In this document: positions 1 to 64,000 of the stretch, in pieces
Position numbering within the stretch: position 1 is the stretch's first letter
How the letters are laid out: every line of letters begins with the position of its first letter
Source: Sphaerochaetaceae bacterium
GTDB taxonomy: Bacteria; Spirochaetota; Spirochaetia; Sphaerochaetales; Sphaerochaetaceae
DNA length: 64,000 bases
Direction: 5' to 3'
Assembly: GCA_024699225.1 (NCBI GenBank)
Contig: JAILPZ010000012.1
Location: forward strand, 1-64,000
Translations under genes and position numbers: made by a program
Notes under the pieces: model-generated
The model's database searches: none
What the model saw: the letters and a program-made list of their open reading frames with translations, nothing else
Told to the model about the DNA's origin: nothing

Positions 1-1188
1 GTAGGCAATTGCGGTAAGTTTCTCATCTGAGGGAACATCATCGTCTTTGACAAGGCCCCAGAGAACTGAAAGAGCACGTGACATTGAAAGATCATTGCAG
101 ACAAACTCGTCAAAGCTGTCTGTGTAGCTTTTTGCCTTTTCCGAAAGCTTTTCTGCCTTTCTGTCGCCGAAAGAAGCAATTCTCTGCATAAGACCGGCTC
201 TTGCATTCTTTGCAGAATCCATGCCGTCAAAAGAGAACTGAAGCTGGGTTCTGTAATGAGCTCCGAGACAGAAATATCTGTAATCAAGCGGGTCATAACC
301 ATGCTTCTCCAGAACCGGAAGTGTCAGGAACTCTCCGCTGGACTTACTCATCTTGCCCTTGTCTGTCAAAAGGAACTCGCCGTGAAGCCAGTACTTAACC
401 CACTGTTTTCCTGTTGCTGCCTCAGCCTGTGCAATCTCGTTTGTATGATGCACGGGAATGGCATCTATACCACCGCAGTGAATGTCGAACTGCTCGCCGA
501 GATAGTACATGCTCATGGCTGAACACTCAATATGCCAGCCCGGATATCCGCGGCCCCACGGAGAATCCCACATCATATCCTGCTGTCCGAACTTGCTCTT
601 TGTAAACCAGAGAACAAAGTCCTTGGGGTTTCTCTTGTTGCTGTCGACATCAATTCTTGCTCCGCTTTTCAGGTCGTCAAGCTTGAGTCTGGCAAGGGCG
701 CCGTACTGCGGGAAAGTATCAATGCTGAAATAGACGTTTCCGCCGGCAACATAGGTGTGGCCACCTTCTTCCAGTCTTTTAATAAGAGCTATCATCTGAT
801 CAATATGCTTTGTTGCAGGACATACTACTTCAGGACGGATAATGTTAAGCGCATCATAGTCCTTAAAGAAGGCCTTGGTGTAGAAATCTGCTATATCCCA
901 GACGGACTTACCTGTCTCTCTGGCAGTTTTCTCCATCTTGTCTTCACCATCATCTCCGTCACCTGTGAGATGTCCGACATCTGTTATATTCATGACATGC
1001 TTGACCTTATATCCTGCATGTCTGAGCATTCTCTTAAGAGTATCTTCAAATATGAATGTCCTGAGGTTTCCTATATGAGCATAGTTGTATACTGTCGGAC
1101 CGCAGGTATACATTCCTACATGGTCTTCACTGACAGGAACAAACTCTTCAAGTTTCCTGGACATAGTGTTATATAACTGTACTTTAAT
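1..1188 (-). CDS. cysS: Cysteinyl-tRNA synthetase (3' end beyond window)
   Basis: Class I aminoacyl-tRNA synthetase that charges tRNA-Cys in the cytoplasm. The reverse strand reads continuously as CysRS: the CGPTVYNYAHIGN block carries the HIGH-like motif, GWHIECSAMS and HHTNEIAQ supply zinc ligands, and DKGKMSKSS is the KMSKS loop. The C-terminus runs off the left edge. The first ATG (base 1164) would remove the conserved YNT segment seen at the start of nearly all CysRS. The eight codons upstream encode a fitting segment ending QLYNT, and there is no ATG, GTG or TTG between an in-frame TAG and base 1164. An ATT at 1186-1188 sits 7 bases after GGAG (1196-1199), so I place the start there. 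The function is very sure. The start is an inference. Confidence 0.93.
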   Translation of the reverse strand, partial: MKVQLYNTMSRKLEEFVPVSEDHVGMYTCGPTVYNYAHIGNLRTFIFEDTLKRMLRHAGYKVKHVMNITDVGHLTGDGDDGEDKMEKTARETGKSVWDIADFYTKAFFKDYDALNIIRPEVVCPATKHIDQMIALIKRLEEGGHTYVAGGNVYFSIDTFPQYGALARLKLDDLKSGARIDVDSNKRNPKDFVLWFTKSKFGQQDMMWDSPWGRGYPGWHIECSAMSMYYLGEQFDIHCGGIDAIPVHHTNEIAQAEAATGKQWVKYWLHGEFLLTDKGKMSKSSGEFLTLPVLEKHGYDPLDYRYFCLGAHYRTQLQFSFDGMDSAKNARAGLMQRIASFGDRKAEKLSEKAKSYTDSFDEFVCNDLSMSRALSVLWGLVKDDDVPSDEKLTAIAY

Positions 1189-1298
1189 TAAAAAGCTCCG
1201 TGTCTAAGAAAGAATACAAAAATACTACCAATAAATCAATTGTGACAACATTGAAACACAAGGCGTGAAAATGATAGTTTTATGCAAGAGAAATAATT

Positions 1299-2021
1299 AT
1301 GAAATACGAAGAGGACAATAAAGCTTTTATAAGAGGGTACAGGGACGCCTTCCCCATCTTCATAAGCTATTTTACAGTCTCACTTGCAGTTGGAATTAAT
1401 GCAAGAAATGCGGGCCTTTCTGTTTTTCAGGGCGCACTTATGAGTTTTTTAAACCTCACTTCCACAGGTCAGGCTGCAGGAATTGAGATTATAAGGGAGC
1501 ACGGCACATTTTTTGAATTAGCCTTAAGTCAGCTTGCCATAAACCTGCGCTACCTGCTTATGGGTACAGCACTGGCGGTCAGACTGCGTCCGGGCCAGAG
1601 TCTTGGAAGACGTCTTTTGGTTTCTATAGGAATTACAGATGAGATTTTTGCCCTCTCCGCCTCTGTAGCCAAACCTCTCAGTCCACTGTACGTATTCGGT
1701 TGTTACTGCATGTCCATGCCAGGCTGGGTTCTGGGAACCATGACAGGTTCTGCCCTTGGCAATATTCTTCCAGCTTCAGTTGTAAGTGCACTTTCAATTG
1801 CCCTCTATGCCATGTTTACATACCTTGTAATTGAACCGGCAAGAAAGAGTAAGATTCTTGTAGGCCTTGTAATTATTTCCATGCTGATCAGTCTTTTAAC
1901 TGACAGACTTCTTCCTTCTCTGTCTTTTGGCATGAAGGTAATAATACTCACGGTTGTAATAGCATCTGTTGCATCCCTTATTTTCCCAATCCCGGAAGAA
2001 GAAAACGGAGGTACAAAATGA
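1299..2021 (+). CDS. azlC: AzlC family branched-chain amino acid exporter, large subunit
   Basis: Large subunit of the AzlCD inner-membrane exporter for branched-chain amino acids. The 240-residue protein opens with the family pattern (GYRDAFPIFISY) and has several hydrophobic segments filling most of its length, as expected for AzlC. The downstream azlD overlaps its stop by four bases (ATGA), so the two are translationally coupled. Only a weak AAGAGA lies before the ATG. The gene is divergent from cysS. The family is certain, while the substrate is inferred from the family. Confidence 0.9.
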   Translation: MKYEEDNKAFIRGYRDAFPIFISYFTVSLAVGINARNAGLSVFQGALMSFLNLTSTGQAAGIEIIREHGTFFELALSQLAINLRYLLMGTALAVRLRPGQSLGRRLLVSIGITDEIFALSASVAKPLSPLYVFGCYCMSMPGWVLGTMTGSALGNILPASVVSALSIALYAMFTYLVIEPARKSKILVGLVIISMLISLLTDRLLPSLSFGMKVIILTVVIASVASLIFPIPEEENGGTK

Positions 2022-2329
2022 CAGGCAATCTTTATATATACCTTTCAATTCTTGCCATGGCCGCCGCTACCAATCTTGTCAGGGTTCTTCCGTCCCTTCT
2101 TCTCAAGCGCCCTATCAAGAATCAGTTTATAAGATCATTTTTGTACTACGCGCCATATGTAACTCTTTCAGTTATGGCATTTCCTTCAATTCTCTACAGT
2201 ACGGGAAACTTCTACGGTGCACTGTGCGGTTTTATCTGTGTTATTCTGCTTTCATTTACAAAGGTCGGCATGTTTGTTTCAACATTCGGAACCTGTCTGA
2301 TTGTTTATCTGGCACAGTTAATCTTTTAA
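2018..2329 (+). CDS. azlD: AzlD family branched-chain amino acid exporter, small subunit
   Basis: Small partner of AzlC, 103 residues and typical in length. It contains about three to four hydrophobic segments and the AzlD-like stretch around the RVLPSLLLKRP motif. The start overlaps the azlC stop codon. A bidirectional terminator hairpin follows at 2353-2380. It probably forms a two-component membrane exporter with the upstream product. Confidence 0.88.
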   Translation: MTGNLYIYLSILAMAAATNLVRVLPSLLLKRPIKNQFIRSFLYYAPYVTLSVMAFPSILYSTGNFYGALCGFICVILLSFTKVGMFVSTFGTCLIVYLAQLIF

Positions 2330-2352
2330 ATAAACAACCGGTATGAATAAAA

Positions 2353-2380
2353 AAGATCGCCGCATTTCTGCGACGATCTT
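2353..2380. terminator. Bidirectional terminator between azlD and ackA
   Basis: The stem AAGATCG-C-CGC pairs with GCG-A-CGATCTT around a six-base ATTTCT loop. On the minus strand it is followed by TTTT, so it best fits termination of ackA; it also lies just after azlD. Confidence 0.75.
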
Positions 2381-2404
2381 CCTGTTTTCTCTTGTATGAA
2401 TAAA

Positions 2405-3745
2405 TTACTTTCTCTTTGGCTTGGCAATAATATCAGCAAGCTCGGGCTTCTTCTCGAGGTTCTTAACAAGACCACGTGCTCTTGCCTTATTCACATATGA
2501 AGCATCTTCGAATGTGTAGTGGAAGTTTGTATGAACATCATATGTTCCGTTCATGAGAGCAAAAGCATCTTCTGTCATGACAAGTTCCTCATCTGTCGGG
2601 ATAACAAAGATCTTAACAGGTGAATCATTCTTTGAAATCTCAAACTCAGCGTTTCTGCAGAGGCAGATTTCATTCTTGTGCTCATCAAGGCAGATACCGA
2701 AGTTCTCAAGACCGTCTACTGAACCCTTTCTGATAAGTGAGCTCATCTCACCAACACCGGCTGTGAAGACAACTGCGTCTACTCTGCCGAGAAGTGCTGC
2801 GTAAGCGCCAATATACTTCTTGATTCTGTGGCATTCCATATCAACTGCAAGCTGAGCCTTCTTGTCGCCCTTAGCTGCCTCATTGGCAACGTCACGGCGG
2901 TCAGACATACCGCAGATACCGAGCAGACCGGACTTCTTGTTCAGTGCTGTATCCATTTCCTTAGCTGTCATGCCTGTGTTGTTCATGATATAAGGCATGA
3001 TTGCCGGGTCCATATCACCTGATCTTGTACCCATGACAAGACCCTCAAGCGGGGTAAGTCCCATTGATGTATCAATACAGACACCGTTCTTTACTGCACA
3101 GACTGATGCACCGTTTCCAATATGGCAGATAATAACGTTTGTATCCTTGTTTTCCTTACCGAGAAGGAGAGCTGCTCTCTTTGCACAGTAGAGGTGGCTT
3201 GTTCCGTGGAAGCCGTATCTTCTTACGTTGTACTTCTCATACCACTCGTAAGGTACTGCATACATATATGCCTCAGGCGGCATGGTCTGGTGCCATGCTG
3301 TATCAACAACAATAGCATGAGGAACATTAGGCATAACCTTTCTTGCTGCTTCAATACCGCCGATATTTGCAGGCATGTGAAGAGGTCCGAGAGGGATAAC
3401 TGTCTTAAGCTGCTCAACAACTTCATCTGTTACGAGTGCTGACTTCTTGAAAAGCTCACCACCATGCAGGACTCTGTGACCTACAGCTCCTATTTCCTTT
3501 ACGTCTTTGATTACTCCGTACTTGGGGTCAGTAATCATCTTTATGATAAGTTCAACAGCCTCTGTATGTGTCGGGCATGTGAATTTGTCTGTAAATTCTT
3601 CCTTACCTGTAGCCTTGTGTTCGATAGTTGAGTACTCAAGTCCGATTCTCTCAACAACACCAACAGCCAGAACATCCTTATTGTCCCAGTCGTATACCTG
3701 GTACTTTGCAGAAGAACTTCCGCAGTTCAATGACAGTATAACCAT
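2405..3745 (-). CDS. ackA: Acetate kinase
   Basis: Interconverts acetyl phosphate plus ADP and acetate plus ATP, the last step of acetate fermentation. The 446-residue protein shows the ASKHA-fold signature NCGSSSAKY at the N-terminus, [30 protein letters not shown] and TAGVGE. Most acetate kinases have about 400 residues; the extra length is a charged C-terminal tail of about 45 residues after the usual end (around [15 protein letters not shown]). The start follows a GGAGG Shine-Dalgarno. No phosphotransacetylase lies beside it in this window. Confidence 0.96.
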
Positions 3746-3823
3746 AAATCCTCCGATTTAATTATTTGAAAACATCCTTATAAATTAAAACACAACGGCT
3801 TTTGAAATACAAGCTCAGGTATT

Positions 3824-5215
3824 TTATTCGGTGACAATGTTTCTAAGCCAGACACCCTTCTTAACAAGTATGAAACCAACAACAGCCTTGACCAGACCGC
3901 CGATTTGAACACTGATGAAAATCCAGAGAACACTGGCATCCGTAAAGCGGCTTAGGATGAAGGCTATGGGGAAGTTTACGGCCATGGTGGAAAAGCCGTC
4001 AAAGAGAAACGTTATAAAGGTTCTTCCGCCGCTTCTTAAAGTAAAGTACGTAGCGTTCTTGAAGGCTTCTAAAGGCATACAGACAGCCTGAACAATAATT
4101 AAGCTTGTGGCTATAGATCTGGCTGCATCAGTTGTGTTGTAAATCTGAGGGAAGAGATGTGAAAGGCTTAGCATGACAAGGCCGACAAAAGAGCTGAAGA
4201 TAACGGAGAAAGTGATAATCTTTGTATCCGTCTCCCTGGCCTCCTCCATCTTTCCTGCACCGAGAAGACGTCCAACTATAATTCCTACGCTGTTTCCAAA
4301 GGCAAGAAATACTACCTTAAAGAAGTTATCCAGAGTTGAGGCTATATTCACACCGGCTACAGCATTCAGGCCTCTTGTGGAAAAGCACTGGTTTACAAGG
4401 GATAAACCGAGTGACCACATAGCTTCATTTATAAGCAAAATCATACCCTTTTTCATGATCCCTGATACAAGATGTGACGGAACACGAAGGGTTCTGTACA
4501 GAGAGGACGCAAACGGAACTTCTGAGGTGTGAGTATGAGTCCAGATTATGACAACGGCAAGTTCTACGAATCTGGAGAGCACTGTAGCATAAGCTGCACC
4601 GCGAACTCCCAAAGCCGGGAAACCGAAGTTTCCAAAAATAAGAAGGTAGTTAAAAAGAAGGTTTACAAGAACTGCTGCCACACCTGCCTTCATGGGCACT
4701 ACTGTCTGACCGCATTCACGCAAAGTTGATGAATAAGTCTGAACAAGGGCAAAAACAGGAAGACCAATTAACATGATTGAAAGATAGTCTTCACCGTACT
4801 TAAGGGTAGCTGCCAGGTCTCCTCCGTCAGCACTATCGCTTAAATACAAACTGACAAGAGAAGAGCCGAAGATAGAAAAAACAAGTATGGCTAAAGCTGA
4901 AAGAAAGAGAGCCAGGGAGAACTTGAAGCGGAATGTATTTCTTACGCCCTCACTGTCATTTTTCCCGAAATACTGGGCTGTAAATATGCCGGCTCCGGAG
5001 AGGCCTCCGAATATGCACAGATTAAATACAAAAATAACCTGGTTTACTATTGCCACACCTGACATCTGCTCCGTACCGAGACGGCCAACCATTATGTTAT
5101 CAAGAAGGTTTACAAAATTTGTAAAGCCATTTTGGACCATAATTGGCAGGGCAATTATAAGTACGGTTTTGAGAAGCTGTTTATTATCTTCAAAGTATTT
5201 GATTTTCCCTTTCAC
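3824..5215 (-). CDS. MATE family multidrug/toxin efflux transporter
   Basis: Inner-membrane cation-coupled exporter of the MATE family. The 463-residue length and about 12 hydrophobic segments are typical, as is the N-terminal stretch around LPIMVQNG followed by NIMVGRLG. The start is GTG at 5215 without any Shine-Dalgarno. A promoter, TTGACT-17-TAAAAG, ends exactly six bases before this GTG, which predicts a leaderless transcript beginning at or next to the start codon. The substrate cannot be told from sequence. Confidence 0.9.
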   Translation of the reverse strand: MKGKIKYFEDNKQLLKTVLIIALPIMVQNGFTNFVNLLDNIMVGRLGTEQMSGVAIVNQVIFVFNLCIFGGLSGAGIFTAQYFGKNDSEGVRNTFRFKFSLALFLSALAILVFSIFGSSLVSLYLSDSADGGDLAATLKYGEDYLSIMLIGLPVFALVQTYSSTLRECGQTVVPMKAGVAAVLVNLLFNYLLIFGNFGFPALGVRGAAYATVLSRFVELAVVIIWTHTHTSEVPFASSLYRTLRVPSHLVSGIMKKGMILLINEAMWSLGLSLVNQCFSTRGLNAVAGVNIASTLDNFFKVVFLAFGNSVGIIVGRLLGAGKMEEARETDTKIITFSVIFSSFVGLVMLSLSHLFPQIYNTTDAARSIATSLIIVQAVCMPLEAFKNATYFTLRSGGRTFITFLFDGFSTMAVNFPIAFILSRFTDASVLWIFISVQIGGLVKAVVGFILVKKGVWLRNIVTE

Positions 5216-5221
5216 ACCATG

Positions 5222-5250
5222 CTTTTATTCTTATTTTTTCATTTAGTCAA
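5222..5250 (-). promoter_or_regulatory. Promoter of the MATE gene, abutting its GTG start
   Basis: On the minus strand TTGACT (5245-5250) and TAAAAG (5222-5227) are 17 bases apart. Six bases (CATGGT) then lead to the GTG start, which coincides with the expected +1. Confidence 0.75.
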
Positions 5251-5287
5251 CAAAGCTTGGGCACTTTGAGGCGTCTTTATAAGTAGA

Positions 5288-6469
5288 ATGAAAAATAACC
5301 TGTTAAGAAAACTTTTAACACCACTTATTCTTTTCCTCATTTTGTTTTCTGCTGCAGCACAGTCCTCTGTATCCGTTACCCTCAAAGGCGGGAGCTCAAA
5401 GCCTTACATTCTTTCCGATTTTAAAAGTAAGAATGCACAGTTTCGCTTCACAATAAGAAAGACAGATGATTCTTTTACCTTCAGCAGTCCCACGTTTTTC
5501 AGAATCAGGCTGTCTGAGTACACGACAATAGGAGAAATAAAACCCGGGAAGCTTCTTTCTGCACTTACAGAAAACACGGGTCCCCAGATATTAAACTACA
5601 AGTCAAAGATCTTTACAGAACCAAGTGGTCTCTCACTGGAACCTAAGTACATGGGCTTAAGTGTTGAAAAAGAAAACTGGGCTTTAGGATACAGCTATCC
5701 TGCCCTGCTTTTTGTGACAGCGGGAAATGAGAAAACCTTTCTCGCCGCTGCAGTACAGGAGATTTCTCAGACAGAAGAGGAAGAGTCAGAGAACAGCTTT
5801 CAGGTAAACTGGAGTGAACAAGCACTCGCTGGCCTCAATACCCTCTTTTTAACAGGCTTTTACAGGGAGGCAAAACTCAAAGATCTGCTTATAAAAGCTT
5901 CTTCCTATGTTAGAGGAAGCTACAATCCGGGAAGTACACTGAGCCTTGATTTTACCTCTTATCTTAAGAGTCAGTGGAGAAATATAGGAGCTGAACTTGG
6001 AAGTACTTTTTCAGATGAGAAAACACGGAAAATGACGGTGCTCTTTGATTCAGTGCTTGAATATTCAGTGACGGAGACACTGGGTCCGGAACCTGTGTAC
6101 GGTATGACAAGCCAGTACAGAAAGATTCAGAGCACGGCAGTTTTATCTTACAGGGGTTTTGAATTTAAAAGTGTACACACAAAAACAAATGATACGGATA
6201 ACTCTGAATCTGATGCTTCAGTGTACAGAATAAAATATACAAACGACCTCTTAAGTGTATCTGTTGAAACGGATGTGCAGAGAACAGAAGAAACAGGAGT
6301 TTCCTCTGTTACCGGGAATCTTAAGATAAAAGACATGCAGGCTTCCTTTAAAGAAAAAAATATCCGCCTGGTGCTTTCATACACCTTAAAGGCGGATAGA
6401 TATTCGCTGAAGTTCTCAGCTGATCAGGACAGGGTTCTTACTGTCCTTTTAAAATATGAACAGCCTTAG
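5288..6469 (+). CDS. Predicted outer-membrane beta-barrel protein, unknown function
   Basis: I do not recognise a family. The 393-residue product has a clear signal peptide (hydrophobic stretch LLTPLILFLILFSAAAQS, probable cleavage after AAAQ). The rest alternates hydrophobic and polar residues in repeated strands rich in aromatic and Ser/Thr residues, as in outer-membrane or periplasmic beta structures. It lies divergent to the MATE gene and overlaps the next gene tail-to-tail by four bases. No Shine-Dalgarno precedes the ATG; TATAAG lies four bases before it, so a leaderless transcript is possible but the fit is poorer than at other genes. Confidence 0.7.
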   Translation: MKNNLLRKLLTPLILFLILFSAAAQSSVSVTLKGGSSKPYILSDFKSKNAQFRFTIRKTDDSFTFSSPTFFRIRLSEYTTIGEIKPGKLLSALTENTGPQILNYKSKIFTEPSGLSLEPKYMGLSVEKENWALGYSYPALLFVTAGNEKTFLAAAVQEISQTEEEESENSFQVNWSEQALAGLNTLFLTGFYREAKLKDLLIKASSYVRGSYNPGSTLSLDFTSYLKSQWRNIGAELGSTFSDEKTRKMTVLFDSVLEYSVTETLGPEPVYGMTSQYRKIQSTAVLSYRGFEFKSVHTKTNDTDNSESDASVYRIKYTNDLLSVSVETDVQRTEETGVSSVTGNLKIKDMQASFKEKNIRLVLSYTLKADRYSLKFSADQDRVLTVLLKYEQP

Positions 6470-7977
6470 AAGCTGATTGTGTTGTTGGACGGGAAGCGTG
6501 GCTCACTAGTAACGTTAATTCCGAGCTTTCTCAGACCCTTTGAGTCTCCGGCAGACGGGATGTGGCTTAGATGTGCCTCACAGCCTCTGAGCTCCGGAAG
6601 CTTTTCAACAGCCATCTGGGCTGCAGGATTCATGGGAGCTGACATGGCAAGACAGATAAGCATCTCATCCAGGTTAAGACTGATTCCCGGCTCACTGAGA
6701 GTTGTCTTCATCTTTCTTACTGAATCAAGAACCTGGAACGGAATAAGTTCAATCTCGTGGTTGATTCCGGCCATAGCCTTCAGGGCATTAATAATAAGGG
6801 CACTGGAAGCGTGAAGAAGTGATGAATTATGACCTGTTACAAATCTTCCGTCATTAAGCTGCATGGCAGCTGCACAGGTCTTTCCATCCTTGTTCTTACC
6901 ACGCTCAATTGCATCCTGAAGAGCCTCTTCAGCCTTTGTGACAGTAGGTCTGTCCTCCGGCTTGAGACCTGACTTCTCCATAATGGTTCTGGTTCTCAGC
7001 ATGGTTTCCTTGCTTCCTATTCCCTGAACATATTCACATTCTGAGCGGAAGTATCTTCTGACTATTTCCTGACGTGCAGCCTCACGTACAACAGCATCAT
7101 CTATAATACCGAAACCAAGTCTGTTAACACCCATATCAGTCGGAGAATTGTATACAAACTTTCCGTCTGTAAGCTTATCAAGAATCTTTTTAAGAAGCGG
7201 GAAAGCCTCAATATCTCTGTTGTAGTTAACTGCAATAGCACCTGTGGCACTTGCGTAGAACGGGTCAATCTGGTTGTAGTCTCCAAGGTCAGCAGTGGCA
7301 GCCTCGTAGGCAATATTTACCGGATGGTCGATAGGAAGGTTCCAGATCGGGAAGCTCTCGTATTTTGCATAGCCGGCCTTTCTGCCCTGTCTGAACTCGT
7401 GGTAGATCTGACCGAGACATGTTGCAAGCTTTCCGCTTCCGGGTCCCGGAGCTGTAACCACGACAACAGGTTTGTCTGTAGGAATGTAGGTGTTTGCACC
7501 ATAGCCCTCATCACTTACTACAAGGTCAACGTTTTCAGGGTAGCCTGTTATGCTCTTGTGAAAGAAAACCTGAATACCGCGTCTCTGAAGCATGTCTGCA
7601 AAACTTAAGGCACTTTTTTCTCCGTTGAATCTGGTAATAACCACCTTGTTGGCAGTAATACCCCACTGGGCAAAGTCTGAAATCATTTTGAAAACATCTG
7701 TATCATAGGTGATTCCAAAATCACTTCTTACCTTGCGGTGCTCAATATCGCCTGAGCTTATACAGATAATAACATCAAGCTGGTCCTTGAATGACTGGAG
7801 AACCCTCATTTTGACGTTGGTATCAAAACCTGGAAGGATTCTCTGTGCATGATAGTCAAACAGGAGCTTTCCACCACATTCAAGGTAAAGTCTCCCGTCT
7901 ACCTTTTTCATCCTCTCTGTAATATATCTTGTCTGCTCGGCAAGGTATTTTTCATTATCAAATCCAATCTCTTTCAT
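6466..7977 (-). CDS. UPF0371/DUF1846 family protein
   Basis: A 503-residue cytosolic protein that matches the DUF1846 (UPF0371) family over its full length. Recognisable parts are the N-terminal IGFDNEKYL block, the LECGGKLLFDYHA segment and the glycine-rich APGPGSGKLATCLGQ motif around residues 185-200, which resembles a nucleotide-binding loop. The biochemical role of the family is not established. A GGGAT-type Shine-Dalgarno lies ahead of the ATG. The downstream end overlaps the convergent beta-barrel gene by four bases; upstream lies the DJ-1 gene, 18 bases away and probably in the same transcript. Confidence 0.88.
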   Translation of the reverse strand: MKEIGFDNEKYLAEQTRYITERMKKVDGRLYLECGGKLLFDYHAQRILPGFDTNVKMRVLQSFKDQLDVIICISSGDIEHRKVRSDFGITYDTDVFKMISDFAQWGITANKVVITRFNGEKSALSFADMLQRRGIQVFFHKSITGYPENVDLVVSDEGYGANTYIPTDKPVVVVTAPGPGSGKLATCLGQIYHEFRQGRKAGYAKYESFPIWNLPIDHPVNIAYEAATADLGDYNQIDPFYASATGAIAVNYNRDIEAFPLLKKILDKLTDGKFVYNSPTDMGVNRLGFGIIDDAVVREAARQEIVRRYFRSECEYVQGIGSKETMLRTRTIMEKSGLKPEDRPTVTKAEEALQDAIERGKNKDGKTCAAAMQLNDGRFVTGHNSSLLHASSALIINALKAMAGINHEIELIPFQVLDSVRKMKTTLSEPGISLNLDEMLICLAMSAPMNPAAQMAVEKLPELRGCEAHLSHIPSAGDSKGLRKLGINVTSEPRFPSNNTISF

Positions 7978-7995
7978 AAAGCCATCCCTAATTCT

Positions 7996-8556
7996 TCAGC
8001 AGACCATCTTGTCATGCAGTGAACATGCAAGAGTTTCCCCATCCTTGCCGAAGAGAGCCTTTACAATCTCAAGTGAGAACTCCATGGCACAGCCTGCACC
8101 ACGGCCCGTAATAATATTATCATCCCTGCAGACTCTCTGCTCAAGAAAGTTTGCAGCTTTTCCCTTAATTTCCATTCCCGGGTAACAGACAGCATTCTTT
8201 CCGTCAAGAAGTCCCAGAGGATACAAAACAAGAGCCGGAGAAGCGCAGATTGCACATACAAAGGCCTTCTTTTCATTCATTTTCTTAAGATAAGAAGATA
8301 CTTCTGAGCTTGCAGAGAGGTTCTGAGCTCCCTTAAGACCTCCGGGAAGAACCACCGCATCAAATTCTTCTTTGACAGCTTCAGAGAAAACAGTCTCACA
8401 GACAACCTTTACACCGTGGCTTCCGGAAGCAACTTTGTCATCTCTGTCAAACAGGGAAGCAACAGTAACTGAGGCCCCTGCTCTTCTGAGAACATCTATG
8501 GGAGCGAGAGCTTCAACTTCTTCAAATCCATCGGCTAAAACAACAAGTACTTTCAT
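7996..8556 (-). CDS. DJ-1/PfpI family protein
   Basis: A 186-residue single-domain member of the DJ-1/ThiJ/PfpI superfamily (YajL-like). It shows the N-terminal ADGFEEVEA motif with the conserved Glu, PGG at about residue 71, and the nucleophile elbow AICASPALVL with the reactive cysteine at about residue 104. Family members act as redox-sensitive chaperones or glyoxalase/deglycase-like enzymes; which applies here cannot be told. A GGAG Shine-Dalgarno lies six bases before the ATG. Just upstream is the hairpin that follows asnS. Confidence 0.88.
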   Translation of the reverse strand: MKVLVVLADGFEEVEALAPIDVLRRAGASVTVASLFDRDDKVASGSHGVKVVCETVFSEAVKEEFDAVVLPGGLKGAQNLSASSEVSSYLKKMNEKKAFVCAICASPALVLYPLGLLDGKNAVCYPGMEIKGKAANFLEQRVCRDDNIITGRGAGCAMEFSLEIVKALFGKDGETLACSLHDKMVC

Positions 8557-8578
8557 GAGGAACTCCTGCTTGTAATAA

Positions 8579-8600
8579 GGCCGGCTTGTTGTGGCCGGCC
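8579..8600 (-). terminator. GC-rich hairpin after asnS
   Basis: GGCCGGC and GCCGGCC form a seven-base-pair stem around CACAACAA. Only a weak TTATTA tract follows on the minus strand, so termination of asnS may be partial, allowing readthrough into the DJ-1 gene. Confidence 0.5.
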
Positions 8601-8612
8601 AGTCTGTATCTA

Positions 8613-9995
8613 TCAGAAGTCAGCCTGTTTGACTGCTCTGGGATATGGGATAACGTCTCTAATGTTCTGCATTCCGGTAACGTACTGTACGGCTCTTTCA
8701 AAACCAAGGCCGAAACCGGAGTGAGGGACTGAACCGAATCTTCTGAGGTCCAGATACCACCAGTAGTCCTCTTCCTTAAGACCAAGTTCCTTCATCCTCT
8801 GCTGCAAAAGATCAAGGCGGTACTCTCTTTCTGAGCCTCCGATTATCTCACCGAGTCTCGGACAGAGAACGTCCATGGCTCTGACGGTTTTTCCATCGTC
8901 ATTGAGCTTCATGTAGAAGCTCTTTATCTCTTTCGGGTAGTCCGTGACTATTACGGGGCATTTGCAGATTTCTTCAGCAAGGAATCTCTCGTGCTCTGTC
9001 TGGATGTCGCAGCCCCAGTAAGGCTTGAAGTCAAACTTGTCCTTGCTCTTTTCCAGTTCCTTGATGGCATCTGTGTATGTCATGTGGACGAACGGGCTTT
9101 CGGAGACGTGGATGATTGTGTCCTTGACGCCGGGCTCAACAAACTTTGAGAAGAAGTCCATGTCTTCCTCGCAGTGCTCAAGTGTGTACTTGAAAACATA
9201 CTGCAGGAAGTTCTGGGCTACTTCCATGTCACCTTCGAGTGTGCAAAATGACATTTCAGGCTCAATCATCCAGAACTCTGCAAGGTGCCTCTTTGTGTTT
9301 GAGTTCTCGGCTCTGAATGTAGGTCCGAATGTGTAGATGTTTCTCAGTGCTGTAGCGTATGTCTCGCCTTCAAGCTGTCCGCTGACTGTGAGGTTTGTCT
9401 TCTTTCCGAAGAAGTCCTTTGAATAGTCGGTCTTGCCGTCTTCTCCCTTTGGAACATTATCCAGATCAAGGGTTGTTACCTGGAACATCTGGCCTGCACC
9501 TTCTGCATCACTTGCTGTGATAAGAGGTGTGTTTACATAGTAAAATCCGTTCTCCTGGAAGAACTTGTGTACGGCGTAAGCCATGGTGCTTCTGACTCTG
9601 GCAACAGCTCCGATTGTGTTTGTTCTGGGTCTGAGGTGGGCAATCTCTCTCAGGTACTCGAGTGTGTGGCGTTTTTTCTGAAGAGGATAGCTCTCAGGAG
9701 CCTCACCAACTAAAGTAACCTTTGTAGCAGAAAGCTCAACATCCTGGTTTGCACCGGGGCTCTGGGTAAGAAGTCCCTCACAGACGACTGAGGCGCCTGT
9801 GGAGATTGAATTGAGGAGATTATTATCAAACTTGTCTTTATCTGCAACTACCTGCAGTCCCTTAAGGCATGTTCCGTCATTTACTTCAATAAAGCAGACG
9901 GTCTTGCTGTCTCTCTTAGTTCTGACCCAGCCTTCAACTGTGATAAGCTGAGGTCCTGCTTCCATTTTTTTGATATCTTTGATTAAAGCTGACAT
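8613..9995 (-). CDS. asnS: Asparaginyl-tRNA synthetase
   Basis: Class II aminoacyl-tRNA synthetase charging tRNA-Asn. The protein has an N-terminal OB-fold anticodon-binding domain (VEGWVRTKRDSK) and a class II catalytic core with motif 2 around FGPTFRAENSNT and motif 3 in GFGLGFERAVQY. I take ATG at 9995 (460 residues) because GGGGAG lies seven bases ahead of it. An in-frame ATG at 10010 overlaps that Shine-Dalgarno and has none of its own. Confidence 0.96.
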   Translation of the reverse strand: MSALIKDIKKMEAGPQLITVEGWVRTKRDSKTVCFIEVNDGTCLKGLQVVADKDKFDNNLLNSISTGASVVCEGLLTQSPGANQDVELSATKVTLVGEAPESYPLQKKRHTLEYLREIAHLRPRTNTIGAVARVRSTMAYAVHKFFQENGFYYVNTPLITASDAEGAGQMFQVTTLDLDNVPKGEDGKTDYSKDFFGKKTNLTVSGQLEGETYATALRNIYTFGPTFRAENSNTKRHLAEFWMIEPEMSFCTLEGDMEVAQNFLQYVFKYTLEHCEEDMDFFSKFVEPGVKDTIIHVSESPFVHMTYTDAIKELEKSKDKFDFKPYWGCDIQTEHERFLAEEICKCPVIVTDYPKEIKSFYMKLNDDGKTVRAMDVLCPRLGEIIGGSEREYRLDLLQQRMKELGLKEEDYWWYLDLRRFGSVPHSGFGLGFERAVQYVTGMQNIRDVIPYPRAVKQADF

Positions 9996-10087
9996 GTTTA
10001 ATCTCCCCATAAATACATGACAAAGATTTTATGTAAAAAGGGAACATCTTACAAGTAGCAAACACTACCCTTATAGGCCAATGACAC

Positions 10088-10114
10088 AAAGCCGGTTCGT
10101 GGAGGACCGGCTTT
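10088..10114. terminator. Strong hairpin upstream of asnS
   Basis: A perfect nine-base-pair stem (AAAGCCGGT with ACCGGCTTT) encloses a nine-base loop. There is no T-run on either side, so it could be a leftover terminator of the broken lipoprotein gene at 10142-10844 or a leader hairpin of asnS. Confidence 0.45.
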
Positions 10115-10141
10115 GCTTAAAGAACAATTAAAAACAATTAC

Positions 10142-10844
10142 TCAGTCTGAATAATCTTCTACAGTCCAGCCTGCTGAAGCTACTGATGACCAGATAGAAC
10201 TATCTGCACTTGAACTTTTGTAGAAATACTTTGTTTCTGTAACGTGTACAACCATAGAACATACAAAAATAGCAACTATCAACCAGATCTGTTGCCGGAA
10301 GAACCAGGGCTTTTGATGTATGGTTTTTTATATAATTACCATCATGTTTGTAGAACAGTCTATAGAAAGCATAATCATATGTTGTACTGGTAAGACTTGA
10401 AAATTCGTCAGAATCAAGAAGACTCATTACATTGCCGTATACATAGCACTCTGCACTGCAATTGATCATAACATATTTACTACTAGTTCCATCAGTTGTT
10501 CTGTCACCATAAAAGCTAATTGTCGAACCTGCAGGCAAAGAAATATTTTCCTCAGTCTCTGTGCTTGTTATAGCAGTTTTTGTTCCGCCATCAATGGAAT
10601 ACTTTAGATTCACATCATTGGATGAATAGCCGACAATTATAACATTAATAGTTGCATCTGTACTGCCAGCGTTCTCAAGAGTAAGCGGTGTCTCTGCATC
10701 AGAGATTTCGTCTGATGATTCAACATTGCTGTCACAGGATGTGAAGGCGAAGATGAGAAGTACTGAAAGCAGGATGAGAAAAATCTTTTTATTAATAGTG
10801 ATTATATCAAAAGTTGTTACAAGGTAGTTTTTTTCTTTTGACAT
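10142..10844 (-). pseudogene. Broken BspA-like surface lipoprotein (frameshift near 3' end, doubtful start)
   Basis: The intact frame (10844 to 10200) encodes a lipoprotein-type signal (hydrophobic stretch ending AFTSC, then DSN) and a domain with FYGD, INCSAECYVYGNVMSL and one LPATxL-CYFCMFYGCT unit, a pattern typical of BspA-like surface proteins that normally carry several such units. After YGCT the frame turns into an unnatural tail (RYRNKVFLQ). In the next frame the sequence continues sensibly as VTETKYFYKSSSADSSIW and ends at 10142. A one-base frameshift or an imprecise repeat deletion explains this. The ATG at 10842-10844 directly follows the T-tract of the tRNA terminator and has no Shine-Dalgarno, so expression is doubtful. 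A sequencing error at the frameshift cannot be excluded. Confidence 0.65.
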
Positions 10845-10876
10845 GAAAAAAGGAGCTGTAACTGGTACAACTCCTT
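10845..10876 (-). terminator. Terminator of the tRNA-Met gene
   Basis: On the minus strand an 11-base stem with one G-T pair (AAGGAGTTGTA with TACAGCTCCTT, loop CCAGT) is followed by a run of Ts. The T-run reaches the base before the annotated ATG of the broken lipoprotein gene. Confidence 0.8.
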
Positions 10877-10879
10877 CTA

Positions 10880-10952
10880 TAGTGGCGAAGGGCTATGATC
10901 CCCTGACCGATCGGATATGAGCCGATTGCTCTACCAACTGAGCTACGCCACC
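10880..10952 (-). tRNA. tRNA-Met (anticodon CAT), elongator-like, unusual T-loop
   Basis: A 73-base cloverleaf folds on the minus strand: acceptor GGTGGCG/CGCCACT (first pair G-T), D-arm GCTC/GAGC, anticodon stem ATCGG/CCGAT with loop CTCATAT (anticodon CAT), T-stem AGGGG/CCCTT. The anticodon stem lacks the three G-C pairs of initiator tRNA, so it is elongator Met, or possibly the CAT-reading Ile tRNA. The T-loop reads ATCATAG instead of the usual TTCRANY; T54 and A58 are swapped to A54 and T58. CCA is not encoded. Confidence 0.88.
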
Positions 10953-11007
10953 GTGCCTTATTCTTATAAAGTATTTCGAAAAAAATCGCAATACCAAAAA
11001 AGAAGAT

Positions 11008-11439
11008 TTACTTTTCTGTTATGGCAATTATCTTCTCATTGAGAACCACAAAGTTCAAAATGCGGCTATCATTTAAAAATCTGACAGATATGGAAACGCT
11101 TGAGTCCCCGTTTGTATAGGGCTTTGAAAAGAGCATCTCTGACTGAGGAAGAATCTCTGAGAGGGTATTTGTCATATTATCCAGTATTGCCTGCCTTGTG
11201 TTTTCCTCAAGATAAGTTTCAGCCCACTCAAAGGAAAACTCATGAGAAAGAGAATCTGAAAGAAAAAGAAGGCCTTCGTGTTCTGAAACATCTGAAAGCT
11301 GCCCTAATTTTAAGTCTGTCGGAAGAATGTTTTCTGTGTGCCTTGAAGCAAGAAACGAATGAATATCTGACTCTTCTGCAAAAAGAGGAAAAGTAAGAGA
11401 AAACAGGATGAGAAAGATTATTGCTGTTGTTTTCTTCAT
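11008..11439 (-). CDS. Small secreted protein of unknown function
   Basis: A 143-residue product with a clear signal peptide (KKTTAIIFLILFSLTFPLFAEE, cleavage probably after LFA). The mature part has no motif I recognise; it is mixed alpha/beta and slightly acidic. No Shine-Dalgarno precedes the ATG; AATAAT lies nine bases upstream with TTCACA 17 bases further, so the leader may be only a few bases long. It lies divergent to the HD-domain gene and upstream of tRNA-Met on the same strand. Confidence 0.65.
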   Translation of the reverse strand: MKKTTAIIFLILFSLTFPLFAEESDIHSFLASRHTENILPTDLKLGQLSDVSEHEGLLFLSDSLSHEFSFEWAETYLEENTRQAILDNMTNTLSEILPQSEMLFSKPYTNGDSSVSISVRFLNDSRILNFVVLNEKIIAITEK

Positions 11440-11494
11440 CTTGTTTCGATTATTTCACACACGATAATTTATGTGAAGAGTAAAATGAAAAGCC

Positions 11495-11524
11495 TTGTGT
11501 AAAACTACTATACACATGTATAAT
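11495..11524 (+). promoter_or_regulatory. Promoter of the HD-domain gene, abutting its ATG
   Basis: TTGTGT (11495-11500) and a perfect TATAAT (11519-11524) are 18 bases apart. Six bases later comes the ATG at 11531, exactly where transcription should start, so the mRNA should be leaderless. Confidence 0.8.
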
Positions 11525-11530
11525 AGTAGC

Positions 11531-12739
11531 ATGACAGTAAACGACAGTATTTTGCTTAGCTATCTTGTATCAGATTTTACCGTATCAGTCAGAGATCCTC
11601 TGTGGGGAGACATGCTCTTCACACCGGCTCTTTCTGCCTTCTACAGACACCCGCAGATGCGCAAGCTTGACCGCATCCGTCAGCTCGGACCTGTAAGCCT
11701 CCTCTACCCGGGAGCTGTTCATACCAGGTTCTCCCACTCTCTTGGAGTCTGTGACATAAGCCGCCGTATGCTTATCTCTTTATTAAGAAACGGCTGCAGG
11801 CATCTGACTAAGACAGGAATCAACTCCTTCCTCTGTGCAGCGTTGCTTCATGATCTGGGGCACTTTCCCTTTGCACACAGCTTAAAGGACGTTGTTTCCC
11901 GCTCTCATGAAAGTCTCGGAACCGAGATAATCAGAGGAGACAGGGAGCTTAAGGAGCTGATTAAAAATGCCGGAGCAGATGTGGATACTGTCTGCTGCAT
12001 AATCTGCCCTGAGGAAAACCCCGTAACAGATCCTGAGACTATCTTCTACCAGCACCTGCTCTCAGGAGCACTGGACCCGGACAAACTGGATTATTTGAGC
12101 AGAGACGCTTATTACTGCGGTGTACCTTACGGAGTTCAGGATGTTTCCTACATTACAGAGCACATGTATGCTCTGGACTCACGTCCTGCCTTGAAGATAA
12201 CAAACGCAGCCTCTGTTGAGCACCTGCTCTTCTCAAAGTATCTGATGTATAAAAATGTTTACTGGCATTCAGCTACCAGATGTGCAACTGCCATGGTTAA
12301 GAATGCTGTAAAGATGGCTCTTTCTGATAATGTTATTAAAGAAGAGGATTTGTATTTCTTAGATGATGCTGAATTTTTAAAACTTTGTGAATCAAAGAAA
12401 TACAAGCCATTTGAACTTGTAACGCTTTCTTCTTCCGGTCTTTTGTACAACACAAACTGCGAGCGCCAGTGCCCGGGAGATTTAAGTGATGATGAGATTG
12501 AAGAATTAAGAAAAAATGCTGCCTCTCTTGCTCCGGGCAGGAGTGAAAAGTACCAGATAATTGTAGATGTTCCGGAAAGAATTTCATTTGAAACGGATAT
12601 TTCCATAATCGGTACAGACGGAAAGGTCAGACCATTTTATTCTGCAGATGAGCTTTTCTCTGAGACCGGAGTAGCGTATGCTTTTACCAAGACACTGAGA
12701 AAGGTCAGAGTTTACACTCCGTTTGAAGGAAAGTTCTAA
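11531..12739 (+). CDS. HD-domain phosphohydrolase
   Basis: A 402-residue HD superfamily metal-dependent phosphohydrolase resembling dNTP triphosphohydrolase-like proteins. The metal ligands are visible as HTRFSHSLGV, then ALLHDLGHFPFAHS (the HD pair at about residues 107-108), and a later acidic DPDKLDYLSRD segment. The substrate is unknown; family members act on nucleotides or (p)ppGpp. The longer frame would start within the -35 box, so I choose ATG 11531, which lies at the predicted transcription start. The next gene follows after four bases. Confidence 0.85.
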   Translation: MTVNDSILLSYLVSDFTVSVRDPLWGDMLFTPALSAFYRHPQMRKLDRIRQLGPVSLLYPGAVHTRFSHSLGVCDISRRMLISLLRNGCRHLTKTGINSFLCAALLHDLGHFPFAHSLKDVVSRSHESLGTEIIRGDRELKELIKNAGADVDTVCCIICPEENPVTDPETIFYQHLLSGALDPDKLDYLSRDAYYCGVPYGVQDVSYITEHMYALDSRPALKITNAASVEHLLFSKYLMYKNVYWHSATRCATAMVKNAVKMALSDNVIKEEDLYFLDDAEFLKLCESKKYKPFELVTLSSSGLLYNTNCERQCPGDLSDDEIEELRKNAASLAPGRSEKYQIIVDVPERISFETDISIIGTDGKVRPFYSADELFSETGVAYAFTKTLRKVRVYTPFEGKF

Positions 12740-12743
12740 GCAG

Positions 12744-13559
12744 ATGAGCAAGAAAGATTTACTTATCAGTCCCTATGATTCGTCAAAGCTCTCCTATAAA
12801 AATATTATAGAGGGGAACATGGACCCCTGGGTCATGCGCTTTATCAAGCAGACAGGAAAAGGCATAAATGACTTTGACATGATAAGGGACGGAGAGACAG
12901 TACTGCTTTCGGTATCAGGCGGGAAGGACTCCCTGGCCATGGCACTTGCCCTCTCTCAGCGCCTTAAGTGGCTGCCCATCAAGTACAACCTCAAGGCTCT
13001 TATGATTAACTGGATTGAGCACCCCATTCCTGAAGAATACAGGGAGCGCCTATACAGTTATTTCTCAGATTTGGGAATAGACTTTGAGATTACGGATGAG
13101 CGTCAGTTTCCTGACTCATTTGACGGAGAGTTCAACTGTTATCTGTGTGCAAGAAACAGAAGAAGAATCCTCTTTACTCTTTCACAGAATTCCGGGTGTC
13201 GCTTAATTGCCATGGGTCATCATCTGGATGATCTGGTTGAAACTACTATCATGAACCTCTTCTTCCGCGCTGAATTTGCACCCATGAATCCCGTTCAGGA
13301 ATTCTTTGAGGGAGACCTGTACGTAATCAGACCCATGATTGAAGTACATGAGTCTGTGACCCGGCGCTTGGCTGAAGTATATGATCTTCCGGTAATTAAA
13401 CCTGTTTGCCCGTATGATCAGACAAATGTGCGCGCTTCTATTAAACCAATTGTGAAAGATATAGTAAAATTGAATAAACTGGCACGGGAACACGTGTTTA
13501 ATGCTCATGATTTTTCAAACTGCAGGATAAGGAGAGACAGTGATGATAAGAAAGCTTGA
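12744..13559 (+). CDS. TtcA-like tRNA 2-thiocytidine biosynthesis protein
   Basis: A 271-residue PP-loop ATPase of the TtcA/TilS group, expected to thiolate tRNA (2-thiocytidine at position 32 in the TtcA case). The ATP pyrophosphatase loop SGGKDS is at about residues 58-63, CYLC and a later lone Cys in KPVCPYDQ match the three cluster-binding cysteines of TtcA, and GHHLDDLVET is the second family motif. ATG 12744 follows the HD gene by four bases. Its 3' end overlaps mutL by 17 bases, so all three genes are probably cotranscribed. TtcA is the best fit, not proven. Confidence 0.82.
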   Translation: MSKKDLLISPYDSSKLSYKNIIEGNMDPWVMRFIKQTGKGINDFDMIRDGETVLLSVSGGKDSLAMALALSQRLKWLPIKYNLKALMINWIEHPIPEEYRERLYSYFSDLGIDFEITDERQFPDSFDGEFNCYLCARNRRRILFTLSQNSGCRLIAMGHHLDDLVETTIMNLFFRAEFAPMNPVQEFFEGDLYVIRPMIEVHESVTRRLAEVYDLPVIKPVCPYDQTNVRASIKPIVKDIVKLNKLAREHVFNAHDFSNCRIRRDSDDKKA

Positions 13560-15327
13560 CAGTGTAGTTGCTTCAAGAATTGCCGCTGGTGAAGTTGTAG
13601 ATAAACCCTCATCAGTTCTCAGGGAACTCCTTGATAATGCAATTGACAGTAAAGCCACAAAGGTAAGTGCCTACATTGAGGAAGGCGGTATAAAGAGTAT
13701 CCGCGTAACTGATAATGGAAGCGGAATAAGTAAGGAAGATCTGCCTCTTGCCTTTGAAAGACACTGTACAAGTAAAATCAGCACCTTAGATGATCTTTTT
13801 GCCTTAAGAACCCTCGGTTTCAGAGGTGAGGCTTTAAGCAGTATAGCTTCCTGCTCTGTTCTTACAATTGAATCTTCTTCCTGTTCTCTTACCTGTAACA
13901 ATGGTGTTATGGGTGAACTCACAAGAGGCACAGTTACAGAGGGAACATCTGTTTTGATGGAAGATCTTTTTGAGAACATCCCTGCAAGAAAGCAGTTTCT
14001 AAGACGCGCTTCTTCTGAGGCTGCAGACTGCAAGAAGGTTTTTCTCGAAAAGGCCCTTGGTTTTGAAAATGTTGAACTGCTGCTGTTTATTGACGGAAAA
14101 CTGTTTATCCGCCTCCCGTCCCAGAGCAGAGTTGAAAGGGTAAATGATATTTTCTCACTGGACAGAAGCTTTGTAAGAGGCTCTCTTGTTGAACTTAACC
14201 GTGAGGCAGACCCAATTAATATTCATATTGTCTGCGCCACACCGGATGTCTACAAAAGAGACAGAACTCAGATAAAGATTCTTGTTAACAACCGTATTGT
14301 TGACAGCTACCAGCTTGTTACAGCTGTAAATAACGCCTACTCTGCAGCACTTCCGGGCGGAGCCTTCCCGTTCTTCTGCCTTTATATTGAGGACAGTCCT
14401 ACTCTCGTTGACTTTAACATTCACCCCTCAAAACGTGAGTGCAAGATTAGAAACCAGAGTACCATCTACGGTCTTGTCACAAACATGATAAGAGACTACC
14501 TGTACAACCGCTCTGAGAACACATACAAGGGTGTTGTTGAAAAACAGGAAGAAATGTTTGAAGGCTTTGATCTTGGTGAAAAGAAGACTGAGTACAAACC
14601 TTCATCAACTTTCTCTGCACCACATCACACTGCTGAAGCTGATACTCCAAGAAAAACTGAAACAGCACCGGCCTTTAAACCGGATCCAAAGTGGTTTGAA
14701 GCTGCAAAGAATGTTCTTGGAAAGAAAAGTGAATCTGTGGATACTGCGGCTCCTTCTGTTCTTTCTGCTGCTGAATCTGCTCCTGAGAGAACATGGCGCT
14801 ACATAGGACAGGTGTTCAATACATTTTTAGTGGTTGAGACAGGAGAAGATTTACTGTTTATAGACCAGCATGCAGCACACGAGAGGATTCTGTACGACGA
14901 GATACGCTCACTTAAGGACGTGCAGCCTCTTATGATTCCATATACCTTTGAAACAGACAGAAGCACGGATGATTTTCTTCTTGAGAACAGCTACATCTAC
15001 CGTGAATTCGGAGTTGAACTTGTCAGAAGTAAAAGCATGCAGTGGGAAATGCTCAGCATTCCTGCAGTGTGCAGAAAGAATGAAGATGAGATAGTTAAAT
15101 ACATTACAACAGCAACAGGAGACGTTGAGAGTGCAAGAAAAGGTCTGTTTGCCATAATAGCCTGCCATGCAGCCATCAAGGCCGGAGATGTTCTGGATAA
15201 CATAACTGCCAGGGCTCTTGTTGAAAAGGTATTTAAACTTGACCAGATGCTCTGCCCGCACGGAAGAAGCTTTACTTTTAAAATAACAAGAGAAGAGCTT
15301 TATAAAGCTGTGGGAAGAATTGTCTGA
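13543..15327 (+). CDS. mutL: DNA mismatch repair protein MutL
   Basis: A 594-residue MutL with the GHKL ATPase N-terminus (ELLDNAIDSKA, DNGSGI, TSKI, LGFRGEALSSI) and a C-terminal dimerisation/endonuclease domain. The endonuclease metal motif DQHAAHERILYDE and the CPHGR motif are both present, so this should be a nicking-type MutL that does not need MutH. The middle linker, rich in Pro, Thr and Lys, is low in complexity. ATG 13543 has AGGAGAG ahead of it. No mutS is in the window. Confidence 0.95.
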   Translation: MIRKLDSVVASRIAAGEVVDKPSSVLRELLDNAIDSKATKVSAYIEEGGIKSIRVTDNGSGISKEDLPLAFERHCTSKISTLDDLFALRTLGFRGEALSSIASCSVLTIESSSCSLTCNNGVMGELTRGTVTEGTSVLMEDLFENIPARKQFLRRASSEAADCKKVFLEKALGFENVELLLFIDGKLFIRLPSQSRVERVNDIFSLDRSFVRGSLVELNREADPINIHIVCATPDVYKRDRTQIKILVNNRIVDSYQLVTAVNNAYSAALPGGAFPFFCLYIEDSPTLVDFNIHPSKRECKIRNQSTIYGLVTNMIRDYLYNRSENTYKGVVEKQEEMFEGFDLGEKKTEYKPSSTFSAPHHTAEADTPRKTETAPAFKPDPKWFEAAKNVLGKKSESVDTAAPSVLSAAESAPERTWRYIGQVFNTFLVVETGEDLLFIDQHAAHERILYDEIRSLKDVQPLMIPYTFETDRSTDDFLLENSYIYREFGVELVRSKSMQWEMLSIPAVCRKNEDEIVKYITTATGDVESARKGLFAIIACHAAIKAGDVLDNITARALVEKVFKLDQMLCPHGRSFTFKITREELYKAVGRIV

Positions 15328-15329
15328 TC

Positions 15330-15776
15330 TCAGATAACAGTCAGATTTGAAATCTCATCATAGCCGCTTTCGGTACGCTCAAGTGCACCTGCCTTGTCGG
15401 ACCATGTAACTTTAAAGCTGTAGTTACAGACTCTGCCGTCAGAAGAAACAAGATCCAGATTCCACTCCCCTGCAGGAAGATCTGTATTCTGCGGCATGGC
15501 TATGTTTGAAGTTCCTGAGTACTTTATTCCCTTGTACTTTACTGTGTTAATTCCCGTTGTCCATGACAGACTTCCGTCAGGACTTGTTATCCTCATTTCC
15601 TTGAGGTTCTCCTCACTTGACAGAATATAGAGGCTTAAGCCCATGCGGTTTTCTTCTCTTATCAGATAAGGTTCTACCAGAGAAGAAGTTATAACAAGAT
15701 CATCCTTCTCACAAGAAGATGAGAGAAGGATAAACAAGGCGAGAAAAATGATTAAAAAACAGTTTTTCTTATGCAT
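15330..15776 (-). CDS. Small lipoprotein, unknown function
   Basis: About 148 residues starting with a short lipoprotein signal (MHKKNCFLIIFLALFILL, lipobox SSSC followed by EKDD). The mature part is predicted beta-rich (ISLYILSSEEN, WTTGINTVKY) and could be an immunoglobulin-like fold; I recognise no family. The ATG at 15776 lies inside the last codons of the upstream acyltransferase gene (AATGCATAA), so translation is coupled. It ends three bases from mutL, convergently. Confidence 0.7.
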   Translation of the reverse strand: MHKKNCFLIIFLALFILLSSSCEKDDLVITSSLVEPYLIREENRMGLSLYILSSEENLKEMRITSPDGSLSWTTGINTVKYKGIKYSGTSNIAMPQNTDLPAGEWNLDLVSSDGRVCNYSFKVTWSDKAGALERTESGYDEISNLTVI

Positions 15777-16926
15777 TCTGCTCATTAAGGAAGGACTGAA
15801 CCGGATTTGCATATTCCTTATAGACGTAATCTATAACATCCTGGTTGAACTTTCTGTACTTTCTGTTGAACTTCTTTGTGTTCATATCCTCATAGTACTT
15901 TTCAAATACGTTTGAATTGTTAACATTATCCCAGCAGTAGTAATTTGTATCCCACAGTTTGTAGTTCAGGTGAATCTGTCTGTCTATTTCCCTGGCTGCC
16001 TCATTTGCACTTGTTATGCTGCTGTCCAGAGGCTTGCCAACCTGGATGTGAACATTTCCCTTGTAGAGTCTGAGACCTCTTACAAGCTCCAGAACATCCT
16101 GGTACTTTTTCTTCTTGTAGACATTGTAACAGCCCTCTTCCCTGAGCTTGCGGATTTCTGACTGGCCCTTGGAAACATCACACGGGTCGTACTGATAGCT
16201 TATGGCTACAGGAACAATTGAAACTTCCTTCAGGAATTCCGAGAAGGACATTTTCTGTTCTCTGGCGGCAAGGTAGAGCATCTTGGGAATGGCCGTACTT
16301 GTAATATCAAGTCCATCCTTGGATCTTCCGCTCTTCTGAGCTATCCAGAGAGACTTCTTTTTCTCCAAAAGAGCATAAAGCATGTAGCGGCTGAGCCTCA
16401 GGGTTTCTTCCCTGAGCTCAGAAGCAGATGCTGCAGTTCTCTTGACTGTAATAGCTCCGTTTACCTTAAACATGTCGGTTGCAAACTGGTTAACAAGAAG
16501 ATTGTCTCCTATAACCATTTCGCAGAGTGTTCTGTCACTTTCATAAAGAGCTAAATCCAGAAGTGCCGTATCAAGAACTATATCCCTGTGGTTGGAAATG
16601 TAAATATGAGGCTTGTCTTCAAGCTCTGAAATTCCGTCAAAGCTGAACTCATCTATACTTGATGAGACTATGAGGCTCAAGAATATATCACTGGTAATAT
16701 TCTTCTGAAAATCATCATAGTTTTTGACATATTTAAGCTCATTTTTGAGAAGGTTCTTTGTGTGAAAAGACTTCCATTTATTGACAATACGGGAATGCCT
16801 GGAAATAACATCCGTGAAATAGTCAGTAAGTTGAGGATAGTTTCTCAGCCTTTCAACAGCCTTTTCAAAGTCCTCTCCCTCATACGGAGAAATATCCCTG
16901 AAGCTCTCTTCATACTCTATGTGCAT
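15769..16926 (-). CDS. PlsC/PlsB-like acyltransferase
   Basis: A 385-residue protein with a glycerolipid acyltransferase core: YISNHRDIVLD around residues 110-120 is the catalytic His/Asp block, followed by AQKSGRSKDG, which resembles the substrate-binding FPEG-R region, and a later VPVAISY motif. It probably acylates glycerol phosphate or a lysolipid at the inner membrane. The ATG overlaps closely with the end of the upstream dihydroorotate-dehydrogenase-like gene (TGA-T-ATG), and the following lipoprotein overlaps its 3' end, so the three form an operon. The exact substrate is unknown. Confidence 0.78.
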   Translation of the reverse strand: MHIEYEESFRDISPYEGEDFEKAVERLRNYPQLTDYFTDVISRHSRIVNKWKSFHTKNLLKNELKYVKNYDDFQKNITSDIFLSLIVSSSIDEFSFDGISELEDKPHIYISNHRDIVLDTALLDLALYESDRTLCEMVIGDNLLVNQFATDMFKVNGAITVKRTAASASELREETLRLSRYMLYALLEKKKSLWIAQKSGRSKDGLDITSTAIPKMLYLAAREQKMSFSEFLKEVSIVPVAISYQYDPCDVSKGQSEIRKLREEGCYNVYKKKKYQDVLELVRGLRLYKGNVHIQVGKPLDSSITSANEAAREIDRQIHLNYKLWDTNYYCWDNVNNSNVFEKYYEDMNTKKFNRKYRKFNQDVIDYVYKEYANPVQSFLNEQNA

Positions 16927-16927
16927 A

Positions 16928-17908
16928 TCAGAACCTGTTAGCCTTCATGTACTGAGCTCTTTCCCATTTTTCCGGATCAGCTATTCTTTCCTGTGCAAGA
17001 ATACCATCAAAATCCTTGATTGAGCTGTAATTGTGTTCCTTCATCCAGGCTTCAATTTCCTTTGTAATCTTTGAAGCAACTGTATAGCCTTCCTTGTATA
17101 CAACAGAGGTAAGCTGAACAGCCTTTGCACCTGCAAGAAGCATCTTTATAACAGTCTCGCTGTCTCTGATTCCTGTAGAAGAACAGATATCAGCTTTTAT
17201 CTCACCACTCATAAGGGCTGTCCAGCGAAGTGTCTCTGAGTACTCTCCCTTAGGCTGAATGAGGCGGTCTGCGCAGATCTTAACCTTATTTATATCAATG
17301 TCCGGACGGAAGAAATGATTGAACATAACAATTCCGTCAAAGCCCATCTGAGAATAATTTTTTACTACATTTGCTATGGATGTAAAATGCCACGGCATCT
17401 TGATTGAAAGCGGAAGTGAGATGGTATCTCTTGTAAGCTTTGCAACATCAAAATACAGCTTCTCAATTTCTGCACCGGTGATCTTTGCATTTGAAGGCAT
17501 AATATAATAGTTAAGCTCCAGAGCGTCTGCTCCGCTTTCCTGGAAAAGCTTTGCATATTCAAGCCATGCAGACTCGGATGTGCAGTTAATTGAAGCTATA
17601 ACAGGAATGTTAACAGCCTTTTTTGCCTTGTTTACAAGATCAAGATATTTGTCCAGATAGCGTTCCGTGGTAATTGAAGATACTACATCATAATAATCAT
17701 TACGAGCGTGGAAACCATCAACACTCTTAATGTCTGCATTAACATCAAAAGCAATCTGTTCTTCAAAAATTGATTTTAAAACAACAGCAGCAAAACCGGC
17801 ATCTTCTGCTTTTTTTACGCCATCTACATTGTCGGAAAGTGAAGAACTTCCTAAAATAAGCGGGTTCTTAAGTTTCAGACCCATATATGTGGTTTCAAGA
17901 TTTTGCAT
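16928..17908 (-). CDS. Dihydroorotate dehydrogenase-like flavoprotein
   Basis: A 326-residue FMN-binding TIM-barrel protein of the dihydroorotate dehydrogenase/PreA superfamily. The N-terminal GLKLKNPLILGSSSLSDNV and the AGFAAVVLKSIFEEQI segment are typical. The catalytic loop of true PyrD (NxSCPN) is replaced here by ELNYYIMP, so the catalytic cysteine is missing and pyrimidine synthesis is doubtful. ATG 17908 follows GGGGGTG, so I prefer it over upstream candidates. It leads the operon with the acyltransferase and lipoprotein genes. Confidence 0.85.
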   Translation of the reverse strand: MQNLETTYMGLKLKNPLILGSSSLSDNVDGVKKAEDAGFAAVVLKSIFEEQIAFDVNADIKSVDGFHARNDYYDVVSSITTERYLDKYLDLVNKAKKAVNIPVIASINCTSESAWLEYAKLFQESGADALELNYYIMPSNAKITGAEIEKLYFDVAKLTRDTISLPLSIKMPWHFTSIANVVKNYSQMGFDGIVMFNHFFRPDIDINKVKICADRLIQPKGEYSETLRWTALMSGEIKADICSSTGIRDSETVIKMLLAGAKAVQLTSVVYKEGYTVASKITKEIEAWMKEHNYSSIKDFDGILAQERIADPEKWERAQYMKANRF

Positions 17909-18058
17909 AAACACCCCCAATTTGGTTTTCATTCTATCACGTTTGCAAACTGTTAGCCACACCTAAGAACGTTATGAAAAATAATAGCGTTGAGTTTTAA
18001 CTTTTCACAAATGAATTAAAGAATATTTTAAGAAATCGTAAGAATTATCATAATAAAT

Positions 18059-18086
18059 TTGACTGTACATAAAAATATGCTAAAAT
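18059..18086 (+). promoter_or_regulatory. Promoter and repeat-bearing leader of serA-lrp
   Basis: TTGACT (18059-18064) and TAAAAT (18081-18086) are 16 bases apart. The leader of about 32 bases carries two ACCGG copies nine bases apart (18097-18110 region) and the AAGGAG Shine-Dalgarno; the repeats could be an operator for the neighbouring Lrp regulator. Confidence 0.65.
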
Positions 18087-18124
18087 ACTCTTGTAACCGG
18101 TATAACCGGACCAAGGAGAATTAT

Positions 18125-19009
18125 ATGCTTATTCTTATTTCTGACGCTTTTGACTCATCACTTGAAGGAAAACTCAAGGCATTTGGTGAGGTAACAACAG
18201 ATAAGGCAAGAGCCTGCGAGGCAGACGTAATCTTAGTTCGTGCCAAGACAATCTGTAACAAGGAATACATTGATGCAGCAAAAAACTGCAAGCTGATTAT
18301 CCGCGGAGGAGTTGGAATTGACAATATTGATAAGGCATATGCCGAATCAAAGGGAATTATTGTCCGCAACACCCCCAGAGCAAGTTCAATTGCTGTTGCA
18401 GAACTTACATTTGCCCTCATGCTCAGCGCACCTAACCACATCTGCGCCTATGATAAAGGCATGAAGGAAGGACAGTGGCTTAAAAACATCAAGAGAACAG
18501 AGCTTTACGGAAAAACTCTCGGTCTTCTTGGAATTGGAAATATTGCAACAAAGGTTGCTGAAAGAGCAAAGGCATTTGGAATGAATGTTGTAGCTTATGA
18601 TAAATATGTAAGCACATCCGCTGTGGCAAAGCTTGTTCCGACTGTTGAAGATGCAGTTAAGGATGCTGACTATATTTCCATTCACATGCCTCTTACAGAT
18701 GAGACACGCGGAATGTTCTCAGAAAAGCTCTTCTCAGTCATGACAAGAAAGCCGGTTATTATCAACGCAGCCCGCGGAGCTATCGTAGATGCAGAAGCTA
18801 TGGTAAAGGCTCTGGATGAAGGTCAGGTATCCTGGTACTGCGCAGACGTTTATCCGTCAGATCCACCGGCACAGGACTACCCTCTTCTTAAGGCAGAAAA
18901 GGTTACCCTGACTCCTCACGTAGGAGCAAACAGTGTTGAGAACCTCCTTAGAATTGGTGATGAGATCTGTGAGACAATTAAGACGCTCAAAGGCGAAGGC
19001 AAAATATAA
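18125..19009 (+). CDS. serA: D-3-phosphoglycerate dehydrogenase-like D-2-hydroxyacid dehydrogenase
   Basis: A 294-residue NAD-dependent D-isomer-specific 2-hydroxyacid dehydrogenase, of the short form without a C-terminal ACT regulatory domain. Motifs are GGVGIDNID, the Rossmann GLLGIGNIA, INAARGAIVDA and the catalytic-His segment TPHVGANS. Phosphoglycerate dehydrogenase (first step of serine synthesis) is the likeliest member, but other hydroxyacid substrates are possible. AAGGAG six bases before ATG 18125 sets the start. The stop codon shares a base with the start of the Lrp regulator gene. Confidence 0.82.
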   Translation: MLILISDAFDSSLEGKLKAFGEVTTDKARACEADVILVRAKTICNKEYIDAAKNCKLIIRGGVGIDNIDKAYAESKGIIVRNTPRASSIAVAELTFALMLSAPNHICAYDKGMKEGQWLKNIKRTELYGKTLGLLGIGNIATKVAERAKAFGMNVVAYDKYVSTSAVAKLVPTVEDAVKDADYISIHMPLTDETRGMFSEKLFSVMTRKPVIINAARGAIVDAEAMVKALDEGQVSWYCADVYPSDPPAQDYPLLKAEKVTLTPHVGANSVENLLRIGDEICETIKTLKGEGKI

Positions 19010-19464
19010 TGATGAAACTTGACGAGACCAATAAGACAATCATAAGACAGCTCAAAGAAGACGGCAGAAAACCTTTCAGCCAGATTGCGCAGGAAATAGG
19101 CGTTACGGAGAATACAGTAAGAGCCCGTGTCAATCAGATGATAAGGGAGAATATTCTTTCCATCTCTGCTGTGGTAGATCCCCAGACCATACCTGAAATG
19201 CAGGTTGTAATTATGGGAGTTAAACTCAAGACCATGGACCTTGAAAAGAAAGCCAAGGAGTTCATGAATCTTAAGGGTGTTATTTCTGCCGTAGTTGTTA
19301 CCGGAAGATTTGACCTTATTGTCCATCTTGTAACAAGCACAGATGAGGATAAGAGCCTTTTGAACTTCTTCAAGTTCGAATTAAGCAAGATTTCAGAGGT
19401 TTCAGATGTTGAGACCTTTGTAGTCTATCAGGCTCACAACTTCAAGGTACCTTACCTTCTCTGA
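19009..19464 (+). CDS. Lrp/AsnC family transcriptional regulator
   Basis: A 151-residue feast/famine regulator. The N-terminal winged helix-turn-helix is clear (LDETNKTIIRQLKEDG, then FSQIAQEIGVTENTVRARV), followed by a RAM ligand-binding domain (VVVTGRFDLIVHLVTS). Such proteins sense amino acids as octamers. Coupling to serA (one-base overlap) suggests it controls serine or related amino acid synthesis, possibly through the repeats in the serA leader. Confidence 0.88.
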   Translation: MMKLDETNKTIIRQLKEDGRKPFSQIAQEIGVTENTVRARVNQMIRENILSISAVVDPQTIPEMQVVIMGVKLKTMDLEKKAKEFMNLKGVISAVVVTGRFDLIVHLVTSTDEDKSLLNFFKFELSKISEVSDVETFVVYQAHNFKVPYLL

Positions 19465-19465
19465 T

Positions 19466-20200
19466 ATGGAAAGGAACATTAAGGCACGTGCAGTAGTAAC
19501 CTCAGTACAGGCACTGGGAGACATTCATAAAAGTGTCTCCCTTTTTTCACCGGAACTTGGGCACATCTACGCAAAGATTTATGGCGGACGCAAAGGAAAG
19601 AAAGCTTCCCTTGCTCCGCTTTTCTCTGCAGGAGACTTTCAGCTTTATCACAATCCTGTAAAAAATGAGTACTCCATAACAGAAGAAGACATTATTTTCC
19701 TTCCTCAGAATATCGGTGCGGACATAGAAGCAACCTACACTGCCTCTTACTTTTGTGAAACAGTTACCAGAATAAAAACTGACTCACCCCTGGAGGTGTA
19801 CAACCTTCTCGTCTCGGCATTGTTTGCACTCGAGCAGAACCCGGCTAACCACAGGAAAATACTGATTGACTATACCTGGAAACTGCTTAATATCAGCGGT
19901 ACTGTATCGGATCTGACAGAGTGCCCCTCCTGTTCAAAAACCCTGGCAGATGATGAGGTTCTTTATTTTTCAACCTCACTCATGACACCGGTATGCAAAA
20001 ACTGCTCTGAAACAGACTCTGTTATTCTTCTTCCAGGTTCAAGAAGATATTTAATCTACACGCAGAATATGAGCTTTGAAGAGGCTCTTGAGGTGCAGTT
20101 ATATGAAACAGCGCAGGAACGCCTTGTTCAGACACTCCTGCGCTACATAAATGCTTTTTGCAGATATCCGCTTAAAACCATCTCAAGCGGCATGCTTTAA
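19466..20200 (+). CDS. recO: DNA repair protein RecO
   Basis: A 244-residue RecO, which loads RecA onto SSB-coated DNA together with RecR. The N-terminal OB-fold shows KARAVVTSVQALGD, and a four-cysteine zinc site is visible in the C-terminal half (CPSC then CKNC). The start follows the lrp stop after a single base and has no Shine-Dalgarno of its own, so it is probably coupled. It ends one base from the convergent arcC. Confidence 0.88.
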   Translation: MERNIKARAVVTSVQALGDIHKSVSLFSPELGHIYAKIYGGRKGKKASLAPLFSAGDFQLYHNPVKNEYSITEEDIIFLPQNIGADIEATYTASYFCETVTRIKTDSPLEVYNLLVSALFALEQNPANHRKILIDYTWKLLNISGTVSDLTECPSCSKTLADDEVLYFSTSLMTPVCKNCSETDSVILLPGSRRYLIYTQNMSFEEALEVQLYETAQERLVQTLLRYINAFCRYPLKTISSGML

Positions 20201-21133
20201 TTACTGACTGACTACAGTTCCTGTTTTTCCGGCAAGTGCTTCCTTAGCCTTGTCAAGAGAAGTAATTATACACTTTCTTCCCTTCTTGCTCTTTGCAAAC
20301 ATAACGGCTGCCTGAACCTTTGGAAGCATGGAACCAGGTGCAAACTGTCCTTCTGCTGCATACTTCTCAGCTTCTTCAATATTCATGGAAGAAAGCCATT
20401 TCTCGTCAGGTTTTCTGAAGTTTACTGCAACCTTCTCAACAGCTGTAAGAATTACAAGAAGATCTGCATCTATGAGCTCTGCAAGCTTCTCTGAAGCAAA
20501 GTCCTTATCTATAACAGCAGGAGTTCCATACAAAAGTCCGTTCTTTCTTATTACAGGAATTCCACCGCCGCCTACTGTAATTACTACACAACCGCCTCTG
20601 ATAAGCTCCTTTACGGCAGTTGTCTCTATTACGTCTATTGGTTTTGGAGAAGGGACAACACGGCGGTAACCGCGTCCTGCATCTTCAACCATTACAAAAC
20701 CCTTTTCCCTGGTAATGCGTTCAGCAGTCTCCTTGTCATAGAAGGCTCCGACAGGTTTTGTAGGATTCTGGAAAGCCTTGTCGTTTTCATCAACAAGAAC
20801 CTGAGTTACTACAGTGGCAACTTCCTTCTTGATTGAGCGGCTGACAAGCTCGTTTCCAATAGCATTCTGTAAATGATATCCAATATAACCCTGACTCATG
20901 GCCCCGCATTCGGGGAAAGGCATGTCGGACTTAATGGCCTTGACCTCTGCAGCTGCAGACATTCCGAGATTAATCATGCCGACCTGTGGGCCGTTTCCAT
21001 GAGCTATAACTATCTCGTTGCCCTCTTCAATAAGGTCAACAATCGGTTTTGCTGTTTCTCTGACAAGCTGAAGCTGCTCGGCAGGTGTGTTTCCAAGGGC
21101 GTTTCCGCCAAGTGCAATAACTATTTTTGCCAT
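20201..21133 (-). CDS. arcC: Carbamate kinase
   Basis: Forms ATP from carbamoyl phosphate and ADP, usually in arginine deiminase or purine/allantoin fermentation. The 310-residue protein has IALGGNALG at the N-terminus, AHGNGPQVG, GGGGIPV and DKDFASEKLA, all typical of the amino acid kinase fold. GGAG precedes the ATG. No arginine deiminase or ornithine carbamoyltransferase lies in this window, so its pathway is not shown here. Confidence 0.95.
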   Translation of the reverse strand: MAKIVIALGGNALGNTPAEQLQLVRETAKPIVDLIEEGNEIVIAHGNGPQVGMINLGMSAAAEVKAIKSDMPFPECGAMSQGYIGYHLQNAIGNELVSRSIKKEVATVVTQVLVDENDKAFQNPTKPVGAFYDKETAERITREKGFVMVEDAGRGYRRVVPSPKPIDVIETTAVKELIRGGCVVITVGGGGIPVIRKNGLLYGTPAVIDKDFASEKLAELIDADLLVILTAVEKVAVNFRKPDEKWLSSMNIEEAEKYAAEGQFAPGSMLPKVQAAVMFAKSKKGRKCIITSLDKAKEALAGKTGTVVSQ

Positions 21134-21191
21134 TTGTTTACTCCTGTCTGAATTTTACTACCGGGTGCAACAAATTGCAACAAAATAGAAA

Positions 21192-22442
21192 CTACTCTGC
21201 GCTGTTAAGCTTTAAACCTATGAGGTTGCATAAATAGAAAATAAGGAAGAAGGTAATCTGTGGCCAGTTATCCTGAATAAAGACTCCGGGAAGGATAATC
21301 TTGAGCATAATAAGCACAAGAATCAGAGACAGAAAAAGAGTATAGAAGAACTTCAGAGATCTTCTGTGTCTGTTTGGCCTTATTGAAAGAAAAGCCACAA
21401 CAAGCAGAAGAGGATTCATAAACAGAAGATTCTCATTGAGGTAGGTATAGTCATGAAGCGTAAAGAACATCATGAAAAACAGAACTGCACCCAAAATGGC
21501 AAAATATAAATGAAGAAGGAAGCTGTAGGTGGCCCCTGTTACAGAGAAGAACGGGAAGTCTCTTCTGAGGAACATAAAAATCAGCTGAAGAACCCCGAGT
21601 ATAACAGCAGCACTTATTGCCTTAAATGTGTAGTTTACAGGTTTTGATGCATACTGCTGGTTGTTTTCACTTTCAGAGACAACAACAGTCTGAGAAGCAA
21701 CAGACGGATACTGTTCAAGGGCATTGAAGAAAACAGACGGGAGAAACATATCATCCCAGTAAGACTGTTTTAAGTCTATGTTTCTGCCCTCAAGTGCATC
21801 CAGTGTCCACAAAATTACAAGGTTTCTGGAAAGAACCATGTTTGCCATCTCACGGTATGTATATCCTTCTACCTTTTCAGTATCTGCTTTTATCTGGCCG
21901 TCTGTTATGCGGTCCAGAAGATCTCTGATTCTTGTTGAGCAGTTATCCCTGTAGTTATGGTACAGATATGTATCGTATTCAGCACTGCTGTTTGTATTTA
22001 AGAAGGTAATAACAGCAGCCTTCTCTTCGTTTGTAAGGTTCAGTTCCCTCTTGTAAATACTTCTTCCGGCCTCTGCAGCAGCTGAGATTTCATACCTGGC
22101 ATAAGATGCAGCGCACTTGTACCACAGTCTTCCCATTGCAAAATTAATGTAGAAGTCAGGACCGAACTCAAAGCGGCCATAGTCAAAGAGCACACTCTCA
22201 GAGTCCTTGCTTTCAACTAAAATGCCAATATGACCGAACCACTGGTAGAGAACATCGCCGCTGTTTATGTAAAGGACACTGATCTTGCAGTTATCCAGAA
22301 AGTCCTCTGTAAATCTCTGAAATCCGTCTTCCCTGTAAAAATTATCCAGCATGTACTGAGAATCATAGTAAGACGGAGTTTCTGCACAGAAGGCCGGGAA
22401 AGCAAGGAGGATCAGAAAAAGAAAAACAGCGGCTTTTTTCAT
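21192..22442 (-). CDS. DUF4105 (Lnb-like) membrane protein
   Basis: A 416-residue protein with a signal peptide (KKAAVFLFLILLAFPAFCAE), a periplasmic domain and about five C-terminal membrane helices from residue 270 on. The periplasmic part carries the DUF4105 signature: WFGHIGIL, YGRFEFG and the cysteine motif NYRDNCSTRIRDLLD. In other bacteria a protein with this domain (Lnb) N-acylates lipoproteins, a role that would suit this lipoprotein-rich genome, but this is inference from the family. The ATG overlaps the recJ stop by one base. Confidence 0.78.
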   Translation of the reverse strand: MKKAAVFLFLILLAFPAFCAETPSYYDSQYMLDNFYREDGFQRFTEDFLDNCKISVLYINSGDVLYQWFGHIGILVESKDSESVLFDYGRFEFGPDFYINFAMGRLWYKCAASYARYEISAAAEAGRSIYKRELNLTNEEKAAVITFLNTNSSAEYDTYLYHNYRDNCSTRIRDLLDRITDGQIKADTEKVEGYTYREMANMVLSRNLVILWTLDALEGRNIDLKQSYWDDMFLPSVFFNALEQYPSVASQTVVVSESENNQQYASKPVNYTFKAISAAVILGVLQLIFMFLRRDFPFFSVTGATYSFLLHLYFAILGAVLFFMMFFTLHDYTYLNENLLFMNPLLLVVAFLSIRPNRHRRSLKFFYTLFLSLILVLIMLKIILPGVFIQDNWPQITFFLIFYLCNLIGLKLNSAE

Positions 22443-24562
22443 CAGTGTCGTCTCATATCCAGAACTGTAATCTGAATTGTTTCCTGGTTCCTATAGTAGT
22501 TTCTCCCTACTCTGAATACAACATCTACTATGTCCCCATCATCAAAATCATGACCCAATCTTGAACCGGCTCCCCAGAAAACAGAAGACCATACGTATGA
22601 ACCGTACTCAAGGTTGAACTTAAGGTGGGCTGAAGACGCATCTTTCTGATTGGACATAAGAGTGACAGAAGTAAGCCGTGCACCGTTTATCATAAACACA
22701 AGAGGAGGATTCTCCTCACCGTAGGGTTCAAAACGGCTGACTATACTCAGGATATTGGGGGTAAGCTGCATGGAAGAAAGGGCAGCATCATACTCAACTG
22801 ACGGCTCTTCCTCCTCAGGACAGTCAATATAATCCACATCCTCTGACAGCCTTACCAGAAACTCATTTACATTCTCTGTTTTAAGTGAAAAACCTCCGGC
22901 ATAGGCATGTCCGCCAAAGTCGTCAAACAGTTCAGCGTAAGAAGTGAGAAAGTCATGACAGTTAAACCCGTTGGAACTTCTCATAGAGCCCACACATCGT
23001 CCTTCCTCAGGCTCAGTTATAACAATTGAAGGAGCCTTGAAGTTCTTATTAAGGCGCGTTGCAATTATTCCGGCTATTCCACGGGGAATCTCCCTGTCAT
23101 TTACAACAACAAACTTGCTTCCGAACTGTTCAAAGCTCTTTCTGGCAGAAGGGAGAATCCTGTCCCAGGCCTTCTCACCAAGCTTTTTACGCTCATCATT
23201 CATTTCAACAAGCTTTGTCGCATACTCAAAGGCATCTGCAGATGAAGAGCTTAAAAGCATCTCAACTGCCACATCAGGTCTTCCGAGTCTGCCTGAAGCA
23301 TTCATCAGAGGTGAAACATTCCACCCTATATCGGTGGCAGAGATCTCTCTTCCGGTAAGGTTCTGCATGGATAAAAACGGAACAAGGTTTTCGCGGCAGC
23401 CTTCTTCCATAACCTTAAGACCGTTTCTGACAAGAATCCTGTTCTCGTCCTTCATGGGCATGAGGTCACTTACGGTTCCAATTGCAACAAGATCGGTTAA
23501 GGTCCTGTAATCCCTGTACAGCAAAGGAGTTGTAGCTCTGACATACGCAGAGAAAAGCCCAATCAGGGTATCAAGTTCGCTTCTTGCACTGCTGTACCTT
23601 GCAAAGCGGCTTATTGCAGAAAGCTCAAAAAGGCTTTTTCCTCTGACTGAAGGAAGACTTTCATCAAACTTGCCCCTCAGATCCTGAAGACTTATATCTG
23701 CCTTGGGAAAGGCCTTCTTCATCTGAATAAGCTCAGTCTCAGAGTCCAGAACCATAATGGGAAGGCCGCATGAAAGGAACTTAATCAGACGGCTGTTCTC
23801 AGGAGGAAGAACTCCCGGCACAACCTCTTCAGACACTCTTGAGGTCTCTATGAGATTTTCAATGGTGGCAGCCTCAATTATCACGGTATCCTTTCCCGGA
23901 TATGCATGAAGAAGCATGAAGCGTTCCTTGTAGTAAGGAGTCTGAGCAAAACGCAGGGCCCAGATACACTTGGCAGCAACACCTACTCCTGCAAGATGGG
24001 CAAAAGGATAACCTGACCCCTCAACCTTAGGGTCAATGACAGCCACGGCCGGTGGCAGCATGGTTCCAATGTGATGATCAGTTACCAGGAAATCCAGGCC
24101 CTTAGTATTGGCGTAATCTATCTCGTCAAAGCATGAGATTCCGCAGTCAACAGTTATGGCCAGGGTAACACCGTCAGAGACAGCACTGTCTATTTTCTCT
24201 TTAGTAACACCGTAGGGTTCATTTCCCATGGGCAGGGTGTAGGAGACATCCAGCCCCAGACGGCGCAATTCCAGAACCATGAGGGAGGTACTTGTTATTC
24301 CATCCACATCACGGTCACCGAATACACGAACCTTTTCTTTGTTTTCAACAGCTTCCAGTACACGGTCGCAGAAAGTCTCCATATCCTCAAAAAGGAACGG
24401 ATTATGAAGAAAAGATATGTCGTTTTCCAGGTAAAACCTGGCACTTTCCATGTCGGAAACTCCCCTTCCCGACATAATTTTCGCAGAGACAAGATCTACG
24501 TTGAGCCTGTCCTGCAGCAGCCCTATGTCACTCTGGCTGCTCTGTCTTGCAATCCATTTCAT
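22442..24562 (-). CDS. recJ: Single-stranded-DNA exonuclease RecJ
   Basis: A 706-residue 5'-3' single-strand exonuclease used in recombination and mismatch repair. The DHH-family metal motifs are present: FGDRDVDGITST, VDCGIS, VTDHHIG, and later the DHHA1-type AGGFSLK segment. It is longer than the usual 560-580 residues because of an insertion of about 100 residues between the DHH motifs and the second domain (residues about 235-340). The ATG has no Shine-Dalgarno. The DUF4105 gene follows with a one-base overlap. Confidence 0.92.
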   Translation of the reverse strand: MKWIARQSSQSDIGLLQDRLNVDLVSAKIMSGRGVSDMESARFYLENDISFLHNPFLFEDMETFCDRVLEAVENKEKVRVFGDRDVDGITSTSLMVLELRRLGLDVSYTLPMGNEPYGVTKEKIDSAVSDGVTLAITVDCGISCFDEIDYANTKGLDFLVTDHHIGTMLPPAVAVIDPKVEGSGYPFAHLAGVGVAAKCIWALRFAQTPYYKERFMLLHAYPGKDTVIIEAATIENLIETSRVSEEVVPGVLPPENSRLIKFLSCGLPIMVLDSETELIQMKKAFPKADISLQDLRGKFDESLPSVRGKSLFELSAISRFARYSSARSELDTLIGLFSAYVRATTPLLYRDYRTLTDLVAIGTVSDLMPMKDENRILVRNGLKVMEEGCRENLVPFLSMQNLTGREISATDIGWNVSPLMNASGRLGRPDVAVEMLLSSSSADAFEYATKLVEMNDERKKLGEKAWDRILPSARKSFEQFGSKFVVVNDREIPRGIAGIIATRLNKNFKAPSIVITEPEEGRCVGSMRSSNGFNCHDFLTSYAELFDDFGGHAYAGGFSLKTENVNEFLVRLSEDVDYIDCPEEEEPSVEYDAALSSMQLTPNILSIVSRFEPYGEENPPLVFMINGARLTSVTLMSNQKDASSAHLKFNLEYGSYVWSSVFWGAGSRLGHDFDDGDIVDVVFRVGRNYYRNQETIQITVLDMRRH

Positions 24563-24646
24563 CTATCTATATTCACTTTTAATTAAAATCAAAGCCGTAT
24601 AAAAAAAGATAACTAAAAAAGTGCTCATTTGCAACACAGGACAATA

Positions 24647-24683
24647 CAAGAGGTTGAGCATTTTACCCTCTTGAGGCTATCAT
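24647..24683 (+). promoter_or_regulatory. Promoter with overlapping dyad before the queuosine-precursor transporter
   Basis: TTGAGC (24654-24659) and TATCAT (24678-24683) are 18 bases apart and end seven bases before the ATG. A perfect inverted repeat, CAAGAGG (24647-24653) with CCTCTTG (24667-24673), overlaps the -35 box and spacer. TGCTCA at 24622-24627 is also complementary to TGAGCA at 24655-24660. This could be an operator or, if transcribed from further upstream, a structured leader. Confidence 0.55.
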
Positions 24684-24690
24684 TTACCCT

Positions 24691-25338
24691 ATGGAAAAAA
24701 TCAATGAAAAGAATATAGGAAAAAGAGACTTCCTCTTTGCACTTTTTATTGCCTCAATGGTAATAGTCAACACTCTGGGAAGTAAGATAACAACCATACT
24801 CGGAGTCCGTGTCTCTGTAGGAATCTTCCTTGTTCCTGTTCTGTTTCTGGTAACTGACATAATCGGTGAAGTCTTTGGCTCAAAGGAAGCCCAGCACTTT
24901 GTAAACACAGCGACAATCATGCTTGTCTTCATGTTTGTTTTAAGTTTTCTCTTTATTAAGCTCTCCCCGAATGAGACATGGGGCCTTCAGAAAGAATATG
25001 AAACCATCTTCGGTTCATCCATGAGAATGACAGGAGCCAGCATAATAAGCTTTGTAATAAGTCAGAAGCTGGATGTTGTTCTTTTCTCTGCATGGAAGAA
25101 AGTCACACACGGAAAGCATCTGTGGATTAGAAACAACTTCTCTACAATCATCAGCCAGTTCATAGACACAACCATCTTTGATTTTATTGCCTTCTACCAC
25201 ATGACTGAAAAGTACACGGTATCCTTTGTCTTTTCTCTGATCATTCCGTACTGGCTCTTTAAGGTTGTCTTTGCCCTCCTTGACACCCCGTTCTGTTACC
25301 TTGGTGTCAAATGGATGAAGGGTGAGTTAAAGAAATAA
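24691..25338 (+). CDS. Queuosine precursor transporter (YhhQ family)
   Basis: A 215-residue integral membrane protein of the YhhQ/VUT_1 family, which imports queuosine precursors such as preQ0 or preQ1. The N-terminal block with VNTLGSKI and the VTDIIGEVFG motif are diagnostic, and the later GASIISFVISQKLD segment fits too. Six to seven membrane helices are visible. There is no Shine-Dalgarno; a promoter abuts the ATG. No queuosine biosynthesis gene is in the window, which fits a salvage lifestyle but does not prove it. Confidence 0.86.
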   Translation: MEKINEKNIGKRDFLFALFIASMVIVNTLGSKITTILGVRVSVGIFLVPVLFLVTDIIGEVFGSKEAQHFVNTATIMLVFMFVLSFLFIKLSPNETWGLQKEYETIFGSSMRMTGASIISFVISQKLDVVLFSAWKKVTHGKHLWIRNNFSTIISQFIDTTIFDFIAFYHMTEKYTVSFVFSLIIPYWLFKVVFALLDTPFCYLGVKWMKGELKK

Positions 25339-25340
25339 AA

Positions 25341-25365
25341 AACGGGACCGTTTTACAGTCCCGTT
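25341..25365. terminator. Bidirectional terminator between transporter and histone-like gene
   Basis: AACGGGAC and GTCCCGTT form a perfect eight-base-pair stem around CGTTTTACA. It sits three bases after the transporter stop and lies downstream of the convergent small gene; TTTTTT follows on the minus strand. Confidence 0.75.
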
Positions 25366-25390
25366 ATGATTGAAATTGATCAATCCGAAA

Positions 25391-25567
25391 TTACATATTA
25401 TTCTTTGTTTCCTGAATTTCGGAGCGTCTTACCTTTGTAAGTTTTCCAATCTCGGCAAGTGCCTTTCTAGCTCTTGCAGCAGAAGCCTTTACTCCCTTTT
25501 CAGTAAACTTCTGATTTTCAGAGACGTATGCTTCAAAAAGCTGAACTAAATTCTCATGAGTTGACAT
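25391..25567 (-). CDS. Small basic histone-H1-like (Hc1-type) protein
   Basis: A 58-residue, lysine- and arginine-rich protein that is easily missed because of its size. After an amphipathic N-terminus it carries GVKASAARARKALAEIGK followed by TKVRRSEIQE, the pattern of short bacterial histone H1/Hc1-like proteins (one amphipathic helix, then the A-x-RARKAL motif). It probably binds nucleic acid. GGAGG lies nine bases ahead of the ATG, and TTGTGT-16-TAAAAT further upstream is a good promoter, so this is a real single-gene unit. The family assignment is by eye. Confidence 0.75.
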   Translation of the reverse strand: MSTHENLVQLFEAYVSENQKFTEKGVKASAARARKALAEIGKLTKVRRSEIQETKNNM

Positions 25568-25659
25568 TTTCAGAATCCTCCTTCTAAAGTATGTCTTATT
25601 TTAACACAAATATCCCTGCACACAATAAATTTAGTGCGTTTTTTCGAAAAAAATTGCAA

Positions 25660-26901
25660 TTATATGCTATTTATAAGGGGTATTTCCCGTCTAATCAGGT
25701 ATCCTTCCTTAAGTGGGAGGTCAGTTTTAAGATATCCGTCCCTGCAGTGGTCTATGTGGTCAGTCTCGTTAAAGTCCCCGTCCAGGACCTTAATACTGTC
25801 CTCTGCAATAGATAGAACGTCCGGTCCTATAAACTCAATCTTATCCCCGTTTTTAATCTGATTCTTAATATCAAGAGCCCAGATTCCGGGTTTAACTTCT
25901 TCTTTTACTGTGCCAAGGAACAGATAGTCTCTCAGGTAACCGTTTTCAGCCGGCTTGTTTATATCATCATCTGTATCAACAGGACCTTTTCCGTAGAAGA
26001 AGCCTGTGGAGAACTCTCTGTGACTTACGTTAAACAGCTCGTCACGGTAACTCTTGTACTCGACAGAACTGTCATACAGATGGTCCAGAGCCTTTCTGTA
26101 GGCCCTTGTTACGCTTGCAACGTAATAGGTACTCTTCATGCGCCCTTCTATCTTAAGAGAATCAACACCTGCATTCTTCAGATCTTCCAGATGGTCTATC
26201 ATGCACAGGTCCTTACTGGACATGATGGTTGTAAAACCGTTGTCCTCGGAAATGGGATAGTACCTTCCGGGTCTTGATTCTTCCTCAAGAGCCAGACGGT
26301 AGGACCAGCGGCATGTATGGGCACAGTCACCCTGGTTTGCACTGCGTCCTGCAAGATGTGAAGAGAGAAAACAGCGTCCGGAGACAGCCATACACATGGC
26401 TCCGTGGACAAAGGCCTCTATACCAAGATCAGGATTTGCATCCTTTATTCTTCTTATATCGGAAAGAGGTGTTTCACGGCCGAGGATTATACGGTCAAAA
26501 CCCATCTTCTGGTACATGGCAGCGCTTTTTGAGTTTATGCAGCTCGCCTGAGTACTCAGGTGCATCTCTGCATCCGGAAAGGCGTTCTTGATGGTATCAA
26601 AGACTCCTATATCAGAGACAATAAAGGCATCAAAGGGATAGTTCTTCATATCAGAAAGTTCGGCCTTCAGCTTCAGAATATCATCCTCGTGGAAGTAAAT
26701 ATTGCAGGTACAGTAGAGCTTTCCGTTGTACCTGCTCTTTATTTCACGGATTTTCTCTGCCTGATCATAACCGAAATTCTGGGCATTTGTTCTCAGTGAA
26801 AAATTCTTCAGACCCATATAAACAGCATCTGCACCGTAGGCAAATGCTGTTTCAAGTTTTTCTATTCCGCCTGCAGGAGACAGGAGTTCAATCTTTTTCA
26901 T
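25660..26901 (-). CDS. U32 family peptidase-like protein
   Basis: A 413-residue U32-family protein. It opens with ELLSPAGGIEKLETAFAYGADAVY and has the family cysteine block HGAMCMAVSGRCFLS followed by GDCAHTCRW, whose cysteines resemble cluster-binding residues in prephenate-dependent tRNA/rRNA hydroxylation proteins (TrhP, RlhA). Either RNA hydroxylation or peptidase activity is possible; the former is better supported for relatives. ATG 26901 has AAGG six bases upstream, within the end of lon, so it is coupled to lon. Confidence 0.88.
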   Translation of the reverse strand: MKKIELLSPAGGIEKLETAFAYGADAVYMGLKNFSLRTNAQNFGYDQAEKIREIKSRYNGKLYCTCNIYFHEDDILKLKAELSDMKNYPFDAFIVSDIGVFDTIKNAFPDAEMHLSTQASCINSKSAAMYQKMGFDRIILGRETPLSDIRRIKDANPDLGIEAFVHGAMCMAVSGRCFLSSHLAGRSANQGDCAHTCRWSYRLALEEESRPGRYYPISEDNGFTTIMSSKDLCMIDHLEDLKNAGVDSLKIEGRMKSTYYVASVTRAYRKALDHLYDSSVEYKSYRDELFNVSHREFSTGFFYGKGPVDTDDDINKPAENGYLRDYLFLGTVKEEVKPGIWALDIKNQIKNGDKIEFIGPDVLSIAEDSIKVLDGDFNETDHIDHCRDGYLKTDLPLKEGYLIRREIPLINSI

Positions 26902-26903
26902 GT

Positions 26904-29330
26904 TCATCCTTTAAAAGCATAAGAGATAACTTCTTCCATATCAGATGCTAAAAGAAATGTCACGCCCTTTTTCACATTATCATCAAGCTTATCAAGATCT
27001 CTCTGGTTGTACTTTGGAATAATTATGGTCTTAACCTTGTTTCTCTTTGCAGCCAGAACTTTCTCCTTAAGGCCTCCGATCGGCATGACCTTTCCAAGAA
27101 GAGAAAGCTCACCTGTCATGGCCAGATCCCTCTTGATCTTCTTCTCGGTAAGGAGGCTGAACATGGCTGTAGCCATGGTAATTCCTGCAGAAGGACCGTC
27201 CTTCGGAGTTGCCCCCTCGGGGACATGGAGGTGAATTGAATTCTTCTCAAACCAAGAAAGAGGTATTCCGTACTTCTCACAGATACTCTTAATGTAGCTG
27301 AAGGCAATATTTGCAGATTCCTTCATTACATCTCCAAGATGGCCTGTAAGCTTTAATTCTCCCTTACCGGGGATATGCTGAGCCTCAATTGCCAGAACAT
27401 CTCCACCCATTGACGTCCATGCAAGTCCTACAGCCATACCCGGCTTGTCTGCCCTGATTATCTCATCCTCACGGAAGATTGGCTGACCCAGGTATTTGAT
27501 AAGAGCAGCCTCATCAATCTCAACAGGTCTCTTAAGCTTTTCCTCTTCGCTCTTTGCCTCAAGGTCGTTTAACACAATCTCCATGGCAACTTTTCTGTTA
27601 ATCTTGTCTATGGCCTTCTCAAAGTTTCTCACTCCTGCCTCACGTGCATATTCCTCAGCAATCTTCTTCAGTGAGGAATTAGGATAGTGAACATCCTTTG
27701 CAGTAAGTCCGTGCTTTTCACGACTCTTAGGTACAAGGTACTTCTTTCCTATGTGAAGCTTCTCTTCAGAGGTGTAACCGTTGAGCTCTATACACTCCAT
27801 TCTGTCCAGAAGCGGACGGGGAATGGTATCAGCAGAGTTTGCCGTAACTATAAAGAGGATGTTTGACACATCAAACGGAAGGTCCATGTAGTGGTCGCGG
27901 AATGAGGTATTCTGCTCAGGATCCAGAACTTCAAGAAGTGCAGAAGCCGGGTCTCCCTGATAAGATGCCGTCATTTTGTCTATCTCATCTATTACAAATA
28001 CAGGGTTCTTTGTGCCTGTAACCTGCAGACCCTTGATTATCTGACCCGGCATGGCTCCTATATAGGTTCTTCTGTGACCCTTGATCTCAGCCTCATCCCT
28101 CATGCCGCCTACGCTGAAGCGGTAATACTTCTTGTTAAGAGCCTTTGCAATTGAGATTCCTATGGATGTCTTGCCTGTTCCCGGAGGGCCAATGAGACAG
28201 ATGATGGAACCCTTTGTGTCTCCCTTGAGTTTTCTTACAGCCAGGAATTCAAGGATTCTCTCCTTTACATCCTTTATTCCGTAATGATCGCGCTCAAGAA
28301 TCTTTCTTGCGTTCTCAATAGAGTATTTTTCTGTACTGAACTTATTCCAGGGAAGATCTGCAACAGTCTCAAGATAGGTTCTGAGGATTGAATACTCAGG
28401 GTTTGCAGACTCCATACCTGCCATCCTTTCAAAGTCTTCCATGACCTTTGCATGGATTTTAGGCTCCAGCTTGCACTTCTTAATTCTTGCAGCCAGACCG
28501 TCAAGGTATGAGTCTCCTGTGGAAGCCACATCATCATTTAAATCCTCAAGATCATCAAGTGAGAGCTCCTGGATATTGTCCGGTCTCTTGAGCTTTCTCA
28601 GCTCATCCTGAACAGTCTTAAGCTCTTCACGCAGGAAGTACTCTCTCTGTCTCTTGTCAAATTTGCTTGAAATCTTTACCTGGATTTCATGCTGCATCTT
28701 CTGAAGATCCATATCCTGTTTGAGAACTTCAATTATTCTGTACATTCTGCTCTTAGCTGAAAGATCTTCCAGAAATGACTGCTGCTTTTCCTTTTCAACA
28801 ATTGTTGAGGCAAGGTAGTCTGCAAGTCTTGTTGCATTTGAAATGCTTCCCGCATTGAACTTTATGTTGTTCACAAGACCGCTTGCATCGGGTCTCATGG
28901 CAATCTCTTTTCTCATTATTCCGAAAAGAGCCTTCTCTTCCAGTGAGGAAAGCTTTTCTTCCTCAATATACTCAACCTTTGCAGAGACCACTCCTCCCTG
29001 GCAGAGCATATCAACAGCCCTGAAGCGGCAGATAGTCTCAAGGTAGAGACTCTGAGTTCCGTAGAGGGTTGTAATTCTGTTCTTTACGCGGACAAAGGTT
29101 CCTATTGAGTAAAAATCGTCTGCTGTCAGAGCCCTTGAAGAAGCATCCTCATCCTTGAGCAGAAGAAGACCGAATCCGTTTCCGGCCTCAGCATTCTTTA
29201 CAACTTTTATGTCAGAGGGCTCACTTACCTCAATTGTGGTAAAAAGGCCCGGAAATACCGGACAGCCTCTCATTGGAATTATGTAAATGTTTTCGGGCAG
29301 TTCCCCGTAAGATGTAAGTATTTTAGACAT
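26904..29330 (-). CDS. lon: ATP-dependent protease Lon
   Basis: An 808-residue LonA: N-terminal substrate-binding domain, coiled-coil region around residues 180-260, AAA+ module with Walker [10 protein letters not shown] and [10 protein letters not shown], and a C-terminal protease domain with the catalytic serine in [11 protein letters not shown] and the lysine near [10 protein letters not shown]. It degrades misfolded and regulatory proteins. The ATG has no Shine-Dalgarno; TTGCCT-17-TATATT ends six bases before it. The U32 gene is cotranscribed. Confidence 0.97.
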
Positions 29331-29336
29331 GAGTGA

Positions 29337-29365
29337 AATATAACAAAATACTTTATATAAGGCAA
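29337..29365 (-). promoter_or_regulatory. Promoter of lon, abutting its ATG
   Basis: On the minus strand TTGCCT (29360-29365), a 17-base spacer, TATATT (29337-29342) and then TCACTC lead straight to the ATG at 29330. The predicted +1 is the A of the start codon. No heat-shock CIRCE-like repeat is visible. Confidence 0.78.
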
Positions 29366-29386
29366 ATCTCAGAAGGGCAAAAAAAA

Positions 29387-29419
29387 GGTGTTAAAAATCC
29401 ACGCTGGACCTTTAACACC
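29387..29419 (-). terminator. Terminator after the acyl-CoA ligase gene
   Basis: GGTGTTAAA pairs perfectly with TTTAACACC over nine bases. On the minus strand it is followed by eight Ts, a textbook intrinsic terminator. Confidence 0.88.
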
Positions 29420-29440
29420 ATCTTAAGTGCAAGAAATGAC

Positions 29441-31171
29441 TTAGCCGTTGATCTGAGCCTTGTACTTCTTGGCTACAATAAATCTCTTGATCTTCTTTGT
29501 TGAACTCATCTCCATGGGTTCGTCAATAAGAATAACCTTTCTCATTCTCTTGTAAGGAAGAAGTTCCTTGTTGATCTCTTCAACAATACCATCAAAGTGC
29601 TTCTGCATCTCTTCCTTTGAGTGACCGGCCTTTCTGTATTCATCTGAAGGATAGATAAGAACAGCAATACCTTCTGTCTTCATCTTTGCATCAAGTGTGT
29701 AACCTGTTACACAAACCTGGTCTGCATCGTAGTAAAGCTGGAAGTGGTCTTCAATCTCTTCAGGGAAGACGTTCTTTCCACCCTCTGTGACAATAATGTT
29801 CTTGGCTCTTCCTGTAAGATATACAAAGCCTCTGTCATCCATGTAACCGATATCTCCTGTGTGGAGGAATCCGTCCTCATCGATAATTTCCTTTGTAGCC
29901 TCTTCGTTGTTGTAGTAGCCCTGCATGACCATTGAGCCCTTAACGCAGATTTCTCCGTTTCCGTTCTCATCCTTGTCTACAAACTTCATCTCAACACCGG
30001 GAACAACCTTACCGATACTTGCTTCTTCATAGTCAAAAATCGGGTTAAGTGTAAGAATCGGGCTTGTTTCTGTAAGACCGTAACCCTGAACAAAGTCAAG
30101 GCCGAGCTGGTTGAACTGCTTGAATGTAGATGCCGGAAGCGGGCCGCCGCCACTGATACAGATTCTGACGTTCTCAAGTGAAACCTTCTTAAGAAGGAAG
30201 CCGAACATCTTCTTTCCGATATTTACATTAAAGGTCTTCTTCATCCAGCCTGAGAAGCCCATCATGGCATGAATAAGACCGGCGACAAGCTTACCCTTTT
30301 CTGCTACTCCCTTCATCATGGCAGAAATGAGCTTGTTGTAAAGAAGAGGAACAGCAAGGAACATGGTTACCTGCCCTTCCTTCATCTCCTTAAAGAGCTG
30401 CTTAATAACAAGGCGCTTTCCAAATACAACGTTTGCACCTGAACACATACCTTCAATCATGACTGCAAGCATGGTGTATGCATGCTGGATCGGCAGAATG
30501 GCGTAGAATACATCAGTCGGGTAAATATTCATAAGACCCTGTGCCTGCCATGCGTCTGAAACAAGGTTCTTGTGTGTAAGCATAACTGTCTTTGGATTTC
30601 CGGTTGTTCCGCTTGTGAAGAGGAAGGCTGCAAGATCATCACAGACTGGCTGCTCATACTTTTCATTTGTCTCAGGGACGTTGAGAATGTACTGATCTTC
30701 AAATCCCTTCGGAGTAAGGCTTACCTTAAAGCCGTACTTTCCGCCCTTGCCTATTCTGTCAAAGCGCTCGCCGTCAACAAAAAGACCCTTAACCTCTGCA
30801 AAATCCAGAAGGCTCTCAATCTCTTCGTCTGTAAGTGAGTAGTCAACAGGAGCAACAATAGCACCCATTGTAACAATACTCATGTAGGCAAGTGCCCATT
30901 CAGGGCTGTTAAGACCTGTAACACCTACTCTGTCTCCCTTCTTGACTCCGAGAGAAACAAGGTAAGAGGCTACTTTCTTCTGCATGGCCTTTGCTTCTTT
31001 ATAGGTAAAAAGAATGTGTGTGGGGTTAAAGCATTCCCAGCACTTGTTCTCGGGGAATCTTTCAACATTTATGTCAAACATCTCGGGAAGTGACGGCCAT
31101 TCGGCGTTATAGTACTTTCCCTTGTATGTTTCCAGGAATTTCCATGGGGTTGGATTGTGTTTTGCTTTCAT
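29441..31171 (-). CDS. AMP-forming acyl-CoA synthetase/ligase
   Basis: A 576-residue member of the adenylate-forming superfamily, closest in layout to long-chain fatty acid-CoA ligases. The P-loop LFTSGTTGNPKTVML, the GYGLTETSP motif, HTGDIGYMD and the C-terminal LTGRAKNIIVTEGGKNV are all present. It would activate a fatty or other carboxylic acid with ATP and attach CoA. An AGGAG Shine-Dalgarno lies six bases before the ATG. It is a single-gene unit with its own terminator. The substrate is not shown by sequence. Confidence 0.9.
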   Translation of the reverse strand: MKAKHNPTPWKFLETYKGKYYNAEWPSLPEMFDINVERFPENKCWECFNPTHILFTYKEAKAMQKKVASYLVSLGVKKGDRVGVTGLNSPEWALAYMSIVTMGAIVAPVDYSLTDEEIESLLDFAEVKGLFVDGERFDRIGKGGKYGFKVSLTPKGFEDQYILNVPETNEKYEQPVCDDLAAFLFTSGTTGNPKTVMLTHKNLVSDAWQAQGLMNIYPTDVFYAILPIQHAYTMLAVMIEGMCSGANVVFGKRLVIKQLFKEMKEGQVTMFLAVPLLYNKLISAMMKGVAEKGKLVAGLIHAMMGFSGWMKKTFNVNIGKKMFGFLLKKVSLENVRICISGGGPLPASTFKQFNQLGLDFVQGYGLTETSPILTLNPIFDYEEASIGKVVPGVEMKFVDKDENGNGEICVKGSMVMQGYYNNEEATKEIIDEDGFLHTGDIGYMDDRGFVYLTGRAKNIIVTEGGKNVFPEEIEDHFQLYYDADQVCVTGYTLDAKMKTEGIAVLIYPSDEYRKAGHSKEEMQKHFDGIVEEINKELLPYKRMRKVILIDEPMEMSSTKKIKRFIVAKKYKAQING

Positions 31172-31296
31172 TATTTTCTCCTATAAAACACTTTATTCAG
31201 TGTGATTCTATCAAAAGCCCCTCTAATGGTAAATATTTATTTAGACACTTTTTGAAAAAATGTCATAATTGCTTTTTCCCTTTGTTTTCCAATCAA

Positions 31297-31325
31297 TTGA
31301 ACTCACTGGCCCTTTAGGATAAAAT
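31297..31325 (+). promoter_or_regulatory. Promoter of the folC operon
   Basis: TTGAAC (31297-31302) and TAAAAT (31320-31325) are 17 bases apart. Transcription should start near 31332, giving a 25-base leader that includes an AAGG Shine-Dalgarno before the ATG at 31357. Confidence 0.7.
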
Positions 31326-31356
31326 TCACCTTGATTTACGCAAGCAGAAGGCAAAT

Positions 31357-32694
31357 ATGGTATTTAAAAAGCTGTCTGACATAGAGTCATTTATGAACTC
31401 TTTTACAAACCTCGAGAAGAAAACTGACCAGTTCAATGTAAGAACATACAGGCTGGACAGAATGAAGGCTTTCATGGACAGTCTCGGCAACCCACAGAAC
31501 AGCTACAAGACCATCCATGTAGCCGGAAGCAAGGGAAAAGGATCTACTGCAGCCTTTCTGGCAAACGCCCTGACAGCAAACGGGGAAAAGACAGGCCTGT
31601 TCATGTCCCCTCATGTCACGGATTTCAGAGAGCGCTTTACCCTTTCCGGAGCATTCATAGAGGACAGTATTCTGCTTAAAACAGCAGACAGACTTACTGA
31701 AAGCCTTAAGACCTTCAGGTTTTCTGAAGACCTCGGCTACGGAACTCCCACTACATTTGAGCTGTACACGGCATACGCATTCATGCTCTTTAAGGAGTGC
31801 AAATGCACATATGCAGTAATAGAAACAGGTCTTGGCGGAAGACTGGATGCAACAAACATCCTCCATCCCATTGCCTCTGTTCTTACCCCGATAGAACTGG
31901 AGCACACAGCCATACTTGGAGATACAATTGAAAAGATTGCTGTTGAAAAGTCAAAAATAATTAAGAAAAACACCCCAGCCTTCACTGCCTGTCAGAAGGA
32001 TGAGGCTCAGAAGGTTTTTGAAGAAGAAGCCAGAGAGTGCAACAGTACTCTTTACAGCCTCTCATCTTCTGTAAGCAGTCTTAAGAGCAGATGGGAAGAC
32101 GGTGTTCAGAAATGCACAATGGTTTTCTCCAAACCGTATGAAGATACAGTAGAACTGAAGCTTGCCATGCCCGGTGAAGTTCAGGCCTACAACTGCGCAC
32201 TTGCTCTTCTTACACTGAAAACCCTCGGTCTTTATAAAAAAGGCACTACTGAAAAGGGCCTGGAGAGCACAAAGCTTCCGGGACGTGCAGAAATTATTAA
32301 ATGGAAAAGAACCATCATGCTTGACGGAGCTCATACCGACAGAAGCATGGAAAACATACTTAAGACCTTCCGTGAAATATACGGAAAGAAGAAGGGCCTG
32401 TGCATCTTCGGCTGCGCCCATGACAAGGACTACAGGGGCATGCTTGATATGATAGTAAAGGACTTTGACAAAATAGTTATTTCACGTCCGGGCACATTCA
32501 AGAAAAGTGATTTAAATGCCCTTTTTACCTACCTTGAAAGCATCAAAACAGAAAACCAGGTTACAGCTCTGAGAGAAGAAGGCAGAGAAGCCTTAAAATA
32601 TGTTCTTGAGAATACGGATAAAAATGATCCTGTTCTTGTCTGCGGATCTTTCTACCTTGCAGGAGAGATTAAGGAGAGCCTTGAATGCCTTTAA
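31357..32694 (+). CDS. folC: Folylpolyglutamate synthase/dihydrofolate synthase
   Basis: A 445-residue Mur-ligase-like enzyme that adds glutamate to folates (and perhaps to dihydropteroate). The ATP loop GSKGKGSTAAFLANAL, the MSPHVTDFRERF segment and ETGLGGRLDATN are typical, followed by LDGAHTDRS in the C-terminal domain. It overlaps the next gene by ten bases, forming an operon with rqcH and the MEMO-like gene. Confidence 0.92.
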   Translation: MVFKKLSDIESFMNSFTNLEKKTDQFNVRTYRLDRMKAFMDSLGNPQNSYKTIHVAGSKGKGSTAAFLANALTANGEKTGLFMSPHVTDFRERFTLSGAFIEDSILLKTADRLTESLKTFRFSEDLGYGTPTTFELYTAYAFMLFKECKCTYAVIETGLGGRLDATNILHPIASVLTPIELEHTAILGDTIEKIAVEKSKIIKKNTPAFTACQKDEAQKVFEEEARECNSTLYSLSSSVSSLKSRWEDGVQKCTMVFSKPYEDTVELKLAMPGEVQAYNCALALLTLKTLGLYKKGTTEKGLESTKLPGRAEIIKWKRTIMLDGAHTDRSMENILKTFREIYGKKKGLCIFGCAHDKDYRGMLDMIVKDFDKIVISRPGTFKKSDLNALFTYLESIKTENQVTALREEGREALKYVLENTDKNDPVLVCGSFYLAGEIKESLECL

Positions 32695-34106
32695 ACTATA
32701 AGGAAATCTCCCTTATTTTAGATGAAGCTCAGCTGACAGGTTCCAAGATTCAGGGTGTGGTTCAGAACAGCTTTCACTCCATAATCTGGGAACTGTACAA
32801 CCATGACAGAGGGCGTTTTCTCTTTTACACGGAAGTAGGAACACCAGAGGCAAGGCTGCATCTTGTAAGCAAACCCTCAGGTCTTGGAAAGACAAAAAAA
32901 CTTCAGCGCTTTGTCCAGTTTGCAAGAAAAAACATTGAAGGCTCAGTTATAACAAAATGCTACCAGGCCCCATACGACAGAATGGTAATATGGGAGCTTA
33001 ACAACCACGGCAGGGTCCTTAAGATTTTTATAAGACTGTACAGCGGCCCGGGTGCAAACATAATAGTTACAGACGAAGAGAACAGGATTCTGGATCTGCT
33101 TCTGCGCCGCCCCCAGAGAAATGAAAAGACAGGTGAAATCCTTAAAATTGAAGAGAGAACAAAACCTGATAAGGATTATCCGGTAAGAGATTACACGGGT
33201 TCATTTAATGAGGTAATTGAAAACGAAGGACGTGAAGTAAGCCGTCAGATAAGCTCAGTTCTTCTCAGAGCCCAGGTTGAAAAGAGAAAGGAGCATGACA
33301 TATCCAGACTCTCAGCCTCCATCTCCTCACTTCAGAAAACCATCAGTGCCAACAGTGCCTACAGCGACCTAAAATATGAAGCCGACCTCCTCTCTTCCCA
33401 GTCCTACCTTGCAAAAAAGGGCGACTCAAGCCTGACCATTACTGACTATGCAAACAACACAACCCTGACGCTGTCTCTGGATAGAAAACTCAGTCCCGGG
33501 GACAATGTCAGCGCCTACTACGAGCGCTACCACAAGGCCAGGGGCGCATATGAAAATGCAGTAAGTGAGCTTGAGCGTCTTACACAGGAACTGAAGAAAA
33601 CAGAAGAAAAATATGAAAAACTCTTAACCGAAACAGAGGATGAGGAAGCTGATATAAGACGCCTTAAGGCCTTTCTGGAAAAGGCAAGTGCACCCGCTCC
33701 CACCCCTGATACTCCGGGCATCCGCTGCACCAGTTCAGGTTTTCTTATCTTTGCAGGCAGAAACGCACGGGAAAATGATGAACTACTGCGTCACTACGCC
33801 AAGGGCTCAGACATGTGGTTTCATACCAGGGACTTCCCGGGCGGCTACGTATTTGTCAGAGGAAAAAAAGACAAGAGCATACCGTTAAATGTCATGCTGG
33901 ATGCAGCTAATATTGCAGTTCTCTTTTCAAAGGGAAGAAACAACTCTTCAGTAGATCTGTACTACACCCAGGTCAAATACCTGCGCCGTGCAAAGAACGG
34001 AAAAACAGGCCTGGTTCTTCCCACACAGGAGAAAAACCTTACCATAAAGCCTGACAGACTGAGAATTGAAAAGCTTCTGCCAAACAGGGAAGACAGGGAG
34101 TTCTGA
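32685..34106 (+). CDS. rqcH: NFACT family ribosome quality control protein (RqcH/Rqc2-like)
   Basis: A 473-residue NFACT protein. The N-terminal NFACT-N/FbpA region is followed by a coiled-coil (about residues 275-335) and the C-terminal NFACT-R domain with GRNARENDELLRHYAKGSD, DMWFHTRDFPGGYV and the VKYLRRAKNGKTGLV block. RqcH relatives recruit tRNA-Ala to stalled large subunits and add alanine tails. The protein is shorter than the Bacillus homologue (about 570), losing part of the N-terminal and helical regions. It overlaps folC. Confidence 0.85.
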   Translation: MPLNYKEISLILDEAQLTGSKIQGVVQNSFHSIIWELYNHDRGRFLFYTEVGTPEARLHLVSKPSGLGKTKKLQRFVQFARKNIEGSVITKCYQAPYDRMVIWELNNHGRVLKIFIRLYSGPGANIIVTDEENRILDLLLRRPQRNEKTGEILKIEERTKPDKDYPVRDYTGSFNEVIENEGREVSRQISSVLLRAQVEKRKEHDISRLSASISSLQKTISANSAYSDLKYEADLLSSQSYLAKKGDSSLTITDYANNTTLTLSLDRKLSPGDNVSAYYERYHKARGAYENAVSELERLTQELKKTEEKYEKLLTETEDEEADIRRLKAFLEKASAPAPTPDTPGIRCTSSGFLIFAGRNARENDELLRHYAKGSDMWFHTRDFPGGYVFVRGKKDKSIPLNVMLDAANIAVLFSKGRNNSSVDLYYTQVKYLRRAKNGKTGLVLPTQEKNLTIKPDRLRIEKLLPNREDREF

Positions 34107-34107
34107 C

Positions 34108-34650
34108 GTGAAAAAATACTCAGAAGGCATTCTCTATCCGTACAACGCAGAAAAAGAAATAATTATTGAGAGAAATAATAAGAGAGAGCTTAAGGAAACA
34201 GTTGTAAGAACCGTCCCTCATAAGGCCTGGCATCTGTGCAAGGCAGAACTGGATGGTGTCTTTTCAGAGCTTTCACAGTACAGAGCAGATAATATAATTG
34301 TTCTTTCTCCCCTTCACGGCGGGCGCCTAATTTCAGATAAGAACTTGCCCTACACAGTCTACACATATGAGGGTGAGGATACTCTGAACTGCCCTTACAT
34401 AACAGAAGATAATGATGTATGTTCTGAAGAGTTTTCTTTTGAAATCCTTCTTCCCTACCTTGAAAAACTCTTTCCCTCCTCAAAGTACCACGCTTTCTTT
34501 GCTCCCGGGACGGAGAATGAGGAAGAGGAAAAAATACTTTCAGATATAGTTAAAAAGATTAAAGAAACCTACAGACCAGCAATCATCCTTCTTTCAGATA
34601 ACAGCGGATGCTGCAGCATGTGGGAAAAAGCTCTTACAGCCAGGATCTGA
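34108..34650 (+). CDS. MEMO1/AmmeMemoRadiSam system protein B-like
   Basis: A 180-residue protein resembling the MEMO1 family by VPHKAWHL, the IVLSPLHGG block and FAPGTENEEE, with conserved-looking histidines. It is shorter than usual (about 270), so it may be a reduced member. I choose GTG 34108, which has GGGAG seven bases upstream and follows the rqcH stop. The A protein and radical SAM partner of the named system are not in the window. It overlaps miaA convergently by 17 bases. The assignment is moderate. Confidence 0.6.
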   Translation: MKKYSEGILYPYNAEKEIIIERNNKRELKETVVRTVPHKAWHLCKAELDGVFSELSQYRADNIIVLSPLHGGRLISDKNLPYTVYTYEGEDTLNCPYITEDNDVCSEEFSFEILLPYLEKLFPSSKYHAFFAPGTENEEEEKILSDIVKKIKETYRPAIILLSDNSGCCSMWEKALTARI

Positions 34651-35587
34651 CGAGCTCCGAGATTGCCTTTTCATCCTCCGGATTCATCCAGTGAACATTT
34701 TTAAAACTGTTGAAGAATGTCATCTGGCGCTTTGCATAGTGAATGCTGTTCATGCAGATACTCTCTTTTATATCTGTTATCTCAGATGAGGAGAGAGATG
34801 ATACAGGCCGTTTTCCGTCAGCGAAAAGAACACTAAGAAACTCTTTGTACCCTATAGCCTGCATGCTCTGCCACTGTGGATTAGCCCCTTCCTCCATAAG
34901 TGAGGAAATCTCATCCATAAGGCCTTCTGAGAACATAATATCAACTCTTTCCCTTATTCTCTTTGCAAGTTCATCCCGCTCTCTTTTTAGTCCTATTATC
35001 AAAGCATCCATTGAATTTCTCGGTTCTGTAGGAAGTGCAAATGATGAGAGAGGTCTGCCGCTTGCCTTATAGACTTCTATGGCTCTTGAGACGCGGTATG
35101 TATCATTAACATTTATTCTGGAAGATGATACAGGGTCTATGCTTTCAAGGTACTTATGACTTTCCTCTTTTCCAAGCTCCTGGATCATAAGCTTTACTTC
35201 TTCCCTTGTCTTCTCATCTGACTGGGGAGCTTCAGAAAGGCCGTAGATAAAGTGCTTGAAATAAAAGGCCGTACCTCCGCTGAGAACCGGGTACTTGCCG
35301 CGTGAATAAATGTCTGAGCAGGCCTCGTCTCCCAGGCGGATAAAGTCTGCAACGCTGTATTTTTCCCACGGCTCAAGTATGTCTATTAAATGATGCCTTA
35401 TTGCTTTTCTCTCTTTCTCAGAAGCTTTTGCACTTCCTATATCAAGGCGCCTGTACACCTGAACGGAGTCTGCATTTACAACTTCAAAGTCAGACGAAAA
35501 AAAACTGCAGAGCAAACCTGTCTTGCCTACTGCAGTCGGACCAAAGAGAAAAACTGATTTTCTGTTACTCTGGTTTTGTATACTCAA
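34634..35587 (-). CDS. miaA: tRNA dimethylallyltransferase
   Basis: Transfers a dimethylallyl group to A37 of tRNAs reading UNN codons. The ATP loop FGPTAVGKT, the NADSVQVYRRLDIGSAK motif, HHLIDILEP and the C-terminal AIGYKEF and RQMTFF motifs are present. The open frame extends 23 codons further, but the family usually starts about ten residues before the P-loop. I chose TTG 35587, which lies within the end of the upstream gene with AAGGA only two bases ahead; the start is uncertain. It overlaps the omega-like gene by 23 bases. Confidence 0.9.
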   Translation of the reverse strand: MSIQNQSNRKSVFLFGPTAVGKTGLLCSFFSSDFEVVNADSVQVYRRLDIGSAKASEKERKAIRHHLIDILEPWEKYSVADFIRLGDEACSDIYSRGKYPVLSGGTAFYFKHFIYGLSEAPQSDEKTREEVKLMIQELGKEESHKYLESIDPVSSSRINVNDTYRVSRAIEVYKASGRPLSSFALPTEPRNSMDALIIGLKRERDELAKRIRERVDIMFSEGLMDEISSLMEEGANPQWQSMQAIGYKEFLSVLFADGKRPVSSLSSSEITDIKESICMNSIHYAKRQMTFFNSFKNVHWMNPEDEKAISELVRSWL

Positions 35588-35762
35588 CTTCCTTGTTAAG
35601 AACTTTTGTAAGAACAGAAGAGACAATCTTTTCCTTCTCCTCTTCGAGCTTCTCAACTCTTTCCTTATCAGCTGCTACGATTGAAGCTTCCTTAATGGCA
35701 ACACATGTGAGTTCGTATACGTTGTCTTCAGAATCAATAAGTTTATCAAGTGGAATTGCCAA
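35565..35762 (-). CDS. rpoZ: RNA polymerase omega subunit-like protein
   Basis: A 65-residue protein with the omega-like N-terminus IPLDKLIDSEDNVYELTCVAIK, followed by an acidic/basic helix. Omega assists RNA polymerase assembly. The start codon is TTG with AGGAG eight bases upstream. Genes of this kind sit next to miaA in other spirochaetes as I recall. The name rests on the short N-terminal match, so another small RNA-polymerase-associated protein is possible. Confidence 0.72.
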   Translation of the reverse strand: MAIPLDKLIDSEDNVYELTCVAIKEASIVAADKERVEKLEEEKEKIVSSVLTKVLNKEVEYTKPE

Positions 35763-35799
35763 GGTGTCATCTCCTATAAATTAAAATGCAAAAGGCATT

Positions 35800-36327
35800 C
35801 TAAATCATTTTATTTTTTTCTTCAACGGCTTTTACTATTAAGTCGCAAATTTCCTCAGGGGTTTTATCATCTGTATCTATAACAAGATCTGCTGCTGAAG
35901 TATCACTGTTGTCTATCCCGTATATTCTCTTATACCTGGCACTGTCCTTCTCGTCACGTGCCCTTGTCTGAGCCATGCGCTGCTCAAGAGTACCACCCTC
36001 ACGCTTTAAAACACGCATGCTTCTTGTTTCATCTGAGGCCTTCAGATAAACCTTAAGGTCTGCTTCCTTCATGTTCCAGATTGCAAGGCGGGAACCGAGA
36101 ACGCTGTTTTCATGCTCATAGGCCATCTCAACCATGCGGCGGTCAAGCTCACGGTCAATATTATCATCTGTTTCTGCAAGCTTGCAGAAATCCCAGAAGT
36201 CCATACCGCGCTCCTGAGCCATCTGACGGAATGTGAAGTTTACAAGATGGTAGCCAAGTTTTTCTGCAACCATTGTTGAAACTGTGGTGTTTCCGCAACC
36301 GCTTTTACCTGAAATAGCAATTCTCAT
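35800..36327 (-). CDS. Cytidylate kinase-like P-loop protein
   Basis: A 175-residue P-loop kinase-like protein of the archaeal-type cytidylate kinase family. The N-terminal ISGKSGCGNTT is the Walker A loop, but the lysine expected before the final Thr is replaced by Asn. The later LGSRLAIW, VYLKASDETRSMRVL and RDEKDSARY segments fit the NMP-kinase lid and CMP-binding regions. GAGG precedes the ATG, which overlaps the yicC stop by four bases. It may be an active CMP kinase with a variant loop or a relative with another role. Confidence 0.78.
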   Translation of the reverse strand: MRIAISGKSGCGNTTVSTMVAEKLGYHLVNFTFRQMAQERGMDFWDFCKLAETDDNIDRELDRRMVEMAYEHENSVLGSRLAIWNMKEADLKVYLKASDETRSMRVLKREGGTLEQRMAQTRARDEKDSARYKRIYGIDNSDTSAADLVIDTDDKTPEEICDLIVKAVEEKNKMI

Positions 36328-37199
36328 TCTATATTCCTCATCTGTTCTCTTATATTTTCAAGACAGTCCTTCATATTTACAACTTCAAAGCTGACACTTA
36401 CAACCTGATTTTTTGAACCAATGGTGTTTATCTCCCTGTTCATTTCCTGGCTTAAGAAGTCCATGCGCTTTCCTACAGGTTCAGAAGAAGAGATAAGGCG
36501 CTTGAATTCAGCAATATGGGCATCCAGACGGACCATTTCCTCGCTGATTGTGTACTTGTTCAAAAGCATGGCAACCTCGGTAAGAACGCGGTTCTCATCG
36601 TAGGCGCGGTCCTCAAGTACTTCCTTCATCCTGTTCTCCAGGTTTTCCCTGAGATTCTTCTCCATCTCTGCAGCATTTGCCTTTACAACAGAAAGTGACT
36701 TTTCTATCCCGGCTATAAGGCTCTCAAAGTTCTTCTTCATGGCCTCGCCTTCTCTTGCCCTGCACTCATTTACCTGGCGCATAACCTCCTGAGCACAGTA
36801 ATCAAGACCTTCCATGTAGGCTTCAACACCACTTTTCGGAGCTGAGGCCAGAACACCTTCAAGGGTTGCAAAACGGGCAAGGTCAATCTTTGTATCAAAG
36901 TCTTCTTTGCACAGGCCGTTTATCTTCTTTATGGCCTCAAGATAGGAAAGAGCCGTATTCTCATCAAGAGTTACATCCACAGCGCCCTTAAGAACCTTAA
37001 GTCTTATAAGGACATCCACATGACCTCTCTGGATATTCTGCTTAATAAGCTCGGTTATTTTCTGCTCGTAAGAGGAAAGGGAGACCGGAATATTGCAGTT
37101 TATCTCCAGAAAGCGGCTGTTGACCGACTTGATCTCCATAATAAGATTGTAGTTTTCACAACTGTATTCGGCGTGGCCGAAACTTGTCATACTGTTCAT
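36324..37199 (-). CDS. yicC: YicC family endoribonuclease
   Basis: A 291-residue YicC protein. It begins MTSFGHAEY and has the family EIKSVNSRFLE motif, a long alpha-helical middle, and the C-terminal GKRMDFLSQEMNREINTIGSK and ENIREQ blocks. YicC proteins act as endoribonucleases on small RNAs in Escherichia coli. AGGAAAA precedes the ATG. It is coupled to the cytidylate-kinase-like gene by a four-base overlap. Confidence 0.92.
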   Translation of the reverse strand: MNSMTSFGHAEYSCENYNLIMEIKSVNSRFLEINCNIPVSLSSYEQKITELIKQNIQRGHVDVLIRLKVLKGAVDVTLDENTALSYLEAIKKINGLCKEDFDTKIDLARFATLEGVLASAPKSGVEAYMEGLDYCAQEVMRQVNECRAREGEAMKKNFESLIAGIEKSLSVVKANAAEMEKNLRENLENRMKEVLEDRAYDENRVLTEVAMLLNKYTISEEMVRLDAHIAEFKRLISSSEPVGKRMDFLSQEMNREINTIGSKNQVVSVSFEVVNMKDCLENIREQMRNIE

Positions 37200-37216
37200 T
37201 TTTCCTGCCTGTCTTC

Positions 37217-38176
37217 TCAGAACAAAAGAGATGTTCTGAAAGTAAAATAGCTGCGCTCTGCCTTGTCAGCAGGAACTGTTGCTTCAAGTGTAAAGACTAA
37301 TTTCTCTGCTGTGTAGGAAAGACTGCCGTAGTAGTAAGTTTTTGCCTCTGAATCATCAAACAGAGGACCTTTGTAGGAGCCTGAAAAACATATGTTTCTG
37401 TCCCTTGAAAGCTGCAGAGTAAAGGCAGCAGCAAGATCAAGAGCGCGTTCAGATTCCTCAAACACTGAAGAAACTGTAGCCTCTGCATCAAAAACCAGGG
37501 TTCTGAGCCTTCCCCTTGTTCCGAATCTGTCGGAGGTATAGCCGAGGGAAACTTCCAGGTCCTCGTATGTGTTTTTTATATCAAAATTGGTGTTGCCGTC
37601 TGTATATGTCATAACCGACGGGACAAGAACGTAGAAAGAAACAGGCGCAACCTCTATGCCAAGACCGGCCTTAAGGTTTGTATATTCTGAATTCTGAACC
37701 CTGTCATACTCGGCAAAAAGAGCCTGATTAAAGAAATCAAGAACAGGACTGGTTGAGCAGCTTATTGGACAGTTAAGTCTCTGAAGCTTAGCTCCTGCTT
37801 CAAGCAGGAAGCCACCACCTATGGCCTTGTATCCGTATGCAGCACCAACGTTGAACTTAACATTGTTATAAATATTGTAATAAATGGTATCCTGATCTTT
37901 GTTTCTGTCGGCAAATGAAATATCCAGGCTGACTCCTGCCTGAGCATATTTTGAAGTAAACTCTGCCTTTGCGCCCAGATAGGGAGTTGAAAAATAAGGC
38001 TCATTTTCAAGCACCGGAGAAAAACCGAACTTTACATCTGCCCCGAGTGTTCTGGCCTGATTGTAGAAAAAAAGCCTTGCCGGATTCTCAAAGAACGGAT
38101 TCTCAGGAGAAATAAGAGAAAAGACAGAAAACAGAGAGACAAAAAGAAGAACAAACAGGACTAAGGCTTTTCTCAT
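37217..38176 (-). CDS. Predicted outer-membrane protein, unknown function
   Basis: A 319-residue product with a signal peptide (LVLFVLLFVSLFSVFSL) and a C-terminal half of alternating beta strands ending in aromatic Phe (SYFTFRTSLLF), a typical outer-membrane barrel closing strand. Two cysteines, CPISCS, lie near residue 135. No family recognised. The ATG overlaps the TSCPD gene stop (ATGA) and has GAGGGAAG ahead of it, so it is the second gene of that unit, and yicC follows after 17 bases. Confidence 0.72.
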   Translation of the reverse strand: MRKALVLFVLLFVSLFSVFSLISPENPFFENPARLFFYNQARTLGADVKFGFSPVLENEPYFSTPYLGAKAEFTSKYAQAGVSLDISFADRNKDQDTIYYNIYNNVKFNVGAAYGYKAIGGGFLLEAGAKLQRLNCPISCSTSPVLDFFNQALFAEYDRVQNSEYTNLKAGLGIEVAPVSFYVLVPSVMTYTDGNTNFDIKNTYEDLEVSLGYTSDRFGTRGRLRTLVFDAEATVSSVFEESERALDLAAAFTLQLSRDRNICFSGSYKGPLFDDSEAKTYYYGSLSYTAEKLVFTLEATVPADKAERSYFTFRTSLLF

Positions 38177-38418
38177 CTTCCCTCAATAGCTTTTGCCAGC
38201 TGATCCGGACAGGATGTGGATCTGAAGCCGCATCTTATTCCGCGAAGGCGTTTGACAACCTCATCTGCCTTCATACCCTTACAAAGGCTTACTATTCCCT
38301 TGTGGTTACCGTCGCAGCCACGGGTAAATTCTACATCTTCAACAACATCTTCATCATTAATCCAGACTTTGATATTTGTTGCGCAGATTCCCTGCGGTTT
38401 AAAATCAATAATTTTCAT
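38173..38418 (-). CDS. TSCPD domain protein (TIGR03905-like)
   Basis: An 81-residue single-domain protein. It carries GICATNIKVWINDEDVVEDVEFTRGCDGN and ends with RCGFRSTSCPDQLAKAIE, the TSCPD motif also found at the C-terminus of some ribonucleotide reductases. Its own function is unknown. The ATG has no Shine-Dalgarno; TATTAT lies seven bases upstream with TTTTCA 17 bases before that, inside the end of dinB, so it probably begins a transcript of its own. Confidence 0.83.
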   Translation of the reverse strand: MKIIDFKPQGICATNIKVWINDEDVVEDVEFTRGCDGNHKGIVSLCKGMKADEVVKRLRGIRCGFRSTSCPDQLAKAIEGR

Positions 38419-38425
38419 AGTTTGA

Positions 38426-38454
38426 ATAATAACAGAAACACTCCGACTTGAAAA
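38426..38454 (-). promoter_or_regulatory. Promoter of the TSCPD gene, abutting its ATG
   Basis: TTTTCA (38449-38454) and TATTAT (38426-38431) are 17 bases apart. Seven bases separate the -10 box from the ATG at 38418. The -35 box is weak. Confidence 0.55.
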
Positions 38455-38456
38455 CC

Positions 38457-39611
38457 TCAGCTCTTATCAAGCTCGGACGCTTTCTGAAGCTTCAGACCCC
38501 GGCTTCCAAGGGCATGAATAACCTTATCCAGGTCCCTTTTCCTGTGGTCCTCTTCAGAAAAAAGCGAATCCTGCAGCGGCTTGTCAGCTTCATATGTCTG
38601 ATAGAGACCCAGTCCTATCAGCCTTATCCCCTCACCCTCCTTCCATTTTGAGGAAAGAAGGTCCTTTGAAATGCTGTAAATCTGATCTGCGTTTAAAACG
38701 GGATAGGATGGCGTAGTCTGAACCGTGATGGTGGAAAAATCTCCCCACCTGAGCTTAAGTCCTACGGTTTTGGCCATAACTCCTTCATCCAGGGAGCGCC
38801 CCATAAGTTCCTGACTCATTCCCAGAAGACACCTGTGAAGACTTTCTGAATCCTTTACATCCTGAAAGAACGTAGTCTCAGTTGATATGGAGTGGCTTTT
38901 AGCTTCTTCATATGTATTTGGATCTTCACCGCGGACAGCCTTGTAAACATAGGTTCCCATACTCTTTCCAAAGAAGGAACAAAGGGCAGAAAGGCTTAGG
39001 TTTCTTGCCTGGGACGGAGTATAAAGACCATGGGAATTTAAGGCTATAATACTGCTTTTTCCAATACCCCAGATTTTCTCAAGTCCTATTGCATCTATAA
39101 ACTTCTCCTCATAACCTGGAGAGACCATGCACAGTCCGTCAGGCTTGTTGTAGTCACTTGCCATCTTGGCTATAAACGGAGATGAAGCTATCCCCACACT
39201 CATGGTTATTCCTATCTCTTCCTTAACTCTTTCCTTGATTTTCATGGCAAGAGGTTTTGGAGGACCGAAGAGTTTTCCGGTTCCTGTCATATCAAGACGC
39301 GCCTCATCAATTGAAACCTGATGAAAAACGGGACTGTACTCTTTCAATATTGTCATAACAGAGCGGCTTACCGAGCTGTAGAGTTTCATATTTGGGGCAA
39401 TAAAAATACCTGATGGACAGAGCTTTTTTGCCTGTAAGGCAGGCATGGCTGAATGTACACCGTATTTTCTTGCTTCATAAGAACATGTAGATACTACACT
39501 GCGGGCTACCGGAAGGCCTATTATCAAAGGTTTTCCCCTGTACTGGGGGTTGTCCCTCTGCTCCACTGAGGCGAAAAAAGCATCCAGATCTACATGAAAG
39601 AAAAGAGGCAT
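38457..39611 (-). CDS. dinB: DNA polymerase IV (DinB)
   Basis: A 384-residue Y-family translesion polymerase. The catalytic block FHVDLDAFFASVEQRD is at the N-terminus with the steric-gate aromatic in FF, and SIDEARLD holds the second acidic pair; the aromatic usually found after the Ala is replaced by Arg. The helix-hairpin-helix GIGKSS and the little-finger domain follow. It lies downstream of pncB and serS, and GAGG before the ATG supports cotranscription. No SOS box is visible. Confidence 0.94.
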   Translation of the reverse strand: MPLFFHVDLDAFFASVEQRDNPQYRGKPLIIGLPVARSVVSTCSYEARKYGVHSAMPALQAKKLCPSGIFIAPNMKLYSSVSRSVMTILKEYSPVFHQVSIDEARLDMTGTGKLFGPPKPLAMKIKERVKEEIGITMSVGIASSPFIAKMASDYNKPDGLCMVSPGYEEKFIDAIGLEKIWGIGKSSIIALNSHGLYTPSQARNLSLSALCSFFGKSMGTYVYKAVRGEDPNTYEEAKSHSISTETTFFQDVKDSESLHRCLLGMSQELMGRSLDEGVMAKTVGLKLRWGDFSTITVQTTPSYPVLNADQIYSISKDLLSSKWKEGEGIRLIGLGLYQTYEADKPLQDSLFSEEDHRKRDLDKVIHALGSRGLKLQKASELDKS

Positions 39612-39619
39612 GTCAGGCC

Positions 39620-40825
39620 TCAGTTGACCTCGTGTGTCATTCTCCAGTCAATACAGCGCTGAAGATAGTCCACATATGAGGGGTTTTTACACATTCCCTT
39701 GCCAGAAACATCGGATATTTTTGCAACATCCATGCCATTGCAAAGTGTCGTCTTCATTACAATATTAAGAGGTATGGCCTCTGTGTCGTTGGAGATGTAG
39801 GTACCAATTCCAAAGGCAACCCTTACGCGGCCCTTAAAGTGCTCGTTAATCTTATCTGCCTTCTCAAAGTTAAGAGAGTCACTGAAAAGAAGGGTCTTGG
39901 TCTTTGGATCAATTCCCAGATTCTCGTAATGGGAGATCATCTTCTCACCCCAGGCAATCGGATCCCCGCTGTCATGTCTGACACCGGAGAAGAGAGTTGC
40001 AAAGGTAAGTCTGAAATCACGAAGGAAACAGTCTGTTGTTATGGTATCTGTAAGTGCAGTTCCGTTTAAGACTCCGTACTCTTTAACCCAGGCATCCAGG
40101 GCAAACCAGTTTGAGTAGGCCGGATTATGCTTGTGCTCACCCTGTCCTGTACACATAATCCACTCATGTGCCATGGTTCCTACAGGTTTAAGTCCCAGCT
40201 TTTTTGCAAGATATACGTTGGAAGTTCCGGAGAAAACCGAAGAGCCGTTGTTTACGGTACAAAGCTCACAGACAGCAAGTTCCTGAGCCTCGGAAGAAAG
40301 GCGCCTTCTTATTCCGAATTCACTGAAATAACCGATTTTAAGCGTACCGTCGAGAAGCTTCTGCTTCTTCTGCTTAAGGCGTTCCTTAAAGCTTGCAAAA
40401 AGCTTTTCATAATCGTAAGCCATGCGGAAATAAACTTCATTTACGATTGCAAGTGTCGGAATTTCATAGAGTGAGGTGTTAAGCCAGGTGCCGCGCGTCT
40501 CTATTGAGAGGCCGCATTCGGCATCTGTACTTATTTCAAAATCCTCGTAACGGGGGTTCCACAGTCTGAGAAAGTCAACATAGGAACCCTTCATCCATTT
40601 GATTTTATTCAGGTACTCAAGCTCATCTTCATGAAAGCGAAGTGAACAGTAGAGCTTTATCTGCCTCTTTATCTCATCAACCATCTCCTGTGTGAAATGG
40701 ACATTCTTGTTTCTGCAGGCAAAGGACCATGTTGTTTTGTAACCGCTGAAGTTATGGTAGATGGCCTGTCCCATTGAGAACTTGTACATGTCTGTTTCAA
40801 GCAGACTGTTGATGATTTGATGCAT
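39620..40825 (-). CDS. pncB: Nicotinate phosphoribosyltransferase
   Basis: Makes nicotinate mononucleotide from nicotinate and PRPP, the salvage step for NAD. The 401-residue protein has TDMYKFSMGQAIY at the N-terminus, GTSNVYLAKK, GTMAHEWIM with the catalytic His, and RHDSGDPIAWG in the core. The stop and start codons of serS-pncB-dinB are spaced within a few bases, so they form one operon. Confidence 0.95.
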   Translation of the reverse strand: MHQIINSLLETDMYKFSMGQAIYHNFSGYKTTWSFACRNKNVHFTQEMVDEIKRQIKLYCSLRFHEDELEYLNKIKWMKGSYVDFLRLWNPRYEDFEISTDAECGLSIETRGTWLNTSLYEIPTLAIVNEVYFRMAYDYEKLFASFKERLKQKKQKLLDGTLKIGYFSEFGIRRRLSSEAQELAVCELCTVNNGSSVFSGTSNVYLAKKLGLKPVGTMAHEWIMCTGQGEHKHNPAYSNWFALDAWVKEYGVLNGTALTDTITTDCFLRDFRLTFATLFSGVRHDSGDPIAWGEKMISHYENLGIDPKTKTLLFSDSLNFEKADKINEHFKGRVRVAFGIGTYISNDTEAIPLNIVMKTTLCNGMDVAKISDVSGKGMCKNPSYVDYLQRCIDWRMTHEVN

Positions 40826-42100
40826 TTACCTTCTGATTTCCTTTACACCGCAGTAAGGAACGAGAGCCTCAGGAATCCTGACACTTCCGTCTTCCTGCTG
40901 ATAGTTTTCAAGGACAGCAACGAGAGCTCTTGAAACTGCAACTGCAGTTCCGTTGAGCATGTGAACGTACTTTGTCTTTCCGTCGTCATCCTTAAATCTT
41001 ATATTGAGGTTTCTTGCCTGGTAGTCAGTACAGTTGGATGTACTTGTAACTTCACCGTACTCTCCGCTGTCTCCACGACCCGGCATCCAGGCCTCAATAT
41101 CGAACTTTCTGTATGCAGGAGCACCAAGGTCTCCTGTACATGTATCCACTACTCTGTAGGCAAGGCCAAGGCCGCTGAAAATTTCCTCTTCAATTGCGAG
41201 AAGCTCTTCATGCATTCTGTCACTGTCCTCAGGGAGGCAGAAAATGAACATCTCAAGCTTTGAGAACTGGTGAACTCTGTACAGACCCTTTGAATACTGT
41301 CCGGCTCCGCCTGCTTCTCTTCTGAAGCAGTGGCTGAGTCCTGTCATTCTTACGGGAAGTTCACTCTTTTCAAAAACCCTTCCTGAATTGTAGCCGCCAA
41401 GTGTAATCTCGGCTGTTCCGACAAGTGCTGTACCTGTACCCTCTACAGTATAAATATTACTCTCTTCTCCTCTCGGATTAAAGCCAATTCCTTCAAGAAT
41501 CTCTTCCTTGGCAACATCCGGAGTGATAATCGGTGTAAAACCGTGCTTCATGACTATATCCAGAGCATAGCGTTCAAGACCCATCTGAAGCAGAACAGCC
41601 TCGTTCTTGAGGTAGTAGAACTTAGGTCCGCTAACCTTTGTAGCTGTATCAAAATCAATAAGGTCAAGCTTCTCACCAAGCTGTACATGATCAAGTGCCT
41701 TGAAATTAAATACCGGCGGCTTTCCTACAAACTTGATGGCTGTGCTGTCCTTGTCTTCCTTTCCAATCGGTGCTGAGGGATGAGCGTAGTTGGGGATCTG
41801 GTGAAGAAGAGCGTTGTACTCCTTTTCAACTTCCTCAAGCTTTGCTTCTGCTGCAGCAATACCTTCCTTGAGCTTTCTTCCCTCTTCTATAAGAACCTGC
41901 CTCTCAGATGCGTCCATGGGACCCTTCATCTTTGCTGCATTGGCATTTCTCTGTGTTCTGAGTTCTTCAGCCTCATGCATGAGAGCAGCCCTGCTGTCCT
42001 GAAGCTCTATTACATGGTCAAGATCGACCTTCATATTTCTGTTCTTTATGTTGAGTGCTATCTCATCATGTCTTGTTCTGAGTTCTCTGTAATCTATCAT
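40826..42100 (-). CDS. serS: Seryl-tRNA synthetase
   Basis: Class II synthetase charging tRNA-Ser. The N-terminal helical arm (residues about 25-100) is rich in heptads, followed by motif 2 around GLSHCFRREAG and motif 3 with MLNGTAVAVSRALVAVLEN. Length 424 is normal. GAGG lies eight bases before the ATG. It heads the serS-pncB-dinB operon and is divergent from the glycosyltransferase-like gene. Confidence 0.97.
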   Translation of the reverse strand: MIDYRELRTRHDEIALNIKNRNMKVDLDHVIELQDSRAALMHEAEELRTQRNANAAKMKGPMDASERQVLIEEGRKLKEGIAAAEAKLEEVEKEYNALLHQIPNYAHPSAPIGKEDKDSTAIKFVGKPPVFNFKALDHVQLGEKLDLIDFDTATKVSGPKFYYLKNEAVLLQMGLERYALDIVMKHGFTPIITPDVAKEEILEGIGFNPRGEESNIYTVEGTGTALVGTAEITLGGYNSGRVFEKSELPVRMTGLSHCFRREAGGAGQYSKGLYRVHQFSKLEMFIFCLPEDSDRMHEELLAIEEEIFSGLGLAYRVVDTCTGDLGAPAYRKFDIEAWMPGRGDSGEYGEVTSTSNCTDYQARNLNIRFKDDDGKTKYVHMLNGTAVAVSRALVAVLENYQQEDGSVRIPEALVPYCGVKEIRR

Positions 42101-42153
42101 TTTTTTACCTCACAGCGATTATACTGAGAATACCCCCAAACCTTCAATATCAG

Positions 42154-42182
42154 TTGCCAAATGAATTGAATCTCAGTATCCT
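42154..42182 (+). promoter_or_regulatory. Promoter next to the glycosyltransferase-like gene start
   Basis: TTGCCA (42154-42159) and TATCCT (42177-42182) are 17 bases apart; eight bases later is the ATG. A leader of about two bases is predicted, and no Shine-Dalgarno is present. Confidence 0.62.
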
Positions 42183-42190
42183 TAAATTGG

Positions 42191-43093
42191 ATGCAGAACT
42201 ATCAGATTATTTCAAGACACAGTGATATAAACCACCTCATAAGCGGCCTTCACAGCGAGGAGTTCCTTGCCGTGGGAATTATGGATACGGGAACAAAGCA
42301 GAACCTTGAAGAGGCAATCCGCTGGTATACAAGCAACTATAATCACAACATCCACGTTCTAACCCAGGCTGACAGAATCAGCGTTGATGAGTTAAGCAGC
42401 CGCTACCCTGATATTACCCTGATAGTTTTTGACCAGAGCCCCTCTCTTGCAGAGAGAATTAATGCACTGGCAAATGCATGCGGAACCACATACTTTTACG
42501 TAACCAGATCAGATGTGGACCTTGTGGATTTCAACTGGGCAGGAATAGAAAAAGCCATGAAGGCCGAGCCTCATCCTGTAGTAATTTCCCCTATTGTCTT
42601 TAACAAGGACAAGGAGCTGATTCCTACAGTCAGAGCTCCAAAGCTCAACAATCAGGACGTGGATCCGCTGAGCCTTCTTCCGGGAAGAGGCATGGATGCC
42701 ACGCTCTACCCGTTTTTGGGCTTAGGGCTTTACGACAGAGCTCTTTTTCAGAGAATCAGAGGTTATGATGAGGAGCTGGAAAGTGCCTACTGGCAGACTC
42801 TGGACTTTGGAACAAGGTGCTGGCTCTACGGCTGTCCCATCTACTCATCCTGCGACCTGGCCATAATCTTCTTTGGCAAACAGTTTCTTATTGAGGACCG
42901 CTCTGAGACAAAGAACGTCAGCCGCTTCTACACAAAGGCCATGTGCGTAAGACTTCATAAGGGCAGAGTTCTGGTAAAGAAAGCCTACAAGACGGATAAG
43001 AGATTTATGAATGAGCAGGTAAAACCGAGAATTGGTATGTACAAAACCGATTTTACCTCTCTTTGCAACAACTGGGTTTTCCCCGAGCAGTAA
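42191..43093 (+). CDS. Glycosyltransferase-like protein (GT-A fold suspected)
   Basis: A 300-residue cytosolic protein, not firmly assigned. The pattern is like family 2 glycosyltransferases: an N-terminal alpha/beta part with ITLIVFDQSPSLAERIN, then TYFYVTRSDVDLVDFNW, where the acidic DVD could be the metal-binding DxD, and later LYDRALFQRIRGYDEELESAYWQTLDFGTRCWLYG, whose GYDE and following ED-type region match acceptor-site features. It probably transfers a sugar for an envelope glycan. It stands alone between two promoters. Confidence 0.55.
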   Translation: MQNYQIISRHSDINHLISGLHSEEFLAVGIMDTGTKQNLEEAIRWYTSNYNHNIHVLTQADRISVDELSSRYPDITLIVFDQSPSLAERINALANACGTTYFYVTRSDVDLVDFNWAGIEKAMKAEPHPVVISPIVFNKDKELIPTVRAPKLNNQDVDPLSLLPGRGMDATLYPFLGLGLYDRALFQRIRGYDEELESAYWQTLDFGTRCWLYGCPIYSSCDLAIIFFGKQFLIEDRSETKNVSRFYTKAMCVRLHKGRVLVKKAYKTDKRFMNEQVKPRIGMYKTDFTSLCNNWVFPEQ

Positions 43094-45175
43094 TTAATAG
43101 ACAACCTTTTTCATTTGTTCAAGCATGGCTGCAGTCTTCTTCTTGCTCTCCTTGATAAAGGAGTTGTCCTCAAGCGGACCCATGACAGATTCAAGCTCGT
43201 CGTAGGACTTGTAAGTCCACAGTCTGAAGTCTCTTGAGTAGTCCTTGGCCCTTGTGGCGTAGACCTGGTCATCTATGAATGAACGTGTCTTTGAAAGTTT
43301 CTTCTTAAGGTCATTCCATCTCTTCTCGGAAATTGAAGAACAGCCTGTCAGGCTCTTGTAGGAAGTTATGGCGTTAAGAGCCTTCTCAAGAGGATACTCC
43401 TCAAACCACTTGTCGTAGACCTTGTGAAGTTCCTTCCAGTTCTTAAACTCGCCCTTTTTGATCCTGTTCTTAAGATCCTCTACCTTGTATGACGGAACAA
43501 GCTGGCCGCCGAGGTTTTCCCATTCCTTGCAGGCCTTTGAACTCTTTGCATCCAGAGAAGATACGGATACTCCGTTTTTACTGCAGTAGGAGACAATCTC
43601 CTTTGCACAGTAGTACTCAATCATGTCACTGTAGGCCTGAAGAGCCTTTTCACATCTGAGAACCCTCACCGGTGTCTTGGAGTTTTCCATATCAGTAATC
43701 TGGACCTTGTTCTCATCATGATCTGCTTCCTCATAGAGGTCTCTTAAGGTAAAGAATGCATCAAGAATTTCAGCTGCAGTATCAGGAGCAAGGTAGTCTG
43801 TTTCAATATGCTGAACAGCCTGTTTTCTCTTGTCCCTGTCAGCAAACTTGCCGCAGTTTCTTTCAAGTGCGTACATGTTGTTTATCCACAGGAAGGCAGG
43901 ATAAATCTGTCTGTAGCCGTGCTTTAAGTTATCTGAAAGAAGTGTGAACGGGAAACGGATATTCAGCTCGTGAATATACTGGCCCTTGGAAATCATGACA
44001 AAGCTTGCAAAGCGGCTGTTGTACTTGATTGAAGATGAAAGAGCCGGCCAGAAACCGCGTCCGGCACGCATCTCGCCGTCAGCTGCACGACTGTTGTGGT
44101 TTGAACCGATATTAGCACCGGCTGCCATGTTTGACTGTCCCATGATAAGGGCAGAAATCAAGAATGAATTGTTGTGGTGCTGCTCGTGGAACGGGAACAG
44201 AAGGTTGCTCAGAACCTCACAGCATGAGACTGTTGAGTTATCTCCGAGAACAGAGTTTATCAGTCTTGCACCGTACTTAAGCTGACTGTTTTCGCACATT
44301 ACGAACCTGATGGCCTTACAGCCGTAGAAGATCTTGCATCCGGGTCCGATTATACCGTTTACAAGCTCTATACCCTCTCCGAGCTGAACAGGAGATTCCT
44401 TTGTGCTTTTGATTGTAATGTTCTTAATCTTGTTGGCACCCTTTATGTAGCAGGAGGGTCCAATCATTACATCCTTGATAATACCCGTATCCTTAATCAC
44501 ACAGCCTTCACCAACCTCACCGTACCAGCCGCGTTCAGATGAATAGGAAGATTTTGTAAGAGCCCAGAGAGCCTTATTCAGGTCCTTGTCTGCAGGATTG
44601 TCCGCCCAGAGAAATGCATCTGCACAGGTTAAGTCCTCAAAGGCTGCAATTGCCCTGCCCTCGTTCTCATTCATAACTGAAAGAGAAACCAGAACAGAAG
44701 GATCTTCTCCGTCTTTTAATATGCAGTTTCCGAACTTGCTGTGGTTTGTAGTCTGAAGCTCTCTGATATGGAAGAGTATGCATTTGTCGTGAACAATATA
44801 GTGGCTCATGAAGCTCACACCGCGAATTGAACAGCAATCTCCTATATCACTGCTGATTATGGTGCTGTAGTAAATTCCGCAGGGAAGTTCAAGGTCATGG
44901 TAATGCAGAGCGCAGGGTTTAACCCTGCCAATTCTTACCTTGCCGTAGAAGGCTGCACGTCTTATGCAGGAAGGGTCAAACTCATCCTTAACAAGAACGT
45001 TGTTCCAGTCATCTGCGATATTGTCGTTTTTTTCAAGAACAGAAATCTCCTGCTCTGTAAGATGACGGTAAACAGAATCATCTCCACTAACCTTATTTCT
45101 GAATTTGTATTCATCACCTTCGATAAAACCAAAGCCGGTCAGGCCTTTTTCAACAATAGTTACACTTTCACTCAT
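43094..45175 (-). CDS. DUF4954 family protein with left-handed beta-helix
   Basis: A 693-residue protein of the DUF4954 family. Residues about 60-330 contain hexapeptide-type repeats with Ile/Val and Gly (ISSDIGDCCSIRGVSF, VIKDTGIIKDVMIGPSCYIKGANKI) expected to form a left-handed beta-helix like sugar nucleotidyl- or acetyltransferases. The C-terminal half is helical. The function is unknown. GGGAG precedes the ATG, which overlaps the topB stop by one base, so it is cotranscribed with topB. Confidence 0.8.
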   Translation of the reverse strand: MSESVTIVEKGLTGFGFIEGDEYKFRNKVSGDDSVYRHLTEQEISVLEKNDNIADDWNNVLVKDEFDPSCIRRAAFYGKVRIGRVKPCALHYHDLELPCGIYYSTIISSDIGDCCSIRGVSFMSHYIVHDKCILFHIRELQTTNHSKFGNCILKDGEDPSVLVSLSVMNENEGRAIAAFEDLTCADAFLWADNPADKDLNKALWALTKSSYSSERGWYGEVGEGCVIKDTGIIKDVMIGPSCYIKGANKIKNITIKSTKESPVQLGEGIELVNGIIGPGCKIFYGCKAIRFVMCENSQLKYGARLINSVLGDNSTVSCCEVLSNLLFPFHEQHHNNSFLISALIMGQSNMAAGANIGSNHNSRAADGEMRAGRGFWPALSSSIKYNSRFASFVMISKGQYIHELNIRFPFTLLSDNLKHGYRQIYPAFLWINNMYALERNCGKFADRDKRKQAVQHIETDYLAPDTAAEILDAFFTLRDLYEEADHDENKVQITDMENSKTPVRVLRCEKALQAYSDMIEYYCAKEIVSYCSKNGVSVSSLDAKSSKACKEWENLGGQLVPSYKVEDLKNRIKKGEFKNWKELHKVYDKWFEEYPLEKALNAITSYKSLTGCSSISEKRWNDLKKKLSKTRSFIDDQVYATRAKDYSRDFRLWTYKSYDELESVMGPLEDNSFIKESKKKTAAMLEQMKKVVY

Positions 45176-47286
45176 CAGTGTTTTCTCCCTTTCTTCCTTT
45201 CCTCGGAAGCCCTGATAAAGTCTGCAAAAGTACCTCCGCCATTACCTGAATCAGAGCCGAAGCTCCTTTCAGTTTTCTCAGTCTTCCTTTCTGCTCTGCG
45301 GTAATGACTTTCCTTTACAACTGACTTTGCAAGCAGAACCTTGTCCTTTATCTGCTTTTTAATAATCATTTCCTCATAACCGCATGAGAAGCGCTGACAC
45401 ACGTAGTGGACCCTTCCCTCTGCATCCAGAACCTTTGCCATAGGCCAGGCACAGAACGGACAGACATGTTTGGGGTCTCCCATCCTTGTCGGGTCATAGG
45501 TATCTCTGTTTGCCACAACCTCCTTTACAAGGTCTGCAGCATTCTTCTTTATATCCTCTATAAACGGCTTTTCGCTCTCCTTGCCGCCGGAAATCTCATA
45601 CAGTCTCTTTTCCCACTGCCCGGTAAGTTCTGCACTCTTAAGCTGAGGCGGAACAAGACGTACAAGTTCCCTTCCCTTGGCTGTGGGAACTAAAAAGCCA
45701 TCCTTTCTTTCCATACAGTTATTCTGTATGAGCTTCTCTATTATATCAGCTCTTGTAGCAGGAGTACCAAGTCCATTTTCCAGACGTTTTCTCAGTTCAC
45801 TGTCGTCTACAAGGCGTCCTGCATGCTCCATGGCATACAGTAAGTCTGCTTCCGTGTATCTCTGCGGAGGCATGGTTGCAAATCGCTTGAGTTCTACGTC
45901 ATTTACAGTAACTTCAGAGCCTTCCTTAAGGCCGTAGAGACCGAACTCGCTGTCGTCCTCTACAGAAGTTGAAAAACGGCGGCCCATCCTTCTTGTAATA
46001 TCACGCCAGCCCTGTTTGTCAGGCATGGTCATTCTTGCAGAGAAGAGGCAGCCTTCCACATCTATTTCCACTGTTGTTGTGCTGTACTCGTAGTCGTCAC
46101 TTAAAGTTTCAAGGAACCTTGAAATAACGAGCTCCCAAAGCTGTTTCTCCTCAAACGAGAGTTTGGAAACATCAACCGGCTGCTCCGTAGGAAGAAGTGC
46201 GTGGTGGTCAGAGACCATGGCATTGTTCACAAGACGGGTAAGGTCTGCCCTTATATCAGTGACTGCAGGGCAAAGAGGCGCAAAGTCGGTGTTCTTAAGC
46301 GCTGCAAGGCGTTCTGAGAAGGTAGGCACAATATCGTCTGTAATGTAGCGGCTGTCTGTTCTGGGGTATGTTACAATCTTATGCACCTCATAAAGGCGCT
46401 GCAGGGTATCCAGGGTCTGCTTGGCAGAAAAGCCTAAAATCATGTTTGCATCCCGCTGAAGCTCAGTCAGATCATAGGCTAAAGGCGGCTTTTCAGTCTT
46501 GCTGACCTTCTTAACGCTGACGACCTTTCCGGTTTTACCCTTAAGTGAGGTATAAAGACTGTTTGCCTTTTCCTCATCCTGAATCTTTACCGTGTTTTCC
46601 TCAGTGTAGTAAGAGGCTTTAAAGCGGCCGAAGTCAGCACGGATTGTCCAGTAGAACTTTCCGGCAAAGCTTTCTATCTCATCCTCTCTCTCAGTAATAA
46701 GGGCAAGTGTCGGTGTCTGGACTCTTCCTGCAGAAAGACGGGAGTCAAAATGACAGCTCATGGCTCTTGAAACATTAAAACCTATGTACCAGTCGGCGTA
46801 GGAGCGGCTTTCTGCTGCGTAGTAAAGATTATCGTAGTCTTTTCCATCTTTGAGGTTTTCAAAGCCCTGCCTTATGGCACTTTCGGTCTGGCTGCTTATC
46901 CACAGTCTCTCTGTCTTCTTTGTGCACTCAGCCTGTTTTAGAATCCAGCGTGCTACAAGCTCACCTTCTCTTCCGGCGTCTGTTGCTATAACAACACTTT
47001 CTATATCATCTCTGTCGAGAAGGCTCTTAACCAGCTCAAACTGGTCCTTTGTCTTCTCTATTACCATAGTATCAAGAACCTCGGGCAGCATGGGAAGGTT
47101 TCCCAGGCTCCAGCGTCTGTACTTCTCACCGTATGAATCCGGCGGACAGAGCGTTACAAGGTGCCCCAGTGCCCATGTAACAACATAGGAAGGGCCTTCA
47201 AGATATTTTCCACGGTTTATACAGCCAAGTACTGAGGCAAGTTCCCTGCCAACACTCGGCTTTTCAGCCAGTACTAATTTTTTCAT
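45175..47286 (-). CDS. topB: DNA topoisomerase III (TopB)
   Basis: A type IA topoisomerase that decatenates DNA. The TOPRIM domain begins LVLAEKPSVGREL and has TDAGREGELVARW; the active-site tyrosine lies in VTYPRTDSRYI (residues about 310-320). A four-cysteine zinc finger (CPFCAWPM, then CQRFSCGYE) near residue 620 extends the C-terminus. I take ATG 47286 (703 residues) because TTGATA-18-TAAAAT ends six bases before it; TTG 47292 lies within that gap. There is no Shine-Dalgarno. Confidence 0.95.
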   Translation of the reverse strand: MKKLVLAEKPSVGRELASVLGCINRGKYLEGPSYVVTWALGHLVTLCPPDSYGEKYRRWSLGNLPMLPEVLDTMVIEKTKDQFELVKSLLDRDDIESVVIATDAGREGELVARWILKQAECTKKTERLWISSQTESAIRQGFENLKDGKDYDNLYYAAESRSYADWYIGFNVSRAMSCHFDSRLSAGRVQTPTLALITEREDEIESFAGKFYWTIRADFGRFKASYYTEENTVKIQDEEKANSLYTSLKGKTGKVVSVKKVSKTEKPPLAYDLTELQRDANMILGFSAKQTLDTLQRLYEVHKIVTYPRTDSRYITDDIVPTFSERLAALKNTDFAPLCPAVTDIRADLTRLVNNAMVSDHHALLPTEQPVDVSKLSFEEKQLWELVISRFLETLSDDYEYSTTTVEIDVEGCLFSARMTMPDKQGWRDITRRMGRRFSTSVEDDSEFGLYGLKEGSEVTVNDVELKRFATMPPQRYTEADLLYAMEHAGRLVDDSELRKRLENGLGTPATRADIIEKLIQNNCMERKDGFLVPTAKGRELVRLVPPQLKSAELTGQWEKRLYEISGGKESEKPFIEDIKKNAADLVKEVVANRDTYDPTRMGDPKHVCPFCAWPMAKVLDAEGRVHYVCQRFSCGYEEMIIKKQIKDKVLLAKSVVKESHYRRAERKTEKTERSFGSDSGNGGGTFADFIRASEERKKGRKH

Positions 47287-47292
47287 AGGCAA

Positions 47293-47322
47293 ATTTTACT
47301 GATTTTCTCCCCTTGTTATCAA
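47293..47322 (-). promoter_or_regulatory. Promoter of topB, abutting its ATG
   Basis: On the minus strand TTGATA (47317-47322), an 18-base spacer and TAAAAT (47293-47298) are followed by TTGCCT and then the ATG at 47286. Confidence 0.78.
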
Positions 47323-47397
47323 CAATATGGGGGCTTTACAGGGAAAAAACAAGGCAGTAAGCATATGCTAATCTTTAAGGCAAAATTAAAAACCAAA

Positions 47398-47427
47398 TTG
47401 ACTTGCCTTCATTTCAGTCATTACTAT
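47398..47427 (+). promoter_or_regulatory. Promoter of the ferredoxin gene
   Basis: TTGACT (47398-47403) and TACTAT (47422-47427) are 18 bases apart. Transcription should start about 30 bases before the ATG, and an AAGGAG Shine-Dalgarno lies at 47450-47455. This is a conventional leader, in contrast to the neighbouring leaderless genes. Confidence 0.72.
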
Positions 47428-47462
47428 TTAAGTGTCTATAACTATTTTTAAGGAGATTACAA

Positions 47463-47630
47463 ATGGCTTACAGAATTACAGATACTTGTGTAGCATGTGG
47501 AACATGTGCAGGTGAATGTCCGGTAGGATGCATCAGCGAAGGTGATATCTATGTAATTGACCAGGATGCTTGTGCTTCATGTGGAACTTGCGCTTCAGTT
47601 TGCCCGACAGGTGCTATTGTTGAAGAGTAA
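47463..47630 (+). CDS. 2[4Fe-4S] ferredoxin
   Basis: A 55-residue clostridial-type ferredoxin. Both CxxCxxCxxxCP clusters are intact (CVACGTCAGECP at residues 9-20 and CASCGTCASVCP at 38-49). It carries electrons between oxidoreductases such as pyruvate:ferredoxin oxidoreductase in anaerobic metabolism. AAGGAG lies seven bases before the ATG, and a strong terminator follows, so it is a highly expressed single-gene unit. Its small size makes it easy to miss. Confidence 0.97.
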   Translation: MAYRITDTCVACGTCAGECPVGCISEGDIYVIDQDACASCGTCASVCPTGAIVEE

Positions 47631-47658
47631 GATTCAACCATTTTTTAGAAAAAAAAGA

Positions 47659-47684
47659 GGATGCTTTGAAAGCATCCTTTTTTT
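47659..47684. terminator. Bidirectional terminator after ferredoxin
   Basis: GGATGCTT and AAGCATCC form an eight-base stem around TGA. Seven Ts follow on the plus strand and eight Ts lie just after it on the minus strand, so it serves both ferredoxin and the convergent giant lipoprotein gene. Confidence 0.9.
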
Positions 47685-47692
47685 GTGCCCTT

Positions 47693-50600
47693 TTAGAAGG
47701 AAACTATTTCTCCGCCGGAATAAAGAAGAGCCCTGTTTAAGTTCACTGTATTCTCACTGTAGGCAAGACAGGCATTTGTTGTACTGTCCTGATAACCACC
47801 ACTGACAGAAGAATCAGAGACTGCCCTTAGTACTGATGAAACAGTGACGTTTCCTCCGTAGAGTACAGGACAGAAGCTGTGATAAAGTCCGTCTGCCTCT
47901 TTAAAGGAATAAGGAGTTTTAATATCTTCACCTGAAATGTTGATTATCTTCCGGTTTCCAAGTTCTGCTGATCCGACATTGAAGGAGTTCTCCAGTGTTA
48001 TATCCTGACAGATTACTGCATTTACAGGATAGAGGGTGTAGTCAGTCTCACCATCAGAAGCCCTGGCTCCTGAAAGGAATGCAGAGAGAACCTCAGATGC
48101 ATTTGAAGAGCCGACATATACGGTGCCGTAGTATGTATTTACAGCAGAAGGTGCAGCTTCAAATACAAACTGGGAAGTCCTGCTTCCGTAATGGCCGCCG
48201 TAGATATTAATTACGCTGCTGTCAACAGATGATACATACAGGGTTGCAGCGCTCTTTTCTCTGGTAGCTGCGCTGTCCTTCAAGGTAAGGTTATGTGAAG
48301 AAATCTTTCCGCTGACCGTTACAGTTCCCGCAGTTTTTGAAGAACTGGTAACTGTAGCAGTACCGTCTTCTGCATTACATTTAATTCTTGCAATAGTCAG
48401 AGCTTCTGTTGCCTCACTGTTGTCTACTCTAATGCTGCGCCCTGAATAATCTGCAGTAAGGGAACCGACAGAACCTGTTGTATCTGTCAGGGTAATACTG
48501 CCGCTGTCAGAAATAATTGTTGCATGTGGAGCGCTGAAGACAGAGCCTTCAAATGATATGTCAGATTCTGTATAAACTGAGCTTGTGATACTGCTGTTTC
48601 TGTCAGTTAAACTTGTAACAGGAGAAGCAGAAAAGCCAATTAACCCAAGTGAAGTGTATGAAGTATTAACAGATGAGGCACGTGAAATACTTCCGACTGT
48701 AATAACAGCATCAGACCCGCCTTCAAGTGTTACACCTGCAGCACCGTTTACGGCAAAGATGTTTCCAACAGAGAGAATTCCGCAGCTGGAGATTTCAATA
48801 TCATAAGCTTCAGAACCGCTAATATAGACGTTTCCTGCAGTTCCCTTTACGTTTGAAAGTGTTATTTTGCCGGCTTCTGAAACAATATTCTTAGATCCGT
48901 CTGTAAAGCTAAGGTAAGAGCCGGTAAGTGCGGCTGAGCTTCTGATTTCTCCACTGACTTCAAGGACAGAAGAAGCAGTACCTGATATGGTTAATGACCC
49001 GCTGCCTGCACTGACAGAACCAACAGTACCCTCAGATTCGGTTATGGAGAGAGAGCCTCCTGAAGTTATGGAAGATCCCGTCGTAAAGGTTGCAGAGGCA
49101 AAAACTGCATCTGACTGTGAGGAAACAGGGCCTGCAATATTTGCATGGTTTACTTCAACCGTTGAACCTGAAATCTTTCCATTTACAGTTACAGGTTTTG
49201 AAGATGTTCCCTTAACTGTTACAGCTCCCCTGCCCTGATTACCGGCACTAATGTCTCCGGTTGTCAGTGTTGAGGAAACTCTGGTGTTTGCAATTGTTAC
49301 ACTCTGCAGGTCAGAAGCTGCAGTAACAGAGCCGACTGTACCTGTAGAGTTTTCTATATTAACTGAACCGGCTTCCGCTCTTATGCCTGAATCAGATGCA
49401 AATCCGGAATTCTTTATATAAATATTTCCCTGTGCAGCACTTACAGCTTTTTTAAATGTGCTGTTTGATGCAGTTATGGAATTTCCCGCACTCACAGAGT
49501 CTGAGAAAGCTGCATATTCAGTGACTATGGCAGAGCCCTCTACTTTTCCTTCAACTGAAACAGCGCAGGAAGAAGAACCCTTAATTGTTACATCTCCATC
49601 AGCTGACTTTACATCTTCTGCTACGGTAAACGTATCTTCTGCTTCTGTGTTGTCTATAACAACCGTGCAGCTGTCAGTACCGGTGATGCCTGAATAAGTT
49701 ACGGTATTAAGTTTGCCAATTACGTTCGTAAGTATAACGTTACCGCCGGTTGAAACAACCGAAGCTGAGTTGTTATTAAATGAAGAGTCAGAAATTTCTA
49801 TATTTCCTGAGGCTGAAAGGTTTCCGCTGAAGGTACTGTAAGAGCCCTCAATTGTTGTTGCCTCCACTTCTCCGTTTACAGTTGCATATTCAAAAACAAC
49901 ATATGGGACTGCCACGTTTCCTATTACAGGAGAGGAAGAAGAAGTGCCTGAGAAACAGACGCTTCCGTTTCCGTTAATCTCAGAAACTGTGCCTGAACCT
50001 GAAATGTTAAGTGCAGCTCCGGAGTAGACATTAATTATTCCGCTTATTTCCTTTCCTGTTGCTGTTACAACAGATACGTCTGAAGGAATATTACTGTCAT
50101 TTAAATCATTTAGAACCTGGTAGATTGTCTGTCCCGGGGCAGCATTTACAGCACTCTCAAGAGACTCGTAATAGGTTCTTTCTGAAGAACTGTTATTTGT
50201 GTAGTAAACTCCGCTGACGATATGGGAAGAAAGATCACAGTTCTCGCCTGTGGAAACTGTTCCGGTATTATGGACGTTAACAGAGCCTGATGTTATGTCT
50301 GCAGAACCCAGGTAAAGGGATTTGTCAGCTTCAACAGTCACATAAGAAGACCCGGTCATGGTTAAAACATTTACCTTCGGTGTCTTTGTAGACTGAGCAT
50401 TAAAGGTTGAACCGTTAAGTGTTACACTGCCCTTGTAGGCTGCATCATCTTCAACCGTGACGGTGGAAGAATCTGCATTTATAGTTCCTGAAAGTGATGA
50501 ATAATCCTGAACATACACTTTAGAGGAAGTAGCCGTGACATTTCCTGTTACAGAAACATCTTCCTGCAGGCATACTGTAGAAGAATTGACTGAGAGGATG

Positions 50601-50998
50601 GTTTCACTGTCCATAAGAATCAGTGAACCGCTTGTAATGTTGAGCTGTGTATTCTGGTTTTCAACAACAATTGCTGCCTCTCCGCTGTTGACGAATGAAA
50701 CAATATGTCCGTCCAGATCAAACGTTATGGTTCCGTTGATATTACTGATTGTTACACCGCGTGCAATAACATCCTTGTTTACCTTGATGGTGTAGGAAGC
50801 ACCGGATCTTCCGCTTCTTGAGGCACTTATGGCATCTACAGCTTTTTGAAGTGATTCATATCTTACTCCGCCATACTCAAAAGCCCCCTCAGAGGTAGTA
50901 TTGTCAGATGATATGAAGCTTGCAACGCTGCCGTCACACGAGATGAATAAAAGTACAATGAGAAGTGCTGTGATAAAAATCTTTGCAAATCTGTTCAC
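47693..50998 (-). CDS. Giant beta-helix lipoprotein, repeat-rich surface protein
   Basis: About 1101 residues. The signal ends LLFISC-DGSVAS, a lipobox, so the product is probably a surface or periplasmic lipoprotein. The body is Ser/Thr/Val/Gly-rich with many short beta strands, expected to form a parallel beta-helix. Two kinds of module alternate between residues about 420 and 905: a GxSSxxVxVxGxI unit at about 473, 596, 672, 759 and 884, and an xITLxNxxGTVGSV unit at about 421, 546, 650, 712 and 835. ESLxxAV motifs near residues 51 and 281 resemble the starts of beta-helix domains. The start is GTG 50998, eight bases after AAGG; GTG 51007 is also possible. The function is unknown; adhesion is a guess. 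Confidence 0.75.
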   Translation of the reverse strand: MNRFAKIFITALLIVLLFISCDGSVASFISSDNTTSEGAFEYGGVRYESLQKAVDAISASRSGRSGASYTIKVNKDVIARGVTISNINGTITFDLDGHIVSFVNSGEAAIVVENQNTQLNITSGSLILMDSETILSVNSSTVCLQEDVSVTGNVTATSSKVYVQDYSSLSGTINADSSTVTVEDDAAYKGSVTLNGSTFNAQSTKTPKVNVLTMTGSSYVTVEADKSLYLGSADITSGSVNVHNTGTVSTGENCDLSSHIVSGVYYTNNSSSERTYYESLESAVNAAPGQTIYQVLNDLNDSNIPSDVSVVTATGKEISGIINVYSGAALNISGSGTVSEINGNGSVCFSGTSSSSPVIGNVAVPYVVFEYATVNGEVEATTIEGSYSTFSGNLSASGNIEISDSSFNNNSASVVSTGGNVILTNVIGKLNTVTYSGITGTDSCTVVIDNTEAEDTFTVAEDVKSADGDVTIKGSSSCAVSVEGKVEGSAIVTEYAAFSDSVSAGNSITASNSTFKKAVSAAQGNIYIKNSGFASDSGIRAEAGSVNIENSTGTVGSVTAASDLQSVTIANTRVSSTLTTGDISAGNQGRGAVTVKGTSSKPVTVNGKISGSTVEVNHANIAGPVSSQSDAVFASATFTTGSSITSGGSLSITESEGTVGSVSAGSGSLTISGTASSVLEVSGEIRSSAALTGSYLSFTDGSKNIVSEAGKITLSNVKGTAGNVYISGSEAYDIEISSCGILSVGNIFAVNGAAGVTLEGGSDAVITVGSISRASSVNTSYTSLGLIGFSASPVTSLTDRNSSITSSVYTESDISFEGSVFSAPHATIISDSGSITLTDTTGSVGSLTADYSGRSIRVDNSEATEALTIARIKCNAEDGTATVTSSSKTAGTVTVSGKISSHNLTLKDSAATREKSAATLYVSSVDSSVINIYGGHYGSRTSQFVFEAAPSAVNTYYGTVYVGSSNASEVLSAFLSGARASDGETDYTLYPVNAVICQDITLENSFNVGSAELGNRKIINISGEDIKTPYSFKEADGLYHSFCPVLYGGNVTVSSVLRAVSDSSVSGGYQDSTTNACLAYSENTVNLNRALLYSGGEIVSF

Positions 50999-51290
50999 TT
51001 TCCCCACCTTTTTAAAACCACATGAGCCGGGAAAAAGTTACAAAAAGCGGTGTAATGGGAAGCAGATACTGAAGCAAATCTGCCTGCTGCAGATGCTGTT
51101 TTTACTACATATTTCTGTATCAGCGCAATTGTAATAAAGCCCCTCATTACAAAATTCCTTACTATATTATATACCAGTTATTATTTTTTTATACAAAAAT
51201 GTATAGGACAATGCAACATTAAATCAAGTTCTATCAGGCAAAATGCCTTCTTGTTATGAAGAGCCGGCACTGATAAAATTCTCAATTGAT
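50999..51290. other. Divergent promoter region between giant lipoprotein and xseA
   Basis: No gene is seen in these 290 bases. They hold the xseA promoter (51251-51279) and an AT-rich stretch. A 6-4-6 inverted repeat, TATACA-AAAA-TGTATA (51190-51205), could be an operator. No convincing open reading frame or RNA gene lies here. Confidence 0.6.
51251..51279 (+). promoter_or_regulatory. Promoter close to the xseA start
   Basis: TTGTTA (51251-51256) and TAAAAT (51274-51279) are 17 bases apart. The ATG at 51291 lies 11 bases after the -10 box, giving a leader of about five bases and no room for a Shine-Dalgarno. Confidence 0.62.
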
Positions 51291-52481
51291 ATGGATAATT
51301 TATTAAGTGTCAGCGAACTTACAAAGATTCTCAAGGAAACCATTGAAAGCTCCTTCTTCGGTCTTACCGTTGAAGGTGAGATAAGCGGCTTTAAAATGGC
51401 TCCAAACGGACACTGGTATTTTGCATTAAAGGATGAAGGTGCTCTGGTTAACTGCGCCATCTGGAGAAGTACAACAGCGCGTGTGCCTTTTGTGCCTCAG
51501 GACGGCATGAAAGTTACGGTGACGGGAAGCATAAGTGTCTATGAACCGCGAGGAAACTATACGCTGGTATGTACTTCCATGAAAAAGGCCGGAGACGGAG
51601 ATATTCTTCTTGCCCTTGAACAGAGAAAGAAAAAATATGAGGCTCTCGGTTACTTTGCTCCTGAGGCAAAGAAAGCTATCCCGACACGGCCTTCACGTGT
51701 TGCAGTAATTACAAGTGCCACCGGAGCAGCGCTCCAGGATATTTTGCAGATTACGGGAAGAAGAAACCCCGGAATGAACATAATTATCCTTCCGGCGATT
51801 GTTCAGGGTCCGGATGCTGCAGCTACTGTTGCCCGGAGAATAGATGATGTAAATACCTTCTCTCTTGCAGATGTCATGATTGTCGGACGTGGAGGAGGTT
51901 CTTTTGAGGATCTGCTTCCGTTCAGTGATGAGATGGTTATAGAAGCTATTCACCGCTCAGAGATCCCGGTTATATCTGCAGTAGGACATGAGACGGACTG
52001 GGCCTTAAGTGACTTTGTTGCAGACCTCAGGGCCCCTACCCCGTCAGCTGCAGGTGAGCTTGTATGCGAAGCAAGTTCAGACCAGAGGGACAAGGTAAGA
52101 ACAATTATGGCCCAGATGCAGGACAAGGTGGACTCCACATTAAGGCAGTTGAGGCTTCGTCTTGAATCAAGCTCAGGAAAGAGCTCTGAGGCCCTGCTTC
52201 AGAACCGCCTGATTTCAATTCGCATGCACCTTGAAAACAGCACCTCTGAGATGCAGAACAGAATAAGTGACAGAGTTAAATCTTTCAGAAACTCCCTAAC
52301 CCTTTCACAGAACACCATGAAGGCTCTCTCGCCTGCTTCTGTTCTTGAACGCGGGTACAGCATAGTAAGGGGACCTGACGGAAAGACTCTGACAGATTCA
52401 AAGAACGTAGATGTTAAGGACAACGTACAGATTATCCTGAGAGATGGAAGAATTTCAGCTCAGGTAACAGAAAAGGAATAA
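51291..52481 (+). CDS. xseA: Exodeoxyribonuclease VII large subunit
   Basis: A 396-residue XseA, which degrades single-stranded DNA to oligonucleotides together with XseB. The OB-fold starts LLSVSELTKILKETIE, followed by the catalytic domain (PTRPSRVAVITSATGAALQD, GRGGGSFEDLLPF, AVGHETDWAL, ADLRAPTPSAAGE) and a helical C-terminus. The start at 51291 matches the family N-terminus and the promoter; an earlier frame position at 51243 would lie upstream of the -35 box. Confidence 0.94.
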   Translation: MDNLLSVSELTKILKETIESSFFGLTVEGEISGFKMAPNGHWYFALKDEGALVNCAIWRSTTARVPFVPQDGMKVTVTGSISVYEPRGNYTLVCTSMKKAGDGDILLALEQRKKKYEALGYFAPEAKKAIPTRPSRVAVITSATGAALQDILQITGRRNPGMNIIILPAIVQGPDAAATVARRIDDVNTFSLADVMIVGRGGGSFEDLLPFSDEMVIEAIHRSEIPVISAVGHETDWALSDFVADLRAPTPSAAGELVCEASSDQRDKVRTIMAQMQDKVDSTLRQLRLRLESSSGKSSEALLQNRLISIRMHLENSTSEMQNRISDRVKSFRNSLTLSQNTMKALSPASVLERGYSIVRGPDGKTLTDSKNVDVKDNVQIILRDGRISAQVTEKE

Positions 52482-52485
52482 GAAA

Positions 52486-52701
52486 ATGAAATTTGAAGAA
52501 GAACTTAAGAAGCTTGAAGAAATTAATGAAAAACTCCAGAACAGGGAAACAGACCTTTCAGAGGCAGTAGATCTCTATGAGAAAGGCATGAAGATTGCAA
52601 AGAGCCTGGACAAGCAGCTTTCCGAGCTGGAAAGAAGGGTTGAGATTGTAACAAGTGCTCCGGGAGAAGACTCAATAGTTACAGAGTCTTATCAAAAGTA
52701 A
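52486..52701 (+). CDS. xseB: Exodeoxyribonuclease VII small subunit
   Basis: A 71-residue two-helix protein with KFEEELKKLEEINEKLQ and the LSEAVDLYEKGMKI motif typical of XseB. The ATG follows the xseA stop by four bases, giving an operon. Its 3' end overlaps the convergent RluA gene by 23 bases. Confidence 0.92.
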   Translation: MKFEEELKKLEEINEKLQNRETDLSEAVDLYEKGMKIAKSLDKQLSELERRVEIVTSAPGEDSIVTESYQK

Positions 52702-53308
52702 AAATCTTTTTGTCAGGAAGTGTGAAAGAGACGCTCTGACAGTCAAGCAAAAGAACCGGAGAAGATATGCCGGTGTTATAGAGCCTGTCTCCCTTTATGG
52801 GGCAGTTAAGGTAGGCTAAGTGACATCTTATCTGATGACGGAAACCACGGGTGATGGTACACATGTACACACCCTTTTCTTTTCTTTCGATCTCCGTTGT
52901 GTAGAGCACAGGTGAGTCAGCTTTTCTTATATCTGTTTCAACCTTAACACGGCGCCGGCCTTCTCCGAACGCACGGAAATAGGATGAAATTTCCTTTTCT
53001 TCAGTATCTCCGTCAGTATCTGCCCTGTATGTTTTTACAAAACGCCCTTCATTCTGTTCCCTGCTCAGATAATCATAAAAAGCCTGGGTTTTGGCAAAAA
53101 CAACAAGACCTGAGGTATCTGTATCAAGACGGTGCAGTGCGCCCTTTTCCCACTCATTTTTCCCTCTGACAGAAAGAATAGCAGGACAGAGCTTTCCGAC
53201 TCTGGACAATAAAGTATCCTGATCCGGGGTTTTTTTAAGAGGCACTGTGGGCAGACCGTGAATCTTGTCTGCAATTAAAAAGCTGTCGTTTTCGAACAGT
53301 ATGCTCAT
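52679..53308 (-). CDS. RluA family pseudouridine synthase
   Basis: A 209-residue pseudouridine synthase catalytic domain, without an S4 RNA-binding domain. The catalytic Asp lies in HRLDTDTSGLVV, followed by VKTYRADTDGD and a C-terminal TRGFRHQIRCHLAYLNCPIKGDRLY motif. The target (rRNA or tRNA) is not shown. The short version starting at ATG 53308 is chosen because TTGAAT-17-TACCCT ends six bases ahead of it. Confidence 0.88.
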   Translation of the reverse strand: MSILFENDSFLIADKIHGLPTVPLKKTPDQDTLLSRVGKLCPAILSVRGKNEWEKGALHRLDTDTSGLVVFAKTQAFYDYLSREQNEGRFVKTYRADTDGDTEEKEISSYFRAFGEGRRRVKVETDIRKADSPVLYTTEIERKEKGVYMCTITRGFRHQIRCHLAYLNCPIKGDRLYNTGISSPVLLLDCQSVSFTLPDKKIFTFDKTL

Positions 53309-53314
53309 GGGCAA

Positions 53315-53343
53315 AGGGTAATTCCTTCTATGCAAATATTCAA
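53315..53343 (-). promoter_or_regulatory. Promoter of the RluA gene, abutting its ATG
   Basis: TTGAAT (53338-53343), a 17-base spacer and TACCCT (53315-53320) are followed by TTGCCC and then the ATG at 53308. Its -35 end lies nine bases from the divergent -10 box at 53352. Confidence 0.68.
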
Positions 53344-53351
53344 GCAAATGG

Positions 53352-53357
53352 TATATT
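53352..53357 (+). promoter_or_regulatory. -10 box six bases before a lipoprotein gene ATG
   Basis: TATATT is followed by TTGAGC and then ATG at 53364, the same spacing as at lon and topB. The -35 box is weak. Confidence 0.55.
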
Positions 53358-53363
53358 TTGAGC

Positions 53364-54068
53364 ATGAACAAAGGCCGTTTATTTATTTTCAGCTCTCTTA
53401 TTTTGTTTTTAGTGCTCTTTATCTCATGCTCAACTTTCGGTTCAAAGCACAAATATGAGGATATAACTGAAGAGGAAGCTGCACAGGCTCTTGAAGTGGC
53501 CCTTTATACTGCCTCCTCAAACGCAGGAACAGAGTTCTACAGACAGATCTCACAGGACAGCTTCCTGCCTGAAGAGTATCAGAAAATGACGGAGTTCAAG
53601 GATGTAATTCCGGGTTTTTCAGTAATGATGGAGACCTGGAGGGAATACGCCGAGGAATACATATACAACAATCTGGAAGAGTTTTATACGTTTATAGAGT
53701 CAAGGGTTGAAAACATGACTTTTGAAGACCCCATCTACTATGTAGAATCTTCGAATACAAGTATTACAACTGCGTTTTCCGCCCTCAACTATTCTTCCAT
53801 GGTTGATTTCTGGAGAGAGTGTTTTGAAGATCTTGAAATCTGGGGTGCACGCGACATTTTAAACCAGTACACAAACTGGATAGTCAGTAAGGACCAGATT
53901 AACGGAACCAATACTGAATTAATTAATAGTGTTGATATGAGGGAATTTCTTTCTGTCCATATGACAGAACTGTATCTTGATCTTCTTGCAACTGAGGAAG
54001 AGCTGTTCAGAACTACCCCGGATCCTTACGGAAACGAGGTGGCCAGAAAGGTATTCAGAACATATTGA
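53364..54068 (+). CDS. Lipoprotein of unknown function
   Basis: About 234 residues. A lipoprotein signal (LFIFSSLILFLVLFISC, then STFGSK) is followed by an acidic, helix-rich mature part with many Glu and aromatic residues (YKMTEFKDVIP-like, YAEEYIYNNLEEFYTFIES). I do not recognise a family. No Shine-Dalgarno precedes the ATG; the -10 box ends six bases before it. The next gene, rarA, starts 13 bases downstream with its own Shine-Dalgarno. Confidence 0.68.
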   Translation: MNKGRLFIFSSLILFLVLFISCSTFGSKHKYEDITEEEAAQALEVALYTASSNAGTEFYRQISQDSFLPEEYQKMTEFKDVIPGFSVMMETWREYAEEYIYNNLEEFYTFIESRVENMTFEDPIYYVESSNTSITTAFSALNYSSMVDFWRECFEDLEIWGARDILNQYTNWIVSKDQINGTNTELINSVDMREFLSVHMTELYLDLLATEEELFRTTPDPYGNEVARKVFRTY

Positions 54069-54081
54069 CGGCAGGGACAAA

Positions 54082-56259
54082 ATGGAACTATTTGAAAAGG
54101 CTTCAAGCAGTGAAATAAAGAATCAGCCCCTGGCATACAGGATGCGGCCCAGAACTCTTGATGAGTACATAGGCCAGGACCATATTGTAGGCCCCGGTCG
54201 TCTTCTCAGAAGAGCCATTCAGGCTGACCAGTTAAGTTCAGTAATATTCTACGGTCCTCCCGGAACAGGAAAGACAACCCTTGCAAGAGTAATAGCAAAT
54301 ACTACAAAAAGTCATTTTACATCCTTAAATGCTGTTCTAAGCGGAGTTAAGGATTTAAGGGAAGAAATAGACGGTGCAAAGGACCGCCTGAGTGTTTACG
54401 GAAGAAGAACAATTCTCTTTGTAGATGAGGTTCACCGCTGGAATAAAAGCCAGCAGGATGCACTTTTACCATGGGTTGAAAACGGAACCTTTATTCTCAT
54501 TGGTGCTACCACTGAAAACCCGTTCTTTGAAGTAAACCCAGCCCTTGTCAGCAGATCAAGAATATTTCAGTTAAAGCCTCTTACAGATGAGAATCTTAAA
54601 GACATAGCCCTTCAGGCCCTCTCTGACAAGGAGCGCGGTTACGGAAAGATAAAGGTTGAGTTTGAGCAAGGGGCTCTTGAGCACTTAATTGATGTAGCAA
54701 AAGGAGATGCAAGAAGCCTCCTTAATGCTCTTGAACTTGCAGTTGAAACTTCAGAATCAAAAGACGGAGTTGTATTTGTTTCAAAGGAAGCTGCAGAAGA
54801 AAGTATTCAGAGAAAAGCCGTTTTGTACGACAAGGAGGGAGACTATCACTTTGATGTTATTTCTGCCTTCATTAAATCGCTTCGGGGAAGCGACCCAGAT
54901 GCAGCTTTGTACTGGCTTGCAAAAATGGTCCATGCAGGAGAAGACCCGCGCTTTATCTTCCGCCGCATGTTAATCAGCGCCTGTGAGGATATAGGTCTTG
55001 CTGACCCGAATGCAATTTCAGTAGTAACTGCAGACGCTCAGGCCTTTAACATGGTTGGCATGCCCGAGGGCAGATACCACTTAACCCATGCAGCGCTATA
55101 TCTTTCTACAGCTCCCAAGAGCAACAGCGCCCTAGGCTTCTTTGACGCCTTAAGCGGTGTGGAAAAAGAGTCTCAGATGTCTGAGGTTCCAAACCATCTG
55201 CGGGATGCAAGCCGCGACAGCGAAGGCTTTGGCCACGGTGAAGGCTACATGTATCCTCATGCATACAGAGAGCACTGGGTAGCCCAGCAGTACCTTCCAA
55301 ACGAGCTTCAGGGCAAGGTTTTCTACCAGCCGGGCAACATAGGCTATGAGGCAACAATCAGGGATGCAGTTAACAGAAGACGTGAAATACAGCTTGAGAC
55401 CGTTGATCTGGATGCATTTCCCGAGAACCTTACCTTTACAAAGAAAGACAAGAACCGCGAGATGTGGATAAAAAGGTCTGAGCAGGCCAGAAGCCAGGCT
55501 CTTTCAACTCTCAGGGACAAGGTCTTCTCATCTTTTGACTGCATAAGAAGTGACCGCATTCTGGTTCTGAATGCAGGACACGGCATGATGCTCTGGGAGG
55601 CCTTCCGCCGCACACCCGAGGGTCTCTCTGCGGCAGTTGTCAGAAACGCAGAGGACCTTCAGTACATTCAGCACAGATGCGACACACTGGATGAGAATGT
55701 CTCCTATAACATGGGAGGCTCTTCAGTCTCTTCAGTAAATGCCGACAAGCCTCAGGTCTACTCTTCCCTTTCTGCCATCCCCTCTGACATAAGGTTTGAG
55801 CACATAGTTGGCAGAAACCACCTTGTTCTTTCAAAGGATATGGGAAAAAGCATAAAGGACCTTCTTCCTCTGTGCACAGACACTGCAAGTCTCACTCTTG
55901 CTGAAACACTCCCCTCCGACGGCACCCATCTTTCAGATCTGATTCATGAAAGTCCTCTTAAAAAGAGCCTTAAGAAGGCTGAAGAGACCATCTACGACAA
56001 GGATTTTAAGAAGAAAATGCTTAGTGCAGTTGAAAAGCACTTTAAGATCTGCGGAACTGAGAATTTTAACTTCACCGAATCCAGAATTATAGACAGTGAT
56101 GATGTTAAGCGCTGGGTTCACTCTTCATACGCGCCGGCACTTAAGGCAGATAGCACAGAAGAAGAGAAAATGATTAAGGAACTTACAGCCCAGCTTTGTG
56201 CAGCTCCTGTTTCCTGGTCTGTAAGCTGTATAATAATCAAGGCTGAAAAGCTTTCATAA
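54082..56259 (+). CDS. rarA: RarA/MgsA replication-associated AAA+ ATPase with C-terminal extension
   Basis: A 725-residue protein. Residues 1 to about 425 are a normal RarA: clamp-loader-like AAA+ domain with [13 protein letters not shown] (Walker A) and [11 protein letters not shown] (Walker B), then the family C-terminal tetramerisation region ([30 protein letters not shown]). Residues about 470-725 are extra: [18 protein letters not shown] resembles the glycine-rich motif I of SAM-dependent methyltransferases. The extension ends in [16 protein letters not shown], a typical terminal strand of that fold. RarA works at stalled forks with the clamp loader and SSB. ATG 54082 follows AGGGA. Confidence 0.9.
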
Positions 56260-56265
56260 TCTTTA

Positions 56266-56294
56266 TTGACTTTATTAGTTAATTATTGCATATT
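56266..56294 (+). promoter_or_regulatory. Promoter of the three-tRNA cluster
   Basis: TTGACT (56266-56271) and CATATT (56289-56294) are 17 bases apart, about 15 bases ahead of tRNA-His. Confidence 0.7.
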
Positions 56295-56308
56295 TCAATA
56301 CGCACCAT

Positions 56309-56381
56309 GGTGGAAGTAGTTCAATGGTAGAGCCCCAGATTGTGGATCTGGTTGTTGCGGGTTCGAGCCCCGTCTTCCACC
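56309..56381 (+). tRNA. tRNA-His (anticodon GTG)
   Basis: Cloverleaf with the extra G-1 (56309) opposite C73, acceptor GTGGAAG/CTTCCAC, anticodon stem CCAGA/TCTGG, loop TTGTGGA and a normal TTCGAGC T-loop. CCA is not encoded. Confidence 0.96.
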
Positions 56382-56405
56382 CTAAAGGCTATAGCAAGGC
56401 AGATC

Positions 56406-56479
56406 GCTCCCGTAGCTCAACTGGATAGAGCGTCGGACTTCGAATCCGCAGGTTACAGGTTCGAGCCCTGCCGGGAGTA
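56406..56479 (+). tRNA. tRNA-Arg (anticodon TCG)
   Basis: Acceptor GCTCCCG/CGGGAGT (first pair G-T), D-arm GCTC/GAGC, anticodon loop CTTCGAA, T-arm ACAGG/CCTGC with TTCGAGC. CCA is not encoded. Confidence 0.94.
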
Positions 56480-56540
56480 AAATTTTAAATCTCCTATTGC
56501 CAAAAGCCATGCAAAATGTTATAAACATTCTGCAACTTAT

Positions 56541-56613
56541 GGACGGATAGCTCAGCTGGTAGAGCAACAGACTCTTAATCTGTGGGTCCAGGGTTCGATC
56601 CCCTGTCCGTTCA
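56541..56613 (+). tRNA. tRNA-Lys (anticodon CTT)
   Basis: Acceptor GGACGGA/TCCGTTC, D-arm GCTC/GAGC, anticodon stem ACAGA/TCTGT with loop CTCTTAA, normal TTCGATC T-loop. CCA is not encoded. This is the last tRNA of the cluster. Confidence 0.96.
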
Positions 56614-56617
56614 CTTA

Positions 56618-56642
56618 CCACTTCTCACGAAGTGGTTTTTTT
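56618..56642 (+). terminator. Terminator of the tRNA cluster
   Basis: CCACTTC and GAAGTGG form a seven-base stem around TCAC, followed by seven Ts. Confidence 0.9.
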
Positions 56643-56684
56643 ATGCCTTCATCTCGTGTATAATACAGGCAGGAAGTAAAAAGC

Positions 56685-57194
56685 ATGAAAAAATCTTTTA
56701 TTTTTATTACTCTCTTTGTTCTGCTTTTTGCATCCTGTGCAACTGCCGGAACAGAAACAACCATTGAAGAAGAAATAACAGGAAAAGTTATTCCTGATTT
56801 CAAAACGCAGACAACACAGGGAACATTCAGACTTTCTGAAGTTCTGGAAACAAATGACTTTGTTCTTATCAATTTCTGGGGCGGCTCCTGCGTACCGTGC
56901 AAGAAGGCACTTCCTGTTCTTGAGTCTCTTTCCAAAAAGTACGAGGGAAAGATAGCATTTATTTCACTTTCACAGTGGAACGACACTATGGCCACAGCCA
57001 AAGAAGTAGCCAAGACCTACGGTGTAACCTACCCTGTTGGTATAGATACTGCGAATATCCATGAATACAGGGATACCGAACCCGTACCGGGCTTCTTCCT
57101 TGTAGACAAAAACAGAGTTGTTGTCTGGGAGAGATTGGGTGCTCCTCTGGATGAAGAATACTATATTGAAATATTCAACCAGTATTTAAAGTAA
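56685..57194 (+). CDS. TlpA/ResA-like thioredoxin lipoprotein
   Basis: A 169-residue lipoprotein (signal FIFITLFVLLFASC) with a periplasmic thioredoxin fold. The redox motif is WGGSCVPCK (Cys-x-x-Cys about residues 69-72), and the cis-proline region is VPGFFLVDKN. It probably reduces or exchanges disulfides outside the cytoplasm. A TATAAT at 56659-56664 and an AGGAAG Shine-Dalgarno precede the ATG. It converges with the small thioredoxin gene by a nine-base overlap. Confidence 0.85.
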   Translation: MKKSFIFITLFVLLFASCATAGTETTIEEEITGKVIPDFKTQTTQGTFRLSEVLETNDFVLINFWGGSCVPCKKALPVLESLSKKYEGKIAFISLSQWNDTMATAKEVAKTYGVTYPVGIDTANIHEYRDTEPVPGFFLVDKNRVVVWERLGAPLDEEYYIEIFNQYLK

Positions 57195-57467
57195 GCTCAG
57201 ATAGTACTCAGTTCTCTCAAATATTGCATTTAAGCTAAAGTATCCTGCATCATGGATGGTCTCGTGCCCGTTTACGTATACAACTACTGCGGGCACTGAG
57301 AGTATTCCTTTCTGGGCGGCCTCCTCAGGATGGTCGTCTGTACTTATGTAGCGAAAAGAAACGTTGTGTTCCTTTGCCCACTTCTCTATCTTCAGCCTTA
57401 TGTCGTGGCACGGAGGACAGGTTTTTGAGCCGTATTGAACAATTAATACTTTAGAATCAGTACCCAA
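57186..57467 (-). CDS. Thioredoxin-like protein
   Basis: A 93-residue, cytoplasmic-looking thioredoxin. The active site is SKTCPPCHDI (about residues 14-23) and the cis-proline is in LSVPAVVVY. It lacks the first helix of longer thioredoxins. The start lies 25 bases inside the end of the upstream DUF4038 gene, so it is translated from the same transcript. The CPPC variant is typical of some anaerobic thioredoxins. Confidence 0.82.
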   Translation of the reverse strand: MGTDSKVLIVQYGSKTCPPCHDIRLKIEKWAKEHNVSFRYISTDDHPEEAAQKGILSVPAVVVYVNGHETIHDAGYFSLNAIFERTEYYLSLL

Positions 57468-58717
57468 TCGTTTGAATCCTCATAGCGTTTGACTGGACAG
57501 AAGGCCTTTTCATCCTCATTCTTAATCACTCCCATGTAGCTGTACACCCCGCTCTGAGGGTTAAGCCAGTAGGCCGTAAGAGCTTTGTCCTTATAGTGTT
57601 TAAGATTTAACTTAAACTCTTCACCGGTATAGGTATAGGCAAAGAGGAAGTTCTCTCCCGCAAATATGGATACATGGTGGTACCTTTCTTTCTGAACTGA
57701 AGAGAGGTAGTCGTTATGCTCTCTGCCTTTTGTGTAATCAACGCTTTCCATAAGAGACTTAAGAGTCTTAAGCTGACCGGCTGCCGGGGCATGGAGGGCC
57801 TGAACCCAGCTTTCACGCACCCCGTAGGCACCGCGTCCCTTATCAGGGTCGTAGAACTGGATGATAGCGTTGTGTCCGTAGGTAAAGCCGCAGGCACCTG
57901 CAAATACAGACCAGTATGCGTAGCGCCTTACATCCTTTTCCTCCCAATATGGCTGACGCGGATCATGAAGACCCTGAATTATTCCCTCGTAGCTTGGCTC
58001 TGCATCCAGACAGGGTTTAACGGGGCTCATGCTGTTGTTCTCTTCAACATAGCGGTAGTTGTCTTCACCGTACCAGATGTCCGTCTCATCATCCCACTTT
58101 TGAAGCATCTTCTGGTCGTAGCGCCTGTGACCTGACTGGAACATATTAAAATCAAGCCAGGGACAGCTGTTAAACCACCGCGCAGAGAGAGTTCTTCCAA
58201 ACGGATGGAAGGTAATGAGGTGTTCAGGGTCAAGGGCCTTTAGAACTGTTCCGAACTTATCAAAGGCCTCATAGGCATCTGAACCGCGCACATCTCCACC
58301 GAGAACCCAGATAAGGTTCTTATGATGAGAAAAAGAAGAGACTATCTTTTTTGCAAAGGCCTCTACGTTATTTTCATTCATTATTTTGTGGGTGAAAAAT
58401 GAACCCCAGGTGGGAAGAAGAGCTATTTTTAAACCCAGAGACTCAGCAAAAGAGATCATTCGGGAGGCTGTCTCATAGTACTTTTCATTCTGGGTATCCC
58501 TGTCGTAGACGGGCATGCCGTTCTCTATTCCGCTTTTGTCGGGAAGAGCATAATGAAGGACAACCTGGATAACATTAAAGCCCAGGCTCCTACGGTTTTT
58601 CAGGTACAAAACCATCTCGTCCCAGGAAAGCTTTTCAAGCATGAGCCAGCCTGTATCACCGAGATAGAAAAATGGTTTATCATCTTCAAAAAGATATCTG
58701 TCTTTTACTTTGAGCAT
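57443..58717 (-). CDS. DUF4038 glycoside hydrolase-like protein (GH140-like)
   Basis: A 424-residue cytosolic protein without a signal peptide. The N-terminal half matches DUF4038 TIM-barrel hydrolases: FFYLGDTGWLMLEKLSWDE, RRSLGFNVIQVVL and HKNLIWVLGGDVRGSD (residues about 130-145), where acidic residues would be catalytic. The C-terminus resembles the small beta domain described as a putative collagen-binding domain. Relatives include apiosidases, but the substrate is unknown. No Shine-Dalgarno; TATGAT ends six bases before the ATG. Confidence 0.8.
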   Translation of the reverse strand: MLKVKDRYLFEDDKPFFYLGDTGWLMLEKLSWDEMVLYLKNRRSLGFNVIQVVLHYALPDKSGIENGMPVYDRDTQNEKYYETASRMISFAESLGLKIALLPTWGSFFTHKIMNENNVEAFAKKIVSSFSHHKNLIWVLGGDVRGSDAYEAFDKFGTVLKALDPEHLITFHPFGRTLSARWFNSCPWLDFNMFQSGHRRYDQKMLQKWDDETDIWYGEDNYRYVEENNSMSPVKPCLDAEPSYEGIIQGLHDPRQPYWEEKDVRRYAYWSVFAGACGFTYGHNAIIQFYDPDKGRGAYGVRESWVQALHAPAAGQLKTLKSLMESVDYTKGREHNDYLSSVQKERYHHVSIFAGENFLFAYTYTGEEFKLNLKHYKDKALTAYWLNPQSGVYSYMGVIKNEDEKAFCPVKRYEDSNDWVLILKY

Positions 58718-58723
58718 ACATTA

Positions 58724-58729
58724 ATCATA
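58724..58729 (-). promoter_or_regulatory. -10 box six bases before the DUF4038 ATG
   Basis: TATGAT, then TAATGT, then ATG at 58717. Upstream is a long A/T tract but no good -35 box. Confidence 0.5.
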
Positions 58730-58779
58730 CTTTAAAAAATTTTTTTGTGTTTTTTTTATTTTTTGGAGCTATCCCAAAA

Positions 58780-58809
58780 TTGACATATACCTAAAAAAGT
58801 AATTATTTT
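58780..58809 (+). promoter_or_regulatory. Promoter of the YkgJ-type gene
   Basis: A consensus TTGACA (58780-58785) is 18 bases from TATTTT (58804-58809). The ATG at 58819 is nine bases after the -10 box, so the leader is about three bases long. Confidence 0.65.
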
Positions 58810-58818
58810 TTTTCACAA

Positions 58819-59472
58819 ATGAACAGTGATAGAGAAAAGATCATTGGTCTGCTCGGAGACACTTCACTAGGAAAAAGCCTCTCCGAACTCTCTGAAATAT
58901 ATGACAGGATTGAAGAAGAAACAGAGGAATTCTGCAGCACTTTTAACATACACTGTAAAAGCGGATGCGGAACATGCTGCGAACATTTTATCCCTGATAT
59001 TACAAGTGTCGAAGCAAAGATGGTTGCTTCCTACATTCTTTTAATAAAAAGAGATATAGCCTTAATTGATAAGGTTAACAAGCCTTCTGACGGAATTTGT
59101 CCGCTGTATAATAAAGACAATCCTTACCACTGCCAGGTCTATGCCGCACGTCCTTTGATCTGCCGCCTGTTTGCCCAGTGCCCGTCACGCATGAAAGACG
59201 GCTCTGCCTCATTCAGACGCTGCAAGTTTGAAGGAGGGTCCCGGATGCCTGAGAAGCTTGACTTCCCAAGCTCTGAAACTGTTAAAACCATGGATGACTA
59301 CGGCATACAGGTTCGCTCAATAGACAATACTGTAGAAGACCTGGATAAGGCAGTTTCCAAAGCCATAAGTGAAGTTGCACTTCTGGCCTCTCTGCTTGGA
59401 ATTCTCGGTTCATCTTCAGGCGGGGATTCAAATCCCACACCAACACCTACACCGGCTCCTAAGGCTTCTTAA
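58819..59472 (+). CDS. YkgJ-type cysteine-cluster protein
   Basis: A 217-residue protein of the YkgJ/zinc- or iron-chelating cysteine cluster family. The cluster is CKSGCGTCCEHF, followed by CPLY and CRLFAQCPSR, matching the family spacing. The C-terminus ends in a short hydrophobic stretch, then SSSGGDSN and a PTPTPTPAP tail, which is unusual for the family and suggests an exposed or flexible end. Its function is unknown. The start has no Shine-Dalgarno and sits next to a promoter. Confidence 0.8.
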   Translation: MNSDREKIIGLLGDTSLGKSLSELSEIYDRIEEETEEFCSTFNIHCKSGCGTCCEHFIPDITSVEAKMVASYILLIKRDIALIDKVNKPSDGICPLYNKDNPYHCQVYAARPLICRLFAQCPSRMKDGSASFRRCKFEGGSRMPEKLDFPSSETVKTMDDYGIQVRSIDNTVEDLDKAVSKAISEVALLASLLGILGSSSGGDSNPTPTPTPAPKAS

Positions 59473-59473
59473 A

Positions 59474-60154
59474 TCAGAAACCGAGATCCTCACCGACTAT
59501 TATTACAATTATTCTGTCAGCGTTTCTCTGTCTGCCCATAACAACCGAGTTACAGCAAATCGTATCCTCACAGCCTCCGGCAGGAAGTGTCATAAGATCA
59601 GCTTTGTCACAGACCGGGCGCATGCATCTGCCGTTTTTGGCACAGAATGTATCCTTATCAAGACGTACGCAGTTTGCAGGAGCCGCTGTTTCCTTAACCC
59701 TGACAACCGCAGCACTCAGATCCGGAACAATCTTATTCTGCCCTGCTACAACTATTACACGCTTTGGTCCGTAGAGCATGGCTGCAACACGGTTTGAGTT
59801 TCCGTCAACGTTGTACAGAACACCTGTCTCGGTTATGGCATTTGAGCTTGTAAGATAGGTGTCTGACAGAAGAGCCTTATGAAGAATTTCCTTTGTTTCT
59901 TCCGGTGTAAGACCCTTTTTACCCCTGTCCAGGAAGTTGTACTTACCGCTTCTCAGTATTTCCATAATTCCTGTCTGAACAAGTGTGGCACTGCCGCCTG
60001 TGGCAACAGTCTCACCCTCTTCAAGCAGAGTTGAAACCAGGGCTGCAGCTTCCTTTGAAGAAGGCACGTAGAAAGCCCTCATATTGTTTTTCTCAAGAGC
60101 TGCCATGGTTCTCTTTATTCTTATGTGAAGAATTCTTTCAACATTAGCATCCAT
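59474..60154 (-). CDS. LUD domain (lactate utilization LutC-like) protein
   Basis: A 226-residue protein of the LUD/DUF162 family. It shows ALEKNNMRAFYVPSSKEA, GGSATLVQTGI, DTYLTSSNAITETG and KRVIVVAGQNKIV, typical of LutC-like proteins in lactate or glycolate oxidation. Two cysteine groups near the C-terminus (CMRPVC, then CEDTICC) could bind a metal or cluster. GAGG six bases before ATG 60154 sets the start; longer frames lack support. No lutA or lutB partner is visible. Confidence 0.85.
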   Translation of the reverse strand: MDANVERILHIRIKRTMAALEKNNMRAFYVPSSKEAAALVSTLLEEGETVATGGSATLVQTGIMEILRSGKYNFLDRGKKGLTPEETKEILHKALLSDTYLTSSNAITETGVLYNVDGNSNRVAAMLYGPKRVIVVAGQNKIVPDLSAAVVRVKETAAPANCVRLDKDTFCAKNGRCMRPVCDKADLMTLPAGGCEDTICCNSVVMGRQRNADRIIVIIVGEDLGF

Positions 60155-60193
60155 AACACACCTCGCTGAGATTATAACACGGCACAAAAGGTT

Positions 60194-60222
60194 TTCAAAC
60201 TTAACACAGCCTGTAATATAAT
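60194..60222 (+). promoter_or_regulatory. Promoter of the rhodanese-CoA disulfide reductase operon
   Basis: TTCAAA (60194-60199) and a perfect TATAAT (60217-60222) are 17 bases apart, with an AAAGGA Shine-Dalgarno before the ATG at 60244. Confidence 0.7.
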
Positions 60223-60243
60223 ACTTAGGAAAAAGGAAATAAT

Positions 60244-60636
60244 ATGAGAAAGAAACTGTTGTTATTAATACTTCTTGTACTCTGTCTTGTTTTTGCAGCA
60301 TCATGCGCCGGCAGGACGGAGGAGGCTTCCTACACACATATTTCACAGGAAGAAGCCAAAAGAATAATTGATGAAGAGACAGGCTACGTTATTTTGGACG
60401 TAAGAACTGCAGAGGAATATAGTGAGTCTCACATTGAGGGAGCTGTTTTAATCCCCTATGATGAGATACCGGCAAAAGCCGAGAGCATATTAAAGGACAA
60501 GGACCAGAAGATTCTTGTTTACTGCAGAAGTGGAAACAGAAGCAGAAAAGGCTCTGCTTCTCTTGTTAAGATAGGCTATACAAATGTTCTTGAATTCGGC
60601 GGAATCAGCACCTGGCCGTATGGAACTGTAAAATAA
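60244..60636 (+). CDS. Rhodanese-like lipoprotein
   Basis: A 130-residue lipoprotein (signal LLLLILLVLCLVFAASC, lipobox with AASC) carrying a rhodanese domain: VILDVRTAEEYSESHIEGA and the active cysteine in VYCRSGNRSR (about residue 94). It would carry sulfane sulfur in the periplasm. It is first in the operon with a second rhodanese and a CoA disulfide reductase, all in the same direction. Confidence 0.88.
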   Translation: MRKKLLLLILLVLCLVFAASCAGRTEEASYTHISQEEAKRIIDEETGYVILDVRTAEEYSESHIEGAVLIPYDEIPAKAESILKDKDQKILVYCRSGNRSRKGSASLVKIGYTNVLEFGGISTWPYGTVK

Positions 60637-60647
60637 GGCAGGAAAAG

Positions 60648-60974
60648 ATGGGATTTTTTGATTTTCTTAAGGGACCCGATATTAATGAGGGTGTAAAAGA
60701 ATGGAAGAGCACAGAAGGCTCAGTACTTCTGGATGTAAGAGAAAAAGATGAGTATGCAAGCGGCCACATCCCGGGAAGCATAAACGTACCCCTATCTTCC
60801 CTTGGAAGTGTTACAAAATATGTAAAGGACAAGGAGACACCGCTGTTTGTCCACTGTCTGAGCGGTGGCAGAAGCTCGTCTGCAACTGCATCACTTAAAA
60901 GTATGGGTTACACAAATGTAAAGAATATTGGCGGAATCAGTTCCTACAAGGGTGATATAGAGGTGCTCTCATGA
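60648..60974 (+). CDS. Cytosolic rhodanese
   Basis: A 108-residue single-domain rhodanese without a signal peptide. LLDVREKDEYASGHIPGSINVPLSSL is the family N-terminus and HCLSGGRSSSA holds the catalytic cysteine (about residue 67). AGGAAAAG precedes the ATG. It overlaps the start of the next gene by four bases. Confidence 0.9.
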   Translation: MGFFDFLKGPDINEGVKEWKSTEGSVLLDVREKDEYASGHIPGSINVPLSSLGSVTKYVKDKETPLFVHCLSGGRSSSATASLKSMGYTNVKNIGGISSYKGDIEVLS

Positions 60975-62662
60975 AAACAGTAATAGTTGGAGGAGTTGCA
61001 GGCGGTGCTACTGCTGCAGCAAGATTAAGACGTCTGGATGAGAATGCCCAGATAGTGGTTTTTGAAAAATCAGGCTATGTTTCATATGCAAACTGCGGCC
61101 TGCCGTACTTCATAGGCGGTGTTATAACAGACCGTGAGGATCTGACACTCCAGACTCCTCAGAGCTTTTACTCACGCTTTAGAATTGACGTTAAGACAAG
61201 CCATGAGGTCCTGGATATAGACAAGAACAAAAAGACCGTCACTGTTAAGGACCTTAAAAGCGGAAAAACGTTTGAGGAGAGTTATGACACACTCATCCTC
61301 TCTCCCGGAGCCAAACCGCTCAAGCCGGATCTCCCCGGAATAGACAGCCCGAAAATTTTTACTCTGAGAAATGTTGAAGACACCTTTGCCATTTATGATT
61401 TTGTTCAAAAACATAAACCCGAAAAGGCCGTGGTTATCGGTGGCGGTTATATTGGTCTTGAGACAGCCGAGAACCTTTATGAAAAAGGTCTGGAAGTCTC
61501 CGTCCTCCAGCGCCCTAAGCAGCTTATGAATACTCTGGACTATGACATGGCCACCTTTGTGCATGCAAAGCTCAGGGAGAAAGGAATAAAGCTCATGCTC
61601 GGCTGCAACGTTACGGGCTTTGAGGAAAAAGACAGCCATATTATTGTCACTACAGCCGACTCAGGAAATATAAGTGCAGACATGGTAATTCTTGCAATAG
61701 GAGTTGTTCCCGATACTGCTCTTGCAGATAAGGCAGGTCTTGAAAAAGGCGTTAAGGGCTGTATAAAGGTAAATTCCCACATGCAGAGCTCTGTTAAGGA
61801 TATTTATGCTGTAGGAGATGCTGTCGAAGTTACACACTTTGTAAGTAAGGAAAAAGCTTCAATTGCCCTTGCAGGTCCTGCAAACAAGCAGGGAAGAATT
61901 GCAGCAGACAACATCTGTGGCATACATTCAGAGTTTAAGGGCTCTATGGGTTCATCCATTATTAAGGTATTTGATTTAACAGTAGCCGGAACCGGTTTGA
62001 CTGAGAAGGCAGCCTTAAAGGCAGGACTTGAGTGTGAAAGCATAATTCTTGCCCCCTCTTCTCACGCCTCATACTATCCCGGAGCCAAAACCATGACACT
62101 GAAAGTTGTCTTTGAAAAGAAAACCGGACGTCTTTTGGGTGCCCAGGCCATAGGCAAGGAAGGCGTGGATAAGAGAATAGATGTTCTTGCAACAGCAATT
62201 ATGGCAGGCCTTGGCGCCGAGGATCTTAAAGACCTGGATCTCTGCTACGCTCCGCCGTTCTCATCCGCAAAGGACCCTGTGAATATGGCAGGTTTTGTTA
62301 TGGACAACATTCTCAGTGGCAGAATCAAACAGTTTCACTTTGAGGATGTAGATAAACTTCCGCGTGACGGTTCCGTGACACTGCTGGATACAAGAACCAC
62401 AGGAGAATACTCAAGAGGTCATGTTGAAGGGTTTATGAACATTCCTGTAGATGAACTTAGAGAGCGTCTTGGAGAGCTTGATAAAAGCAAAAAGATCTAT
62501 GTTATGTGCCAGAGCGGGCTTAGAAGTTACATTTCAACCTGTATTCTGAACAACAGTGGTTTTGATGCTTTTAATTTTGCAGGCGGCTACCGCTTCTACT
62601 CAGCTGTAAAAAACGAAATGGTCTGTGCAGAAAGCTCTCTGCCCTGCGGAATGGATAAGTAA
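60971..62662 (+). CDS. CoA disulfide reductase/polysulfide reductase with C-terminal rhodanese
   Basis: A 563-residue fusion. Residues 1 to about 440 are a FAD- and NAD(P)H-dependent pyridine-nucleotide-disulfide oxidoreductase: VIVGGVAGGATAAARLRR, the redox cysteine in YANCGLPYFIGG (about residue 43), VVIGGGYIGLETAENL and YAVGDAVEV. Residues about 460-563 form a rhodanese with the cysteine in VMCQSGLRS. Such fusions act as CoA disulfide or per/polysulfide reductases, reducing sulfane sulfur and keeping CoA thiols reduced. With two rhodaneses upstream the operon suggests sulfur or polysulfide handling. Confidence 0.92.
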   Translation: MKTVIVGGVAGGATAAARLRRLDENAQIVVFEKSGYVSYANCGLPYFIGGVITDREDLTLQTPQSFYSRFRIDVKTSHEVLDIDKNKKTVTVKDLKSGKTFEESYDTLILSPGAKPLKPDLPGIDSPKIFTLRNVEDTFAIYDFVQKHKPEKAVVIGGGYIGLETAENLYEKGLEVSVLQRPKQLMNTLDYDMATFVHAKLREKGIKLMLGCNVTGFEEKDSHIIVTTADSGNISADMVILAIGVVPDTALADKAGLEKGVKGCIKVNSHMQSSVKDIYAVGDAVEVTHFVSKEKASIALAGPANKQGRIAADNICGIHSEFKGSMGSSIIKVFDLTVAGTGLTEKAALKAGLECESIILAPSSHASYYPGAKTMTLKVVFEKKTGRLLGAQAIGKEGVDKRIDVLATAIMAGLGAEDLKDLDLCYAPPFSSAKDPVNMAGFVMDNILSGRIKQFHFEDVDKLPRDGSVTLLDTRTTGEYSRGHVEGFMNIPVDELRERLGELDKSKKIYVMCQSGLRSYISTCILNNSGFDAFNFAGGYRFYSAVKNEMVCAESSLPCGMDK

Positions 62663-62672
62663 TTTTTAGAAA

Positions 62673-62757
62673 AAATGCAGTCTATTCTGATTTTTTGAAT
62701 CCAAAGGTAAGATTTTGTTAAGCCTTTTGGAAGACTTTAATCATATAGACTGCATTT
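62673..62757. repeat. 85-base nested inverted repeat (possible structured RNA or terminator)
   Basis: A perfect 13-base inverted repeat (AAATGCAGTCTAT at 62673-62685 and ATAGACTGCATTT at 62745-62757) encloses a second pair (TGATT/AATCA) and a third (CCAAAGG at 62701-62707 with CCTTTTGG at 62723-62730). Together they fold into one extended hairpin in the gap between two convergent genes. No open reading frame lies inside. Confidence 0.7.
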
Positions 62758-62764
62758 CTCAAGA

Positions 62765-63220
62765 TCAGTCTTTTATAAGCTGCTTAATCCACATTTTCTC
62801 TCTGAGAGAAATCTTGCCGTCAATGGCACAGATAAGCATGCAAATAACAATAATATCGTCCTTAAGACTGTCACTGAGATGGCCTAATACATCTACCATC
62901 TCATTAACAAGTTTCTTAAGTTCTCTTGTCTCTGATGAGATTTTTCTTACAGCCTTCTTACAGGACTCGTAATCAATATTATCTCCAAAGAAAACATGAA
63001 GAGACGGATAGAGCAAGGCATATTCTTCCTCTGAGAGCTTTCCGTCAGCAACAACAGAAGCAATTATAAAAGAAGCATATACTTCCACGCCGGTTAACCC
63101 GTCTACAGAAACCGCAGAAAGAGCCGGAAGAACTTTAACGGACTTCTCGGTAAGAAGAGCTGAATATGTAAGAAGATCAGCTTCTTCAAAGATTTTACAA
63201 AGTTCATTAAATTCTTTCAT
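62765..63220 (-). CDS. TerB-like protein
   Basis: A 151-residue, mostly helical protein resembling TerB/tellurite-resistance-type domains: VADGKLSEEEYALLYP and CAIDGKISLREKMWIKQL repeat the typical acidic DGKxSxxE metal-binding motif. ATG 63220 follows GGGGAAC and lies just inside the end of the upstream DUF1269 gene, so the two are cotranscribed. The function of the family is not settled. Confidence 0.75.
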   Translation of the reverse strand: MKEFNELCKIFEEADLLTYSALLTEKSVKVLPALSAVSVDGLTGVEVYASFIIASVVADGKLSEEEYALLYPSLHVFFGDNIDYESCKKAVRKISSETRELKKLVNEMVDVLGHLSDSLKDDIIVICMLICAIDGKISLREKMWIKQLIKD

Positions 63221-63221
63221 A

Positions 63222-63836
63222 TCAGTTCCCCTTCTTTGCAAACTTGGCCTTAAGCTGTGCAGTATAGTCTTCAAGCTTATGCTTTACATCTTCTTTCTTT
63301 TCCTCAGCCATTCTCTTTCTGGCTTCCTTTTTGAGCTCTTTCTCTACTCTCTTAGCCTCTTCTACTTCAGCCATGACTTCAGCTGCGCTTTCTGAGTAGA
63401 TATCAACATCAACACCGTTAAACTCAGAATCAAAGCTGTTTTCTACACTCTCGCTTACAAGTGCTATTACTGCAGTCTCTCCGTCTGTAATAACTGATGA
63501 AACCTTTTCTATAACAGTCAGGTTTTCTCCTGCATCTCCTGCATCTACCAGAGAACCGGCAAAAGCTCCTGTTGAGCCTCCGAGAAGAACACCCATCGGG
63601 CCACCGAGGACACCTATGAATGCACCAATAAGCATGCCTTTAGATGTATCATTTGCTGTCTCGGTGCCCGTATCAAAAGATTCTCTGATACTTATGCTGT
63701 TACCTGTCTTTCTGATAATCATCATTTCTGATAAATCATAGTTCTTTTTCTCAATAAGACCGTTTTTAATATCTGAGAACAGCTTGTATGCCTCAGCTTC
63801 ATGCTTAAATACAACAACTTTTACTTTTTCTGCCAT
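63222..63836 (-). CDS. DUF1269-like membrane-associated protein
   Basis: A 204-residue protein. Residues 1-60 form an alpha/beta domain, a glycine-rich hydrophobic segment (KGMLIGAFIGVLGGPMGVLLGG, residues about 65-90) resembles the DUF1269 membrane hairpin, and the C-terminal third is a long, highly charged Lys/Glu coiled-coil. AGGAGG precedes the ATG. It leads a two-gene unit with the TerB-like gene and faces the TetR regulator gene, which probably controls it. Confidence 0.72.
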   Translation of the reverse strand: MAEKVKVVVFKHEAEAYKLFSDIKNGLIEKKNYDLSEMMIIRKTGNSISIRESFDTGTETANDTSKGMLIGAFIGVLGGPMGVLLGGSTGAFAGSLVDAGDAGENLTVIEKVSSVITDGETAVIALVSESVENSFDSEFNGVDVDIYSESAAEVMAEVEEAKRVEKELKKEARKRMAEEKKEDVKHKLEDYTAQLKAKFAKKGN

Positions 63837-63875
63837 TATTTCCTCCTTGTGTATTTTTTAATCATTATTAATATA

Positions 63876-63894
63876 ATTAGATTATCATTCTAAT
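63876..63894. promoter_or_regulatory. Inverted repeat between DUF1269 gene and TetR gene (candidate operator)
   Basis: ATTAGA-TTATCAT-TCTAAT, a perfect 6-7-6 inverted repeat, sits in the divergent promoter region. TetR-type regulators commonly bind such palindromes next to their own gene. Confidence 0.55.
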
Positions 63895-63926
63895 AAAATA
63901 GAACAAAGGAGAATGTTTTTCTAATT

Positions 63927-64000
63927 ATGAGCCGACCAAAGAAGACAGATGACGGAAAAGCTCGGGAAGCGATGGAGCAGGCATTTTGGAATCTGCTTGA
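63927..64000 (+). CDS. TetR family regulator, N-terminal fragment (cut by window edge)
   Basis: The first 24 residues are visible: MSRPKKTDDGKAREAMEQAFWNLL, the usual lead-in to a TetR helix-turn-helix. AAGGAG lies about 15 bases upstream, further than normal. It is divergent from the DUF1269/TerB pair and is probably its regulator. Confidence 0.55.
   Translation, partial: MSRPKKTDDGKAREAMEQAFWNLL

Follow-up and report, generated by a model that had tools for sequence, protein, structure and literature searches.

A nested hairpin between convergent genes of a Sphaerochaetaceae bacterium and its probable relation to a low-copy family of twin-hairpin repeats

The locus and its hairpin

The window (the whole 64,000-nt stretch analysed here) carries a plus-strand gene at 60971-62662, encoding a CoA-disulfide-reductase-like flavoprotein with a C-terminal rhodanese domain. 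It is faced by a minus-strand gene at 62765-63232, whose 155-residue product has no Pfam or NCBIfam match at 0.001 (TerB falls below threshold, E 0.094), and this gene is followed on the same strand by one for a DUF1269 protein (63222-63836). The open reading frames agree with the convergent arrangement described in the first-pass annotation. The gap between the two facing genes measures 102 bp and is mostly taken up by a hairpin element, in a genome sample whose convergent gaps have a median of 2 bp (simple ORF caller). Homologues of the 155-residue protein occur in 15 of the 138 family genomes, its own included, and none was found in the three other genomes of the genus.

The element is 85 nt long (62673-62757) and is assigned to neither strand. 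Its outer arms, AAATGCAGTCTAT (62673-62685) and ATAGACTGCATTT (62745-62757) as read on the plus strand, are 100% complementary over 13 nt and 59 nt apart. In the predicted fold TGATT (62688-62692) pairs with AATCA (62739-62743) as an inner stem, and an apical hairpin spans 62700-62731 around the centre ATTTTGTTAA. The element alone folds at -29.4 kcal/mol (z -5.42), a value equalled by none of 200 dinucleotide shuffles, and the minus strand with flanks included gives a z of -5.37. The hairpin is real, and the nested architecture first proposed for it holds, with perfect 13-nt arms and inner and apical stems that pair. The same proposal called the 13-base match unlikely by chance, which is partly so. 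Three pairs of perfect arms of at least 13 nt at spans of 50-130 nt occur in 401 kb of the genome, where 10 Markov-1 simulations gave none or one apiece (mean 0.4), and the arms by themselves are thus just moderately unlikely; what makes a chance origin implausible is a second copy in the same genome (BLAST E 3.4e-4).

Both strands had been described as free of T-runs, which is incorrect for the minus strand. The AAAAAA at 62670-62675 of the plus strand reads there as TTTTTT at the end of the arm, with three of the Ts inside the outer stem, and is a possible U-tract for the minus-strand genes. On the plus strand the hairpin is followed by TTT and then CTC, with no longer T tract. Measured against the features of an intrinsic terminator, the element has a T6 after the stem on the minus strand and only TTT on the plus strand, and a scan confined to short loops (3-8 nt) lists no terminator here. 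In G001, a genome of the same genus whose flavoprotein orthologue is 70% identical, a canonical terminator (an 11-pair stem and then ATTTTTTT) stands directly 3' of that gene, at the position held by the hairpin in the window. The DUF1269 homologue comes next in G001 and directly faces the flavoprotein gene, the 155-residue gene being absent. From sequence and setting, the hairpin is probably the 3'-end or terminator hairpin of the convergent pair, and its T6 tract may let it end transcription of the minus-strand genes.

A free-standing small RNA, one of the options offered by the first-pass annotation, finds no support. The sole Rfam match in 62500-62900 at E<=1 is to a miRNA family and scores 20.8 bits, far under that family's gathering score of 90, and promoter-like sites are in no excess over shuffles. 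The homologue of the neighbouring gene was located at 17 loci in 14 other genomes; in the 150 bases behind it, read by eye at 14 of these loci, no copy of the hairpin was seen, and no DNA match to the region was found in 40 relatives.

A family of twin hairpins

BLAST of the region against its own genome returns one other place, C55:13385-13430, which belongs to a full second element of the same layout (C55:13346-13430) with 53 of 85 columns identical to the window copy. This element has the outer ends TGCAGTCTATT...AGACTGCATTT and the same centre, ATTTTGTTAA. It is flanked by a plus-strand ORF with a terminator-like site on one side and by a minus-strand tRNA-Arg/tRNA-Pro pair with a terminator-like site on the other. 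The motif ATGCAGTCTAT occurs at three places in the genome, two of which are the window element itself; the third (C54:1222-1232) lacks a perfect partner arm and was rejected as a further copy.

A covariance model built from these two copies (R1) was run over the 139 genomes of the taxonomic family at E<=0.01. Beyond the home genome it matches four places, two each in G147 and G149, which belong to another genus, and all four are tandem twin hairpins. Such an element consists of two hairpins of about 36 nt, joined by a linker of 4-5 nt that often reads TTTTG, and is able to refold as a single nested hairpin. The units mostly end in (T/G)CAG...CTG(A/C), as in a clear example from G147 (L065/L216): TCAGCCCAGT...ACTGGGCTGA-TTTTG-TCAGTCCAAA...TTTGGACTGA. 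The apical centre of the window copy matches this TTTTG linker region, and the likeness is also seen between the C55 centre GGACTAATTTTGTTAATCC and its G147 counterpart GGACTGCTTTTGTCAGTCC.

Five twins were gathered from the home genome, one by an inverted-repeat scan (L059), two by a junction pattern (L214, L215) and two by a twin scan (L046, L058); all are built from TCAGT...ACTGA units, each 35-36 nt long, and linkers of 5 nt. A strict twin scan of the 401-kb sample yields six elements (three TCAGT, two TAAAC and one, L054, that is probably coding), compared with one in 20 pooled third-order Markov sets. This strict scan carries the claim; an initial de novo scan, with 27 elements in the genome and 5, 10 and 10 in Markov sets, contained many chance matches. 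The junction pattern was set aside as family evidence in its own right, being loose enough to match 91 of 138 genomes. Twins with TAAAC stems and the same layout lie at L044 5092-5167, L057 13079-13155 and L044 162-248, perhaps as a second stem type. A nested hairpin at L045 10217-10317 can be read as a twin whose stems are GGTGC-like and whose linker is CCAAAA, and a long AT-rich hairpin with a weak R1 match lies near a TAAAC twin (L057 12984-13044).

A second model (R2) describes the twin form and derives from a 14-element alignment (A3). The twin structure is paired in 92% of the cells of this alignment, with both-side changes in 10 of 16 pairs and a covariation of 0.382 against 0.143 when shuffled; the nested structure is 87.5% paired, with both-side changes in nine pairs. 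These figures lean towards structure, as members were partly picked for pairing. By energy the nested fold is preferred for L267, L259, L274 and the C55 and window copies, and the twin fold for L272 and L276. Folding and alignment predict the window copy in the long, nested form only.

The R2 scan covered the 139 genomes at E<=0.01 with up to 34 candidates scored per genome, so its counts are lower bounds. The home genome has at least 17 strand matches at no fewer than nine places, of which four had no part in building the model. G147 and G149 have at least 19 strand matches each (at least 11 and at least 12 loci), G151 at least two matches and G003 at least one, a poor one. Among the candidates scored there is none in the other 134 of the 139 genomes, which include the congeneric G001 and G002 and all 75 high-quality genomes. 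A 16S piece on contig C11 has the look of Treponemataceae. All 35 R2 loci that were read are twin-like, the G003 locus poorly so. The proposed search for other copies at the same spacing points to a repeat family, with one more nested copy and related twin hairpins.

The window copy itself is not listed by R2 at E<=0.01, nor at E<=1 in the home sample, and the C55 copy scores 23.6 bits (E 0.069). The membership of the window copy therefore rests on R1 and on its likeness to C55. Its CAGT...ACTG outer arms and TTTTG-containing centre can form a nested hairpin, and it would be the most diverged member of the family. The failure of R2 to recover it would fit an ordinary bidirectional terminator peculiar to this locus, whose resemblance to other hairpins is chance convergence, as would the convergent genes, the T6 of the minus strand and the canonical terminator at the orthologous site of G001. 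Against this explanation, which the second copy already disfavours and which we regard as very unlikely, the C55 copy aligns across all 85 columns with 53 identical, and all four R1 matches outside the home genome are twin hairpins.

Genomic places, orthologous sites and spread

Neighbouring genes were called with a simple ORF caller, and tRNA and 5S genes with Rfam and ARAGORN; two rows (L289, L294) are doubtful. Both neighbours are known for 32 of the 37 places (35 R2 loci plus the pair of nested copies), some of which are orthologous to one another: 17 are convergent, 14 tandem and one divergent. The sole divergent place (L296) is flanked by an ORF reading leftward and a tRNA-Leu gene reading rightward, and L277, divergent by ORFs alone, is scored as tandem owing to two tRNAs. 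Divergent gaps make up 6108 of 22458 intergenic bases (27%) in the home sample. A survey reports that stem-loops favour convergent regions in every bacterium studied (PMC1590033), and on that account the convergent bias of the family is not specific to it.

Flanks were compared at 28 places, a set without the nine places read last. Fourteen of these have at least four Ts in the 7 nt next to the 3' end, six have at least four As just ahead of the 5' end, and ten show no TTT in the 6 nt next to the 3' end. With T-rich 3' flanks at those 14 places, a T6 in the window copy and a canonical terminator at its site in G001, the first-pass assertion that the element is not an ordinary terminator is unsupported. 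At C55, L283 and L277 the element is separated from its neighbouring gene by a canonical terminator, and L063 has one on its protein-gene side. With terminators already present at these four places, termination alone cannot account for the element there, nor is it likely to be the only role across the family.

A supercoil-related role at the DNA level has been proposed for some REP/BIME elements. The twin hairpins could likewise be DNA sites (a cruciform, or a site for gyrase or a nucleoid protein) that absorb supercoils between convergent genes, and palindromic DNA near gene ends, partly beyond terminators, is in line with this. Beyond the arms and linker, the 14-member alignment contains a single invariant column (T61), and 14 of the 32 places are in tandem context; both facts speak against such a site, which appears improbable.

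Position and sequence can be followed separately in eight orthologous comparisons, in all of which the position of the hairpin is retained. The hairpin is near-identical in four: L262/L263 (112 of 118 columns), L266/L258 (76 of 77), L275/L278 (72 of 77) and, by eye, L283/L293. In the other four it is clearly different. L272 and L276 share 42 of 77 columns and differ in stem type, in loci that are 88.7% identical across 3.1 kb. On the other side of the gene in that comparison, L272 and L281 share 51 of 79 columns and the stem type. L063 and L261 (G147 and G151), each with 5S rRNA on one side and the same protein gene on the other, share 41 of 118 columns. L283 and L277, which compare G147 with the home genome and so two genera, lie behind the same two-tRNA cluster with different genes on the far side and share 35 of 78 columns. 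Within G149, on contig C65, the two twins L276 and L281 flank a gene of 270 codons in the same orientation and are alike in 75 of 77 bases; the protein encoded between them looks nuclease-like by eye. Together with this pair, the eight comparisons indicate that a position can outlast replacement of its sequence and that copies can be alike within a genome, and the four near-identical cases indicate that sequence swapping is not general. The process behind the change may be conversion or repeated insertion.

The usual account of intergenic palindromic repeats is transposition followed by tolerance. Applied here, the twin hairpins would be mobile palindromes of REP/BIME or MITE type, spread by a transposase, tolerated in dead zones 3' of genes and devoid of host function. 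Their distribution is in keeping with this, being dispersed and patchy (five of 139 genomes among the candidates scored, and not G001 or G002), as are the variation of stem types between genomes and the G149 gene flanked by two similar copies. Genes of the Y1-transposase family (PF01797) are present in the g8 genomes, and on the orthologous contigs G147:C340 and G149:C62 one of them is 4.4-4.7 kb away from a twin. Against mobility, PF01797 has no match in the home genome (81% complete). In stretches of 1-2 kb at 13 of the 20 PF01797 matches of the g8 genomes there is no R2 twin at E<=1, and such stretches hold one weak R1 match (L253, E 2.6) and one junction-pattern match that is not a twin (L247). 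Direct repeats of at least 2 bp are found at the borders, themselves approximate, of none of the 28 places, where shuffled flanks are expected to give 0.81 at 3 bp or more. GTAG is found at one of the 28 places and CGTC at five, scattered (the linkers of three triple-unit places left out), and position is retained in the eight comparisons. On balance we think a purely mobile repeat rather unlikely, and mobility of the family is unproven. The MITE-like remnant suggested by the first-pass annotation came nearest of its options in that the evidence points to a repeat family; the lack of target duplications and of a Y1 transposase match in the home genome counts against the remainder of that suggestion.

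With moderate confidence, we favour the reading of the window hairpin as a diverged, nested-form copy of a low-copy intergenic twin-hairpin repeat family that resides chiefly at gene 3' ends and between convergent genes. Selection would keep a hairpin at such sites, where it would act as a barrier to transcription or stabilise 3' ends, and the hairpin sequence could be overwritten from copies in the same genome through a conversion-like process. At the window locus the hairpin most likely serves the convergent pair as a terminator or 3'-end structure, above all the minus-strand genes with their T6. A broader proposal, that twin-hairpin repeats persist at fixed intergenic sites, have their sequence sometimes swapped wholesale between copies of one genome and spread by in-place overwriting and not by new insertion, is put forward tentatively and with considerable doubt. 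A hairpin can persist at its place across species, and in one case across genera, even as its sequence changes. Two questions are thereby separated: what maintains hairpins at the ends of genes, and by what their sequence is copied.

Comparison with known systems

Among the titles listed in literature searches, none concerns such a twin-hairpin repeat in Treponema or other spirochaetes. A pattern scan of public genomes gave three matches in unrelated bacteria, against about ten expected on a rough estimate, one of them with a weak R1 match (E 0.18). In viral contigs a loose pattern gave 114 matches, all scored with R1, the best at E 0.018 (L090) and the rest weaker or absent, and these were taken as chance. 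The junction pattern matched viral contigs three times, as one sequence on three contigs and with no R2 match, and collections of plasmids and phages gave no match.

Integron attC sites carry the core pair RYYYAAC/GTTRRRY. They share with the twin hairpins an imperfect palindrome, a similar size and a single-hairpin fold, but the core pair is found at the ends of none of the 28 twin places. Bidirectional intrinsic terminators resemble several members with GCAGTCT-type stems, in that their stems are preceded by A tracts and followed by T tracts and lie between convergent genes. The twin family differs from them in its long AT-rich loops, its two or three hairpins in a row and its repeat copies, and its members sometimes sit beyond a canonical terminator. 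MITEs are likewise small, non-coding and dispersed, with inverted terminal repeats, whereas the twin family has no target duplication at 28 places and no identified parent transposon.

The closest parallel is with REP/BIME elements and their TnpA-REP (RAYT) proteins. According to PMC3733652, these are short, dispersed intergenic palindromes, often dimeric, whose dimers may fold separately or as one large stem-loop, and CGTC repeats occur in Spirochaetes. The twin family differs in the order of its units, in the absence of a constant GTAG or CGTC end tag and in having no Y1 transposase match in the home genome (81% complete). Its copies there amount to at least nine R2 places plus two nested elements, whereas PMC2817692 gives a usual REP copy number above 100 per genome. 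Given the differing tag, unit order and copy number, the missing Y1 match and the missing target duplications, the family is filed neither as REP nor as MITE. The best reading is of repeats nearest to REP/BIME, as a REP-like variant of intergenic palindromic repeats.
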